Origin: Albifimbria verrucaria | Taxonomy: Eukaryota > Ascomycota > Sordariomycetes > Hypocreales > Stachybotryaceae | Reading direction: 5' to 3' | Length of the DNA stretch: 64,000 bases | Assembly (NCBI GenBank): GCA_020081605.1 | Contig: JAHREC010000062.1 | Location: 4,831,758 to 4,895,757, forward strand | Shown: positions 1 through 64,000 of the stretch, piece by piece | How positions within the stretch are numbered: the stretch's first letter is position 1 | Layout of the letters: every line of letters begins with the position of its first letter | Position numbers and translations under genes: made by a program | The notes under the pieces: generated by a model | Database searches by the model: none | Told to the model about the DNA's origin: nothing | What the model saw: only the letters and a program-made list of their open reading frames with translations

Positions 1-3000
1 GCTTATAATACGCTCCACATTCATTACTCCTCTGTCTGTACGTAGGCTGGATGCAAGTATACCCAGCCTATCCACACGAGGCTCGCCTGGCGCTTAGAGC
101 CTCGAATGCTCGATCCCAGCTCCTTCATGACCACCGACATCCGAACTGCCAACACAAGCCCTGCAGTGCCGGCTCGGTTGCTTGGTGCTGTGCTCGGATA
201 CATGGTGTTGGTGCAAGGATCATCTGGCAATAGTCTTCCTGCTTCGGCAAAACGCAGCCGCCGTTCCGGGCAGGGTGAGACGCGGTAGTGAGCATGCATA
301 GCCGCTAATGCCAAGATTCACTGGAGTTTCCTCGTTGGCAAACGCTGAGACCCCGCCCCCACCCTATCAACGTCAGCAGGTACACCAGGCTAGACTTTTG
401 AATGCCAGGCGTTGAGCTCAGACGCACGTTTTCAGGGAAGGTTCGTTTCTGAGACTAGCGAGGTTCCCGGATCTGACAATGATTTATAGCCTTTTGTATA
501 TTGACCCGGCAGCATTGCTCCAACCGTAACTGCTTACCCCTCCTAAAGCCCTGAGACTGAAGCACTCAGGTAGGAACAGAGCGTGCGTGGATGTTCTCGC
601 GTATGCACTATTAACAACTACTAGGAAGAAGCAAGGTTAATGGACGTCTTGCCCACTACGGATATCGATTTCAAGCATATCCCAAGCTCCTATTTGGCTG
701 GGGCCCAGTGGCAATGGAGCACTATGTCGCAAGAAGCGCTAGGAGGATCGGATTGAGTGGACCAGTTGACAGGGGTGAAGATGCACTTACCTTGCAGGCA
801 GGCGAAACTAGCTCAAGAATGTAGCCAAGGGGTGCCCAAAATGCATGGGCCCCGGTATAGCTGCCCCATCGCCCAATTTGGTCTCAATGCTAGCCGAAGG
901 TATCTATTATACCAGAGGAAAAATGCACACACAGGTAGGATAAGAAGGATGAACCGCATTCACATTCTTCATAAAGTCGCGTTTATACAAAATATGCTTT
1001 ATGGTAATTAGGCTATATAGATACCCAGAAAAGAGGGGTAAAAGGGAAAATAGTCGGTCAAGCATTAACTATTCGGTTCAACGGGAACCTCTCTCCGCTG
1101 TTTGAGTAGTTTCTATTGTGTAATTCTAGCAGCGAACTAACGTAGCTCTTACTAGCTAGTTACTGCTAAGTTAAAGAGGATCTTAAGCCTGCTTCCTGCG
1201 TCATATTTAAAATATCAATACGAGAATGCATAACAGATAAGGTATAGCAACTTGCTATAGAAAATTGGAACAAATGAAATACAACCCAATATCGACGGAT
1301 TTTATCTATATTCCAACCAGTTAAGGCTTCGTAGAAGGTAATTCTGAAGAATAATCTTGTACATAATATAAGATGTACCTAGAATCCTTGAGTGAATGGG
1401 AAGAGACTCTTTCATAGAAAAGCGAGTTGGGCTTAGCTAAAGATCTTAAGGCCAGCTTGAAAGATTGATATAACACAATGGGTAAAGAAAAGTACGATAA
1501 CTATTACGCCCAATGTTGAAGAGTGGGTGATATTAGAAACGAGGCTGTTTTCTCTAAAGAGTGCAACCAAAGCCTGGTATCGCGACAGGGACAAAAGTCA
1601 TTTTAGATGACATATCTGGCCTCTCAACGGGCAACATTGGATCAGAATAACTTTAAGTATTCATAGACACCTATGCTACTTGAAAAATGGTTGTTTTGAG
1701 TAGAACAGAGGCTGAAGGGGAATAGGATCAGTTTACTGTCAGTTGTTCTAGGATGAGCAAAATTCGTATATCGGTGAAGCAGGTAGGACACTCTGGAAAG
1801 TATCATCAAAACCCCTTATCATGCCGTCATTGTGTCTCTATTCAATAATCCAATCAAGACATCATAGCCTTCAAAAAATGCTATAGGAGGAAATTCATTC
1901 CGAAGGCGGATCTTGCATTCCAAGCCCGGATCTATAAAATTTCCTCCCATGTAACCTGTGTATCACATAAGTAGTCATGGTGATTACTGTTAAGTATCTG
2001 GGAGACTCGATGAATTCTATTTCAACATCGCTGAACACTGAATCAAGGGCGATATGAAGATTTCTCATATTACACTCTTCATCCCTGCTGCTACTATTGC
2101 ATCTCAGGAGAAACGAGCGATGGAGGCAGGTAAGTTAACTATAGTTTAGTTTTCTTTCTCCAAGTTCATAATACTCAGAGGTTTAGATATAGGAGGCTGC
2201 CACCACTTGATAGTGTAATAAGGCAGAAGTGTTATATGGATCTTAGTAAAAGGTGCTGCGCACAAGTCCAAAACTTGCTTCCTTACCTCGAGAATTACAG
2301 GGAAGGAGATCTGAGTATCTCTAAACTTTCAGCAGAGAATAAGAGTTGTCTTTTCACAATTAAAATCTGCCTTGAAAGGGATTCAGACGAATTTGAGGGC
2401 ATCAACTCTGAGGAGGGAGAGGAAGAATAGGGAGGGGCCGGAGAGGGTTCTCAGTAGACCCTCGGAGATCTGGTAGGAATTGTTTGATGTATTTTCCGTT
2501 CATCGATTTTTCCTCAGGCCATTTGCTATGTTGGCTATTTGTACGGAAATTTTTAAAAGGTCACTCTCGCATTGATTTCTCCGCGTTTGTAGCCTGTGTT
2601 ATCAGCTGGAAACGGGCCGGGTCAAATACTATACCCCAACCTCGATTACATTGAAATTGGGCAGTGGAGTGTTGAATGGGATGAAATCAACCGACAGATG
2701 TATTGTCGTAATTTGGTTCCGCTAGAAAGACCCTATAAAAAAGAAAGAAAAACAGAATCTGCAGCAAAGATACAAAATAGATATTTCTTAACATGTTGAA
2801 ACGCATAGGCTGCATAAACAACTGTGAATTGCTTTAACAGTGCAGAATGGAAGTGAAGATAGTCTCAACAGGTATTGAGCAGATACTACAAGTTGTATGT
2901 ACTACCCTGAAATGCTACAAACTTAAAGTAGACCAGTGCAATGGGGGTCTAATTCTAACCCTAAGCTAGGTGAGGAATATGTTGGACTCCCTAATTGAAT

Positions 3001-3098
3001 TTTTATGGTGTATTTCTGCTTGCCCTTCAAATTCTTGCATGAGCGCAATATTCCGTGGCAGTGTAGTACGCCAAGTTACGTGCCAACTAACATGCTAG
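1..3098. other. gene-free stretch
   Basis: I see no supportable gene. Open frames are short (under 100 codons), overlap on both strands and resemble no family I know. The stretch from about 1000 to 3000 is AT-rich with many stops in all frames, as expected of old, decayed DNA. A frame at 2236-2430 encodes 64 residues with an acidic tail, but nothing else supports it. Confidence 0.6.
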
Positions 3099-3169
3099 TA
3101 CGCAAAACGCACCCGTAAGCGAATACGCAACTCACGCCCGTAAGAATACGCAAAACGCACCCGTAAGAA
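3099..3169. repeat. three-copy minisatellite, 23-25 bp unit
   Basis: Three head-to-tail units are visible at 3099-3123 (25 bp), 3124-3146 (23 bp) and 3147-3169 (23 bp). Each starts TACGCAA and carries CGCxCCCGTAAG or a close variant, and a partial TACG follows. The block lies about 190 bp upstream of the secreted hydrolase gene. Confidence 0.85.
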
Positions 3170-3356
3170 TACGACACATCTATTCCCATGACTTTACTAG
3201 TTCTTAGTGCAGTAACGAAAAGGAACAACATGGCTAGATGCTTTACACTACCAACTTTTCTTTAAGATGGAAGAACACCCACGAGCATTTTTCAATCAGT
3301 AAGGAGCCATCATTCAGAACTCACACCACGAACCTGAATCGCACAATAACATCGCA

Positions 3357-4700
3357 ATGAACGCAAATTTCTATCTTGCCTCATTCGGGGTTCTAGCCTT
3401 GTCTTCGATAGCAGCCAGCGCTACTCCGGGAACCTTTACTGCCAAGAAATGCATCCAACTTGAGGTGCCTGTTCCAGTTGTGGCCACCAATTACTACTAT
3501 GACATGCCCTCGATTGACAGCAATATTGACGCGGTCGACTGGACGTTAAATGTCACTACATATTCAAATTTCAAATTCTCTGAGCGTGTCCTTGGCCCAA
3601 ACCCCGTTAACTCCACGTTCAAGGTTCATGCACAACTGTGCGTCCCATCCCACAACGGTGCTAAAGCGGATATTTTGCAAATTGCAACACAAGGACGCGG
3701 TTTTGACAAAAGGTTAGTGATAGCAATGCGAGTGCAGCCAAGGTAGTAAACAGTCATTAATCTATATTCAACATAGATATTGGGACGTGGAAGTACAGCC
3801 GAAAAAGTATTCTTACCTTGATGCTGCCATCGAGAAAGGGTACTCTATTCTTACATACGATCAACTCGGTTCCGGCCAGTCTCAAAAGCCCAACGCTTAC
3901 GACATTGTGCAAATCCCAGTGCACGTTGAGGTCTTGGCAACCTTAACGCGACTCGCTCGTAGTGGCAAGCTGATCAGTTCATCCAAGGTTTTGTCACACA
4001 TCGGCAGCGCACACGTCTTCGACTTCCAGCCTTCCAAGATTGTACATGTCGGGCATTCGCTAGGTTCATTCGTGACAGCAGGCATGCTTCAGAAGTACGG
4101 GAGTCTGAGCAACGGTGCTCTCCTGACCGGTTTTCTTCTCAACAGTAAGCTTGGCACGATTGATGTCGCACACTTCGACCATGAGTTCGCTCCAGAACAT
4201 GACCCTGTCCGCTTCGGCAACTATAAATCTGGATACTTTGTGCTGACGACAAAGAGCGGCATCCAGAAGCTCTTTTTCCGAAAGAATGGCTTCGAACAGA
4301 ATTTGCTTGATTACACAGAAAAGATTAAGCAGCCCGAGGCTGTTGGTGACTATGCCTCTTCGGATACAGCCATGTTCTTGCCAGCGGATGAGTTCAGGGA
4401 CCGATTCAGGTAAGTGTCATAAAGATTCAATTCCTGTGGTCTTGCTTACCTCCGAGGAACGTAAATAAACTAAGCCTTGTTGGTGTAGTTCTTGGTTGGC
4501 GAGTTCGATTATCCGGCTGCGCCGGAGACTGCAAGAATACCTGGTTGGAAGAGCAAACACGAGATTTGTTCCCGAAAGCGACTAATATTTCCGCACATCT
4601 ACAACCCAATACTGGGCATCTTCTCACGCTGGCAACAAACGCTTCTGCGGGTTATGAAGTCATGCTGCAGTACTTGGCATCCAATGGGTTATCTCCTTGA
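3357..4700 (+). CDS. secreted alpha/beta hydrolase
   Basis: The product begins with a likely signal peptide (hydrophobic run, then an Ala-rich cleavage region at residues 1-22). It shows an alpha/beta hydrolase core: a YDQLGSGQS oxyanion-loop segment, the nucleophile elbow GHSLGS, an acid-loop segment near VGEFDYP, and a C-terminal PNTGH that would supply the catalytic His. An intron at 3713-3776 joins FDKR to YWDVEV cleanly. A second intron starts at 4410, but the acceptor is ambiguous: 4488 has the better branch point, while 4474 gives the frame that reaches the His. Near 4494-4512 two compensating one-base changes seem to shift the frame around the acid residue. The last three codons and the stop come from an inserted MITE. 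The family is clear; the substrate is not. Confidence 0.75.
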
Positions 4701-5013
4701 GTCCGGTAAGGTACGGAACAAGTAGAGGCCCCACAACATCTTCGACATACATCGGTACATAAAGTAGGCCTCTAAGCCCTTCACCACTAAGAATGCTAGG
4801 CAGAGGCTTTGGACGATACATCAATGGAAGACAGCAGACTAAGGATCGAACAGCAGGACCGGTTCCTGTGCTGGACCTGGCCTCAGTGACCGCTGCTGTT
4901 ACATCTATCATCGTTTAATTTGCTAGGGCTTCAGTGTATCTAGCTTTTAACAGGTTCTCATTGGTCAATTTACTAGTTTGCTACTTAGTCTGTGCCTTAC
5001 CAGGCTCAAGAAG
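4693..5013. mobile_element. MITE-like element, copy 1 (internally deleted)
   Basis: The ends form an imperfect terminal inverted repeat of about 24 bp. The left end is CTCCTTGAGTCCGGTAAGG and the right end, reverse-complemented, is CTTCTTGAGCCTGGTAAGG. The mismatches are mostly C/T or G/A, as RIP would give. The element is about 320 bp, is flanked by AT on both sides and has no coding potential. Copy 2 at 62430-62865 shares the ends and most of the interior but is about 115 bp longer, so this copy carries an internal deletion. It has landed on the 3' end of the hydrolase gene. Confidence 0.8.
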
Positions 5014-5569
5014 ATGGGCTGCCAAGCGGGGCAGAACCAACAGAAGTTCGATATTGACAAGATCGGACTTTCAATCGTTCCGTTCATATCTATTTCCTGG
5101 CAGGCCCTCAGCCAGTGATACCATGTTTAGTACAGCACTATTTGCCCTTGCAAGCGAGCGGCATTACAGAGCCTCAGTCTCCACCGTCCTGAAGACTTTT
5201 CAGTTCATGATTATAGAATACGGGTTAACATGACTGTTCTAGACCTTACCGGCCTAAAGGGGATAAGACATACGTGCACAAGTGCGAGATTGAAGAGACT
5301 CATTACCACAACTAAAGCTGGCGAAGGAGCTCATCATATAAGGTAATAAAAGATGGGGTACCCGTAGATATTCTATTTCCACTGTTCAATGCCCAAGTCC
5401 ACGAGTTATCTGTCTTCTTCTTCTTACATGCACACAATGGACTTTATGCTTCGAAACAACAAAAATCCATTTCGAAGAGGCCAGGCTTCAATTTCTCACT
5501 CCTGGGTCCAGTGCTTTTTATCAGACACCCTGAAACAATTCCTCAATATTATCCATCTTAAACACAAAA
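5014..5569. other. gene-free stretch
   Basis: No supportable gene lies between the MITE and the methyltransferase. This stretch may hold the displaced original 3' end of the hydrolase gene, but I could not match it. Confidence 0.5.
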
Positions 5570-5751
5570 TTATCCACTGTCACATTTACAGCCGGTGGCC
5601 GGTGTCGAAATACCCAGCACAATGATCTCAAGTACATCGCCAGACTTTAGACTGGTGGGTCTCCTCGACAGGCTCTCAGCCACTGGAGCTCGGCGCCTCG
5701 GTAGGTGGTGCGCTATGTGCGGGAGGAAAGAACCAAAGACCGGTTCCAGCT

Positions 5752-6393
5752 CTACCTTCCGAGCCGTGATGAACAAGTGTCGCTCCTCTGAGGCCCCTGC
5801 GGTTGGAATATAGGCTGTTCAACTTGAAGAATAGAAAGGCCTGTTTTCTCAATCAATTGGAGCCACCCGCGAGTCGTTACGAGAGTTTCCGCAACCATTC
5901 TCCCCATAAAAGGAGCTTCATATCCTTCCACATACTCGCCAGGATTCCTCAATAGACTCGGGTCAACGAATTTATCTTCAGCTGCAATAGTGCCCAAGAT
6001 AATCACGCCGCTAGGACGTAGCCAGGACGCAATCCTGAAGAGCACCGTATACGTATCACGATACGATACCTGAAATAGTGAGAAGATGACGATGATAGCG
6101 CTGAATTGATCCTGTGGTTCGAAAGAAAGCATATCCGCCTTGAAGAATTCGCCTCTAACGTTCGCTTTGCAAAAGTTGATCATTTTCATTGAGACGTCAA
6201 AGCCCGTCACAGCAAAGCCCTTGTTAACTAGGTAAGATGCAGGGCCGCCCGACCCACATCCTACGTCCAGGACTCTGGCCCCTGGACTAAAATAATCGCC
6301 TAGTCTATCGAGCGCTCTGAGCAGTCCAGCATTTTGTCCATATGCATTCTCGTACTCATTCTGAATAACGTCGAAAATCGCTTCGGCTGACAT
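5752..6393 (-). CDS. class I SAM-dependent methyltransferase
   Basis: The 213-residue frame carries the SAM-binding motif I (VLDVGCGSGGPASYL, about residues 41-55), an acidic motif II region (GFDVSMKMI) and a motif with Asp where the adenine-contacting residue is expected (KADMLSF). It is a small-molecule type enzyme of about 220 residues. The last ten residues are unlikely to be native. Shifting frame near 5815, where one G seems missing, gives a more family-like end (EERHLFITARK). The start at 6393 precedes a typical N-terminal helix. The acceptor molecule is unknown. The nearest neighbours are a secreted hydrolase and a decayed O-methyltransferase. Confidence 0.75.
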   Translation of the reverse strand: MSAEAIFDVIQNEYENAYGQNAGLLRALDRLGDYFSPGARVLDVGCGSGGPASYLVNKGFAVTGFDVSMKMINFCKANVRGEFFKADMLSFEPQDQFSAIIVIFSLFQVSYRDTYTVLFRIASWLRPSGVIILGTIAAEDKFVDPSLLRNPGEYVEGYEAPFMGRMVAETLVTTRGWLQLIEKTGLSILQVEQPIFQPQGPQRSDTCSSRLGR

Positions 6394-8911
6394 GTTAGAC
6401 TTCCAACCAGTGGTCTTAGGAACGAATAGATTCTGGAGATGATTGAAGATAGTATTTGGATAATGATTATTCCAAAAAAAAAAAAAAAAAAGAGAGAGAA
6501 AACAACGAAGGAAAGGAGGAGGTTGGTTGCTTCACCACCAGACTTGGCGAGACGATGCATAAAGAGAAGATGTGGCCTTCTCCGTTTACACTAATACTTT
6601 CGTCTTATGCTTATGTTTCAGCTCCTCGGAGTAGTCTCGGACAATGGAGTGGTCAAAGGGCTATACTAGAAATGTCATTGTGTCTTAGACGATCATTAAT
6701 GCTGTAAGTCATCTCCTGCCATATGCCAGCACAGTGTTATGTGACAAGTGATATTCATGACCTGGGTAACACATTCAGGACAATACCACCTCGGTTGAAA
6801 TGAACTAATAGCCGCTTCAATTCTCAGATTTACCCAGCAATCCGCAGAGTTGTAAAGATTTACCATTGGATATGAATGTACGTGTTGTTGACCTTTTTTT
6901 TTTTTTGTTTTTTTGGCTATTTACTTCTGTTTGGGTGTGAGATATGATCTTCCAATAATCAAGCGCCCCATAATTCATTTGGTATCTGGTCACAGTAAGG
7001 ACAAAACAAATCGAAGGTGGTACGATTGATGAAGCAATGTAGCATACAACATAAAATGATACAAAACCCAAACCCAAACCTACTACAAAAGACATGCCGG
7101 ATTTTCGTCCTTTCCAAATGGCTGGCATGGAAGAATAATGTTGAATTATTCCCTAGGTGACACCTTGACAAGCAATAATGACATTCTAGCTCGAATCAAC
7201 CTAGTTTGCATCGAGAAAAGCCAATAAGTATATAATTTGGTCTTTTGATATGCCAAACTCACCTGGCACAGCACGGCTGTCACTCCAGCCTTTGTAGCCC
7301 AGAAGCCACACTCTGGTGGGCAACGATAAGTGCTTCGTTAGAGCAGTCCTGTGTCCTTTTGTCATCTATCATGAGCCAGAAGATGAGCAAGGATATTCCT
7401 ATGTGACACCAGAACGTAAGTGGTGCCATTTAATTGAATTATCCTGCTGACCCAGCCCTCTTATTATGGGACAGGATACAGTGTGTGCGAAAGTTCCAAA
7501 AGTGTATCAGTCCCATAGCGTCTTGGTCGATATGTCGGCACATTAGAGACTTTATATCGTTCTATAGATGCTACACATATTATGTAGATCTTAATACAGT
7601 CTCTAAATGTAGGAAAATCTATCATCAAATAGATCACTAGCTAGCTAATGTCACTAACTCCTCCCGTTTTAGTAGGATCAGGTCCATGTTCGTGACATAA
7701 TTGGAGCCTTTGCACACTCAATGAGATACACCTCAGACCCAACAGCTCGTCAATCTTAACCTATGGCATATTACGCTAGAATTTTCCTATGTCTTAATAC
7801 TCTTCTATCTTAGCAATCTTACGTATAGATTGAAGACACCCTGATCAATCAGCTTCAACTTGGAAGAGGACCAACAAATCCCTAGGTACTCAACTCCGTT
7901 GTATTATGCTGACGAAGCCGACCGATAGCTATAGGTTATAAAGGCTAACACGAGATAATGAAATCTGTAATAATGGCCGTAATGCAGTGAGTTTGTCAGC
8001 GAAGAATGCTAGAATATGCCATAAAAGCTTGGCTGTAAGGAATCTTATTTTCCATCACGTCACTCACATTTGTTAATCCGTCCTACCCTACAACCACTAG
8101 AAATGCACGATTTTGAATCACACGTCTACAGCCCCGACTTACATCACTATCTAGGTATATAGAGTTTTATGCCGCGCTAGAATGATGGTATGCTCGTACA
8201 TATAATACGTAACATGACTGTTTGATAATTTTATGACTAGACTCCCCATCCCCTTCGACCCGGATTGTATATAAGGTAGGCGGCAACCTACGCAGTATTA
8301 CCTACGTGCGGAGACTGAGTACCCTACTGACCGGGATAAGCCTCGGGATGAATTATCAATTTCTTGGTCCATACTTCGTAGAACCACGCAGCTTGCTACG
8401 TCTACTCATCCTTCCCATACAGACAAGGCGGTGTGGCTGCAGCCACTAGAGTTCAACGTTAGTCAGAGTAATCAACAACGGGTACTGGTACATCGCAATA
8501 GTCTTAACAAAAGACCGATGTTTACTTGGCTATGCCCTCGGATGGACAGTTAGCGGAGCAGACAGAAACCGTGCACGAGAGCTTTCTTATTCCTTGTCGA
8601 TAATTGGATCGGCCTTGCAATATCCGCCTTTGATTTCATGCAGTTGGATGTCCGTCCAGTTAGCCCTTGGCGACAGGTAGCAATGTTGTAACCCTGTCTT
8701 ACTGTTTGTTGGTCGTCTCACCACCAACAAAATGAGGGGCGGGCACTCCTCCATACTTGACGGATACCTAAAAGAGGCACAGGTCAATGATCGCAACTCT
8801 CTCTTTCAGCTTCCACCTCCACGCCTGACATCTGTGAGACTAGATATTGCCCCTCACACATAGCGCCCGCTATTGAAGTTTTACATCTCGCCATCTTTCT
8901 TCTCAGTCAAA
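6394..8911. other. gene-free stretch with homopolymer runs
   Basis: I see no gene. An A18 run lies at 6474-6491 and a T-rich run (T13, G, T7) at 6894-6914. Short frames on both strands have no family resemblance. The part nearest 8911 is presumably the promoter of the O-methyltransferase. Confidence 0.5.
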
Positions 8912-10427
8912 ATGGCACCAACCGACGCTACTCCTAGAATCGTCGAACTGGCTGCAAAGATAAGCGCCTCTGTCGCAGAGCTGCAAGCATGTCTGTCAGC
9001 CCAGGGAGTGGAATCTCCATCCTTTGCCGAGAATAGCCCTCCAAATCTCCCTTCTGAAGTGCACCATCTTCGGGATGATCTGTTGGACGCAACTGCTGAG
9101 CTCCATGAGGTTCTTTTAGAGCCTCTGATGCTGATTTACAAGTTTGCTGGGGTAGTGATCCTTCATGCTCCGCCAGGCCCACTAGAAACTAATACCCTCA
9201 AGGTCTCGAATGTCGTCAGTATTGACTCAATTGTCCGGTTTAAGATTCTGGACATGATCCCGCGGGCGGCCAGGTCTCTTTTGATGAAATCGCTGAAAAA
9301 GCGAATCTTGATAAGAGGCTAATCAGACGCCTACTTCGACATGCGATAACTATGCGCATCCTAACAGAACCCGAACCAGATATGGTGGCACATACCAAGA
9401 TCTCCAAGTTCTTAGCTATCCCATATATAAGTTCCTGGGCCACGTTTGAAAGCCATGACACATGGCCAGCCATCCCTCGAGTGAGAGCCCTTCTTTTCCA
9501 AAACATAGAGAGCATTATTCCAACATAGATACCCAAAACTAGGTTGGAGAAGCGATCGAAAAATAGCCACACTCGGAAGACGCGAAAGAGACTGTAAGTC
9601 TAGACTATGTCCCATGTCCGATCACACTTTCACGGAATGCCCTCAAATTCGAGCTACACTGTGGACTAATATACCCAGGCCTACGCCCTTGCCAATGGGG
9701 AAAATCGGTATTTGAAGTCCTTGGCTCGGACCCCGAGGCAGCAATGCGTTTTGCGGGTGGAGCGAAAGCCATGGATCATGTTCCGGGTTGCGGAGACGCG
9801 TTTGTTGCCAAATCCTACGATTGGGCTTCACTCGGAGATGTACGCATCGTGAATGTGGGTGGGCAGCGAGGCTCGGTTGCGATAGACCTAGCAAGTAAGT
9901 TTGAGAATCTGAAGCTGCTTGTCCAGGATGCGCCCCGGTTATCGAAGGCGCCAACTCGGCTGTCCCCGACCCATTAAAAGATCGCGTCCAATTCATGCCA
10001 CACGACCTCTTTGCACCTCAGACAGAGCAAGCAGACGTCTATTTCTTCCGTATGATCCTCCGCTCTTGGGGCGATCAATACGCTGTGAAAATCTTGCAAG
10101 CTCAGATTCCCGCCCTCCGGCCTGGAGCAAAGATCCTTATTCAGGATGCAGTTCTGCCAGGCCCAGACAGTACTAGTCCATTATGGAGAGAACGAGTTCT
10201 GAGGTATGAATATATGTCATATATAACAGGTGGCCTCGTATGCTTATTGACAAAACTTCCATAGGTCGGTTGACATTGCGTTGAAATTCTACTTCAATAG
10301 CTACGATAGACATCTGGACGAATGGAAAGCGCTTCTCGCAGCGGCGGATAAGCGATTTGTCTTTCATCGGGTACTTGAGACCTTGGATTCGAACCTGTCG
10401 TTCCTTGAAGTTCACTGGGATGTATAA
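8912..10427 (+). pseudogene. O-methyltransferase, decayed (COMT-like fungal family)
   Basis: The start ATG at 8912 opens a typical N-terminal dimerisation region. A 51-nt intron at 9152-9202 joins IYKFAG to VSNVVS, and further introns are likely near 9480, 9587 and 10202-10264. Recognisable parts follow in order: winged-helix segment (KRLIRRLLRHA), SAM motif (VNVGGQRGS), acid loop (LLVQDAP), VYFFRMILRSWGD, and a C-terminal LEVHWDV before the stop at 10425. The reading frame breaks near 9264 (G lost), 9697-9704 and 9935. A TAG at 9564-9566 sits where a conserved Trp (TGG) is expected. The indels could be sequencing errors, but the nonsense codon is a G-to-A change and argues for real decay. 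Confidence 0.75.
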
Positions 10428-11427
10428 TTCGGCATGGTCACCTATTTTCAGACCAGAGCTTGAATTAAATGGTCGAATCGGTGCTTTATATTCTCAACCA
10501 ACCTTTTACTAGCATGTCATCAGTTACAATCTGGGTCAAGCTGGAAGTGGGATACAGCTATAGATTGCGTCGGCGAAAGTCAACCTTATCCTCCCTTAGA
10601 TAAAAGGAGACATGCTTAGTACAACATTCTCCCTTAGATTGAAGTCCAACCCTTTATTCCTAAGCATTAACCGGATTGTATTTGTCTATTTCGTAGCATT
10701 CTCCATCTCTAGAAAATATTCGATCGCCAAGATTCTGGGAATTGTTTGATTTTGAAGGAGCTTTTTCATACATCAAGTGTTATTGCTTTCTACAGCCCCG
10801 AACCATAGACCATACAGCCGCTTGACCATCATCTGCATATAGTAATACCTAATCATATTCATGAGGTGCTACCAGGGATTTCCTACAGATTAGTACCTTT
10901 AAAGATAGTATCTGCTCTACAACTCATTAGCATTGCAGATACATCAGTCGACTGCACGAGCTTCTCCGAAGCCCTATAACGAAGAATTGTAGTGCATAAT
11001 ACTACATTGTTGGTCAAATTTATCTATAGATGAATGTAGGCACTCGCTGCTGAAGTACCTCATGTCTTTGTTGATCCTGTAACAAAACCGGAGGAGGGAG
11101 AAAGATGGGGACAAGGGTAACATGGCAGATATAAAGTCTTGCCCAAACACTCATGGATAGGTAAGATGATGGATCATTCTTCTTTGTACCTACAATATTT
11201 GGATCCGAACAGGGTTTCCGTAAAGTAACATTCCCTTTTTCGCACATTACATCTTTTGGAATGAATTGTAATGGATATGCCACCACCACCATCCGAGATT
11301 CCGGACGATCCTGGACGTGAGACCTGGTTTATGGGCATGACGTGGACACTAACTATTCTAACTCTACTCGTCAACGATACTCGTTTTGGGTCCGCATCAA
11401 GATTACCATAAAGCTTTATATTGAGGT
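10428..11427. other. gene-free stretch
   Basis: AT-rich DNA with only short, unrecognisable frames. It separates the O-methyltransferase from a PKS relic on the opposite strand. Confidence 0.5.
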
Positions 11428-11646
11428 TTATATCTCAGTCCTGTCAGCTACCAGTCTCCTTGAGGCGAAGATAGTAGCACCTCCTGCGAGATCGAACACT
11501 CCCACATTTGCCTTGGATTTTTCTCCAGTCCAGTTGCATAGCTTGACCGCCCTGAGGGAGTTGACGCCATAATCAGAAAGCTGTTTGGTAGGTTTGATGT
11601 CATCAGCCAACCCACTCAGCGCTCGCCCTAGTCTCGTAATCACCAC
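11428..11646 (-). pseudogene. polyketide synthase acyl-carrier domain relic
   Basis: A 72-residue frame matches the carrier domain found at the C-terminus of fungal highly reducing PKSs: an LSDYGVNSLRAVKLCNW core (usual pattern GxDSLxAVELRNW), then VFDLAGGATI and an RRLVADRTEI-like end. The residue before the phosphopantetheine Ser is Asn where Asp is usual. No ketosynthase, acyltransferase or other PKS domain lies next to it. I read it as the last trace of a lost megasynthase. Confidence 0.7.
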
Positions 11647-11928
11647 ATGGAAAGCAACTTAGGCTTACTCCTTAGCGGTAGCGGCTTCTGGAATAATCTC
11701 GCTGGGTCATTGGTGTTGCGTGCAGATCCTAGTTTATCTGACCTACCAGGAGCCCGAGGAAGCAATAGGCTTAAAGAAACTACACGGGCTATAGAACGCA
11801 CAACCGAAAGAGCAAAGGAGCTATATTAATGAAATACCTTAGCTTTGACTTTGGTTCATCCAGGGCATTTTCCCTATTAGCCACAATAAAATTCCGTAAT
11901 TTGCATTTGCAAGACCTCCAATGTAATT

Positions 11929-13861
11929 TCATGACGGCAAGACTATCTGCGGCTTCTTCCACAGAAGAAGGGTTACAAAGATCTGTGACGCTGCTGATGC
12001 GCAGAGAACCAGCATCTGGCGATTGTAGCCCTCCGAAAGAACAATCCCGAGCACATTGCCAAGTTCCCCGATATTGAGGAGCCAGGTGACATCATCAACT
12101 CTTCCTTACTCTCCAAACCAAGGGCCCGTAATGTGGATATAACATGACCATTAAATACAGAGGTTGCAATTGCCAGAATAATAGCCCCGCCCATCATGCG
12201 GAATTGTGTCACTGCTCCCATTCCAACTGCTGCATTTCTTCTTGTGGCGACTACCGGCATTGTGATGTAAAAGCTCTGGTATGTAACTCCACAGCCGAAG
12301 CCAGCAATTACCTGGAACCCATAGGTACGGGGTAAAATATTGTGTGTGTATGGTAGTGTCCCCAATAATGCAAAACCGAGAACTTGCAAGGCCGAGCCTC
12401 CTATGGCTACGAAAATTGGCGGGAGCCTAAATCTGCCTGCCATAGTGCTACCAGTGATTGCACCATAGCCTGATGCGAGAGCAAAAGGCAGGAGCCGTAC
12501 ACCGGCATCCAATCCATTGACACCATTAACGAGCTGGAACCGGGAGGGGATAATAAACAGACTCGCTGTTATAGGACCGCCAAGGAAGATAGAGCCCCTG
12601 GAGCCAGATTGATTAGCTTTCTATCTTTGTTTGAGGCTACTGAGCATCTCTGTACTTACAGTAGTATGCCAACAATTGGAAGATTTGTAAGGAGCTGCCA
12701 CGGCAACACCGGCTCGAGTGTTCCTCCACGTAAGCTGATGAGCCGCTCCCAATATATGAGTGGAAACCATAGAATGGTTGAAATAGTGATGAGCGAGATA
12801 ACGTAAGCAGAGTCCCATGAAAATCGAGAGCCTGCCTCGGAAAACCCAGCAGTGAGGGCAAGCGTGGCAAGAAACAAAATTGCCGAACCAAGAAAGTCAA
12901 CTCTACGCCATGCATTCATGGACTTTGATTTCAGACTGCCGTTCGCTTCTGCCTGGTTGTGATAGGGAAAACCACTAGGTATGGAGAAAATGGCCAGAAC
13001 CAAAGCCACACCTCCTACAGGAAGGCTAGCAATAATTATGTTAGTTCTGTATCTCATGAACATGGTCCAAACAATCTCTTACTTAATTAAAAAACCCATC
13101 TCCATGTTGTCGTCGACACGATGCCTCCACCGATGACAGGCCCAAGCCCCAAGGATAGTACAGCCGGTATTCCCATATAGGCCGCGAACTGACCATACTT
13201 GACAGGCGGAACCATTTCTGTCATGAGTACCATGTTCATGGCGAAACATCCACCTCCACCTGCGCCCTGGAAGGCACGTAGTATAATGCTACCACAATCT
13301 CAGTAACTTAAGATTCGACCTAGGCTTGAGGCATTAACCCACAGCTGCGTAATGTTTTGAGCGGCGCCACAACCAGCGGAGAAGATGGTAAAACTACCAA
13401 TACACGCAACTAAGAGTGACTTGCGGCCAAAGATGTCGCTCAATTTGGAGAAAATAATAACCAGTGACACGTATCCTAGCAAATAGCTCGTCATTATCCA
13501 ACTGGAAGATTCGAAGCCGCCGATATCGTTTGAAATGTTGACAATCGCCGTGGCAACAACAGAAAGCTCCATCGCCACCATAAAGAAATTGAGCCCTAGA
13601 CTGTCCTAATTTAAGTATTTGGTCCAATTATAATACCCTTTGGTCAACTTACAGGGTGCTTGTAACGTAGAACCGTAGCCCTTGCATGTAGTTAATGTTA
13701 TCTAGGTTTCCAGTCGGACCATGGGTTTCTGGAGCCGTTGATGCGTCGGGAATACGGGACAGTTCAATATCATCTTGTTTCTCCGGGCTATTGATTGCAC
13801 CACGATCTTCTTTCTGACTTTTCTCTATTGCAGATGTGCTAATATGGTCGTTCTCGTGCAT
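11929..13861 (-). CDS. MFS drug/toxin efflux pump, DHA2 (14-TM) type
   Basis: Translation from an ATG at 13861 gives a polar N-terminus rich in Asp/Glu. It is followed by TM1 (FFMVAMELSVVATAIVNI) with the VATAIV segment typical of DHA2 pumps, and a GRKSLLVA loop motif. Next come a central NLPVGGVALV segment, a hydrophilic loop with SLKSKSMNAWRRVDFLG, and the C-terminal half (GVTYQSFYITMPV, AVGMGAVTQFRMMGG). At least three short introns are needed. Near 12096 one base seems missing; in the other frame the protein continues with GYNRQMLVLCASAAS and ends at 11929, a normal family end. It lies next to PKS and O-methyltransferase relics, which fits export of a lost metabolite. Confidence 0.8.
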
Positions 13862-14306
13862 CGTCCTAGGTGTTGGATACTCAAAACCTGACTTAAACTG
13901 GAGATGATTGGATATAGTTGGGCCAGATAAAGCGAACCAAGTTACACGTGGATCGGAGAACCACGTTGAATCGCTGTACTTAGCTTCTGTATAGCAAGAA
14001 ATCAAAAATGCGAGGGATATTGGTTCGAAGTTTTCGAACATTGTTGGGGATGGCTGCCTCTCTGACATTTATGCGTTGGGAGGATCCTCTATGCCACACC
14101 TAACCAACAGCGTTTTGTTGGTAATCAAATGCTGCATCGCACTCATCCTACATACATAGGGTAGTATTGAACGCCGAGTTAAGAATATTGTTGCATGGGT
14201 GAAAATGCTGATCCTTCGTTGGTTTAACGTAGTATTGAGCAATACGGGTTACAGACTCCTAATCCTACCACCCGTCCTACCTAACTATCCATGCCACACG
14301 CCCCTC
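13862..14306. other. promoter region of the DHA2 pump, no gene seen
   Basis: An open frame runs upstream of the chosen start to 14068 but adds residues unlike the family. I treat it as leader sequence. Nothing else is recognisable. Confidence 0.4.
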
Positions 14307-14812
14307 CTAGCCCGCAAACGTTCCCTCCTCCGTGGTGCTTATTGAGTAACGGGCCAGTCTGATAACGCATATAACAGTGAGCGCATCGAACACTAGCTTT
14401 ACATGAGGTGCTTTATCTGTTATATTCCCCAGGATGTATCCATCACGCATCAATACGCCGGCTAATTTTGATAGCCTGTAGTCAAAAGGGGTAAATTGGT
14501 GCTCTTCGCAATTTGTGCACATCAACCCCTTTTAAGTATAGCAGCAGTTGTTGCAAAGGGATGCGCCTGGGTGTCATCGAGGGTGAAGAATAATGGGTTA
14601 ACCCCGGCGCTTGTCAGTTCATTTTCAACGGGTAAATCAGTGCAAGTAATAGATTGCTGAGGGATAATCTTCGATGATTTAAAACATCCTTCTTCCCAAA
14701 GGTTTGGTAGAGTCTGACCTCCCATTTTCCAAGCAACACTGGCTGGTTTTCTCCTTAGTACTGTTGTGCTTATATGCGTACTTCTCCTTGCATCAGCATT
14801 CAATATTCTCAA
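14307..14812 (-). other. unrecognised coding remnant
   Basis: Two abutting frames (14522-14812 and 14307-14525) read like one protein broken once. The upstream part includes AGVNPLFFTLDDTQAHPF and ATTAAILKRG. The downstream part includes a segment like KLAGVLMRDGYILGN. The even, protein-like composition suggests the C-terminal part of a real gene, but I do not recognise the family and assign no function. Confidence 0.3.
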
Positions 14813-14959
14813 GAATTTTGCTCTGTAAACTCGCCATCACGTCGAGTTTTCCATCATTGGAACTGATAACTCCAAAACAGCGGGAGGCTTTTCTCAATGG
14901 CCCAGCTCCACGTCCTCCCAATGTCGTGACGCCGAACTTGGTGAAGCCTCCAACCGCAC

Positions 14960-15835
14960 TGACATTGTGATTGGAGTTGCGATCGCTTGTATCATCATTG
15001 CGTCGGTTTGCGTGATACTCAGGGGATGGTCGAAGATACATGTTAGAAAGAGCGTTAAACTCGAGAACGGTAAGTTCGGAGCCTATCATATAGTTTGCTC
15101 TTGTCATATCTTGCTGACTAGATGCTCTTTAGGTCTTGGATTGGTGGCGTTTGTATGATTGCTCATATTTTCGCAGTCTGGTTGGGTTTACAGAGCTGAC
15201 ACGACTAGGGCGCCTTCTGCGGTATCATCTGGACGTCATACGAGTTGCAGAGACTTAACACGTTCTGCAGCCACCAGTGGAATATTTCTGCCTTGGGATT
15301 TGTCGATATTCTCTTTGTGGCTAATCCATCACCTTGATCTTTGGCTAATGGCTTATTCACTTCCAGATTCTCCACGTGTGGCCGTGCTGCTACGCTGCAC
15401 TCATGTTGTTCGCAAAATCTGCCATTCTCTTCGGCTGAAACTGCATCTATGTCCCATTAAGTGTCCGCAACAAGTTCTGGTGGACTTGCGTTCTCTTATA
15501 GCCCTCAACGCTTTGTTTTATGCCACGTGTTTTATCGCCATGCAGTTTTATTGTAATCCACATCAACGCATCTGGAAGAGTCAGATTAGAGGCACATGCC
15601 GTGACCGAAGGACTATGGATGCGTCATCTGCTGTTGTTAACATTGCTACTGCCGCAACGGGTCATTTGGACGTTGCAACTGACAGGATTGAGAAAGATCC
15701 GTATTTCCTTCGTCTTTGGAGTTGGCATCCTGTGCTTTGTGAGCCTTGCCTCTATTCCTAACATCCCCTTTATACTAACGCTTGAAGATGCAGAGCCGTC
15801 GTTTATGCTGGTGGTCGCATTTATGGTATCTTGAC
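14960..15835 (+). pseudogene. rhodopsin-like (SAT5/PTH11-type) fungal membrane protein, broken
   Basis: Pieces of the fungal rhodopsin-like integral membrane domain appear in order but in different frames: TM1 near 14968-15060 (DIVIGVAIACIIIASVC, then RGWSKIHVRKSV), a middle part, LNALFYATCFIAMQFYC with the HQRIWKS that usually follows, then LLLPQRVIWTLQL and a last TM segment near 15720-15780. A plausible intron starts GTAAGT at about 15070. Several frameshifts and stops separate the pieces. Some could be sequencing errors, but the middle part (15180-15440) has lost resemblance altogether. Confidence 0.55.
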
Positions 15836-16198
15836 CCTCAACTACGTCCATACCTCAATGCTAAACATGTATACAAACCACTCAGGCTTGTCTTGAGATT
15901 ACCTAGATTAATAAGAATATAGTTGCACAGCAAGCAGAAATACGTATGCTAACATATTTGTGAATAAGATGCCGGATCAGAGGGATTGGAGTCCACGCTA
16001 CTCCAGAGCGTTTCAAACCACACGTGAACAACCCCACACAAACCTGCGTTGCGATTATTTCTTCTGATGTTAATTTATCACAAAACACGCATAAGGCCGT
16101 ACATAGAGAACCTTACAATCAATATATCTCAGTTTGCGATTGAGGCGTATCAATCGTATGATTGGATCATCACTCTAATCGATTGGATTAATTTAAAT
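15836..16198. other. gene-free stretch
   Basis: AT-rich DNA between a broken membrane-protein gene and the 3' end of the monocarboxylate-type transporter. Nothing is recognisable. Confidence 0.5.
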
Positions 16199-17598
16199 TC
16201 ATATAAAAACCACTCGTCCAATTCCTTGCCTATTTTTTCTCAATGCCCAACAAAACAATAGACATAATCCAGCCGCGATATAACTAGAACCAACGAAGAG
16301 CTGAGTCCCGAGAAACCCCCTGTCTCTTCCACGATCTGCAAAGCGATAGGCTCACTAAATGTACAAGGCAATACAATGAGAAGCCACATGAGGTTCAAGG
16401 CTGCCGGAACGTCTCTCAAGCCTACCAATTCCGCAACAATAGGTCCGATGGTACTCCAAAATGTTCCAGCAACAGAACCACTTGTGACAGCAAAGAGTAT
16501 AAGCGTGCCATAGGCTTTAGAGTTCGTCCAGAGAGCAAATGAGAGAGCACTAGCTAAGAAGGTCATAGCCATGGCCATGTTGATGCGTCCTGTGCGGTCA
16601 CTGAAGTAGCCGATCAATGGGCGGCCAATTGCTTGGCCAAGGTTGAATAGAGCAGTGACTAGAGCACCTTGTGATGAGTTCAACCCGATGCTGTTGGAGT
16701 ACTTGCTCAAGCTATAGACCAGAGTCAGATGACCAAACATACTGAACCATGCAAAGCCAGCAAGCAAAATATAGTCAAACCGCTTGAGAAATACAATGCT
16801 GAACGCCTGTTGGTTGGACTGAATAATCTTATGTCGATCCTTTATCAAGATGATAGAGACCCCGTTGGCGACGAGGACCAAGATGCCAAGTATCCTGAAT
16901 GCCCAAGGTAGGCCTAGGTTTCGAATCATAGCATCTGAGGCAAAAGAATAGAGCACACCACCGAGGCCAGTGCCGCTTGCCGAGATTCCGTTAGCCAGCG
17001 ACTGCTTTGTAGTGAACCACTGGGGAACAATGGCAACTGAAGGCACAAATAAAAGGCCCATTCCCAAACCAAAGAGGACACCCTGGGTCAAGAACAAATG
17101 CCAGATGTCATATGCGAAACTAGCCGCAAAAAGGCTTGCAGCCTCCAAGATCATCCCTGCACACAATGTAGCTTTTGTTCCCAGACGACCGGTAGCAAAT
17201 GTCGCGATCGGAGAGACAAGCATCGCACACCCCATGCTAAGCGACCCCACAAAGGCATATTCGAGTGAGCCGGCGTTTGGAAAAGAACTGTTGGTGATGT
17301 AGTGAGCGAGAAAGACACCGTAGCTAGAGCTCAGGCCCCAGGTATGGATGTTGATAACGCAGACACAAACAGCGCATACCCATCCGTACCCGCCATCCGG
17401 TGGGCGATCTACGTGTTCTTTGGTGTCGACATATTCACGACTAGGCTTTATTGTCGTAAATAAGCTGTCTTCCGATCGTTGCTCGGGGCTTGTAGCAGGA
17501 GTCTCGAGATCATGTGCAAGTGTCTGGGCTGAATGCAGCATCTTCGGGTCTATATCGTTGTCTACTGTAGTAAAAACAGTAACATGGGCTCTCTGCAT
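16199..17598 (-). CDS. MFS transporter, monocarboxylate (MCT/MCH-like) type
   Basis: A single long frame of 452 residues begins at 17598 with a polar N-tail. The MCT signature PPDGGYGWV precedes TM1, followed by WGLSSSYGVFLAHY, a GRLG loop, GLGMGLLFVPSVAIVPQWF and NGISASGTGLGG; the second half contains FNLGQAIGRPLIGYFSDRTGR. These are hallmarks of the fungal MCT-like family, plasma-membrane carriers of small organic acids or related solutes. The annotated end at 16240 gives an odd tail. A G5 run at 16316-16320 seems to lack one G, and the alternative frame continues as a last TM helix (GTQLFVGSSYIAAGLC) to a stop at 16199. No introns are needed. Confidence 0.85.
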
Positions 17599-18813
17599 CT
17601 CTCCAATTCTAACGGATTCAGACTCGCATTTCGCGCGATAGTTGAATTCATTAAGATTAGGCTAACTGGGACGGAAGTATGAAACTACGGGTTCGATATA
17701 GACCACCCGTCCCTCGGATCAACATGTCTCAGGGGACGCACCTTGTTCGACACAAAAGTTCCCGAGCCTCTTAACCGTGGCCAAACTGATTCGTCACCAA
17801 GGATCTGCTCTTCGCGTCATTGACCGGTCCCACACCCCTTTGTTTGGACCATGAAATACCCTTCGCAGCTTGCTCACCGACTCTGAGCCGGCAATTGTGA
17901 TAGCCAAAAGCCTGCGATTTCGAGGAAGATTTCCTATCTGGACACTCTTCTCAGTTTGGCCTCGGATACCGACCGCGGAAACTTGATCACGGCATCCAAA
18001 TGTAACAACACACATGGATATGAACGGGTTCTCATTGCAACGCTGACAATTATTCTTACGTGTTCGTCGATGGCGTGTGCCGTATTTTATTGAGTGGCTT
18101 GTCTTATGACGCATCATGATGCCTTCAGACGATGGATTGATTGGATAGAGGTTTCAGCTTCGGCTTCTATGCGGGAGTTCCACCATATAATCTTGCATCT
18201 GTCCTTTTCAATTCCGCAGCTGCAGGGGTTCCACAGCCTTATACGATCTGTGGAGGATTGAAGGCCGCGGCCATCGTACGATCCACTGCGGAATCTTGGC
18301 CGATGTCAAATTAAGATCGTGATTGATTAGATCAAGCAGTTCAGCCACCGTTGCCCGAGCCCCACCCACGTTTCTCTGCCAGGTAACATCCAGTTGGATG
18401 TGAAGAAACACTTTTTTAACCCCTGTTTCAGCTTTCACAGTCAATAGGAAGGCGGTGTCAAAATAGGCTTCTATTCGGGCTAATTCCTCCCGCTTGACGC
18501 TTAGATCCTGCGCCTCGGATGCACGTCAGCGCTAGACATCACATTTACATGCCGGAGGGTGGCCTGTTCGTCACATGTCGCCATGGTCTACTCATCCATG
18601 TCTTCATGTCTGTCCAGCCGTGGTATAGTTGACTAGTTGGTTGTGACGATCAGCCGGCACCTCCGGTTTGGAATTATAACGAATCCACAAACCAAAAGAA
18701 GGGGAAAGAAAAAGCAGATAATTGAGCCGCCCGCCTTCCTCAGTGGGCTTTTCCTCCGCAACATTGAGGCCACAGACCACACACACAAATATATCTTTGC
18801 GGTCTTCTCCAAG
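17599..18813. other. intergenic, divergent promoters, no gene seen
   Basis: This 1.2-kb stretch separates the divergently transcribed MFS and 5-aminolevulinate synthase genes, so it must hold both promoters. Frames at 17794-18117 and 18208-18444 (minus) resemble nothing I know. Confidence 0.5.
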
Positions 18814-20455
18814 ATGAATACAATCATTCGTCTTTCTCAAAGGAGACTCAACTCCGTGAGGAGAGCTGGCGCTGTTTCTGTCGCACACAGTTCGTTCTGG
18901 CTGCAGGCAACTGGCAAATCAAGATTTCATAGTGGGCAAAATAAAAAGGCTCAAGAAGGCCAAAGCCTGGCGGTTGAAAACAACGAGCATGGGCATTTAA
19001 TCCACGGAACAGGGCTCAAATTGCCCGTGACCAAACCTCAACGGGCCGACAAAATTCTAGAGGGCATGCCATTTGACTCTCAGAGCTCGTGGTCTTCTGT
19101 CCAAACCACTGCAGCATCACCTGTGAAATTTAACTACCAAGGGTTTTACCACGCGGAGCTTGACAAAAGCGCAAAGATAGATCCTATCGTTACTTCAACA
19201 ACATCAATCGGCTGGCAAAGGAGTTCCCACGAGCTCACATGTCCAGCAAGGATGAAGTCGTTACTGTATGGTGTGCAAACGATTACCTTGGCATGGGCGG
19301 CAACCCGCGAGTATTGCAGTCGATGCACGAAACACTTGAGGAATACGGTGCTGGTGCTGGCGGGACTCGAAATATCTCGGGCCATAATAAGCATGCAGTG
19401 GAGCTGGAGGCTACCTTGGCAAAGCTGCATGCCAAAGAAGCTGCGCTGGTTTTCAGCTCCTGCTATGTTGCCAATGATGCTACTCTGGCTACGTTGGGCA
19501 GCAAGTTGCCAGGTTGTGTCATCCTATCAGATAGCTTGAATCATGCCTCCATGATCCAAGGGATCCGTCACTCAAACGCTCAAAAGATGGTCTTCAAACA
19601 CAATGACGTTCAGGATCTTGAAGCAAAACTTGCATCCCTCCCTCTGCATACTCCCAAAATAATCGCCTTCGAGTCAGTTTACAGTATGTGTGGCTCCATT
19701 GGCCCGATTGAAGAAATTTGTGACCTGGCAGAGAAGTATGGCGCCATTACCTTCTTGGATGAAGTCCATGCTGTGGGCATGTATGGACCCCATGGTGCGG
19801 GCGTGGCTGAGCACCTGGACTGGGATGCTCACAAGAAAGGACGCCCAGAAGGCACTGTCATGGATCGAATTGATATAATCACAGGAACTCTAGGAAAAGC
19901 CTATGGATGCGTAGGAGGTTACATTGCCGGAAGTGCAGAGCTAGTGGATATGATACGATCGCTTGCGCCTGGCTTCATCTTTACTACGTCTCTACCTCCA
20001 GCCATCATGGCGGGTTCCAAAACCTCTGTTGAATATCAAATGGCATATGATGGGGACCGCAAGCTTCAACAGTTGCATACACGGGCCGTAAAGGAAGAGC
20101 TTAGTCAAAGGGATATTCCCGTCATACCCAACCCTCGCATATCATTCCGTTGTTGGTTGGGGATGCAGAGCTTGCAAAAGCAGCATCAGATATGTTACTC
20201 CGTGAACATCGGATCTATGTCCAATCCATCAACTACCCTACTGTTCCAATCGGCCAAGAGCGCTTGCGCATAACCCCTACTCCGGGACATGGCAAGGAGC
20301 ACCGTGCTGAACTTGTTGAAGCCATAGATTCTGTTTGGAACCGGCTTGGAATTAAGCGGACGTCGAAATGGGCGGCAGAAGGTGGCTTTATTGGGGTTGG
20401 TCAGAATACTGAGGATATACATCCTTTGTGGTCTGATGAGCAGCTTAGAACTTAG
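18814..20455 (+). CDS. hemA: 5-aminolevulinate synthase paralog
   Basis: The product condenses glycine and succinyl-CoA to 5-aminolevulinate, the first step of heme synthesis, normally in the mitochondrial matrix. It is a strong match along nearly its whole length: [55 protein letters not shown], the PLP-lysine region [27 protein letters not shown] and LRITPTPGH. The N-terminus is basic ([12 protein letters not shown]), fitting a mitochondrial presequence, but it lacks the Cys-Pro heme-regulatory motifs of housekeeping fungal enzymes. Two one-base losses break the frame: A4 at 19165-19168 before [10 protein letters not shown], and C3 at 20132-20134 before [10 protein letters not shown]. There are no introns. 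It converges on a GMC oxidoreductase gene. It is likely a second copy, not the housekeeping gene. Confidence 0.9.
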
Positions 20456-20870
20456 TTAGACATTGGATCATCTAATTAAAAGTTATTGATTGACAACGGC
20501 GGTGAAGGAATGCCATATCGGTTGGCTTGTCGTGAAAGATTCTTAAGCCAAGACTGGATGTGTAAAATGAACATTCTCAAATGGCGTGTTTTACTCACGC
20601 TGGTATTACAGAGTGTTACATGGTGCCACATGGTCGTATTGAGACAGTATTGGAATTTCTGCCTTGAGAAATTTGGTAACATTTTTTTGGCTCGTTTATA
20701 TTGTATATTGACGGCCAGAGGTGCGCTTATAGCTCGTCAGTCCCTTCACCAGCGAGCACCGACCTAAACCCTAAGCACACTTCTGCTTTTCTTTTGTAAA
20801 TTTTTACCTCGGAATCCTAAGTCATTTAGGAACAAGGGTCTTTCCAGAAAGAAAGAAAAGTATGTCTGCT

Positions 20871-22543
20871 TTACAAATTTTCCGACAGCAAAATCATATC
20901 GGCCGCTTTTTCAGCAATAGCATACACAATTGCCTGGTAATGCGCTGCAATGGGCAGCGGAATGACGCTGGCATCCACCACACGCAGCTTATCGACCCCA
21001 AAGACTCTGAGCTGGGTATCGACGACCTTTCCCATCGATGCTGATCCACCTGGATGGTAAAACGTATTGCCAACACGCCTCAGACGAGCGTCAATCTCGG
21101 CATCGGTTGAATCGACTCGCAGCGGTTGATACCCAGGCGGTGGAATTTCATGCTCAACAATCTCTCGGCCAGAATCCGTATCTTGAAGCAATCTCAGGGC
21201 TTGGCGAATTCCGTACCGGAGACTCTGGCGGTCAAACTCTGTGGCATTGTAATTAGGGTCTATCATGGGTGGAAGCTGTGGATCGTTGGAAGAAATAGTA
21301 ATAGTTCCTCGGGACGTTGGCGTCATGTTCAGCACTGCCGTTGTTATGCAAGTTCCGTCTAGTGGTATTTCGACGCCGGCAATCTGAGCACCAGCCGGAG
21401 CATAAGGGATAAGGGTTTCCAGATGGCATCGCCGTAGGTCTAGCAGGCTATGGTCTTTGGTATCTTCACCATCTTGCTCCAAGGCCTTGACCACAATCTC
21501 TGAAGGGATGTGTTGGAACGCTATCCAGTCAGCCGGAAGCCCCTTGCTGTATGCCTTGTCGCTCCAAGCGGAGGTAGCAAGGGCAAGGCCATCCTCTGGG
21601 TGCTTCAATTTCCACCAGAGACATGCAGCAAGATGATCGTGAAAGTTTCGGCCAACTTCAGGGAGTCGACAACAAAGGGGATTGCATGGCGTGCAAGATC
21701 CTCCTGGTTACCAATACCTGACAACATAAGCAGCTGTGGCGTGCGATAAGTGCCACAAGACACAATGACTTCTGTTGTTGCTGATATTTTCTGGCCACTG
21801 ATAAGCTCTACGGCCGTGGCAGTCTTTTTTCCCGACACAGTTTCGACCATGACACGACTGACTACTGTGGAGCAAATAATGTCTACACCCGTCAAGTCGT
21901 ATGTTTGGCTTACGCACTGTCTTCTGCCGTCCCGCCAGGATTCTTCCAGCTCTGTGAGACCCTGAGGTTCGCCAGTATTGCCACCATCTACTTGCCTGAC
22001 TCCAAGCTCTGACCATGCTTGCTTAAGAGGGTCTCGTAGAGGGTGGATCCTGTTAGGATCGCTGTGAGATACGGAGACGACGTGGACGGGACCAGAAAGC
22101 CCACGTTCTCCCGAATCCGAGCCTTTGATTTGCATACATTGTTCGGTTTTCTTGAAATATGGCAGGAGCTCTTGATACCCCCAGCTAGGGTCGTTCACCC
22201 GTTCCGCCCACAAATCGAAATCGGCAGCGGGACCCCGTGTCCATGTGCCGTAGTTGATGGCTGAGCCTCCGGAAAGCGCCTTTGCTGCCGCTGCATAGCA
22301 TTCACGATTGTCCATATTGACTTGGGGCACAGTGGTGAACGCATAGTCGAGGTCTGAGTAATGGGCCGCGAAGCATGCAAGTGGTGCCGTTGTGAGAGGG
22401 TGGTTGACAGCGTCTTGCCCGGCTTCAATGAGAAGAACGGACTTGGAAGGGTTGCCTTGTTTGAGGCGTGAAGCAAGCACACAGCTAGCGAGGCCGCCGC
22501 CTATGATTATGTAGTCGGCTTGGTTAGGGATGGAGCTTGACAT
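20871..22543 (-). CDS. GMC-family FAD oxidoreductase
   Basis: Two abutting frames make one protein of about 557 residues. The N-terminus has the FAD-binding strand-turn (YIIIGGGLASCVLASRL, then LLIEAG), GGSAINYGTWTRGP matches the family signature 1 region, and TYRTPQLLMLSGIG matches signature 2. The C-terminal half has GNTFYHPGGSASMG with the active-site His, and AHYQAIVYAIAEKAADMI near the end. The break is a C run (GGG on the plus strand, 21661-21663) that seems one base short; beyond it the frame continues as EVGRNFHDHL, the expected family segment. Members oxidise alcohols, sugars or aromatic alcohols. Substrate unknown; cytosolic or secreted cannot be decided, but no signal peptide is seen. 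Confidence 0.85.
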
Positions 22544-22639
22544 GATGGTGGATTATATCGCTAGAGAAGATGCTACAATTATCAACTGGACGCGGACCAT
22601 GATATATATAGTTGATCCATTCACCAAAGAAACTCATTT

Positions 22640-23359
22640 TAGGACGTATTCACGACTAAATGCGACAAACGATGTACAAGATGCGAAGAACAGAGACCTA
22701 ATTCCCTGTCGGTTCTCGCTGGTCGAAGTTTTTTAGTCTACTTGAGCTATCCCATGCTGCTGCAAGGACCATTCTAATGTATTGCGTGATGATCTGGGTA
22801 TGGACTAATATCTAAATCGCAACCTATGCCGTCATCCTTAAAAGGAGCTGGAGTTTATGAGCCTTCTCAGAGGCTCCTTTTCAATACACGATTATGCCTA
22901 TGGGTGGCTCCTTAACGGACCCTTGGGGTTTTGTCTCGAAAAGCCGCTCGAAGCTGATCCTGACTTTGATCTCTACCCAGACGACCCAAAACTTGCACAT
23001 CTTTTATCTTTTCTACTCACTGAAGAAGACCAAGATAGTAATGTATGCTGTGGCGCCCTGAACAGCCTAAGAAAATTGCTCGCCATGGCTTCGACACCGA
23101 ACCAGACAATTTCCACAAAGACTCTTACCTTTTCATGGCCCATGCAGGTAACTGAGCGATATCTCTTGCTGGTCAACCAGAGAAAACCCCAGGCTCTCCT
23201 GGTTCTGGCACACTACTGTGTCATGCTGAAGATGGTTGAATCTTTTGGTTCATGAAAGGTTATGCTCTGGAGATTTTGAAGCAGTGCATACAGAACCTTC
23301 CAACTGAATGGCATCGCCATGTCCAGTGGCCCATGACTGCTGTGGGGATTGAATTGTAG
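22640..23359 (+). pseudogene. Zn2Cys6 regulator remnant (C-terminal activation/DUF3468-like region)
   Basis: The region 22857-23359 encodes a tail typical of a fungal Zn2Cys6 family: QALLVLAHYCVMLKMVESF, then after a T4 run one base short (23243-23246) WFMKGYALEILKQCI, and a final HVQWPMTAVGIEL before TAG at 23357. Upstream at about 22640-22700 a short stretch reads like the second half of a zinc cluster (RLKCDKRCTRC in one frame, needing one extra A). The N-terminal Cys pair and the middle of the protein are not visible, so I call it a remnant. Confidence 0.5.
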
Positions 23360-23973
23360 AAGACAAGGCAACGTTATATTTAATCATAGAAACGATTGCT
23401 CCTCGGAGAATCATACGATATTTCTTTGTTAGAAATCATGAACAGACTGAGAAATTCTCTCTGTGAGTACTATATCTTTTCAATTCCAGATTCATTTAAT
23501 TGTGGAAATAAACATCATCTTGTTTACTGAGTATCCAGGAATCAAATATGGGCGAATCTAACCTTTATGGATTTATCGTCTAGCTCAAGGAAGATAATAG
23601 GAAAGTCAATCATCAGTTCTTATAAAATGGCGATGCAACAAGTCATCTTCTGTGCTGCTTGCTTGAGTTGGGCAAGAGTTCCAATATAGCACCATATTTT
23701 CTGTACACACACTCCATCCGGCGTTCGGGAAATAGTTGCTCCTGTTGGTCGACGCTACTCTCCTTACATCAAGTCTTCCGTAGGCTGTGCCATTGGAACT
23801 AGGACGATATCGGCGTAGGATTCGGACGTCGCAAACCACTCCACCCGCTGCTGCAACCACGTGCGGGACACTCATGCGTGCATATCTTCTGGGAAATGTG
23901 TGCATGAAAGAGTAGCTGCTGATAATTGATTTATTTATCACATCCGCAATCTAAATAGCCGGCAGGCTGTGGG
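23360..23973. other. intergenic, promoter of the TamA-like regulator
   Basis: No gene seen. The minus-strand frame at 23606-23941 has no family resemblance. The last few hundred bases should hold the promoter of the regulator starting at 23974. Confidence 0.4.
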
Positions 23974-26445
23974 ATGCAGAGCCCTGACCAAGCTGCTTCC
24001 AGCGGCAGACCTGCCCGTCCTTGCGATGCCTGCCGCAAGCGCAAACGCCGGTGCGTGGTAGAGCCTGGCAATTCCGCTTGCCAAATATGTCGGGCTGGAG
24101 CCGGAGAGTGTACCTTTCTCGAACCCGCAGCGGAGCGGGGATCCATCAAGCGCTCGGCCCCAGATCAGTCCGAACCCCTTCCAGTCAAGCGAGGCGTCCT
24201 GTGAGTTGAGAAGACCACGATAGTTGCTCTAGATCTTGCGGCCTACGCGCCGATACATGCTGACTTTTACTGGATAGGGTCGCCAGCTCGTCAGCGCACA
24301 CGGAACCCAGCCTGTTCAGTGATGCGACCGGGGTCATTGAAGACTATGACGCTCTGCCAGTGCCATCCCTTCTCAAGAAAAATCTTGGGCTGCAGCAACA
24401 TAGATATATACGGTACATTGGCCCATCGGATGAACTAGACTCGAACCTTCTGGCCCTTCGACCGGTGGACGAGAGGCAGGAGACTCGCTTTCCAGACGGC
24501 ACTAGCTGCCGTCGTGTCTCTCGCGACACCCACTTCGCCTTGGTGCCGTACAGTCGTACCCAGGTTCGTGCTCAGGAGTTGCAGGAGTTGGATGCTATTG
24601 AGAGGATTGTGCGGCCCCACGGCAAAAGCCTGGTCAACCTCTACTTTAGAATCATTCATCCATGTTTTCCCATTCTGGACAAAAAGTCGGTTTTTGCAAT
24701 CGTTTCCCCATCGGCCTCGGGCAGCTGACTAACGGGATGATCAGGACGTTCATGGAGAAATACGCACGCACTCACCAAGAATTCTCAGCACCCTGTCTCG
24801 CTGGAGTTTACATGCTCGCTTCGAAATGGTGGCATTATGATCGAGAACTATCTTCGCTCAAGAAGCCAGACATTGATGGGCTTGAGAATATAGCCTGCAC
24901 ATCCCTGCAGAGTGTGATACGTAGGCCAAAACTATCGACCATTCAAGGGGACTGCTTTTGATGCAGTATCAATGGTCCAGTGATGGAGCCTGGACCCTGA
25001 GCGCTCAGATGGTGGCTGTAGCACAAGAACTTGGGCTCGATGTGAATTGTGCAAGTTGGACTATTCCTACCTGGGAGAAAGGCTTGAGAAAGCGTCTAGG
25101 CTGGGCGGTCTACATGATGGATAAATGGTATTTACTGTTAAGGCTCCCTTTAATGGCAAACAAAACTAATCATTCTTCGAAGGATGGCATTGTGCCGTGG
25201 CCGGCCCTCGCACATTGTGGACGACGACTGGATTCCCGAAGATCTCTCTGACGAGGATTTGTCGGATAGCGTGGATGTGGCAGAGGATGAAGACAAAACC
25301 ATTGAAGGCAGCACAGAGATCATTGCTGGTGGAACCGCATTCAAATGGATGATCTCCTTGACGCACATTGTAAGTGAAATATTGCAAAAGTTCTAGTAAG
25401 TGATGTGCACTCTGTCTGTTCCTTGGCCGCAGCAGCTTACACGGCATTATTTAGTTCTCGAAAATCCCAAGCAGATGCGTCCTCCAATATCAGGACCGTT
25501 TTGGAGCAGATCAAGCCAGTTCAGGTTAAGTTGAGGGAATGGCATCGAAGTCTACCTATTTCACTCCAACTAGAAGCCACGCGCGCCCGACGATTATCAT
25601 CTAGTGCGTCCTTGCATCTGACGTATTTCACTGCAGAGGTCACTCTCCACCGTGTTATTTTATCGTCATTGCTACGCCATCCCTGTGATCCCTTCATTGT
25701 TCAGATTTGCCGTGATGCAGCCAAAGAACGAGTCACTTCGGCTGTTGACCTCGTGACAAGTCTGAAACCGCAGCATTTGCAAGCATTTTGGTATTTTCGT
25801 ACGTATCAGTCTCGAATCCTGCCCACATACGAGAAAGCTTACTAACTTCCACTCTAAGCCAGCGGTTACTGTCTCGTCACAATTGGAACATTTACAGCAC
25901 TGCTATTTATCACCTCCCAGACTATTTCCGAGGCCAAATTCTACAAGAAAACTCTGGACAACTATCGTTGGCTGCTTCGAGTCACAAGTCGTGCCACCGA
26001 GTACATGGATTTTGCCGTGCAAAGACTCGACCTATCTCTGTCGCATATTCACGAGTTAACGGCAGAGGATGTCGTCGGCCAATCCCTAGAAGAAGTAGAG
26101 ACAGTGAGCCCCGTCAATAAGGAAAGACAGCAAGGAGAGCGAAACACGGTCGACCAGGCCAGTAAGGCTTTAGACGCAAATGCCTGTGATTTACGACAAG
26201 AAGAGCAAGTGGTGCCTTTACCCCCACAGAACGAAGAACCAGGCGGCATGCAGTTTCAATTATCTTCTGATTGTTTTTATGAAGACGCTATCCTCAACGC
26301 TATTAGCGATGAAGCACTTCTACGAGGCGAGGTTATACAGCAAAATAGCCTTCTTACATCTTTGGCCCCAATATCCTCTGCGTTCGATGAATTGAAACGA
26401 CGCCGCGGACACTCGAGTATGATTACCAGCAATCTGACTAGTTAG
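23974..26445 (+). CDS. Zn2Cys6 transcription factor, TamA/DAL81-like
   Basis: The N-terminus holds a Zn2Cys6 cluster, CDACRKRKRRCV followed by CQICRAGAGECTF. Later parts resemble the TamA/DAL81/UGA35 group of nitrogen-catabolism co-activators: HRYIRYIGPSDELDSN, VNLYFRIIHPCFPILDK, FMEKYARTHQEFS, WEKGLRKRLGWAVYMMDKW, RPSHIVDDDW, RVTSRATEYMDFA. Introns are needed after KRGV (about 24200), after DKKS (ending CAG at about 24749), after DKW (about 25127), near 25396 and near 25800. A G4 run at 24947-24950 seems one base short; beyond it the frame reads LLMQYQWSSDGAW. Its position next to a nucleobase permease, a ring-opening amidase and an allophanate hydrolase fits a role in secondary nitrogen-source use; this role is inferred. 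Confidence 0.8.
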
Positions 26446-26699
26446 AAACAACGGCCTGCCCTAATGCCATGAACAAATAGAGATAACTGGACTTTCTTGA
26501 GTCAACCCACTCAAAGTCAATACAGAAAGGAAAATATTTTTGCCCATAATGAATACACATGCTATTATGCATCGCTTTCGGAAACATACCGGATTAATTG
26601 GATCTAAAATTGGACACAGATGCCATGATAATTGCCAATGAGAACAAAAATTCTTTGGTGCGAGACTGTACCTCGATACCAGGGCCGGATTTGATAAAT

Positions 26700-28402
26700 T
26701 TACGCCCCTAGTTTCTCGGCCATACGAACTTCATCAACACTAATTACAACAGCAGTGCCTGTCAATAACCAGTCTTTGGCCTTATCTTCACTTGACCCTT
26801 CCACTAGACTCTCAGCGGGGATTTTGAGGACCATACTTAGACAATAGTACACAACAGCAGCGATGACAACCCCTACCAACCAGTTCAGGGTATATATGTC
26901 TTGGAACCCTCCGGAATCTCGATGTCTTGGTTGACACTGTTTGCCAAACCCGGAAGTCCGGGTATGATAGCAACTAAGAATGCGGCAGCTGCGCGCAGAT
27001 TCCATCCTCTAGTATACCAATAGAATCCATGACGAATGTAGAGTTGTTCGAGGTTGAGATATCTCCTGCGCAAGATCCAATAGTCGCACAACATAATGCC
27101 ACACATGGGGCCGAGGAAAACGCTGTAGCCATTTAGGAAGTTGAGAAAGTTATCACTGCTGTGTAAAAGTTCCACGGCGTGGCGCAGACGGCCAAGACGG
27201 CGCAAATGAATTGGCCTCGGCGTACGTCAACCCATTTTGGCATCAAAGCCATGAGATCGTTGCCAAACGCTACAGTATTGCCAGCTATATTTGTGCAAAG
27301 AGTCGCAAAGGCGAACACGAAACTGACGAAGAAAGCTGCGGCACGGCTATCAAATCTGGCGATGACATCCAAAGGATCCCATTCAGGCTTGTCAAGGTTG
27401 TAAATGACGGCCGAGGCGGATGCCAAGGTTACACCCAAGAACGCAGTCAGGATGATGCATACCGGCATCATGATGACCTGCGCCCAAAGTGCGCCTCGAG
27501 GAGATTTGGCGTAGCGACAAAATCGCCCATGTTGAGCGCAAACGTTGCCTGTGGGCCTATAGCTGACGTGATGGCACTGAGAAAGAAAACAGCCGTCGAC
27601 TTGCCACCTGTAGGGGTTGTCGATTGCGAGAAGATTGGACCAAAGCCCTTGACTATGACGACGCTCCAGATGAAGAGGGCTATCCCGGCGAGTGGCATCA
27701 TGACCATTTTGATGAGGAAAAGCCAGCGAAGCTTGGAAACGTTGATATACAGGAATGGTAGACTGATGAACCAAAATATGAAAAAACATAGTAGGTTGAC
27801 AGATGTGATGTTGGCGCTTTCAGGCAGTTGGTTTGGTACACGGGCATCTAATGAAGGCCATATAGCTCGAAGCATCTGATATACGCAAGATCCTCTGTCT
27901 CCCTTTCGTGTCAGTCCATCTTTTATAAATTCATAGCATGATTCGCTCCGTGTCCATGATGCATAGATTTAGACGTACCCGGTTGAAATCTGGACACCAC
28001 ACCAGAAGATGGCGACAACACCTCTGACAGCGACGGCGAACTTACTCCCTGTAAGCCCCAACAAGCTCTGTTCATTACGGGGTAGTTGAGTCCCGTTTTG
28101 GCACCCACATACCCCGTGAGCGCGCAAGGGATCATTACGAGACATGTGCCGAGGACAATAGCCCCCATTGCCATCCCAGGGCTCAAACCATTCGCAATGA
28201 GCGAGCCTGCCATCTGCAATATTGGAATTTGGAACCCTTCAGAAATCCAGAAACCACCAACGCTGTACCAATTCCAAGTTCGTCGTGACATGGGAACGGG
28301 GTCCATGTCTCCATTTGAGAAGTCATTGCCAGGCAGGCATTTCGAAGGCCTAGGCTGAAGGGTAAACCTGCGGGGAAATATTTGGGATTTCATGTTCTTC
28401 AT
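26700..28402 (-). CDS. NCS1 nucleobase/cation symporter (Fur/Fcy-like permease)
   Basis: This is a plasma-membrane importer of purine/pyrimidine-type compounds of the NCS1 family. It begins with a polar tail, then MSRRTWNWYSVGGFW and SEGFQIPILQMAGSLIANGL (TM1, broken NCS1 helix), TGLNYPVMNRACWG, MLRAIWPS, GPQATFALNMGDF, CRYAKSPRGALWAQ, FATLCTNIAGNTVAFGNDL, NGYSVFLGPMCGIMLCDYW and LNLEQLYIRHGFYWY. An intron at about 27900-27985 joins QISTG to CVYQML. Four one-base losses break it: near 28050, A4 at 27519-27522, A4 at 27165-27168 and C3 at 26907-26909, all in short runs. Corrected length would be about 530-550 residues, normal for the family. It is co-oriented with the ring-opening amidase upstream. 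Confidence 0.85.
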
Positions 28403-28562
28403 AACATAAGTCGAACGATGATGTTTGAGACCTCTTCCTATTTTCTGATTTTGGTATCAGGCCTTCATGATATATACGTTTCTGGGCCATCCTTAGAGGA
28501 TCTTAATGAAGCTAGACTAACTTAACCCCTTCGAGGGATCAACTGGAAGGTCTGACGAACAC

Positions 28563-28793
28563 CGATAAGCATGATTGATTCATCATGATATTTTTCTCCG
28601 AATAAGTCTATCTATAATGTTGCTCTATGACATGGATGCTGTCTAAAGCTTGGCCGCCTTATCTTGGTGTATCAGCGTGGTGGCTATATTCGATAGCACT
28701 TGTTGATTGACGGAAGCGGCCCGCATTTGTGGCCGTTGGCTCGCGCCATGTATCTCGGCGGGCCGCCGACTTCGGATTGCTCCCATCTTATCT
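28563..28793. promoter_or_regulatory. GATA-factor site cluster
   Basis: Three seven-base sites match the HGATAR core bound by the AreA/NIT2 nitrogen regulator: CGATAAG at 28563-28569 on the plus strand, and AGATAAG on the minus strand at 28659-28665 and 28787-28793. They lie 160-390 bp upstream of the permease start. Such sites occur often by chance; the clustering and the function of the gene are what support them. Confidence 0.4.
28755..28769. promoter_or_regulatory. palindrome TCGGCGG-G-CCGCCGA, putative Zn2Cys6 operator
   Basis: A perfect 7-bp inverted repeat around a single G. It holds facing CGG/CCG triplets, the half-sites of Zn2Cys6 dimers. Its 11-bp core GGCGGGCCGCC (28757-28767) recurs at 30576-30586 in the shared promoter of the two hydrolase genes. 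It lies about 350 bp upstream of the permease start. Confidence 0.55.
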
Positions 28794-29188
28794 GACTTCT
28801 GGTTCTCCACTCTGTAGGTTGCGCCCGCTCTTGGAGTGATGGGGAATCAACCCCAAGCTCTGAGCTCAACGTTAGAGAAAGCTATCACACTTGCCACAGC
28901 AACGAGAATGTAGATGTAGAAGTGATTTTTAATATTGAAATGCTAGCCAGCAACTGGTATGAAATTCCATTGACTCTAGTTGATTTTACAACTATTTAAC
29001 AAGGTATAACCTGTTTCTCTCGGATTCTGGGGACCATCGTTGATACTGAATTTCCAACTAAGCCAGGTTGATCATGCTTTGGAGCTAGGGGCTTATGGAG
29101 GCCAAAAGTGGGAGCATGCGAACGATAAAGTGACCAAAACGAATTGACACCATGATGCCTTTGGTTCGCTCAATGCATGATAGTGGTT

Positions 29189-30310
29189 CTAGCTACTCGT
29201 CTTGTAAACCAAACACAAACTTCCTCCGCCAGACGGCCCTTGTCCTTCAGCGCCACCACTAACGTACACTTGCGTATCCGCTACCAGGCCCGCGATCAAT
29301 CCACCTACAGCAGCCCTCGCATGTCTCGTGCTGTGAATATCACTATCTGTGTTCATGGTGTGGCGATGACCTCTGATGCGGCCCGAGGGGTCGGCCTCGG
29401 CCTTGGCAAATACCTGCACGACCTCACCACCATCCTGCTTGACTTGTGCTACCAAAGCCAGGATGGATGCGGCATCAATTGCATCTGCCATTGGTCGAGA
29501 AATCGCGTGAAGATGCGCATCGTCAGATGGCGTTGCAGCCAAGACGAGAATGTGGCAGTTTTCAAGCTCCGCACCACTACTACAGCTTGCCTTTGCGCTC
29601 CATTTCTCTTCTTTCATCATAGCTTCAGGAATTTCAGAATCCTGCATCTCACCTAAAGCTGTGGCAATACCGATAGCGCTAGCGTACCGTGATTTGGCCA
29701 TGCTTTCATACGTGTCCACGGTGATGGGCACTTTGCCCCGTCCCGGATTGCTTGCAGTTTGTCGCTTGTCAAGAGCGGGCATTTGACAAGCACCAGGTGC
29801 ACGTGCTCTGCGCTGACAGACATCTTATTGATCAATTGGGTGACTGTCACAGCTACCTGGCGAGCCTGCTCATCCGTACCAACCTCTTCAGGTGCGAGTA
29901 TCCGCGTGTGACCAACGGCTGCGGCTAACCCCGTCTCTTTGCCGGCAGTGGACTGAAGGAAAAAGGTCACATGAGGGCTGAGGATGCCTTCAGTGCCGCC
30001 AGAGAAAATTGTGACTGCATCTGAGGGGATCTGGGGCTCCCAAACCGCAGCTGCGAGGGTACGTGAGAAATCGTTGACACAACCATTGCCTGTGGTAAGG
30101 CAATTCGACACAGTGGTCAGCATGTTTTCTTTGTTGGAGAGTAGTTCATCAAGAGAAGTAGGCAAAGGACAATTAAATGTGCCTACCTTCGGTTTTTCCG
30201 ACAACTGCGACAATCTGAGATGCATCATAGCCTGCTTCTTGAAGCCTTTTCAACGGAGAAACATCTGCTGGCGAGGATATTGGGTATTTGAGTATTTCAA
30301 CTGGCGCCAT
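29189..30310 (-). CDS. ring-opening amidase (cyanuric acid hydrolase/barbiturase family)
   Basis: This family (AtzD/TrzD, barbiturase) hydrolyses one amide of a cyclic imide: cyanuric acid to carboxybiuret, or barbiturate to ureidomalonate. The fold is three repeats, each giving a Ser-Lys pair. All three pairs are visible: KTEGNG with SGGTEG, VKCPLL with SSGAEL, and AKAEADPSG with VSGGAEGQGP. GRIRGHRHTMNTDSDIH is also typical. The start at 30310 and a 97-nt intron (30090-30186) restore KTEGNG exactly. A C4 run at 29736-29739 (plus strand) seems one base short and breaks the frame between repeats 2 and 3. Corrected length is about 340 residues, near the family norm. It is divergent from an allophanate hydrolase-like gene and upstream of an NCS1 permease. 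Cyanurate versus barbiturate specificity cannot be read from the sequence. Confidence 0.88.
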
Positions 30311-30809
30311 GGTGTGTCCGTTGTGGTAGAACGGCGCGCATCGACGAGAGCAGCTTAGAGGAAGTCCGTAGGTAGAAAAAGTACGGCTGAAGACTGGCTC
30401 GCTTGGCTTTGAATTCCTGAATGCATCTGGGAACAATTGTTTGGAGCTGAGATATATGAAAACATAGGTGAGCCGACAACCCCGCCTACTATCTTCTGGA
30501 CTAACCCTTCTTTTGATTTGGGGCTTACAATATCTAATTGGCACTCCGCCGGCCCGTCTATAAGCGTGTGCCGCTGGCGGGCCGCCATCTGTGGATCCGC
30601 CTCTTGAGTCTCTTATCAGCTCTTGGTTTTGTTATAAGCCAAGCACAGAACATGATCGGATGCAGGACATATGATTAAGCGGAGGCTTCAGCTTACTGAA
30701 GTCCACGACACATACAACCAGGACACGTTACAAGTTTGCCTTACTTCTTTTACCCCGGGTCTCTAGCACTCTTTTCACTCCCACTTTCGGAACAACACCC
30801 AAAGCAAAA
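30311..30809. promoter_or_regulatory. bidirectional promoter of the two hydrolase genes
   Basis: This 499-bp gap separates divergent ring-opening amidase and amidase genes. It carries GGCGGGCCGCC at 30576-30586, a related GC-rich half-palindrome at 30546-30556 (CCGCCGGCCCG) and a GATA-type site (minus-strand TGATAAG) at 30612-30618. A shared control region would allow joint induction of both genes. Confidence 0.55.
30576..30586. promoter_or_regulatory. 11-bp palindrome, second copy
   Basis: GGCGGGCCGCC: identical to the core of the inverted repeat upstream of the permease gene (28757-28767). Flanking bases differ, so the match is not part of a longer duplication. It lies about 225 bp upstream of the allophanate hydrolase-like start and 265 bp upstream of the ring-opening amidase start. 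Confidence 0.55.
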
Positions 30810-32327
30810 ATGTCTCCCGCAGCTCTGAGCCCCAATCCTGTTCAGAACATCTTGGTGAACGGGGTGAAGGTACCTCATCTCGCCCATTCTTCTACGGCGC
30901 GTGAATGGGAAAACGCCGATCTGAGCATCGAGTTTCTTCAAAAATTATATGCTTGCAACTCTGCCACACCGATTGATGTCATCCACTCGGTATATAGAAG
31001 GATAAGCGAGCATCAGAGCAAAGCAGTTTGGATCACTCTGGTGCCAGAAACGGAGGCTTTGGCGAAAGCCGAGAAACTTATTCAAGCTTATCCCGACCCC
31101 GATTCGAGACCGCCCTTATACGGTGTCCCCTTTTCCGTCAAGGATTCAATAGACATTGCTGGGCTTCCAACAACACTAGCATGTCCTAGCTACGCCTATC
31201 AGGCCACAGAAACAGCGCCTGTGGTACAACGCATCCTAGAAGCTGGCGGTATTTTGATTGGCAAAACAAATCTGGACCAATTCGCCACAGGATTGAATGG
31301 AACCCGGTCGCCATATGGCACGCCACGCTGTGTCCATGACGAAGATTACGTTTCGGGCGGTAGCTCCTCCGGCTCAGTGGTTAGTGTCGCGGCAGGTCTC
31401 GTCTCTTTCAGTGTTGCTACAGATACAGCTGGAAGCACTCGTGTTCCTGCAGCTCTCAACGGTGTGGTGGGTTTGAAACCAACTTTAGGCATCATTTCAA
31501 CCGTCGGCTTAGTGCCGGCATGTAAAACGGCAGACTGCATCACCATTATGGCGAAGACTGTGCACTCAACCCGCATGGCTTTGCAGATTATGCGAGGGTA
31601 CGATGAGAATGATGTCTATGCACGAGACATCTTGCAACTTTCTGCTTTGGCGGCACAGCCGTCCTGGTGGGATGGAAGGGGTGGCGGCAAAGTCAAATAT
31701 GCTTTACCACCTCCAGCTCTTGTAGCTTCTGTCTTGTCGGAGCCATACAGTATCTTATTCCGCAATGTGGTTGAGAAACTTTCGAGGCTGAGCTTTATGA
31801 CACCTGTGGACGATGATGGCTTTGATTACACTCCATTTGCCAATGCTAATGCCATGCTCTATGGCAGCTCCATAGTCTCACAACGCATCGTTGCGTTCAA
31901 ATCCTATTTGGACTCCAAAGGTATGGCTGATCTGCATCCAGTCATCCGCGAGATATTTAGCGCAAGTGGTGGGTTTGATGCTGTACGAGCGTACGAGGAT
32001 ATCTTCTCTCTAGCCGAGTACAAGAGAAACGCCTCCAAACAATTCCGTCTGTCAGCCTCGAGTGGCATCGATGTGCTCGTTGTACCGTCTACAGCTGTCC
32101 ATCCGACGGTCGATGAGATACTCGCGGATCCTATTGATCTCAATAAACGACTCGGCAGTTTCACCCATTTTGTTAACCTCCTTGACCTTTGCGCAGTTGC
32201 AGTACCTGTAGGTGGGCAGTGGGCAAGCAAGAATGGGAAGACCATGCCATTCGGTATTACTCTCATTTCGACTCCAGGGCACGATGAAGATTTATTAGAG
32301 TTGGCCCAGAGGCTAATGTACGAATAA
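30810..32327 (+). CDS. allophanate hydrolase-like amidase (amidase-signature family)
   Basis: An intact intron-free frame of 505 residues. It has the amidase-signature catalytic set: Lys in YGVPFSVKDSID, cis-Ser in GGSSSGS, and nucleophile Ser in TDTAGSTRVPAA. The sequences PTTLACPSYAY, IGKTNLDQFATGLNGTRSPYG and GLVPACKTADC are typical of allophanate hydrolases (AtzF, and the hydrolase half of urea amidolyase), which split allophanate to ammonia and CO2. It stops at the end of the amidase domain (FGITLISTPGHDEDLLELA), so the extra C-terminal domain of AtzF and the biotin carboxylase part of fungal urea amidolyase are absent. The neighbouring cyclic-imide hydrolase suggests it finishes that pathway. 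A ureidomalonase role is the main alternative. Confidence 0.88.
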   Translation: MSPAALSPNPVQNILVNGVKVPHLAHSSTAREWENADLSIEFLQKLYACNSATPIDVIHSVYRRISEHQSKAVWITLVPETEALAKAEKLIQAYPDPDSRPPLYGVPFSVKDSIDIAGLPTTLACPSYAYQATETAPVVQRILEAGGILIGKTNLDQFATGLNGTRSPYGTPRCVHDEDYVSGGSSSGSVVSVAAGLVSFSVATDTAGSTRVPAALNGVVGLKPTLGIISTVGLVPACKTADCITIMAKTVHSTRMALQIMRGYDENDVYARDILQLSALAAQPSWWDGRGGGKVKYALPPPALVASVLSEPYSILFRNVVEKLSRLSFMTPVDDDGFDYTPFANANAMLYGSSIVSQRIVAFKSYLDSKGMADLHPVIREIFSASGGFDAVRAYEDIFSLAEYKRNASKQFRLSASSGIDVLVVPSTAVHPTVDEILADPIDLNKRLGSFTHFVNLLDLCAVAVPVGGQWASKNGKTMPFGITLISTPGHDEDLLELAQRLMYE

Positions 32328-33433
32328 TGGTCCTGAAGTAGTTCAAATATCAAATATATACATTTGATTATACCTTTTCAGTCATACTTACTATGCCACG
32401 CACCTATTATACACCCTTTCACGAGCTAAAGCATTGATATTTTTACTTCCCATCTCGAATTTGCAAACAGCAGTAACAGCAGTGGCACATATAAGGTTCA
32501 TTCCTCGAGCCATGCAACGGGCCAAATGCAAATGACGACGCAACAGATTACTCTTATACCCCTAATTACGCCTAATTAAATATTTAAGAGTATGGTCGAA
32601 GTCACCGCTGAGGTGGAAGAAGTTTTTTCTGATCCGATTCTTTGTTTATGAATTCGTGCACATAAGCCCATATTTCCGTCATCAGCCGATCAAGTAGGGC
32701 CTCTGGCCATCTTTTCATTCCTTGCTCCACAATATGTTTGTCTACTAACTGTCGTGGAGAAATCCTCTATCCAAGGTCTCAGCGCTTGGTCTGCAAGATG
32801 TTAGTTGGCGAGGATTATTCCTGAACTAGCAAAATCGAAGATAGTAGTAGCCTGCATTGAGTTGGGAATGGAATGACCAAGCTCTTCTACTTTGCTTAAT
32901 ACTTACCCTAGAGTCATAGCTAGTCCGAAGATCATTGAATCTTTATGTAAGGACACTGGCTTTCCCTCTTTTAATGAATCAACAACTCCTCTTTAATCTG
33001 TAAATCTGACTATTTGATCTTGAATATCCCGTGCTACGAGAGTTTCCGTCGTGCAAGCAGATAATTCAAGCTGGCACAAATTGAGTTGGGTTATTAAGTT
33101 CTGTATACGGTGAAAAATTACTCATAATATCACTCCCCGGCTAGATCCTTTTTGAGAACAGCCTCCTCTTGAGACAGAGATTTGAGTTCATTCACCCTTG
33201 AGCCGGGCTGGATCATCGCATTGTTGGTTGACTTCAAGAGGCCAGATACATCGATCTAATGCAATGGCCATCTGGATCTGATTTGAAGCTAGATTGGTCT
33301 TGACTCTCGTGGACTTCATTTTCCTATAACAAACTATCTTAGGCATTCTCATTCCAAATTTTTACACTTGCGCTAGGGTCTTACGTTCCAGTTACCAATC
33401 AACAATCCGTCGACTCAACCTCAGCTTGAAGCA
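32328..33433. other. gene-free stretch
   Basis: About 1.1 kb of AT-rich DNA with stops in all frames. It marks the right-hand edge of the nitrogen-scavenging group. Nothing is recognisable. Confidence 0.55.
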
Positions 33434-35362
33434 TTAAGACCCCAGGACCACACCAGCAGTGTTCATGTCGTCCTCGACCTGATTCTCAACATAGACATTC
33501 AAACTATACTGGGCAAATGGGCTTGCCTTCCGAATTTCCTTACCATGCTTTAGTAGCACCCATGGCGATATGCAAAACAGCGTTGCCATGCCCGCGACGA
33601 TGCTTGTAGCCGCGTTCGCACTGATATCTGTGTACATGTGGTGCACGAAAGGCAGCACGGCAGCTATTAGCAGCGAGCGCGCTAGTAGGCCGCCAGCAAA
33701 GGCCGAGGCAGCGTAGACGGTGTAGCTGTCGGCCAGGTAACCCTGCAGCGTGAATGTGATGTCATTGAGCGCGAAGCCGGCAGGCACAAGCGCAAACATG
33801 GATGCTATCCATGGCGCGTGTACGAGCGGTGGGATGGTCCACGCGAACCACCAGAGGGCGAGAGCTAATGTGGGGGCACCAAGGAGAAGCCAAACAGCTT
33901 GTCTTCCGGAGCCAGAATCTGGCCACGCTGTCGGCGGAGGCGAAGAATATGCGAATCGTAGAGCCGTGGGAACAAGCCGAGTAGACAGCCGATGGCGATA
34001 GGGACTTGCGAGAGAGACGCCTGGGAGGTGGTGAAGCCAAGGGATGTGTAAACCAGCAGCAGAGACTCTGCTTGGACGTAGAAGAGAGCTGTGGCGACCG
34101 AATCCATAATTGTAACCTGAGCGACGAGTTCAGTGTAAGCATCTGTGCAAGGGGTCGTGTAAACGTTTGTTGCAAGGAAATGGCGGCCTTGTATACCATG
34201 ACTATGATGGGCTCGGTAAATAAGAGCCGGAGAGGTCGGAAAACAGTAACATCGAAGAAGGACTTCACATCTGGTACATGGTCTGGGTTCCGAGTACTGT
34301 AGGAGCCGAGTGTGGAGGACTTTCGCAGAACCGCCACTTTACGCTCGAGAAGTAGGCTCGGTCGGCTTTCTTTCAAGCCTAGGCATAGTATAAAGATAAC
34401 ACCAGTGACAATGGCGGCAATGTAGAATACCCACTGCCTAAGTCGACCAGAAAGGCATGAATTGGTCAATATGAGTCAGGCAACAATCAAATCATGGCTC
34501 ATCGGATTGACTCACCACTGAAGTGCTATGGTGACATATGTACTGAAGATTGGCCCGAGTGCGAGGCCAAGGTTACCGACGAGAGCCCAGCAGAATATCA
34601 TCCACACGCGATCCTGCATGTTGAAGATATCTTCGATGCTGCCCGCCACGACAATAGTAGGTATGGCCGACAAGACACCTGTGATGAATCGAGCAACCAC
34701 CACAGCTGCAAAGGACGGCACTGCAGCGGCAATGATGCAGAAGATGCAGTAGAGTAAGGTGGATATGACGTAGAGTGACTTGCGTCCGAAAGCTTCCGAG
34801 AAAGGAGGGAAGAAGATGCCGCCCACGCCTTGTCCAATAATGTATCTGTGACAGAATCGTCAGCTTAAGCCTCAATAGTTTACAATGCTGTTATAGCATT
34901 CTGCTATCCAGCCGGCTGCTCTCACGTTGACGTAAATGCGAATACCGCCACAGTTTGACTGATCCCGTAGTCGAGCTGGGCTTGGTTGGCGGCGGACGTC
35001 TGGCATAAATCAGCATTTGATCCACTGCTGTTCCAATACAAACGAGGTGTGACAAGAGCAGGGGTTTCATACGCCAGCAGTTCCATTCATGGTACTATGC
35101 ATTTTGGAATGATTTTTGTTAGCCTATGTGGTCGGTTGAGGTTCAGTTTCTTGAAAGTTCTCACTTACGTGACCAGTTCCAGAAATAGGATGACAGATGT
35201 GTCGTATATTTTTCTCCACATGGCCCAGTTTCGTGGATGCTCTGGGTTTGTTTTCTGCCATCTGATGTGTCCATCGTCACTCAGCTCGAGGCCGTGGTCT
35301 TCGAGCGTGCCGCGGAGTTCATTGAGGACAGCCCCTGATTCGTGCTTTGTTGGCTCTGTCAT
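33434..35362 (-). CDS. MFS multidrug/polyamine-type transporter, DHA1 (12-TM)
   Basis: The N-terminus has the polar segment RWQKTNPEHPRNWAMWRK typical of fungal DHA1 pumps, then YGISQTVAVFAFTSVYYIGQGVGG split by an intron, FPPFSEAFGRKSLYV (motif A), FITGVLSAIPTIVVAGSIED and NLGLALGPIFSTY (motif C). The second half includes LVYTSLGFTTSQASLSQVPIAIG, LALALWWFAWTIPP and FTLQGYLADSYTVYAASAFAGG. Introns are likely near 35160-34860, 34510-34440 and 34175-34110. A CC at 33890-33891 (plus strand) seems one base short. The C-terminus ends at 33434. It is a plasma-membrane exporter by family; the substrate is unknown. Confidence 0.8.
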
Positions 35363-36412
35363 GGTTAGGGACTCTGCAAGCGGAACGATGAGTGCGCAGG
35401 AGAGGCTTCAAACAAGCCAGAGATAATAAGATAGATTTTGGACCATTCAGTCTTTGTTCGCGCCGAACCGAAAAGATCTACCTGCGTTTCTATTCCCCAG
35501 GCTGCCAAGACTCCTCCACTTGCAGACTTGCGTCTGCATTTTCTCGGCCTCCTTCTGGCACCATAACATGTTTCAGTCAGCTGATGTGAGCCGACGGGTT
35601 GGTTGCACTACGTCGAGACATCCTTTAGGATTTAGTTGATAGAGGGAAGGGATTTTCGACACGGCATAGACTTTCCTGGCATGCTTGAGAATACTTGCAG
35701 ACCCGGGAAGGATAATTTTATGCAGCACAGCAGTGGGGTTCCAATCGGTCTAGTTTTCCCTACGGGGCCACGGCACGCACTGCTACCCTTTGATGGACCA
35801 GCTGGTCCCGACTCGTAAGCTTCAATAGATCAATGATATACGAGCTGACAGTGCACTAAGCGGGGTAGAAGAACAGAGGTAGAACGTGAAAGTGTAGATG
35901 AACCGGTCAAACATCAAGTATCACTACTTCCTTGCTGCATCGGTTTTTCGAACAACCCCTTTGAATTGGTAGACCATATTATACCTGTACAACATCATGA
36001 CTATCTGAGGATGAAAAGGGGATAAAACACTCCGTAAATCGCCATGTAACATATAAAGCACGACATATGTCAGCTTGCCGTGCCTCGGTTTCTAGGTCAA
36101 GTGTGGAGTCGTCGCCGGTGCAACGCAACTCCTTTGGCAGTAAGGCGATTCTCTCCTTATACCGTGAGCGAGAATTTCACGTAGCCAATTAGATTAAGGC
36201 GGCACGGGGAGGGGTTCAACTAGCTCTTGTGATGACTACAATAGCCTATGGAGGTATGTAGCGTACACACACCAGCGATGAGCCCTTTGGAATTTTCTAG
36301 TTGCCCGGCTCGGTTGAAACTTATATCTTGTTTGAGCTGACCCCACAGCCTAAGCGCATCAACCCCAGCAGAGTTACTCCATGCAGCCTTTGTTACACCA
36401 AACAAGTTTCTG
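35363..36412. other. gene-free stretch
   Basis: Promoter region of the MFS gene and 3' flank of the arginine methyltransferase. Short plus-strand frames at 35392-35639 have no family resemblance. Confidence 0.5.
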
Positions 36413-37726
36413 TTATTCAACAGCATCCCTGTTAATGACAAAAGTTCGTTAGTGTTAGCTTCCTGCACGCTCAACCATTGATGCTGCCACTTACACCTTG
36501 TAAACTCCTGAACCACCTCGCGACGTGATAGTGCCGTTGGTGGGCCCCATGCCATTCCCAGGGACGCCATTTGTGTCAGCCTGCCGAAGCAAGTCTACCT
36601 TGTCATCCGCCACATTGTCATTTCCGAGGGCGTATGAGAGCCGCACACTCAAATCTCGCTGCGTCATGGATTGTTCAAACGAGATTGTGCCAGAAATGCT
36701 GTCTCCCTGTCGCACGTGCAGTGGCTTTTCCAAGTAGAAAACTGTCTGCTTCCAATGGGTAGGAGGGTGGAAAGGACTGGTCGATACGTGCACAAGGCCT
36801 TTGCCTAGAGTAAAGTCGTAGTCAAACCATGCGAGAAGGGCATGCACTGTGTCCTTTCGGTTTGCAACCACGGTGTAAGGGATATTCTCTAGGATCGGGT
36901 CCAAGCGGTCGATCGTCTGAAGATCCAAGTCGAGCACGCAAGTGGGCTTGGTGACCACTTGACTCGCAGCTGGAAGTCGTAGGAAGCCCTTGCTAATAGC
37001 TGCCGGCTTCAGGGGCTAAAATCAAGACCATAGATATCACTCCAGTCTTTTCCCGCAGAAATAGAACATCTAAGATCAGCAAACTGGTTCTGTTTCCCCT
37101 TGTACACAGGGTTTTAACTCACAGTCCACTTTGCTATCGACCTTTTGACCGTCTTCAATGCCTGCTATGTACGCCGAAACGCGATCCGGGAACATCAAGC
37201 CGCCAGGCACAAGATGTTTGTCTCTAGCCTGCAGCAGACAGTCAAGCATGATCTCGCTCAGGAGACAAAAGCCCATCCATTCCGAGACAATGATATCGAC
37301 CTGCGGAAGCTCCGCCTCCTCGACCTTTCCCTGGATGAACGTAATCTTGTCTGACATACCATTTGCCGCAGCAATCTTTCGTGCGTTGTGGATCATGTTG
37401 GACACATCTGTCGCGTAGACGTGTCGCGCACCAGCACGAACGCAAAACCTGTGCATGTCGAAGTTAGCGGAATGATTCTCTTACACGGTGGGCTGATCGC
37501 AGCGGGAGAAGAGGAGCGCTGCTTCTTACATGCTCAAAATGCCTGTCCCAGTTCCGATGTCAAGAACAATCTTGTTACGAAACAAGTGGGCGTTATCTTC
37601 GATGGCCGTGAGGTACGATCTGGTGCGTACATCGTCCTTGATCATTTTCTCGTGTACAGGTACACCGTCGTATGAGCCGAAGAAAGCGGCATCAGCTTCA
37701 GCTGAGAACTCTTGGGCCTTCGACAT
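36413..37726 (-). CDS. protein arginine N-methyltransferase paralog (PRMT1/HMT1-like)
   Basis: The product transfers methyl groups from SAM to arginine. Visible hallmarks are an N-terminal VRTRSYLTAIEDNAHLF, SAM motif I VLDIGTGTGILSM, ATDVSNMIHNARKI, the double-E loop SEWMGFCLLSE, and after the barrel begins a THW loop (PPTHWKQTVFYL). The last exon probably starts at 36428 and ends at 36413. Introns lie after GILSM, after SKVD and after GVYK. A G4 run at 37012-37015 seems one base short, breaking the frame before KPAAISKGF. The double-E loop has FCLL where PRMT1 proteins have YFLL, and the barrel is divergent, so this may be a paralog rather than the housekeeping enzyme. It is divergent from a YqcI/YcgG-family gene. 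Confidence 0.85.
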
Positions 37727-38845
37727 ATCTGCGAGTATCTGCAGGATCTCAATACAACGAGGAAGATTTGTATCTAGGTATAGCGTACCTCACGTAGGGT
37801 TATTCCATAGTTCAGATACGTTTATATAGTTTATTCCCATCTGCAGCACATCTCTTGAAGACAAAGAATGCGAGCAAAAGCCCTGTCACCAGCTCCAACC
37901 ACTCTCTGCGCACAACATGACATATCTGCAGTACCGTGTGAGTAGGAAATAGACACCCATGTTCTTCCTAACCCCTCATGATCACTTGAACTGCATAATA
38001 TTGTAGTGTTTGTTGGCGCTGATCAAAGACTCATTGCATCTTGCTGTAGCACAACATCACCCACGTTGCTCTCATGTGATTCATTTCCGTCAAATGATTC
38101 GCGGCCTTGCCTATCTATGGCAGAGATGGGTGGTAAGGGAGGCGCCAATGAGGCTGTGATTGTCTATACATTGGCTGTAGAAACCAAGTTTCTTGTCCGA
38201 GGAGGCTGCATTGCATTTGATCCCAGCATCATGTCTGACTTTGGCTGACGTTGGATAGTGGCAACACCAGTTACAGTGGTCTGTACTACCCCAGAGAGTC
38301 TTTGGACCGGTTAAGTCGGTTACTGAGAGTGTCTGAAGGGCGATTGTAAGATGATGGGTGCTAACGAAGGACAATAGCGCCCGTGATGAACACTTTAGAC
38401 AGCAGTGTATTCAATTATCTTGCCCATCATTCACTGCATGATGTGTTGGATTAGGAGTGCAAAACCCAGTAGAGAGCGGGATATGTTCTGGCGGTGTAGA
38501 TGACAAAATATATAAGTTGCCGAATCAGCCCCTATTCAGGTTGGCTGGAATAGTCACCAGATCATCATCCTAAGGCTTCGCTTGATATCGACTATCATAC
38601 CTGTCCTCCCTGTATCTCTTCATCTGGGATAAGCTTCTAAATCCATCCTTAACTAGTTCCGGGTGAATCGGATACATCATTTGCAAATTTTCCTTTGCCT
38701 CGGGTAGAGGATAAATAAGTTGACCTGCCGCACAAGACCCTCGGTAGCCACAAGGCTCTAAACTATTGCAGAATACAACCTATACATTGAAACCGGCAAT
38801 TTTTTCCAGCTCTACACTTTTAGTACCCTCTCTAAAGGCACCAAT
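37727..38845. other. intergenic, divergent promoters
   Basis: A 1.1-kb gap between divergent arginine methyltransferase and YqcI/YcgG-family genes. A plus-strand frame at 38006-38248 looks spurious. No clear operator found. Confidence 0.5.
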
Positions 38846-39895
38846 ATGGCGTATATCACTCCATCTCTCGTCACTCTCCTCGGTTTGCTCACAGTAGGCG
38901 GATTATTTGGATACCTCAACTTTGGAAAAGTCTCGAGCATCATAGTTCGTCTATTCAAGAAGTACCTTTCTGCTGTTGGAGTTCATCATGGTTCTCAAAC
39001 CACCACACGAGAAGATGACCTACAAGTTGACGAGAACCTAGTCCTAGACAAGTACCAACATTAGCCACGCCCTTGCCATGGACCTAATCGGCTTACGCAC
39101 TCATATAGGTATCAAGTTGAACAACTCTACGGCCCAGAAACTTGGCAACGCAAATCGTACGAAGATCTTAGTACTGTGCTTCTCTCCTTGGAGTACGGCA
39201 TGAAGACGTTTCCTGCGTCTACGCGACCAAGGGGCTCAAGTCCAACGATCAGCGTTACGTCTTCATCCCAAGCGACAACCCTTCAGAGCCACGTAACGTA
39301 CGCCGCGTGGCAGCCGCCTTGCGTGAGTACCTCAAAATCTCGCATACATGTGGCCCCAACACAACGCTCGTAGTCCTCTGCCCGGCATCGGACCCACTCC
39401 GCACCGTTGAGCAGTATAACCTCGACTTCTGGGGCTTCCTGCATGGGCTGCGTGTGCTGGACTCGAAGCCCTGGCCCGAGCACATCCCAGCCGATACGCA
39501 GACTAACAAGTGGGCATTTTGCTTCCACGGCGTTCAATGGTTCCCAGCTGTGCTGACGCCAGCGCACAATCGGCGCCGGTCCCGGTATACGCCTAACCTA
39601 GTCTACGTGATGCAGCCCAAATGGATCTTTGACGTCCTTTTCTCAACACCACAGAAGCGTTACGGCGCATGTGAGAAGGTCAGAAAATTGGTGACTGAGT
39701 TTGACGACGTACCGCTGAGCCCAGATGGTCAGTAGCCCTTTATATTTCAGACTTTTTGTAGATGACATATCTGCTAACTCTTGTCCCACGCTTTTAGTTG
39801 CCCACTACGGAGAGCCAGGCACGACAGAGAGTAGGCAATACTTCCTGCTCGAAGAGAATGATCGATCGTTTTGCCCATACACTCACCTGCTATGA
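38846..39895 (+). CDS. YqcI/YcgG-family protein (family of heme-dependent N-hydroxylases)
   Basis: Exon 1 encodes a hydrophobic N-terminal helix (LVTLLGLLTVGGLFGYL), so the protein may be membrane-anchored. After an intron at about 39048-39108 it continues VEQLYGPETWQ and FPCVYATKGLKSNDQRYVF, then VRRVAAALREYLK, LDFWGFLHGLRVLD, QWFPAVLTPAHNRRRSR, FDVLFSTPQKRYGACEKVR, and after a second intron (about 39727-39798) FLLEENDRSFCPY to TGA at 39893. These match the YqcI/YcgG family, whose characterised members (DcsA, GntA) are heme-dependent arginine-type N-hydroxylases. A CC at 39210-39211 seems one base short. The fungal protein's reaction is unknown; heme use is inferred from the family. Confidence 0.75.
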
Positions 39896-40693
39896 GGTAA
39901 CTCGAAAAGCACCGAACTCTCGTGCAAGATCGTTTGTAGCTCATGTTGGAAACATTTGGCCGATGAATGTGCCATTTGGAAGAACGTCGTTGAATTTACG
40001 GGTTTGAAACTAGCATAAAAAGACCAAGAAGTCAATATAAATGTAGCGGTCTATGCAAAGTCCCAAGCGAATATGTTAACGATACCCAAGTTATTGTCTG
40101 ATGGCATCTTGAGCTTTCATACAACCCTAGCTGACAACTTTGGAGCTTTCGGCCTAACAATGTAACAACGTCCGTACGGGATTTTTACGAAAAGCAGAGA
40201 GACAGCCTGTAAATTTCAGTTCTTGAACTAAATGATTCAATCAAAAGGAAACCCATGCCCGGCTAGTGAGCTTACCAAGCCAGTGTCGCCCACCTTCAGG
40301 CTAATGGCCGACTCGTCATTGTCTAATTCACGAGATATTAGAGACACCAAAACACAAAATCTTTTGCATTGCAGACTAATTACTCAGATAGGAGATGAAC
40401 AGTTGTAGGTAAAAATAGCCAGGGACATCATCACCATTGCAATTACAAATGCCGCTAACATTAATGGGAGCGGTTGAATTGTCTTATTGGAGGCACCCAC
40501 ATCGGGACATTCTTGAAGAAGTTCAAAAGTGCCAATACCGGATCCAAGAGATCTTCAAGGGATTCACTAGAGGTTCAAAATTCGAATGTATTATTATCAT
40601 TCCTATATACGCAGATGAATTACTATAAAAGCGCATTGCCAGAACAAAGACTTTCCCAAGCTACTCTCTTCAACCTCTGAGGAGTAACCACCC
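39896..40693. other. gene-free stretch
   Basis: No intact gene. Frames near 40437-40680 may be decayed upstream parts of the AMP-ligase relic that follows, but I cannot match them. Confidence 0.45.
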
Positions 40694-40891
40694 ATGGAAC
40701 AACTGCCTTTCAACATCCCAGCACTTATCTGCTATTCTTCAGGCACTACTAGGCAACCCAAATCCATGATACAATCGGTGGGTGGTATTGTGCTCAATGG
40801 TGTAAAGGAAGGGGTGCTCCACAAGTGTCTTGGGTCACGTTCCATTTCATTCCAATACACGACCACTAGAGGGGTAGGTAACATATCTTAG
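40694..40891 (+). pseudogene. AMP-binding (acyl-CoA synthetase) relic
   Basis: A 65-residue frame contains an adenylate-forming P-loop, YSSGTTRQPKSMIQSVGG (usual SSGTTGxPK), with Arg replacing the second Gly, then a segment like LHKCLG and QYTTTRG where acetoacetyl-CoA synthetase-like enzymes have FFxxTTTGWM. No other part of the enzyme is recognisable, so this is a fragment. Confidence 0.6.
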
Positions 40892-41462
40892 TAAGAGTGC
40901 CTATCACTGAATATCAATTCTTAGACCACGTATCTTGCTTATATTTCAGCACCTCACTCTAGCGCTCGAACGATTACCTACGGTGGCTCCCTTTTATCAC
41001 TGACTTGACTGCTTGTTAAGGCCAGAGCTCAATTTCGCCGACGGTCAGAAGTTCTTAGACCTGTTTCAAATTGAGGAAGATTTCGAATTCTATTTGCATC
41101 TATAGCCTATTTACAATTGCGAAGGAGGAATTAATTGCCACATATATAATAACCTTTATCTTGATATTTTCACAGTTAACTCCACAATTGCGAGGAGGGT
41201 AGTCAAGAGCTGTGTATAAATGAAGTACTACCCTATAGTTGAATTGCTTGGCCCTTGTCGCGCTGGACATGGATAATGGATAAACATCACGTGCGCGTGG
41301 TGATGCGCCATGGTTTTCAGCTGACTGTCCAATTTACCACCACCATAATTCAGGGGCCAATAGCATGCTCATTCTCCTAGTCTCCAACAAATCGACAATG
41401 GACCAAGCCTCTTGATAATTGGACTATTCAATCGGTGACAAAAGCAAGCGCCAGCATCCAAG
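40892..41462. other. gene-free stretch, promoter of HET gene 1
   Basis: AT-rich, no supportable frame. The last part presumably holds the promoter of the HET-domain gene starting at 41463. Confidence 0.5.
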
Positions 41463-43133
41463 ATGTGGCTCTTGAATGCCAAGACGCATCGACTGGAAAC
41501 CTTTACCGAGTCAGCAATTCCTCCGTATGCAATCCTGTCTCACACCTGGGGCGCAAACGAAGTCACCTTCCGTGATATACGGAACTTCCGGCCAGGCGGC
41601 AGCGACCCTGCTCAAGATGCCGACTCCGGCCGCAGCAAAATTTTGAATACTTGTAGGCAGGCCCTCCAGGATGGGCTCTCCTACGTCTGGATCGACACCT
41701 GTTGCATTGATCGGTCCAGCAGCGCGGAGCTGACGGAAGCAATCAACGCCATGTTTCAATGGTACCAGGGAGCTGCGGTGTGTTATGTATATCTGTCTGA
41801 TGTCCATAATACCGAGGACCCACGCAGTCGAGACTCCGAGTTTAGAAGGAGTAGATGGTTCACTAGAGGCTGGACACTGCAAGAACTGTTAGCTCCACGC
41901 CATGTTCTCTTTTATTCTCGCGACTGGCAGCTCATCAGTCCAGTCACTGGCCTTTATGAAACCATAGAACAGATCACAGGAATCGAGCGTTTATATCTGC
42001 AGAAGAGTACATCGCAATGGAACTTTGTCTTCCGCCAAGCTAGTGTTGCGACACGGATGAGCTGGGCTTCCACACGCCAAACAACGAAGCCTGAAGACAT
42101 AGCCTACTGTCTCCTTGGTATATTTGACATTAACATGCCGCTGCTGTATGGCGAGGGCCACAAAGCGTTTATCCGCCTTCAAGAGGAGATTATAAAGCAG
42201 ACCGACGACGAAACAATTCTGGCGTGGGATTGGATTCGAAACTCAAGCCTCGACGGACCTCAGCACGGATTCCTGGCGACTTCGCCTGTCCAATTTGCCA
42301 AACGTCATAAACTCGTGGCATGGTCCAGTGCAGGTAGCGGATCAGCCTTTTCAATAACGAACAGAGGACTTCGAATCACAACGTCCTTGAGAAACGACGC
42401 GGATGTGACTGGAGAGTCAAGATACATTGCACTTCTCAGATGCAGCAGCAATATTGACCACAATTATGGCATTGCGCTACCACTAAAGAAGCTTGACAGC
42501 AGTCATGGCCACCGAACTGACGTGACTTGTTTCTCACGCACAGATGAGGATCCTTTCAGAGTCGAGGCAGGGAAAGCAGCCCCTCCGCGCCGGTGACCAC
42601 TATCTGTATCGTCCCCGGCCCTGGTGGCCAAGCATGATACTCGAAAAATCGTGGTCGCTGGGCTTACATGTGCCTAAGCTACCAAAAGGCTGCTCCATTA
42701 TAGATTCATTCCCACCAAACGAATGGTCGCCTCTTGGCAACGTCGTTGTCATCGATCCCAGGAGCAAGCATCAGCCACGTTACATTGGAGCCAGGTGCGC
42801 CGACGGAGAATTCGTCATCAGGGCTCAGTTTATGGGGACTCTTGGAAAGTTGACCTGGCTCTCGGACGTTTGTGGGACCCCAGTGTAAGCCAAGCTCGGC
42901 ATCTACACACCCTGTATTATCGTGATGACATATCCGTCAATGGTCGTGCGTTGTATACTTTTGTAGAAACAAAATATGTTTTTGGCCGGGAGTTGATTAT
43001 TATAGACGTGGACGAAAAATTAGAGGACTGGAGGTGGGAACTAGTGACCATTGCTGGGATGATTGTGGGTGTTGGGTTTTTGTTCACTCAATTGATTCCA
43101 TTTGTGGGGCCTGGGAAGAGGCGTCGTCTTTAG
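41463..43133 (+). CDS. HET-domain protein 1, C-terminal TM helix
   Basis: The N-terminus is a canonical HET (heterokaryon incompatibility) domain: MWLLNAKTHRLETF, YAILSHTWG, YVWIDTCCIDRSSSAELTEAI, WYQGAAVCYVYLSDV, RSRWFTRGWTLQELLAP, then ATRMSWASTRQTTKPEDIAYCLLGIFD. Such proteins trigger cell death when incompatible fungal cells fuse, or act in related nonself responses. The C-terminal part continues through two frame changes (a G3 at 42570-42572 that looks one base too long, and one near 42885) and ends with a hydrophobic helix (LVTIAGMIVGVGFLFTQL) and a basic tail, suggesting membrane anchoring. There is no sign of NACHT or WD repeats. Partner unknown. Confidence 0.85.
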
Positions 43134-44035
43134 ATCAAGGTATAATTTTGTGACAATATTGATACTATCCGCCTTCAAGCTCATGGCCATACCTCGACAG
43201 ATCCTCATCATTGTTTGTTCGAAGCATCCCGGAAATGACCATCCGAGCCAAGACACTTGCCAGCCGTAGATACGCAATCCAAGGTTTCAGGTCTTGTAAC
43301 ATTTTCCAGTGACGAAATTTCCAGGAAGCAATTGCTTGCGCGTTGCGGCTCCATAGCGACAGAAGCCGTGGTATGAGAAGTGACGTTGCCAAGACTGGTT
43401 GCGCCACAAATCTAGGTGCACGTCTTTGGTAGCCACTGGATTAAGGTGATTTCGATATTGAAGTGTAGAATCTATGGGATATTTAGGAGTGAATATCAAT
43501 CTTCAATTAGTTTATGATGGAAATTTCAGTCATAACTCAGGTTAATGTGATGTTTGGCGCGAGGAACTGCACAACCATCGGGTCCGTGGCTCTGCACGGA
43601 ATCCGGCACTCAGATGTGGCGGCCAAGAGTCTGGGCATAGTGGCTTGCGTGGGCTCGACCCGTCTAGCATTTGCGAAGCCATGACATCAACCAAGAAATC
43701 TTGATTAGCAGCAGAATCACTGGGAAATGCTATCAGGGGCTTGAGGTCAGACTTGAGCTGAGTCCCGTGCTTATTGTTGCCGCTGCTTGGCCTAGTACTG
43801 GTGCAACTCACCCCTAGGCAACGTCACCGGTTTGCTGCGAAGATGCCAGTGCTTGGATTATTCCTAGAGAAGACGCACATTCTTGTCTATATAATACCGG
43901 TCGCATTCTCCGACGAGTATGGTTCCTTAAAAAGATACCACCAACACAAACAACACATCAAACTACCTATACTACCATCCGTTGCTAAATACTAGCAAAC
44001 CTCAAACAAATCCACCAAACCCCTTCATCTACGAA
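43134..44035. other. gene-free stretch
   Basis: A minus-strand frame at 43165-43407 (80 residues) is amino-acid-like in composition but matches no family I know. Nothing else is supportable. The last 100 bp are pyrimidine-poor and CA-rich, as in many fungal 5' leaders. Confidence 0.4.
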
Positions 44036-44277
44036 ATGTGCTTTGGCGGTTCTTCTCGACGTAACATGGGCGGCGGCTATTCCGGCGGCCATATGGGCAC
44101 TCGTCCTGTTAAAGAAGTTCACCACCACCATCACGGAGGTGGCAGCATGGGTGGCGCCATGGGCGGAAGAGGCTGTGGGGAGGTTACGGTGGTGGCCGTC
44201 GCACTGGTGGCATGGGCGGCATGTTTGGTGGTCGTCGCCAAGGCGGTGGCATGATGGGTGGTGGCCGTCGCTATTAA
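44036..44277 (+). CDS. Gly/His-rich small protein
   Basis: From ATG 44036 the product starts MCFGGSSRRNMGGGYSGG, has a run of five His (VHHHHHGGG), then Met-Gly repeats. After one apparent base loss in G4 at 44177-44180 it continues with alternating Gly-Arg-Met segments (GGRRTGGMGGMFGGRR) to TAA at 44275. Read as it stands, the frame turns abruptly hydrophobic and stops at 44254. The restored reading keeps one composition to the end, about 80 residues, which supports the frame correction. The function is unknown; metal or RNA binding is possible from composition only. Confidence 0.6.
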
Positions 44278-44717
44278 AAGGGCTGCTAACAGTCGATTAT
44301 AATCCGCCATGTGTGCACTGGGCATGGCTTATGCAAATAAGCTGAAATTCAGCGGCGCAATTCTAGCAAGATGTTCCGCTGTAGCGCAATTACTGGCACG
44401 ATTAATGATAGAAGCGATATATCTTTTATTTATAAGATAACATGGGCTTGGCTTTTGGATATGGAGATGGCTGAAGGATCTGAGTATTTTACATGTTTAA
44501 CATCTTAACCAGGGAATGATGGAGATTCTTCTGACGTGAAATTTCATTTTCTCATTTTTTCTTCTCCTTGTAACGAAAAGAGAACCGTTCTCGAAAAATT
44601 CATATTGATATAAGATCCCATATGTTAAAGGAGCAAGCATGCGTCTTTCGTTCGTACATATTCGCTATGTTCTGAAAAGAACTGTACGCAAGCCTGGCCA
44701 ATCTATCAAAGGCCGAT
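44278..44717. other. gene-free stretch
   Basis: AT-rich spacer between the small Gly-rich gene and HET gene 2. Nothing is recognisable. Confidence 0.5.
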
Positions 44718-47653
44718 TTGCTCCACTGCAGGCGAGGCTCTGTTTTGTCTTGGCTCAAAGTGCCTTGCTCAGCCTCTGTTGAGTCCACCATAGATTGGAG
44801 GCCCTGTGGGGTTGCGGCCGCTTACATCAATCATCTCAGCCGCAACTGTTCCCTCTCTAAACAATTCGCTCCTGCGGTGCGCGCCACTCGACCTAAACAA
44901 TTTGCCCGACTCCAAAGAAATGATTCGGATTCCAAAGAGTGTCTAATTTGCAGCCTCAAACGTCAACCCATTGAGTATCAAGCCAGCAAGCAGTCATCCC
45001 GTATCGCGAAAGACCAAGAAGTCGAAGCAGACTGTTTTTCACGGCCCATAAATCGGCCTTGTTTGGGCATCATGCGGAATCCATACATTGCATCTTTGCC
45101 AATGCTTCTCTCTCCATTTATTGGACCGTTACCAATTTTCATTGGCATGATATGCTGGCATTGCCTAGTAAGAGCCACCGAAATTGGTATAAACTGCCTG
45201 CAACATCACTATCCAGCCTTAGCCATTACATTCAAAGTTGGACTCGGACTTTTGTCTTGGCCAAGGACCAGATCTGTGCTTGAAACCCTATCTATTACCA
45301 TGTTTTTCATATTATCGGTCTACAGTAGCCGTTTTCTCTCATTGCATGTGGTACTAGTAGGGACCCTGAGGATACTAAAACTTCCTGTTCAACGCTACTT
45401 TACGTTCCAGGAAACAGACGAAAGAAACTTAAGTGTGGCCATGGAATCTGTTCCTCATTTCATTGCCTGGCTGGTGACTGCAACTGTACCGACGATGATG
45501 AGGCTTTTAGGGTCCAACCTACTCAGGATTTCACGCTTTGCAGTGGCTGCAGCCTTGTTGGTATTCGTCCCAAGTCTTGCGCAATATCGTGTCATTGAAC
45601 GGCTGATCACCTTTGCTACCTATGTTCTGCTACGATGTGGCCAGGCCTATTTCTTCATTACAGATGGGGTTTTAACTGTTTGCCACAGCTCCATGCGCAA
45701 GATTGAATTCTGGGAGACCCGGCGCGCCGCATCGAGCACAAACGAACTACGTTCCTATGAATATCAGCCACTGATCGAATCCAAGAGAGAAATACGAATC
45801 CTGCGCCTCCTCAGGAGAACCGGTCGCCCAGAGATCTGCTGTGAGTTTGTCATCACGTCTGTGGATGAGGCGCCGCCATTTGAAGCAGTTTCGTACACAT
45901 GGGGTGAAGAAGCCATGACTGAAGGCATCGTTATTGAAGGTCGCCGCCTGCTAGTCTCACCAACAGTTTCCAAATGGCTTCGCTATCGACGGTCGTTCTT
46001 CTCTGAAGCTTATCTATGGATTGATGCCGTCTGCATTAACCAAAAGATAACAATGAGAAGATGAGCCAACTTCTTATTATGCGCGACATCTATAGTCTGG
46101 CTACTCGCACGATTGTCTGGTTAGCCCATCCCACCGAAATAGACGACTCATATAAGGCACGGTCACTTATTATGACGCTATGTGCGTTTATGAACTTTAA
46201 TGCGTCACCGGAGCATATACATACTATTGTATCTAGGGACATGAACATGCGCTCTGTGACAAGATTCTTAGCTAGAAGTTACTTTCATCGTATTTGGGTT
46301 GTTCAGGAAATCGCCTTGGCAAGATGTGTCCACATTGCGTACGGAAACGTCGTGATGAATTGGGACAGTGTCGCCCTTTTTGTTACCGCTGTTGCGACCT
46401 CGGAACGGATAGGCTCTGTAGTCCCATCCTCGACTTCTTCTGATGAACTGGGTGCGCATGGCATTCACCTCCCAATCAGGCATTTGGTCAATCTCTCAGA
46501 GATTGCACATGCAAGACGAACTTGCCAGGAGGGCAATAGGCTATCCTTTATAGAAGCATTGGTTCGTCTTCATGATTTCGCAGCAACAATTCCTCATGAC
46601 AACATTTACGGTTTCCTTGGTATGGTGGAGGAGTCGTCGGAACTCTTGAAAATTACCACCTATGAACAACCAGTAGAACAGCTCTTTGCTGCGATCGCAA
46701 AACTACTGTTTGGAAGAAACGAGGCACTCCCTGTGTTGCAGCTTGCCGGCTTGAGTCACATGAGGAGTATTGAAAATCTTCCTTCCTGGGTTCCTGATAT
46801 GACTCAATCTTACCATGGCACACACTTCAGGTTCCAGAGGCTATTCACCGCAAAAGCACATGAGGCGGCTCACAGGGAGTTGAATAGACAAGACAATAGT
46901 TGGAATATTTTGCAAATCCATCAGCGGATTGTTGATACAGTTAGCATCATTCAAACTCAAGTACTTTTGCCTGGAGATGGTTTTGGTACATGGGCACCGC
47001 AACATGATGAAACAAGAACAAGCCTAGAAGGCCAACCAAATAAGACGCCTGCTCAAGTTGATCTAGAACTTAGGTTGAAATTTCGAGACTGGTACGATGA
47101 AGCTTTACGTCTGGCGCAGTCAATGCCGTCAGTCCAGGACCGGTACACTGGGACTATAGCAGAAACGGTATTCCGAACGCTCGTCTGCAACGATCCACAG
47201 CTTCTGGATCGAAATTCAGGTCAGGGGTTGGGCTTTGAGAGATGCAAATTGATAATGCGCCTGGTGGAAATGCTCTGCCGACCGCCGTACAACGACATAA
47301 ATGCAAATATTCAGTTTGACTATGAAGCTGCCGCAGAGGAGCTGGGGTTGACCGTTGAAGAATGCGAATTGGTAGCTGGGCCCCAGCTTAATCACTTTTT
47401 CTTTTGTTTGGGCGCCATGGCGTCCCGCAAGAAGTTTTGTGTCATGAGCTCAGGCCAGATCGGTATGGTACCGCTGGGATCAACTGCTGGAGATATTGTC
47501 TCGTATATACGTGACCAGAACAGCGCCTTTATCCTACGACCCGCCACAAAAGATGGATTCTTGGAGCTAGTAGGTAACTGCTATATACATGGGTTCCTGG
47601 ATCAGCCATCAAATGATGATGGTGATGGTTGGGAGACGGCAAGCCTTATCTGA
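44718..47653 (+). CDS. HET-domain protein 2 with N-terminal transmembrane region
   Basis: Two frames join at an A4 run (46042-46045) one base short of the expected continuation from AVCINQ. The HET domain is clear: EIRILRLLRR, PFEAVSYTWG, AYLWIDAVCINQ, MRDIYSLATRTIVWL, FLARSYFHRIWVVQEIALA, HDNIYGFLGM, FGRNEALPVLQLAG. Before it lie roughly 200-300 residues with about five hydrophobic segments (for example YIASLPMLLSPFIGPLPIF, VAAALLVFVPSL, LITFATYVLL), so the HET domain appears tethered to a membrane. The start is uncertain: 44718 or the internal ATG at 45072, just before the first hydrophobic segment. The long C-terminal part is of the usual HET-family type, ending EDG/DGDGWETASLI-like at 47653. 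Confidence 0.85.
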
Positions 47654-48532
47654 AGCACAGGTATTTTGCATGGATAAATGAAGCACTTCATCACGCAACA
47701 GCCATCAACCCAGTACCAATACACTGGCTGTAGGAATCAGCAACCGGTTCTTGTTCAGCGGATGCCAGGTTTATTCGGCTGGTCTGTGAGCATCGTCGTA
47801 AGGGATACATAAAGCTTGGGCGCGTGGCATGATCCATAGAGACCCTCACTACAGCGTCAATCCTCGTCGACTTGGAAGTGCTACATAGACCCAATATCAT
47901 TTGAACTTTTTCCACTATAATTCAAATTCATATCATTATAATTGTAAATGTTTCAGCACTAACAATGGTTGATGGCCTTTAATATAGGGTCACTTTGTTG
48001 TATATGCATTAGATGAAGTCAATCCAGTCAGCTCTTTCTCATTGAAAAAGTAATACAAAATGACCTCTTAGCCCTGTTTATAGTTAAGGCTAAACTCTTC
48101 GATCCTATAGGGTGTTTTTAAATGTTCAAGGGCACGCAATGGCATCATATCATGGCCATTTTGCCCTTTGCTTTGGAGTCTCTGAATCATCCAGCTGTGT
48201 TGTAATCAGCAAGGTTCTCTTGAATATGAAACTGTTTACACATTTTAAGGAATATTTATGTGTAAATACTTGCTGTTCGTTATGTTCGCTGCGAGATGGG
48301 CGGCTTATGCGACGTCTTCAGCGGCATATCAATGAAATAATTTACTGGACATTGGTTGCACAACTTTATTTGCTGCATTGAGCTCAAATATAGAAATACC
48401 TAGTCACAGACGCCGATAAGCTGTCTTTAGCATGAAAAACAGCGCTTGCCAAGTTATCACACATTCCACTTGAAAGACAGTTTGCTATCTAGTGGTTAAC
48501 TGAATGCAAAGGCTGCTTCATCAAGCTATGAC
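47654..48532. other. gene-free stretch
   Basis: AT-rich spacer after HET gene 2. Frames of 74-89 residues on either strand have no resemblance to known families. Confidence 0.5.
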
Positions 48533-49440
48533 TCAAAATGCCATTCTCATCTTAAGCGTATCCTTCTTGAGGATGTCGTCTTTCATATTCATAAACTCCT
48601 CCATATCCCACGGACAGCTCACGTATCTGCCACCTAACCAGTCCTTGCGTTCAGCCGCTAACCATGCAATTGTATCGCCAGCTATATCAGGACGATGGGG
48701 CAGTTTAGTGCGTGCTTGCTCTGGTAGATTCTCGGTAATCTTCGTCTGAATCGCCCCAGGGTTCACACAATATGCCAAGAGTCCTTGATCGCCATACTCT
48801 AATTGCAAGGACTCGGTCCACCTCAAGATTGCAAGTTTCGAAGTTCGGTAACTGCTGCTCTCCGTACGGGCAGTTAATGCGCCTGAGGAGGCTACGTTAA
48901 TCATTGTGCAAAGTGAGGCGTTTCTGGCATAAGTCTGAAGCTGCATAGGCAGAAATGCCCTCGCCATATTAAAGAGTCCGCGGATATTAACTTCCCAAGT
49001 ACGCCAGTACAAATCCGGATCCGCATCAAGGAACAGCTTATACGGCTCCATATATGCGGCGTTGTTAATTAGAATATCCAGGCGTCCGTCAAAGCCCTGC
49101 AATACACTGTCGTATAGTGCGTCAACGCTTTCTTGTTTCGTAATATCAACGGTGAAGTTTAAAACCAAAGGCTTTAAGCGCCCTGCTTCCGATGCGGCCA
49201 ACTTCAGCTTTCCGGCCAGATCGTCTGCTACCCCATGTATATCAGCTATTGCTATCGCAGACGCTCCTGCTCGTGCAAACGCTATAGCTGTGGCAAATCC
49301 AACACCATTCTCCCAAGCTGCGCCTGTAATCAAGACGTGTTTACCAGCTAGATCAAGCCGTAGCGGGAAATATAGTCATAAGTCGTAGAGTGGCTGGTGG
49401 CTGTGAAGTCACCACCAGAAAGCTTCGAGCCGGTTGACAT
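48533..49440 (-). CDS. short-chain dehydrogenase/reductase (SDR)
   Basis: A classical SDR of about 300 residues. After an N-terminal extension from ATG 49440 (starting MSTGSKLSGGDFTA) comes the cofactor loop VLITGAAWENGVGFATAIA, the acidic AIADIHGV, DITKQESV, the NNAAY motif, VASSGAL with the catalytic Ser, and the SSSYRTSKLAIL Tyr-Lys pair, then YCVNPGAIQT. The Asp after beta-2 suggests NAD(H) preference. A CC at 49358-49359 (plus strand) seems one base short; without it the N-terminal extension ends in a stop just before the cofactor loop. The substrate is unknown. Confidence 0.85.
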
Positions 49441-49813
49441 AGTAATTGTGTAATCTGTATGATATATGAAAGATGTAGCGTGTGTTGCATCAAGACTGAA
49501 GCTAAATTGGGTGAAATTTGCATTCCGTGTTGCGGGGATGGGTCACTATAAACCGTAACACTGTCTGAATGTGGATACAAGCCATGCACACGCTATGTGT
49601 TGAACCAAGTAATTATTGCTCGATTCGACGTCTATCTTTTACCCCTCTTTTCTTGATATTTATATGGGTTAATCAGCGTCAAATGGATTTTACATGAACG
49701 TGACCATTGGATGTGTCCCACGCGGCTTGTCTTGGTCATTTAAACTCGTGCGTGTTTTTTCCGCCGGTTCAACACCATGGGAAACCTGGCCACGGTGGGT
49801 CAAAGTAGGGGTT
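49441..49813. other. gene-free stretch
   Basis: SDR promoter region followed by DNA leading into the duplicated fragments at 49814. Nothing is recognisable. Confidence 0.5.
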
Positions 49814-49930
49814 GGCTCCTTCTGTAGCCACCGCGGGTAGTTCAACTATGAAAACAGATACTGCGCTACCCGAGGCTTGCATCTAATGTGCGAGACGGTC
49901 GTATCGGATCCTCGCCGAGGCCTGCATAAG
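49814..49930 (+). repeat. duplicated fragment of the 53.5-55.8 kb regulator gene
   Basis: About 117 bp here align with 55160-55285, within the last exon of the Zn2Cys6 regulator: both carry GTAGCC-CCGCGGGTAGTT, then CTTGxATCxAATGTGC and CGTATCxxATCCTC. Many differences are C/T or G/A. The copy has no open frame and abuts a second fragment at 49929. Confidence 0.8.
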
Positions 49931-50000
49931 TTGGACATCTACGTCATGAAGGAATAGCGTCTGACGAACGATCTCGATGGGACCCCACACAAGGGTGGAA
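49929..50000 (+). repeat. duplicated fragment of the 56.3-57.9 kb MFS gene
   Basis: About 72 bp align with 57575-57648, including the likely short intron of the MFS gene: both have TTGG-CATCTA, GAATAGCGT-TGACG and GACCCCACACAAGGGT. It is joined directly to the regulator fragment; in the parent locus the two segments are about 2.3 kb apart in the same relative orientation. Confidence 0.8.
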
Positions 50001-50099
50001 ATCGTATGTTGCGTTTAGTGGGTATTGATTACGGCGGATTAGCGCGCAATAGAAACGCTGAACATCAACTGGTTAGGAACAACGATTCGACTAGTTCAG

Positions 50100-52391
50100 C
50101 AGGTAGGCGTGGCATTTACGTCGAAGAGACTTGCGTGCTGCTAAATTAAGACTTTCACAGGAACCTGCTTTGTTCAATGGGATAGTTTTCCAGAACATCT
50201 CCAATGGGCTCATGGGAACGCAATGGGATGATTCGACAGAAAAGGCCAAAAGAGATTGTGTTGTCGATGCGTGCAAGATGGCAAATGCTCATGAGTTTAT
50301 CTCTCAGCTGCTGGATGTACGTGCCATAAAAATTCTCATAAGTTTTAAAACGAATTTAATTCTCTTTAATCAGGGCTATGATACTGAAGTCGGTGAGCGT
50401 GCCGGTCTTCTCTCTGGTGGCCAGAAGCAGCGCATTGCCATTGCACGTGCCGTCATCTCAGATCCCAAGATTCTGCTTCTCGATGAAGCCACTAACTAGT
50501 GCTGTCGATTTCACCCTGGCCAGCCTCTTGTGCTCGCCGAAATCATGCAAGTTTTCACATATTCTGGATCAAATTTACGATCTGAAGGAAACTTTCTTGC
50601 TTTAATCTTTTCGTGACCACCGTCGGCAATCTGGTCATCTACTTTGCTTTGGGACGGCTTTGCAGCTTCATCAGTCAGGCATAGCCCCTATTCACATACC
50701 ATGTTGCGAAAGAGATTCTGACAAAAATTGGGAAATGATTCACTTCTACCGTCACGCGATGCTGAAATTAACCCCATCTCAGGATGTCCAATTCTTCGAC
50801 CGTTCCGAAAATACGACGAGACCTCTCACAAGCCGCCTATCATCGCAACCGATGCAGCCTTAAGAGCTCATGGGCTTCAATCTCTCATTGATATTGATAG
50901 TGATCATTCAAATCATCGCGATCGCCACTTTGGGAATTGCAACAGGCTGGAAACTAGGACTCGTCGTTGTTTCGGCGGTCTCCTCCCTCATTTTCGCAGG
51001 CTACTTACGTATTCGACTCGAATTCAAGGTCGATTACGAGACTGGAAGGAGATTTGCAGAAAGCTCAGAGTTAGCAGGAGAAGCGGTGAGCATTATTCGG
51101 ACCATATCATCTCTGGCGCTGGAGAGGCGAATCTTGGAGAGGTATCGTGGCAAGGTTAATGATATCGTACGAACTTCAATTCCTTCCATTCTTCACCCAT
51201 GTTCTGGTTATCTCTCTCACAATCTATTGAAATCTTGGTTCTCGCTTTAGGGATCTGGTAAGCCAGATTATAATACGATGGAACCAATTACAGTTACTCA
51301 CGCCTCTTGCAGGTATGGTTGTCGCCTACTGTCTTTTAACGAATATGTTATTCGTCAATCCTACATTGTGTTTGTCGGTGTCTTTTTGAATGGCGAAGGC
51401 GCTTCTCAGTTGTTCATGTGCCCAACTAATAAGTGAGGCTTTTTGGTTTGCTCGAACACGTGTTAACCTTATTCATAGGCATTACCAAGGCCGTTTCCGT
51501 GGGCAACTATATATAGATCAGGTCTTTGAAGCCCGTTGTAGCCGAAACACCGAAGAATCACGAGAAATCGCCTCCAGATTCACCTATAACCATGACGTTA
51601 GATCATGTCAGGTTCTCTTACCCCACCAGGCTAGACAAAGGTATTACGAGGGGTTTCGATAACCATCCAACCAGGTGAATTCGTTGCATTTGTGGGAGGC
51701 TCAGGGTGTGGCAAAAGCACAATGGTAGCTATGCTCGAAAGGTTTTACGATCCGTCCCCTGAACTATCTGCCTCGGCGAGCAAAATATTGCCTCGCTCAA
51801 CCCGCGTCTCTACCACACACGCACTGCCCTCGTGCAGCAAGAGCCTATCCTCTATCAGGGCACCATTCGTGAAAATAATTCGTTGGGCTTCGAAGACCCA
51901 GAGACTCTTAAGGAGGACCTTATTATTAAGGCATGGAAACAAGCCAATAATTATGGTTTCATTGCGTCTTTACCAAAGGCACTGGATACGCAGTGTGGCT
52001 CGCGAGGACTGTCTTTGTCAGGGGGCAACGCCAACAAGTAGCCATAGCTAGAGCTTTGGTTCGCGATCCCGATATCCTTCTCGATGAGGCTACCCCGGCC
52101 TGGGATACGGAGAGTGAGCAGGTTGTTCAAGAAGCGTTAGCACAAGTCGCGGCAGAAAGGAAGCGAATCACTGTCGCTGTTGCGCATCGCCTGTCGACGA
52201 TCAAGGATGCAGATTGTACCTTTGTCTTTCTAGGTGGTAAGATTGTAGAATATGGAACCCACAGTGCTCTTATACAGAAGGGCGAACAGTATTATCGAAT
52301 GTGTCAGACGCAGTCGTTGGATAGAGGTATTTTGAGAATTAAAAATAAGATGGATAGTTTTTATATTATTTTTATAACTTTGTTCTGTTAA
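50100..52391 (+). pseudogene. ABCB-type (MDR) ABC transporter, truncated
   Basis: Parts of a full ABCB exporter appear in order. From the first nucleotide-binding domain: [16 protein letters not shown] (Q-loop), an intron at about 50317-50371, then [15 protein letters not shown] (signature) and ILLLDEAT (Walker B). From the second membrane domain: LGRLCSFIS, then MGFNLSLILIVIIQIIAIA, RFAESSELAGEAVSIIRTI. From the second nucleotide-binding domain: [19 protein letters not shown] (Walker A), [40 protein letters not shown] (H-loop) and GTHSALI. The first membrane domain, the first Walker A, and the segment between Walker B and membrane domain 2 are missing. Many frame breaks occur. The left break coincides with the duplicated fragments ending near 50000. 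Confidence 0.85.
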
Positions 52392-52429
52392 ATAAATAGA
52401 GAGATCCATGAACTTCAGCTCACAGCTTG

Positions 52430-52740
52430 TACTTCGTGGCCCTTACGTCTCGGATTCCCTCGCTCCATAAGATCACGCAGGCTTGCTTTACAATTGATGA
52501 GATAGACGAATATGCAAGGTCGATTGTTGATTGTTTTACATACATGGACATCACGTTCGGCGACATATGGAGGTGCACAGAAAAAGCCATCATGGCCAAC
52601 CAGGAATGGGCCTTCCTCAAGACGTGGTATTCTCAACGCATAGTATTGGTAGGGGACGCAATTTCTAAAACCACTAGCATCAACGAACGGCCTGGGCGTA
52701 AAGCGGGATGGGGAAACGGGCAGGCGTCCGCGTTGGCAAC
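52430..52740 (+). pseudogene. FAD-dependent monooxygenase relic
   Basis: The frame reads FTIDEIDEYARSIVD, then DITFGDIWRC, EWAFLKTWYSQRIVLVGDAIS. This matches the segment before and including the second FAD motif (GD) of salicylate hydroxylase-like monooxygenases. The N-terminal FAD-binding GxGxxG and the rest are absent, and resemblance ends near 52700. Confidence 0.65.
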
Positions 52741-53000
52741 AACGATATCGATGTGGTCCACACCGGCAGCCTCATCTCGGCAACCGCTTTGGCTGCGTCA
52801 TCCGGCGACATGCTGCCAATGTGAACTACTAAGGTGAAGCTTTGACCCGCTCCCGGGGATAGAGCCTGGAGCTCGTCAGTGGTGACCGACTTCCGGCTTC
52901 GGACGCTGCCGATGACGACATGGTTGGGGCGGGGCGAGACACATCTCGACGACACTCTTGCCGATGTTTGAAAGAAAAGAAAAGGTGCGTCTAAGAGTTA
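52672..53000 (-). pseudogene. SDR relic
   Basis: On the minus strand NIGKSVVEM and NHVVIGSVRS, then LVVHIGSMSPDDAAKAVAEM and AAGVDHIDIVVANADA can be read in shifting frames. They match the N-terminal third of a short-chain dehydrogenase up to the NAG-like turn. The catalytic Ser-Tyr-Lys part is absent. It overlaps the monooxygenase relic on the other strand. Confidence 0.55.
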
Positions 53001-53504
53001 GATGGAAGGTAACCGGCAACAATATCGTGTTATCCTTGACTCTGCGACGACGCGTTGACTTCCTACAAGCCCTGTGAGGGCGGTAAGAGGAACTCTGCAT
53101 GTACTAACATCAATGGCTGTTTCTTGGTGTCTACTCGGACTCGCATGTCCCAATAATCGATGCACCCAACAATAGTGGGATAGTGGGATACTGCAGCTAT
53201 GGACCCACTCTTCGGTGGTAGCGACTACAGCCGACGACCCCGGTCTTCGGCTACTGGACGCAGCGCCGAGCTCCATGTTCCAATTTCCTCGACAGCGCCC
53301 ACGTTTCACCCTCGGACTCACCACGCTCTGGCCGTTCAACCGCCGGTGAAGACGAAAATCAATTGCATCCGCCAAAGACAAACTGGCAGGTCACAGCCGC
53401 CGAGCCCGAGGCTCAAGCCTCCTACCTAATTAACTTGCCTAACTGAGACATTGTAAACAGAGACGACGATAACGGAAGCAAGCATCATTACCTCGGACAC
53501 ACTA
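53001..53504. other. gene-free stretch
   Basis: GC-richer than its surroundings, with short frames on both strands. No resemblance recognised. It probably contains the promoter of the next regulator. Confidence 0.4.
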
Positions 53505-55766
53505 ATGGATTCCGTCGACGCCTCACTGGCGAAGCCGATACATGCACGCATTGCGTATGTGACCATCGGCGTCCCTATATGTCTCCTCATACACCGGCTC
53601 ACGTAGCGATAGGTGTCGCAAATGCCACGCCCGAAAGATCAAGTGCTCTGGTGGCACGCCTTGCACCAATTGCCACCAAGCAAATGCCGATGCCGAGTGC
53701 ACGTACCCGAATCGTCACCGGCGTGTAAAGGTTGAGCAGAGGTGAGACAGCGAGCTTGTCACTGCAGCGAGCGTAACCTGACACCATCGTTCAGCTACAT
53801 TGACGGATTGCTTGCCGAGATCCGTCGCCTTCGAGGAGCCGTTCACAGTACAGCCAATGTTACCGTAACTCAGCCCGATGTGTGTGCCCCGTGGAATCGG
53901 AGACGTTTCCATCCGTGCCTGTCGCAAGCCCCACCCTCGATGCTTTGCCTCGCGCCCCAGAGACGGGAGACGATGTGCAGAATCCGCTGCTGCGTGATCG
54001 TCCCTGGTTTTTCACGCCCACCCCTGAAATGCCTATCCTCATAGGCGAGGCCACAGACGTAGCTTTTGCTACACGATTTCGTCAAGACTTAATGGGCGAT
54101 TCGCAGAAGCATTTCGCACGCACCCAAAACGTACAGGATGAGGTAATCCTTTCTCTGTGCAGCTTGGATTGCCCATGGCCTACTCCGTCGCGAGCTCGAT
54201 TCCTGACAAAGGTCATGCTCAACACGGCGTGTCGCCGCTATTACCTCGTGCGCAAGAGCACCACTCTTCGGCTCTTAGAGCGGGCGATGGCGAACCCTGC
54301 TTTGTGTGATTTGATGTCTACCTGCAAGCTTTTCGCCGTGTTTGCGCTAGGCGAATTGTACTCGAGGAGGACGTGCCAATCCGCAGAGGACTTTCCTGGG
54401 GTCAACTACTACGTTGCTGCGTCAAGGATGCTACGGATGATCAGTGAGCAGCCCAGAATCGACTGCGTCGAAATCATGATGATGCTTGTGAGTTACCTCT
54501 CTCCTTCTACCTACATTTAGCAAGCTGACAGCTCATAGTCAGTTTATGCTCTTGCGATGAACCGCCGGCATTCGGGCTATTGTTTGGTCGGCTGCGCTGT
54601 CCGTTTCAGCATAATAACTGGCCTGCATTTGAATGTTCCACGGCATCAGCTGCCCAACCGCGAGCTGCAGGAACACCGGATTCGTGTCTGGTGGACGGTG
54701 TACATACTTGATCGAAGCTGGGCCTGTATGCTTGGGAAGCCAGTGTCGATTCAAGACGAGGATATCGATATTAATCTTCCTTCCACGTCGCAGCTATCCC
54801 CGGAGAGTATCTCTGAGGATTTTGCCGATACCGACTACCTTATTGCAAGCCTACGGATAGCCAACCTAGGAGCCCAAATTACAGCATCCATCTACAGCCG
54901 GAGAACGCACCGCGAGCCGTTTTCTCACAGGGTGCAGCAGGCACTGCGGGACCTAGGAAGTTGGTTACAGCAGCTCCCGGATCCTCTCTATACAGCTATC
55001 AACGATGTTCCGTCTCACGCAGCCATGCCGATAATAACCCTTTACCTCTATTTTAATCAAGTGAGTTGAGCATCACAAACAGTCCAACCGCGCCCTAACC
55101 CTGTAGTGCCTAATTCTAGCATCGAGACCCATAGTGCTTTATGCACTTCGCCAGCGTACGGCCTCTGCTGTAGCCGCCGCGGGTAGTTTGACCTCTATGA
55201 ATACGGAAACAGCTTCTGCTCTATCCGATGCTTGTATCCAATGTGCAAGACGATCGTATCGAATCCTCACCGAAGCCTGGATAAACGGATCATTCCCAAC
55301 TTTTGATTATACGTATACCCAATACTTATTCTCCACTGCCATTATTCTCGCCAGCTCTAGCTTATTCCAAAATCAGGATTCTCAGAATGACTGCGATGAT
55401 TTCGAGGCAGCGGCCGACCTGCTACACCAGCTCGACCAGAACGGAAATCTCGCAGCAAAAGAATTTTGTAAACACATTGAAGCTACAAAGATAATCCTTG
55501 TGCGGAGAGCGTCTAACGAGCACCAAGTCTCCGACAGCCATGGCCCTGACGTGACCAGGCACCATGGTACCCTAAGTAATACTCAAGAAGCAAGATTTAC
55601 GGATAGATCCGCAGATGCTTCACGGTTGACGTTGGCAGAGCCTCTGCTTCACGATCTTCTATCTCAGCCTGACCTGGATCTTCAATCTTTAGAGCCGTCC
55701 ATCATTGAGAATAGCTTTGAAGATTTTGCATGGCCAGATGGAGGTGGTTTATGGGACACCACCTAA
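53505..55766 (+). CDS. Zn2Cys6 transcription factor with fungal-specific TF domain
   Basis: The zinc cluster CRKCHARKIKC-x5-CTNCHQANADAEC lies at about 53615-53690. A short intron (about 53740-53792) joins it to a coiled-coil linker (YIDGLLAEIRRLRG). The middle homology region follows: FLTKVMLNTACRRYYLVR, then FPGVNYYVAASRML, and after another intron (near 54487-54541) GYCLVGCAVRFSIITGLHLNV, HRIRVWWTVYILDRSWACMLGKP, the classical fungal TF signature. The C-terminus ends GGGLWDTT at 55764. The start codon is uncertain: ATG 53505 needs a frame change before the zinc cluster. The factor is followed by an MFS gene and a decarboxylase gene on the opposite strand, which it may control. A fragment of its last exon is copied at 49814-49930. 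Confidence 0.8.
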
Positions 55767-56304
55767 GATGCTGTCAAGAAGGCTCGCTTGCTGCAGAATG
55801 TGCTTGTGAAAGCCTAGTTCCGGAACTCTTTCCTAGTCCAGGCTTTCCTAGTCCAGGGTGTGCCGCGAGCATCCATATCACGTTACTGCCACGTCTGCAT
55901 TTTGGGGATTGGTGAAGTAAACTCGTTTAGGTGACTGCTATTCTCTATCTTGTTGCAGATTGAGACTAGAATTGCCGTCGCCACAAATCGCACCTTTACC
56001 CCCATTTTTCTCTCTAATTCCTAACGAATGTGTTGTTTTGCAAGATGTGATGACTACACCAGTAGCCAGTCGTGGCGATATATCACCGCCGTCTAGATCA
56101 TTGCCTAAAAATGACTGTTTTCAATTGTTGCCAAGGCTGATATTACATCCATCTATGTGGAAGCTGGTCTTTGTGGTTGAGCAGTGTTCATCTCCATTTT
56201 TGCCCTGGGAACTGCTTCCACCTTTTCAGTTTGTTCCATGTTCGGCCGGGGAGAATCTACTCTAGCTCTTTCCTTCGAGCCAGCGCTGCATTGTCGAGCC
56301 ATAC
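55767..56304. other. convergent 3' flanks
   Basis: No gene. The regulator and the MFS gene converge here. Frame 55960-56265 (plus) does not resemble a known family. Confidence 0.5.
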
Positions 56305-57948
56305 CTAGCCGTTACAGCGGTTAACGTACCACTGATAAGAATAAATGCGACATCTAAAAACCATTAGCTGACGGTCAAAATGATGCCGCATGGCCACATT
56401 ACTGAGTGTCGATGCAGGCCCGAGTCCAATGGCATCTATTAACAACACCGACACCGCACTTGCAATTGAGGAGAAAGTGTACTGGACAAGATATTTGCCA
56501 GCAATTACATCCCGTCTTGCGTGCGGAAGCACTTCAGAGCAATATGTATTCAAGCTTGTCATTGCGTCAAATATGCCTGCCGCAACCACGAACGCTGTAA
56601 TGATCGGTACAGCCAACCTCGTACGGGAACACTCGTCACATTCGATGCCCCATCCAAAAGCCAGATAGCCTGCAGGCATGAGGATGAAGAAGGAGACAAC
56701 ACCTCCACGAAGCCTGTCTTCGGGTAGCCGAAGCCCGTTTCTTTTCTTTATCCAGTGCTTCACCATCATATCTGATAGTCGACCACCCAGAATCGTGCCA
56801 AGCAGAAAGCCGCATGCAGGCGAAAGATAGAAGAGGCCGGCGAGTATGGGTGTGTTGAGTTTAAATCGCGTCGTAATTATGTGCCGGGGAGCTGCAAGGA
56901 GAGCGAATTGGGACCAGCTCAAAAACCCACAAGCAATGTTCTAGAAATCACCTGCAATTAGCATGCAGTCTACACGGATGGCGGCCACACTTGCAGTGAT
57001 CAATACATTGGGATACTTCAACCATTTGAGGACTCGCAAGGGGTTCCAGTATCCCAATATCGTTCGGAAAGATTGTGGGCGCCTGGTTGCTGCAGGCTTG
57101 CCGAACTGGATGAACACTAACGACAGTATCAATCCCAGGCCGATCATAGCGCACTGGAGCCAAAGTATCACCCGCCAGCTCTTAAAGGTCACAATGACCG
57201 CTGCAACAAATGGACCTGATGTATGTTATTATTTCACGAACGTGGCCGAACCGGCGTGTAAATCAAATACAACTTACCCAATGGGGACCCGAGGACTACA
57301 CCAGCAAGGAAACAACCCGTGGCCGTTCCTCTTTGTGTCTTTGGGCTCATGTCAACCTTGGACTCTTGTTATATATTGGGGTGACGTACCGGAGGAAAGT
57401 ATTCCGCAAAAATGGTTTGCGCAGCAACGTGGAAGTAGGTGCCTTGGAAACCTGACAAGACACGAACAATGATGAAACCCTCAACATTGGGCACTAAGCC
57501 CGCAATCACCGTAAGGACCAGAAGCACCATAATGCAACCGTTGTATGCGATTCTTCTTCCAAACATCTGTCCTAAGTTGGTCATCTATGGCGTGAGTGAA
57601 TAGCGTGTGACGTACCATCTCAACCGGACCCCACACAAGGGTTGACATTCCCAATGTCAATAACACAGCAGCATTTGCAAGATTGATTGTCGTTTCAGAT
57701 ACTTGAAACTCTTCCGCAATCTCGTAGACGGTGCTGAAGAACAGCGTGCTCCCGAAGCAGGCTGAAAGAGTGATCCAGCTCGTCGTAAGCACAATCATGC
57801 ATTTTCTCCACATTGGGGCATCTTGCATATTTGCTGTATCCAAGCATACCGCATTCTCTTCAACCCTACTGCTTGTGGATACGGGCGCGACATATTTTTC
57901 GACAATCATGTTCGCGTTTGAACACTGGAAGCATACAGAAACAAACAT
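56305..57948 (-). CDS. MFS transporter, DHA1 type, probably damaged
   Basis: A 12-TM carrier whose parts appear in order: WRKCMIVLTTSWITLSACFGSTLFF (cytosolic start, TM1; longer than shown as one segment), NLANAAVLLTLG, NLGQMFGRRIAY (motif A), IIVRVLSGFQGTYFHVAAQ, SWRVILWLQCAMIGLGL, CGFLSWSQFALLA, FYLSPACGFLLGTILGGRLSD, and GIFDAMTSLNTYCSEVLP. An in-frame TAG at 56941-56943 (plus strand CTA) falls in an otherwise conserved stretch where Gln would fit, a C-to-T change. The intron near 57587-57617 would be only 31 nt, unusually short. The C-terminus is out of frame after about 56400. The start may be 57948 or the Met at about 57909. It stands between a regulator and a dialkylglycine decarboxylase-like gene. 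Its 5' end is duplicated at 62384. Confidence 0.7.
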
Positions 57949-58337
57949 TCATCACGAACAAGCAAATAGGATTTTATACCCAAAGAATTACCACCTACAG
58001 GACCAATGAATTTCGGTGTCGGTGCAACCTGCCGCGGTGCAATTTGAAGGCCCTGAGGATACTAGTGCCACAGTTGGGTGATGGAAGCGGAGGCGCTTTA
58101 TGAGGCCGAGCAAGCTGCCAAAAAGGCTCTGACAGCATTGAGAGTGGAGCCATTGTTCACTACAGTAGCGGCATACCACAACCAGCTCTGTTCAAGGCCC
58201 TATCCCGTTGCAGATTGTAAGCAATGTGATCGATTTCAGGTCGATTGCATACCTCAAAGCCGTGTATCCACTCATGAGGTAGCATTTCGGCAAGGCCACT
58301 CGCCAATGTGCGTGAGCTCAACAGGCAGTGGCATGTA
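57786..58337. repeat. segmental duplication, less-decayed copy
   Basis: This segment covers the first ~55 codons of the MFS gene and about 390 bp upstream. It aligns with 62384-63385, where the copy is interrupted by a MITE. A stretch of about 46 bp (57786-57831) is identical in both; further on, the other copy carries many C-to-T and G-to-A changes. Confidence 0.85.
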
Positions 58338-58562
58338 ATTCGTATTGTTCACACGAATCGTAGTTGACCCATATTTCTTGATGAAACCAGGAACCACGTC
58401 TCGAGTCGAGAAACGCGCCGCCGTTGGTTTAGGTAGGCTAGTCATGTGGCGCTCGGTCAAGGTGAGCTTCGCCGCAAGGGTGGATGCCTCATCTAAGCCG
58501 CCTTGAACACGTGAAGTCTTTTTCTCCTTTGATTTCTGTGCATGATCTTCTAGGAAGGCCAT
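58272..58562 (-). CDS. hypothetical small protein
   Basis: A 96-residue frame with even composition (starts MAFLEDHAQKSKEKK, contains FSTRDVVPGFIKKYGS and RVNNTNYMPLPVELTH). I do not recognise it. It may be the start of a longer gene broken in the duplicated segment, whose edge it overlaps. Confidence 0.3.
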   Translation of the reverse strand: MAFLEDHAQKSKEKKTSRVQGGLDEASTLAAKLTLTERHMTSLPKPTAARFSTRDVVPGFIKKYGSTTIRVNNTNYMPLPVELTHIGEWPCRNATS

Positions 58563-59175
58563 TATTGAACGATCACCAAAGGAATCCCAAGATAAAAGTA
58601 GGTGTGAGTCGAGTGGCTAATGTGCATCGTGGGATTTCTTTCATCTTTTATACCCTGGGTCAATCATCTCACAGCCACACAAGGCATCCACTACGGAATT
58701 ACTGATATAGTCTTAACACTCCACATTTCTAGCATGATAAGTTAATGGTGAATAGCCTGCAAAGGAATGGAATTGGGCTCATCTCAGTATCCATCTCAGC
58801 ATCACCAGGTTTGGCCTGTGCTGCTATGTTCTCTATAGTCGAGACCTTGCTCAAGCATTGCGGATACCGCACCACAGTATGAACCAGCATCGTGGCCATG
58901 ACAATTGTAGCTTTTTGTTGTTGAAAGGGTGATATAGCCGCTGTTCTTATGCTGCCACTGTACTCACTAGGGGTTTGGTTCTACTTCCCGATCATCTTTA
59001 TACCGTTTTATACAGCGTCAAGTAGATACGCTTCTACACATCAGCAATTCCTTTTTGGTCCTGAATACCTTCTGAAGCTCTCACTCGTCAGCAAGGTAGA
59101 TACCAACATTAAGTCAAAGAACCATATTACATTCTCTTTCCTGAAATCCAATGCTAATAAGTTGGAGCAACTATC
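58563..59175. other. gene-free stretch
   Basis: AT-rich, no supportable gene. 3' flank of the decarboxylase gene. Confidence 0.5.
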
Positions 59176-60566
59176 TTAGTAGAGCGGCATTGTACCTTCG
59201 GTAGTCGCCAATGCAATTTCTAAAATCTCTAGCCCCTCCTTAATCTGTTCCTCTGTCACAGTAATGGGCGGCAGAATCCGCAGGGTGCCCCCAAAGCTTG
59301 GGTGACTACAAAGGTTCACCCACACGCCGAGGTCATACGCCTTGTTTCCGATGGCATCAGCCAGGGACAATGCCGGATCTTTGCTCTGCCGGTCTTTGAC
59401 TATTTCTAGCCCTGCCATGAGACCTCTGGCACGCACGTCGCCGATGCAACCATACCTTTCTTGCAACTTCCGTAGCCCATCCTGGAGCACTGTTCCAACC
59501 TTTTGGCTCGGCCAAGGATATCGTCTCTAAAAACTAACTCCAAGACTTTATCACCAACTGCCGCCGGCAAAGGGTCATTGACATGCGTTGTCGCAAAAAA
59601 GTAATCCCTTTCTGCGCAAACTCTGTCGATTTCAGTGCTGGTCACGACAGCGCTCAGAGGCAGGCCGTTTCCTAGCGTCTTGGATAAGGTGAGAATGTCA
59701 GGGATAACGTCATGTTGCTGGAATGCCATAAAATCCCCGCATCTACCAACGCCTGTTTGGGCCTCGTCAATGATTAGAAGCATTCCTCGTGCCTCACAGT
59801 GTTTCTTCAAAGTCCTAAGATAGCCATCGGGTAGTATATGGATGCCTCCTGAGCTCTGTATGCACTCGACTATGCAGGCAGCCAGCGATCCACAAGATTG
59901 CGTATCAATCAGATGAAACCCGTACTCAAGCTCTGCTTCCCAGTCGTAGGAACCATCGGCCTTGCGAAAAATGGAACGGTAGCTATTGGGAGCTGGCAAC
60001 ATGTGCATGCCTGGCATAAGCGGTCCATGCCCTTTTCGGCCAAAGTGGTACTGTGAGCCGATGGCGTGGGCTGTCATGCCGTGCCACGAAGCACCAAGAC
60101 CGACGATTTCAAATTTGCCCGTAAAAGTCTTGGCCATTTTAATAGCCGCCTCGTTACTTTCCCTCCTGTGGAAAGAAAGAATGCCTTATCGAGCCCTGGC
60201 GGAAGAGCATTGCAGAGGCGCTCTGCAAGAGAAATGACTGGTGGGAAACCATCCCAGAAAAGAGGTGATCGAGATGCATTGCGTGGTTGGTAATAACTTG
60301 AACAATTTCAGGATGTCCATGACCCAAAAGACAAGACATTTGACCTGATGTCCAGTCCAGTATTCTATGTCCCGAGGCAGTATAGATGTACATGCCACGA
60401 GCTTCCACAATAACATCCGGGTGGATACTGGGGCCGTAATGGGCAATGTATCTTTTGCCTTTTCAACCAAGTTCGCCTGGCTTACACCTCGATAAAGTTT
60501 CAACGATTCTTCATGAGTCGAACATGTAGAGTCGCCTTCCAAGACTGTGGACACGGGAGCTGCCAT
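59176..60566 (-). CDS. 2,2-dialkylglycine decarboxylase-like class III aminotransferase
   Basis: A PLP enzyme of about 460 residues. The segment ILDWTSGQMSCLLGHGHPEIV, with Gln in the SGQMS motif, is characteristic of 2,2-dialkylglycine decarboxylase, which decarboxylates and deaminates 2-aminoisobutyrate or isovaline. Other shared segments are SNEAAIKMAKTFTGKFEIVG, ASWHGMTAHAIG, ARGMLLIIDEAQTGVGRCGD, the PLP-lysine motif DILTLSKTLGNGLPLSA, TTHVNDPLPAAVG, CIGDVRARGLMAGLEIVKDR and LRILPPITVTEEQI. Three runs each seem one base short (T4 at 60453-60456, C3 at 60161-60163, T4 at 59501-59504, plus strand). No introns are needed. Its neighbours, an MFS carrier and a Zn2Cys6 regulator, suggest uptake and breakdown of an unusual amino acid. 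Confidence 0.88.
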
Positions 60567-60744
60567 TTTGGTAGTGTAAAATGTGGCCGGTGCTTATTAG
60601 CGCTGGTCCAGATATTGGATGAGAAAGAAATTGCAGGAACTGTAATGCTTTAGAGAAAAAGTGATATACTTGAGTCACGGGCAGAGGAACACGGGGTTAT
60701 AAGTCTTAAGAATGATTATAGTAAGAATTGATACAAGGTAAGAC

Positions 60745-60981
60745 TCATGCTTGACGCCTCGGCGAGAAGGCATTGTACCGGCGGCGATGGGAGCGGCCTC
60801 CGACGCAGGCGAACTTGTTTAGTGCAGTTTTCTTTAATATACCAACGAGCCGATGAGTAAGTGGGGTTAAGCAGTGGCCCGCAAATACTCCATGAAAAGC
60901 CGCATCAAGCGTAGCAGGGTGGACATGAAGTAATCCACGCCGAGGTGGCCTTTCGCGATAATATGTTGTCGGAAATTGCAA
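60745..60981 (-). pseudogene. polyketide synthase dehydratase-domain relic
   Basis: A short frame includes LHVHPATLDAAFHGVFAG, which matches the second hot-dog half of PKS dehydratase domains (usual HPATLDxxFQ), followed by LTHRLVGILKKTAL where the domain has its next strand. Nothing else of a PKS is visible nearby. It is 49 kb from the carrier-domain relic and need not come from the same gene. Confidence 0.5.
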
Positions 60982-62383
60982 GTCTTCCTGCTATATCTCT
61001 CCGCTTCTGGATTCGTTTCTTGTTTCTCGAGCACAAGAGTAAACCCGTATAAACCTGTGGAAACAAAATGCCGGCGGAATCCCTATCCCGCCAGGTTTAT
61101 CAACACAATGACTGCATCATTTGATAGCGGAGGAGCTTTTGGGTCTACTCACGAGAAATAGTAATATAAGCGAGATGTTTGCATTCCCTGCAATGCCGAA
61201 AGCCGCCTGCTCAGAGCTCTCGTCACCCCATCGAAGTTAAATTCATAGTGTCTCTTCCAACAACAAGGCTACCTTTTTATAATTTTTGTATTAAACATAT
61301 ACACCCCTAAGGCTATTAGAAGTCCTTACCAATTATAGTTGAACCATTTTATTTCCTCTGCATAGATAAAAGTGTCTTTTGGAGTTGTTGAATCTTTTTT
61401 CATGCTCGAGACCCCGATGCCTAATATGCACTATCTTCGTCTTGTATTCTCCCAAATGCTGAGTTACTAGGGTTAATATATGCCGCTACTATTCACTAGT
61501 ACCAAACACTACGCGGCTTTACATGAATCTGCCGTATAAGAAATACTTCAAGGTTAAGCCTCGGGAGCACTTATAGGGACGGAGGACGGCAACGTCCATG
61601 GCGCTCCCTGAGCGGCGAACTTATCCTTGGCCTTTACACTGACATCAATTAGGGGCCCTGAGCAGCGGATTGGTCTTGACGAAATGTGGAGGTTAGTGTA
61701 TTACCGCTTGCGATTGGTACAGAGACCGACATCGGATCTCTGCCTGGCATACACTAGGAGCACTACTCTGCTGGATTTTTGTTTGGAGCAGACGTCCTTA
61801 AATAATTACAGTAGTATGCCCCTCTATTTCGTCCAGTGCTCATAAGCATAGTCTAGTGCAATATTGTATGGTCAACCACTCAAAGGTTGATATAGATTAT
61901 TTGAAGCGGAAAAAGGGATGAATTCTTCGCCGGCCCTTTGTTGGTATGCCACAAATGAATCCAAAGCAAGATAGCTGCAGTGGCATGATTAAATTCACCA
62001 GGAAGCAACTATACCACATAGGAGTTTTGTAGGTTTTGTTGACATTGATAAGGAACTGAAACTATCGATTCGGCCAATACATGCACAGCAAATAAGTGTC
62101 AGGTTGCATGGGAAAGGAGGCGTACGTGGCAGCCAGCAGCTACACCCAAACTGCATAAACTGGGTGACTGAAATGATACTGGTTATTTGGAGGATACAGC
62201 TTGTTAGGAGGAATTGTGGGCATTGCATATGGGGCTAATTGTAGGTTAAACTCCCTATTCTCGTTCTGTTGTGTCGATATGCTTTATTTATGCCAAGCTA
62301 CACACCATACCGTACTTCGAGTCTCGTCTTGGAGAACAATAACTCTTACCATTCTTGCCTTGATTCGGCGACCAATGTAAAAT
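60982..62383. other. gene-free, AT-rich stretch
   Basis: About 1.4 kb with stops in all frames. I see nothing recognisable. It leads into the decayed duplication at 62384. Confidence 0.5.
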
Positions 62384-63385
62384 GTAAGCACAATCATGCA
62401 TTTTCTCCACATTGGGGCATCTTGCATATCCCTTGGGTCCGGTAGGGCACAGAAAAGAGTAGAAGCCCCACAACGTTTTAGCCATCTGTCGGCACATAAA
62501 GTAACCTTTTAAACCCTTCACCACTAAAAACATGAGGCAGCGGCTTTTGATGATATATCAATGGAAGACAATGGACCAAGAAATCAACAGTAAGGCCGGT
62601 TCCGGCGCCGGGTCCGGTCTCCAGGAGCCGCTGCTAATAAGGCCTTGACTTGGATATCACCGAACAATAGGTACTAAGATAGTTAAGATAATGAATATAG
62701 GCTATGATCATTGGGATGTAGCTATATATAACGTGGGGCAATGCTGCAACCTATACTATTGCTTAAGTTGCTAGGCCTTCAATGTAACTAGTTTTTAGCT
62801 GGTTCTAATTGGTTAATTTGCTAGTTTGCTACCTAGGTATTCTGTGCCTTATTGGACTCAAGGAGATTTGCCGTATCCAGGCATACCGCATTCTCTTCAA
62901 CGCTACGGTTTATGGATATGGGCGCGGCATCTTTTCGATAATATTTTCTCCAATAACTATATTCGCGTTTAAATATAAAAACTATACTAAATAAACCTTC
63001 ATTATATACAACAGAATAGTAATTATATGCCCTACATAACTACTAATTATAGAATTAAGAGATTTCAGTATAGGCATAACCCGCCGGGGTATAATCTTAA
63101 AGCCCTGAGGTAGTTAGTACTGAATAGCATTATAGTTAGGTGCTAGAGGCGGAGGCGCTTTATGAGGCTGAGTGAGTTGCCAAAGGGGCTCTGATAGCAG
63201 TGAGAGTGGAGCCGCCGTTTACTACAGTAGCGATATACCACATCCACTTATGTTTAAGGCCCTATCCCTTGTAGATTGTAAGCATTGTAATGGATTTCGG
63301 AGTATTTGCGTTATATCTATTTCATGGTATCGCTTTTCGTGAATGCCATTCGCCAATGTCTATAACCTCGATAAGCAGTAGACGA
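62384..63385. repeat. segmental duplication, RIP-decayed copy with MITE insert
   Basis: Outside the MITE (62430-62865) this aligns with 57786-58337 in the same orientation. The first ~46 bp (GTAAGCACAATCATGCATTT onward) are identical. After the MITE, the copy continues GTATCC-AGGCATACCGCATTC and runs to GCCATTCGCCAATGT near 63350. Differences there are dominated by C-to-T and G-to-A, and the segment is much more AT-rich than its partner. Confidence 0.85.
62430..62865. mobile_element. MITE-like element, copy 2 (longer)
   Basis: The ends form an inverted repeat (left CCCTTGGGTCCGGTAGGGCAC; right end reverse-complemented CTCCTTGAGTCCAATAAGGCAC). It is about 436 bp, non-coding and AT-rich in the middle. 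It interrupts the duplicated segment: the undisturbed site is at about 57826-57845, and comparison shows a 2-bp AT duplicated at the insertion. It shares ends and most of the interior with the element at 4693-5013. Confidence 0.8.
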
Positions 63386-64000
63386 AAACTACCGGTGTGA
63401 GATCTCACGATGGCTGATTCATCCCCAACCAACTCACTTTCCACATAAACCCATAATGGTGACTAGAGTCAATATGGACATGACCTGGGTCGAATATGGG
63501 ATGTGTAACCCACTTTTAGGTAACTCCACTGGTGATGAGTCTCGCCTAGCCAAAGAACCCCAAGAAGTAGTCTCCATAAAATGCTCGCACTACATGCGTT
63601 CATGGATATTTGGACGAGAGATATCCAGGTAGATGACTTGTTATAACTCGGGAGTCTTCTCCAAGCAAGCTGATCCGAAAATGTGTACAAGGGGTGTACT
63701 TCAAATTTATTTTCTAAAGGCTCGAGGTCAGAAATTCGATTGTAAACATAGCATGTCAAGTATTCGTTCAGGTGAAATCACGAGCCCAGTGAGAGCCTAT
63801 CAACATCGCACTCTAACAATTAGGACAACAATATGGATATACGGCACACCTAAAGCTCCACGGCTATCCACTATTAAGTCAAGACTCTTAGTGTTCTGCT
63901 GTGTATCGTATTGAGTATAGGTGCGATCGAGACAATACAATACAATAGTCACGAGTCGGGTGTCTACATCAAGTTGAGATTGCTAACATATTTTCGTCAT
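63386..64000. other. gene-free stretch
   Basis: No supportable gene. Short frames on both strands (about 95 residues) resemble nothing I recognise. Confidence 0.5.

Follow-up and report, generated by a model that had tools for sequence, protein, structure and literature searches.

The stretch of Albifimbria verrucaria DNA considered here, the window (64,000 nucleotides), carries within 23974..32327 the genes for a Zn2Cys6 regulator, an NCS1 nucleobase-type permease, a ring-opening hydrolase of the AtzD family (the ring-opener) and an allophanate hydrolase-like amidase (Table 1). A preliminary description, made from the sequence alone, had claimed these four genes, all of which are present at the positions it gave, and had placed the two hydrolases divergently on one promoter; 499 bases indeed lie between their start codons.

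Table 1. Genes and promoter features of the locus (window coordinates)
Feature	Position	Strand	Remarks
Zn2Cys6/Fungal_trans regulator gene	23974..26445	+	several exons; PF00172 and PF04082 profiles
NCS1 nucleobase-type permease gene	26700..28402	-	PF02133 in three pieces
Palindrome GGCGGGCCGCC in permease promoter	28757..28767		about 355 bases before the permease start codon
Cyanuric acid hydrolase-type gene	29189..30310	-	exon 1 30310-30187, intron 30186-30090, coding on to 29189
Shared divergent promoter, hydrolase/amidase	30311..30809		start codons 30310 (-) and 30810 (+)
Palindrome GGCGGGCCGCC in shared hydrolase/amidase promoter	30576..30586		genome site search
Allophanate hydrolase-like amidase gene, 505 residues	30810..32327	+	NF006043; frame intact

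The regulator matches PF00172 (Zn2Cys6) at 24.3 bits and PF04082 (Fungal_trans) at 33.3 bits. It is a paralogue of the regulator adjoining the urea amidolyase gene, and of further ones. The name TamA/DAL81-like is that of the preliminary description; we take the domains and the paralogy as the basis here, and the gene may act as the regulator of the pathway discussed below. The permease is 83% identical to Stachybotrys P0241 and, over 74% of the query sequence, 97% identical to metagenome P0243. Two of its orthologues pass the TIGR00800 cut-off of 353.1 (357.2 and 360.6 bits), the window gene itself being matched only in pieces, and we regard it as a candidate fungal transporter of cyanurate or biuret.

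Judged by eye, the frames of the regulator, the permease and the ring-opener are broken where no intron fits: the regulator at least once among its exons, the permease four times (from overlapping tblastn pieces) and the ring-opener once, near 29.7 kb, in addition to its single 97-base intron. Such breaks could mean that the cluster is decaying and that these three genes are pseudogenes. However, the HEM1 copy on C36 and the gene for urea amidolyase show breaks of the same kind, and a metagenome copy of the ring-opener, 96% identical, has none from the second exon on; because of these observations the breaks look like assembly errors. The active-site residues of the ring-opener are moreover kept and the amidase frame is intact, which makes decay most improbable.

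A cyanuric acid hydrolase-type ring-opener

The ring-opener is the sole PF09663 gene found genome-wide, the profile matching it in three pieces (31.2, 116 and 215.6 bits). It shares 79% identity with Paramyrothecium P0002, 77% with a Sarocladium strictum homologue and, over 89%, 96% with metagenome P0001. The three Ser-Lys dyads that had been claimed are all recovered in a read-through that has an X in place of the frame break (K39/S71, K144/S212 and K271/S319). Two arginines of AtzD, R194 and R324, separate cyanuric acid hydrolases from barbiturases (excerpts of PMC9118981 and PMC4051656), the barbiturase group having Gln where AtzD has Arg194 (excerpts of PMC4051656). In our alignment both arginines are kept in the window protein, in all 120 listed homologues and in all 77 usable sequences of the 80 from bacteria, and the barbiturase-type Gln is accordingly absent from the Arg194 position throughout. 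The published motif SGGxExQGPxGGGP is matched in all but its last residue, where Ser stands for Pro, as it also does in 106 of the 120 listed homologues and 27 of the 77 bacterial sequences. Against the equivalog NF052395 (cut-off 360), eight orthologues scored between 317 and 363 bits with one above the cut-off; three of the seven below it (317-356 bits) lack the first exon or have it misjoined, and the window gene scored only in pieces. Among PDB structures, cyanuric acid hydrolases are matched better than barbiturase (145.8 vs 93.3 bits and 67.8 vs 42.9 bits).

In a tree of the window protein, 34 of the 120 listed homologues and 77 of the 80 bacterial rows, the ring-openers of fungi and metagenomes group together in a single clade (35 rows, 99), and the 29 Actinomycetota rows lie on its side of the tree. 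A BiuH-like match was found in each of the 30 actinobacterial ring-opener loci and an AtzF-like match in 13 of them (flanks up to 8 kb).

Barbiturase belongs to the same protein family, its structure 5hwe is matched, though more weakly, and NCS1 permeases are generally known to carry pyrimidines. An alternative is a fungal oxidative pyrimidine route with a barbiturase as ring-opener and a ureidomalonase as amidase. We consider this very unlikely, given the AtzF-like amidase described below, the BiuH-like genes that accompany the nearest bacterial relatives and the retention of both arginines, at one of which barbiturases have Gln (excerpts of PMC4051656). Of the cyanurate- or barbiturate-like substrate first proposed, the arginines thus favour the former and disfavour the latter (excerpts of PMC4051656 and PMC9118981), and, judged by sequence, the ring-opener resembles a cyanuric acid hydrolase rather than a barbiturase.

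The amidase and the conserved neighbourhood

The amidase scores 487.4 bits with the allophanate hydrolase model NF006043, passing its cut-off of 487 by 0.4 bits, and stays below the equivalog cut-off of TIGR02713 (451.1 vs 511.05 bits). It is AtzF-like rather than AtzE-like (487.4 vs 186.1 bits), and matches the structures 4cp8 (344.5 bits) and 4gyr (335.9 bits). The catalytic Lys-Ser-Ser of the amidase signature is present, as are a Tyr and an Arg that we take to be the residues recognizing allophanate; these two are found in 118 and 120, respectively, of the 120 listed homologues. No match to the C-terminal AH_C domain was obtained in the window amidase or in any of the four orthologues scanned. 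The amidase tree, from which the piece of the urea amidolyase was omitted, comprised the window protein, the corresponding piece of a second locus (C15, see below), 27 rows from bacteria and 41 of the 120 listed homologues.

Conservation of the neighbourhood in relatives, which the preliminary description had named beforehand among the tests of its proposal, came out in favour of that proposal for the ring-opener and the amidase and in part for the permease. Among the matches listed, the locus tags of ring-opener and amidase follow directly on each other in five other fungi. Of the 120 ring-opener rows listed, 19 have the amidase on the same contig, and six of these, three being Aspergillus, carry an NCS1 permease there as well; in at least 12 named species found in both lists, the rows of the two enzymes lie on different contigs. 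The linked pairs come from the Hypocreales, Eurotiales, Coniochaetales, Chaetothyriales and Leotiales. No NCS1 permease was found in the fetched flanks of the 80 bacterial ring-opener loci.

A second locus and a shared palindrome

No biuret hydrolase was found within the window. A candidate gene for one lies at an unlinked locus on contig C15, where it diverges from a further NCS1 permease gene and seems to be fused to another allophanate hydrolase-like amidase. The gene is in pieces, two of which match no NCBIfam model other than NF050097, at 80.3 and 50.1 bits against a BiuH cut-off of 370. Their best structure match is Rhizobium BiuH, closely followed in one piece by 6xj4 (68.4 vs 65.6 bits), a cysteine hydrolase that we take to be a triuret hydrolase. 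The BiuH residues are an Asp-Lys-Cys triad and Gln215 (excerpts of PMC5806882); in the C15 protein Gln215 and Cys175 are aligned to BiuH in the PDB alignment, and the Asp and the Lys can be seen by eye in the three-frame translation. An isochorismatase-like gene on C33 was set aside as a biuret hydrolase because RutB is a better structure match (99.6 bits) than the best BiuH (77.6 bits). The genome thus holds allophanate hydrolase parts in the window amidase, in the C15 protein and in the urea amidolyase encoded on C6. The claim of one uptake-and-degradation unit stands in so far as the neighbourhood of ring-opener, amidase and permease is kept, but no gene for the biuret step was found in the window, and this step appears to be encoded at the second locus.

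Bacterial routes via 1-carboxybiuret and via biuret both exist (excerpts of PMC6219798). The window amidase could take 1-carboxybiuret directly, like AtzEG, so that biuret would be by-passed and the C15 enzyme would serve for free biuret only. The amidase is what adjoins the ring-opener in other fungi, no biuret hydrolase was found in the window, the amidase is without the C-terminal domain of AtzF, and C15 and the urea amidolyase already provide allophanate hydrolase parts. Its AtzF-like sequence and the presumed allophanate residues argue the other way, and we judge such a by-pass unlikely.

The promoters of the two loci have a string in common. Of the strings common to the permease promoter, the shared hydrolase/amidase promoter and the C15 promoter, the palindrome GGCGGNCCGCC is the longest. 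The 48.4 Mb genome has 31 sites of it (the reversed control string has 29), and three of the 31 fall in the three promoters, which make up 2,010 bases of the total. A common string of at least 11 bases was reached by none of 2,000 shuffled promoter triples and by none of 4,000 non-overlapping random promoter triples (the HEM1 locus being left out); in a laxer control admitting overlapping and paralogous stretches, 14 of 3,000 triples reached it, two of them through long self-matches. These statistics are after the fact, since the pattern was picked by eye. The site was found neither in the upstream stretch of the window regulator itself nor, even with one mismatch, in the urea amidolyase promoter, and the urea amidolyase locus was ruled out as a member of the palindrome group. 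The palindrome might owe its presence to chance or be an element of promoters in general, and the two loci might not be co-regulated: it was picked by eye, its 31 sites hardly differ in number from the 29 of the reversed control, and an inverted CGG repeat could suit many Zn2Cys6 proteins. This deserves to be taken seriously, yet we find it rather doubtful in view of the concentration of three sites in so few promoter bases and of the two strict controls, neither of which reached 11 bases.

A proposed cyanurate/biuret regulon and known systems

Taken with C15, the window in our judgement probably holds half of a fungal system for scavenging nitrogen from cyanuric acid, with the two loci forming a cyanurate/biuret nitrogen regulon. 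The NCS1 permease would import the ring, and the AtzD-type enzyme would open it to 1-carboxybiuret, which, by the chemistry of the family, would spontaneously lose CO2 to give biuret. The biuret hydrolase-like enzyme of C15 would convert biuret to allophanate, from which the window amidase, the apparently fused amidase part of C15 and/or the urea amidolyase would release ammonia and CO2. The window Zn2Cys6 regulator or a paralogue would probably switch on both loci through GGCGGNCCGCC in the three promoters, whose genes may thus be co-expressed. A bolder version, which we hold to be quite unlikely, sees an old fungal cyanurate/biuret regulon of two unlinked loci under one Zn2Cys6 factor acting through GGCGGNCCGCC, in which the C15 protein would be a single-chain biuret hydrolase-allophanate hydrolase and the partner amidase, without the AtzF C-terminal domain, would act on 1-carboxybiuret as a one-protein counterpart of AtzEG.

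Cyanuric acid is usually treated as a man-made compound broken down by bacteria. The linkage of ring-opener and amidase in five fungal orders suggests a long-standing use of cyanurate, or a closely similar ring, as a source of nitrogen by many fungi, and a natural supply may therefore exist. The genes are also candidates for the fungal removal of triazine residues, and one short palindrome makes their regulation testable.

Several known systems share parts with the one proposed here. The fungal urea amidolyase (DUR1,2) likewise has an allophanate hydrolase part and, in this genome, a neighbouring paralogous Zn2Cys6 regulator, but it is fused to a urea carboxylase, keeps AH_C and has a promoter without the palindrome. 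A fungal cyanuric acid hydrolase is in itself already known: Dodge, Preiner and Wackett (J Bacteriol 195:5233) reportedly described one in 2013, said to come from Sarocladium, which is of the same enzyme family as the window ring-opener and also fungal. The atzDGEHF operon of Pseudomonas sp. ADP has the AtzD and AtzF families in common with the window and proceeds via 1-carboxybiuret with AtzEG and AtzH (excerpts of PMC6219798). In listings of the open-licence literature and excerpts from part of it, no description was found of the fungal cluster, the second locus, the palindrome or the fusion. The biuret-dependent cyanuric acid pathway of Rhizobium leguminosarum 3841 has, as far as excerpts of PMC6219798 and PMC5806882 describe it, the same enzyme families and reaction order as the proposed fungal system, and the bacterial ring-openers nearest to the fungal ones similarly accompany BiuH-like and partly AtzF-like genes. 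Unlike the Rhizobium pathway as these excerpts present it, the fungal genes lie at two unlinked loci that both have an NCS1 permease of their own, the amidase is without the C-terminal domain, the biuret hydrolase is apparently fused to an amidase, and the promoters carry a palindrome.

The gene neighbourhood and its recurrence in fungi

We conclude that the window genes form a conserved fungal cluster, probably for cyanurate use and likely one half of a two-locus regulon whose other half lies on contig C15. The window is located on C41 (5.08 Mb), 183 kb from the contig end, in a genome of 48.4 Mb and 41 contigs.

Features of the window cluster, the C15 locus and the regulator paralogues
Feature	Location	Strand	Remarks
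Regulator	window 23974-26445	+	Zn2Cys6 and Fungal_trans domains
Permease	window 26700-28402	-	NCS1
Ring-opener	window 29189-30310	-	PF09663; sole such gene found in genome
Amidase	window 30810-32327	+	nearest PDB structures are allophanate hydrolases
BiuH-like gene and allophanate hydrolase-like amidase	C15:231-239 kb (231000-239000)	-	
Regulator paralogue	C6:3212 kb		adjoins urea amidolyase (divergent)
Regulator paralogue	C6:3200 kb		adjoins NCS1 and hydantoinase/oxoprolinase-like pair
Regulator paralogue	C4:983.1 kb		6.8 kb from urease match at 989.8 kb

The amidase matches 4cp8 (344.5 bits), 4gyr (335.9) and urea amidolyase 5i8i (263.4); a domain scan found no AtzF C-terminal domain (AH_C) in it but did find one in this genome's urea amidolyase. 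Frame shifts without intron room, read by eye, occur in the ring-opener, permease and regulator. Similar breaks affect the HEM1 copy on C36, in which two frames meet at one base, and the gene for urea amidolyase, in which a domain continues in an overlapping frame. The breaks in the window genes are taken as assembly errors; intact copies exist, and the metagenome ring-opener homologue P0001 has an unbroken frame from exon 2 onward. Next to the cluster (window 18.8-20.5 kb) is a gene for 5-aminolevulinate synthase that also has frame breaks, HEM1 on C36 being another copy, and two HET-domain genes lie close by (41.4-47.7 kb).

A conserved neighbourhood in other fungi, a check set beforehand, was found both as consecutive locus tags and as common contigs. 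Such tags occur in Stachybotrys chartarum (S40288_03852/03853), Sarocladium strictum (NLU13_2446/2447), Knufia peltigerae (H2204_002903/002904) and Claussenomyces (M1818_005500/005501), and in Emericellopsis cladophorae J7T54_004673/004674/004675 are permease, ring-opener and amidase in the window's gene order. Contig sharing was scored by rows whose contigs have equal size, a measure that can miss pairs (Knufia) and that for chromosome-sized contigs is by itself no proof of closeness. So scored, the 120 ring-opener rows listed include at least 19 whose contig also appears among the 120 amidase rows listed, and at least 8 whose contig appears among the 82 sized NCS1 rows. All three genes occur on at least six contigs: one from E. 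cladophorae, three from Aspergillus and two from metagenomes, one of the last two being only 7,665 bases long. These are lower bounds because only the best 120 of 5,575 and 8,000 matches were listed. Ten of the top 23 listed NCS1 rows are on a contig of the ring-opener or amidase, against one of the remaining 59. As evidence against a conserved neighbourhood, ring-opener and amidase rows fall on different contigs in at least 12 named species of both lists, where a row may represent another strain: seven basidiomycete yeasts (Rhodosporidiobolus, Sporobolomyces, Phenoliferia), two Cladophialophora, Fonsecaea erecta, a Thozetella and Exophiala viscosa.

Among the matches listed, the closest named relatives by cluster proteins are Hypocreales, e.g. 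Paramyrothecium, Stachybotrys, Sarocladium and Emericellopsis; a 49,487-base JGI metagenome contig holds homologues of the permease, ring-opener and amidase that are 96-97% identical to those of the window. In the amidase tree, a homologue named Coniochaeta pulveracea (P0128; Coniochaetales) is placed with the window protein (95/93), in the company of Hypocreales sequences; a mislabelled contig or horizontal transfer would account for this.

The biuret step and the C15 locus

The preliminary description had proposed a single uptake-and-degradation unit. Permease, ring-opener and amidase do recur as neighbours elsewhere, but the biuret step was not found in the window and its candidate is on C15. 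No match to biuret hydrolase (BiuH) or the isochorismatase family was found within the 64-kb window, one isochorismatase match lying 29 kb before it. On C15, the BiuH-like and amidase genes are divergent from an NCS1 permease, some 4-7 kb past which lie AMP-binding and reductase-like domain pieces. Both BiuH pieces best match the Rhizobium BiuH structure (68.4 and 48.5 bits), followed by a cysteine hydrolase, presumably triuret hydrolase (65.6 and 35.5 bits). A second candidate, on C33, was rejected as RutB-like. The structure-match alignment keeps Gln215 and Cys175, and counterparts of Asp36, Lys142 and Lys145 are legible in the translation, these being the BiuH residues compared, from passages of PMC5806882.

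The candidate C15 biuret hydrolase is apparently fused to the amidase, with moderate confidence because a frame break sits at the joint. The BiuH frame has no stop before the apparent first helix of the amidase, whose own frame has no Met ahead of the catalytic Lys; joining the BiuH tail lengthens the profile match and raises its score from 393.2 to 398.5 bits, while 20 shuffled tails reach at most 392.5.

A promoter palindrome and the regulator family

The palindrome GGCGGNCCGCC, chosen by eye ahead of the statistics, has two sites in the window, where 0.02 would be expected: one in the permease promoter, the other in the divergent ring-opener/amidase promoter. A third site lies in the divergent promoter on C15. 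Genome-wide there are 31 sites, against 29 for the reversed control. Its 11 bases make the palindrome the longest sequence that all three promoters share. No dinucleotide shuffle (n=2,000) reached 11 shared bases and two reached 10; of 4,000 random triples drawn without overlap from eight genomic stretches, none reached 11 and three reached 10, an earlier, laxer random control having given 14 of 3,000 triples with at least 11. All three sites of the shorter core GCGGNCCGC in the 64 kb are inside the permease and divergent promoters. The palindrome is absent upstream of the window regulator and from the urea amidolyase promoter. Because an inverted CGG repeat is a usual type of Zn2Cys6 site, the window regulator or a paralogue would be the natural candidate for its putative binder.

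The closest compared paralogue of this regulator is on C8 (by 4 of 6 pieces). The paralogue settings are compatible with a family of nitrogen-pathway regulators, by which the role of the window member is not established. C6:3192000-3219900, where an NCS1 permease, a hydantoinase/oxoprolinase-like gene and a regulator paralogue lie about 10 kb from a second paralogue, is possibly a larger nitrogen region. Of two urease alpha matches in the genome (C4:989847 and C15:4266452), the first has a paralogue of the regulator about 7 kb away.

Ring specificity and bacterial counterparts

A fungal cyanuric acid hydrolase is reportedly already in print, from Dodge in 2013; no description of a fungal permease-hydrolase-amidase cluster, second locus, palindrome or fusion was found in searches of an open-licence library, most subscription papers lying outside it. 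In the published passages concerned, cyanuric acid hydrolases are defined by Arg194 and Arg324 of AtzD (PMC9118981), Arg188 of most groups is replaced by Gln in the barbiturase group, and the Ser226-Lys156 dyad of the Azorhizobium enzyme is absolutely conserved (PMC4051656). Our alignment comprised the window ring-opener, its best 120 homologues listed and 77 of 80 bacterial sequences. Both AtzD arginines and the Lys156 equivalent are kept in all aligned rows, the Ser226 equivalent in 117/120 homologues and 77/77 bacterial sequences, and the first-exon lysine in 88/120 (the exon being absent from many of these rows) and 77/77. In the published cyanuric acid hydrolase motif, the final Pro is replaced by Ser in the window protein.

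In the ring-opener tree (112 rows), the 35 fungal or metagenome rows form one clade (support 99), with 29 Actinomycetota rows on the same side (support 100; midpoint root). Within flanks of up to 8 kb, the 30 actinobacterial ring-opener loci gave no NCS1 match; a BiuH-like match is present in all 30 and an AtzF-like one in 13. For bacteria, routes via biuret and via 1-carboxybiuret are both described in passages of PMC6219798.
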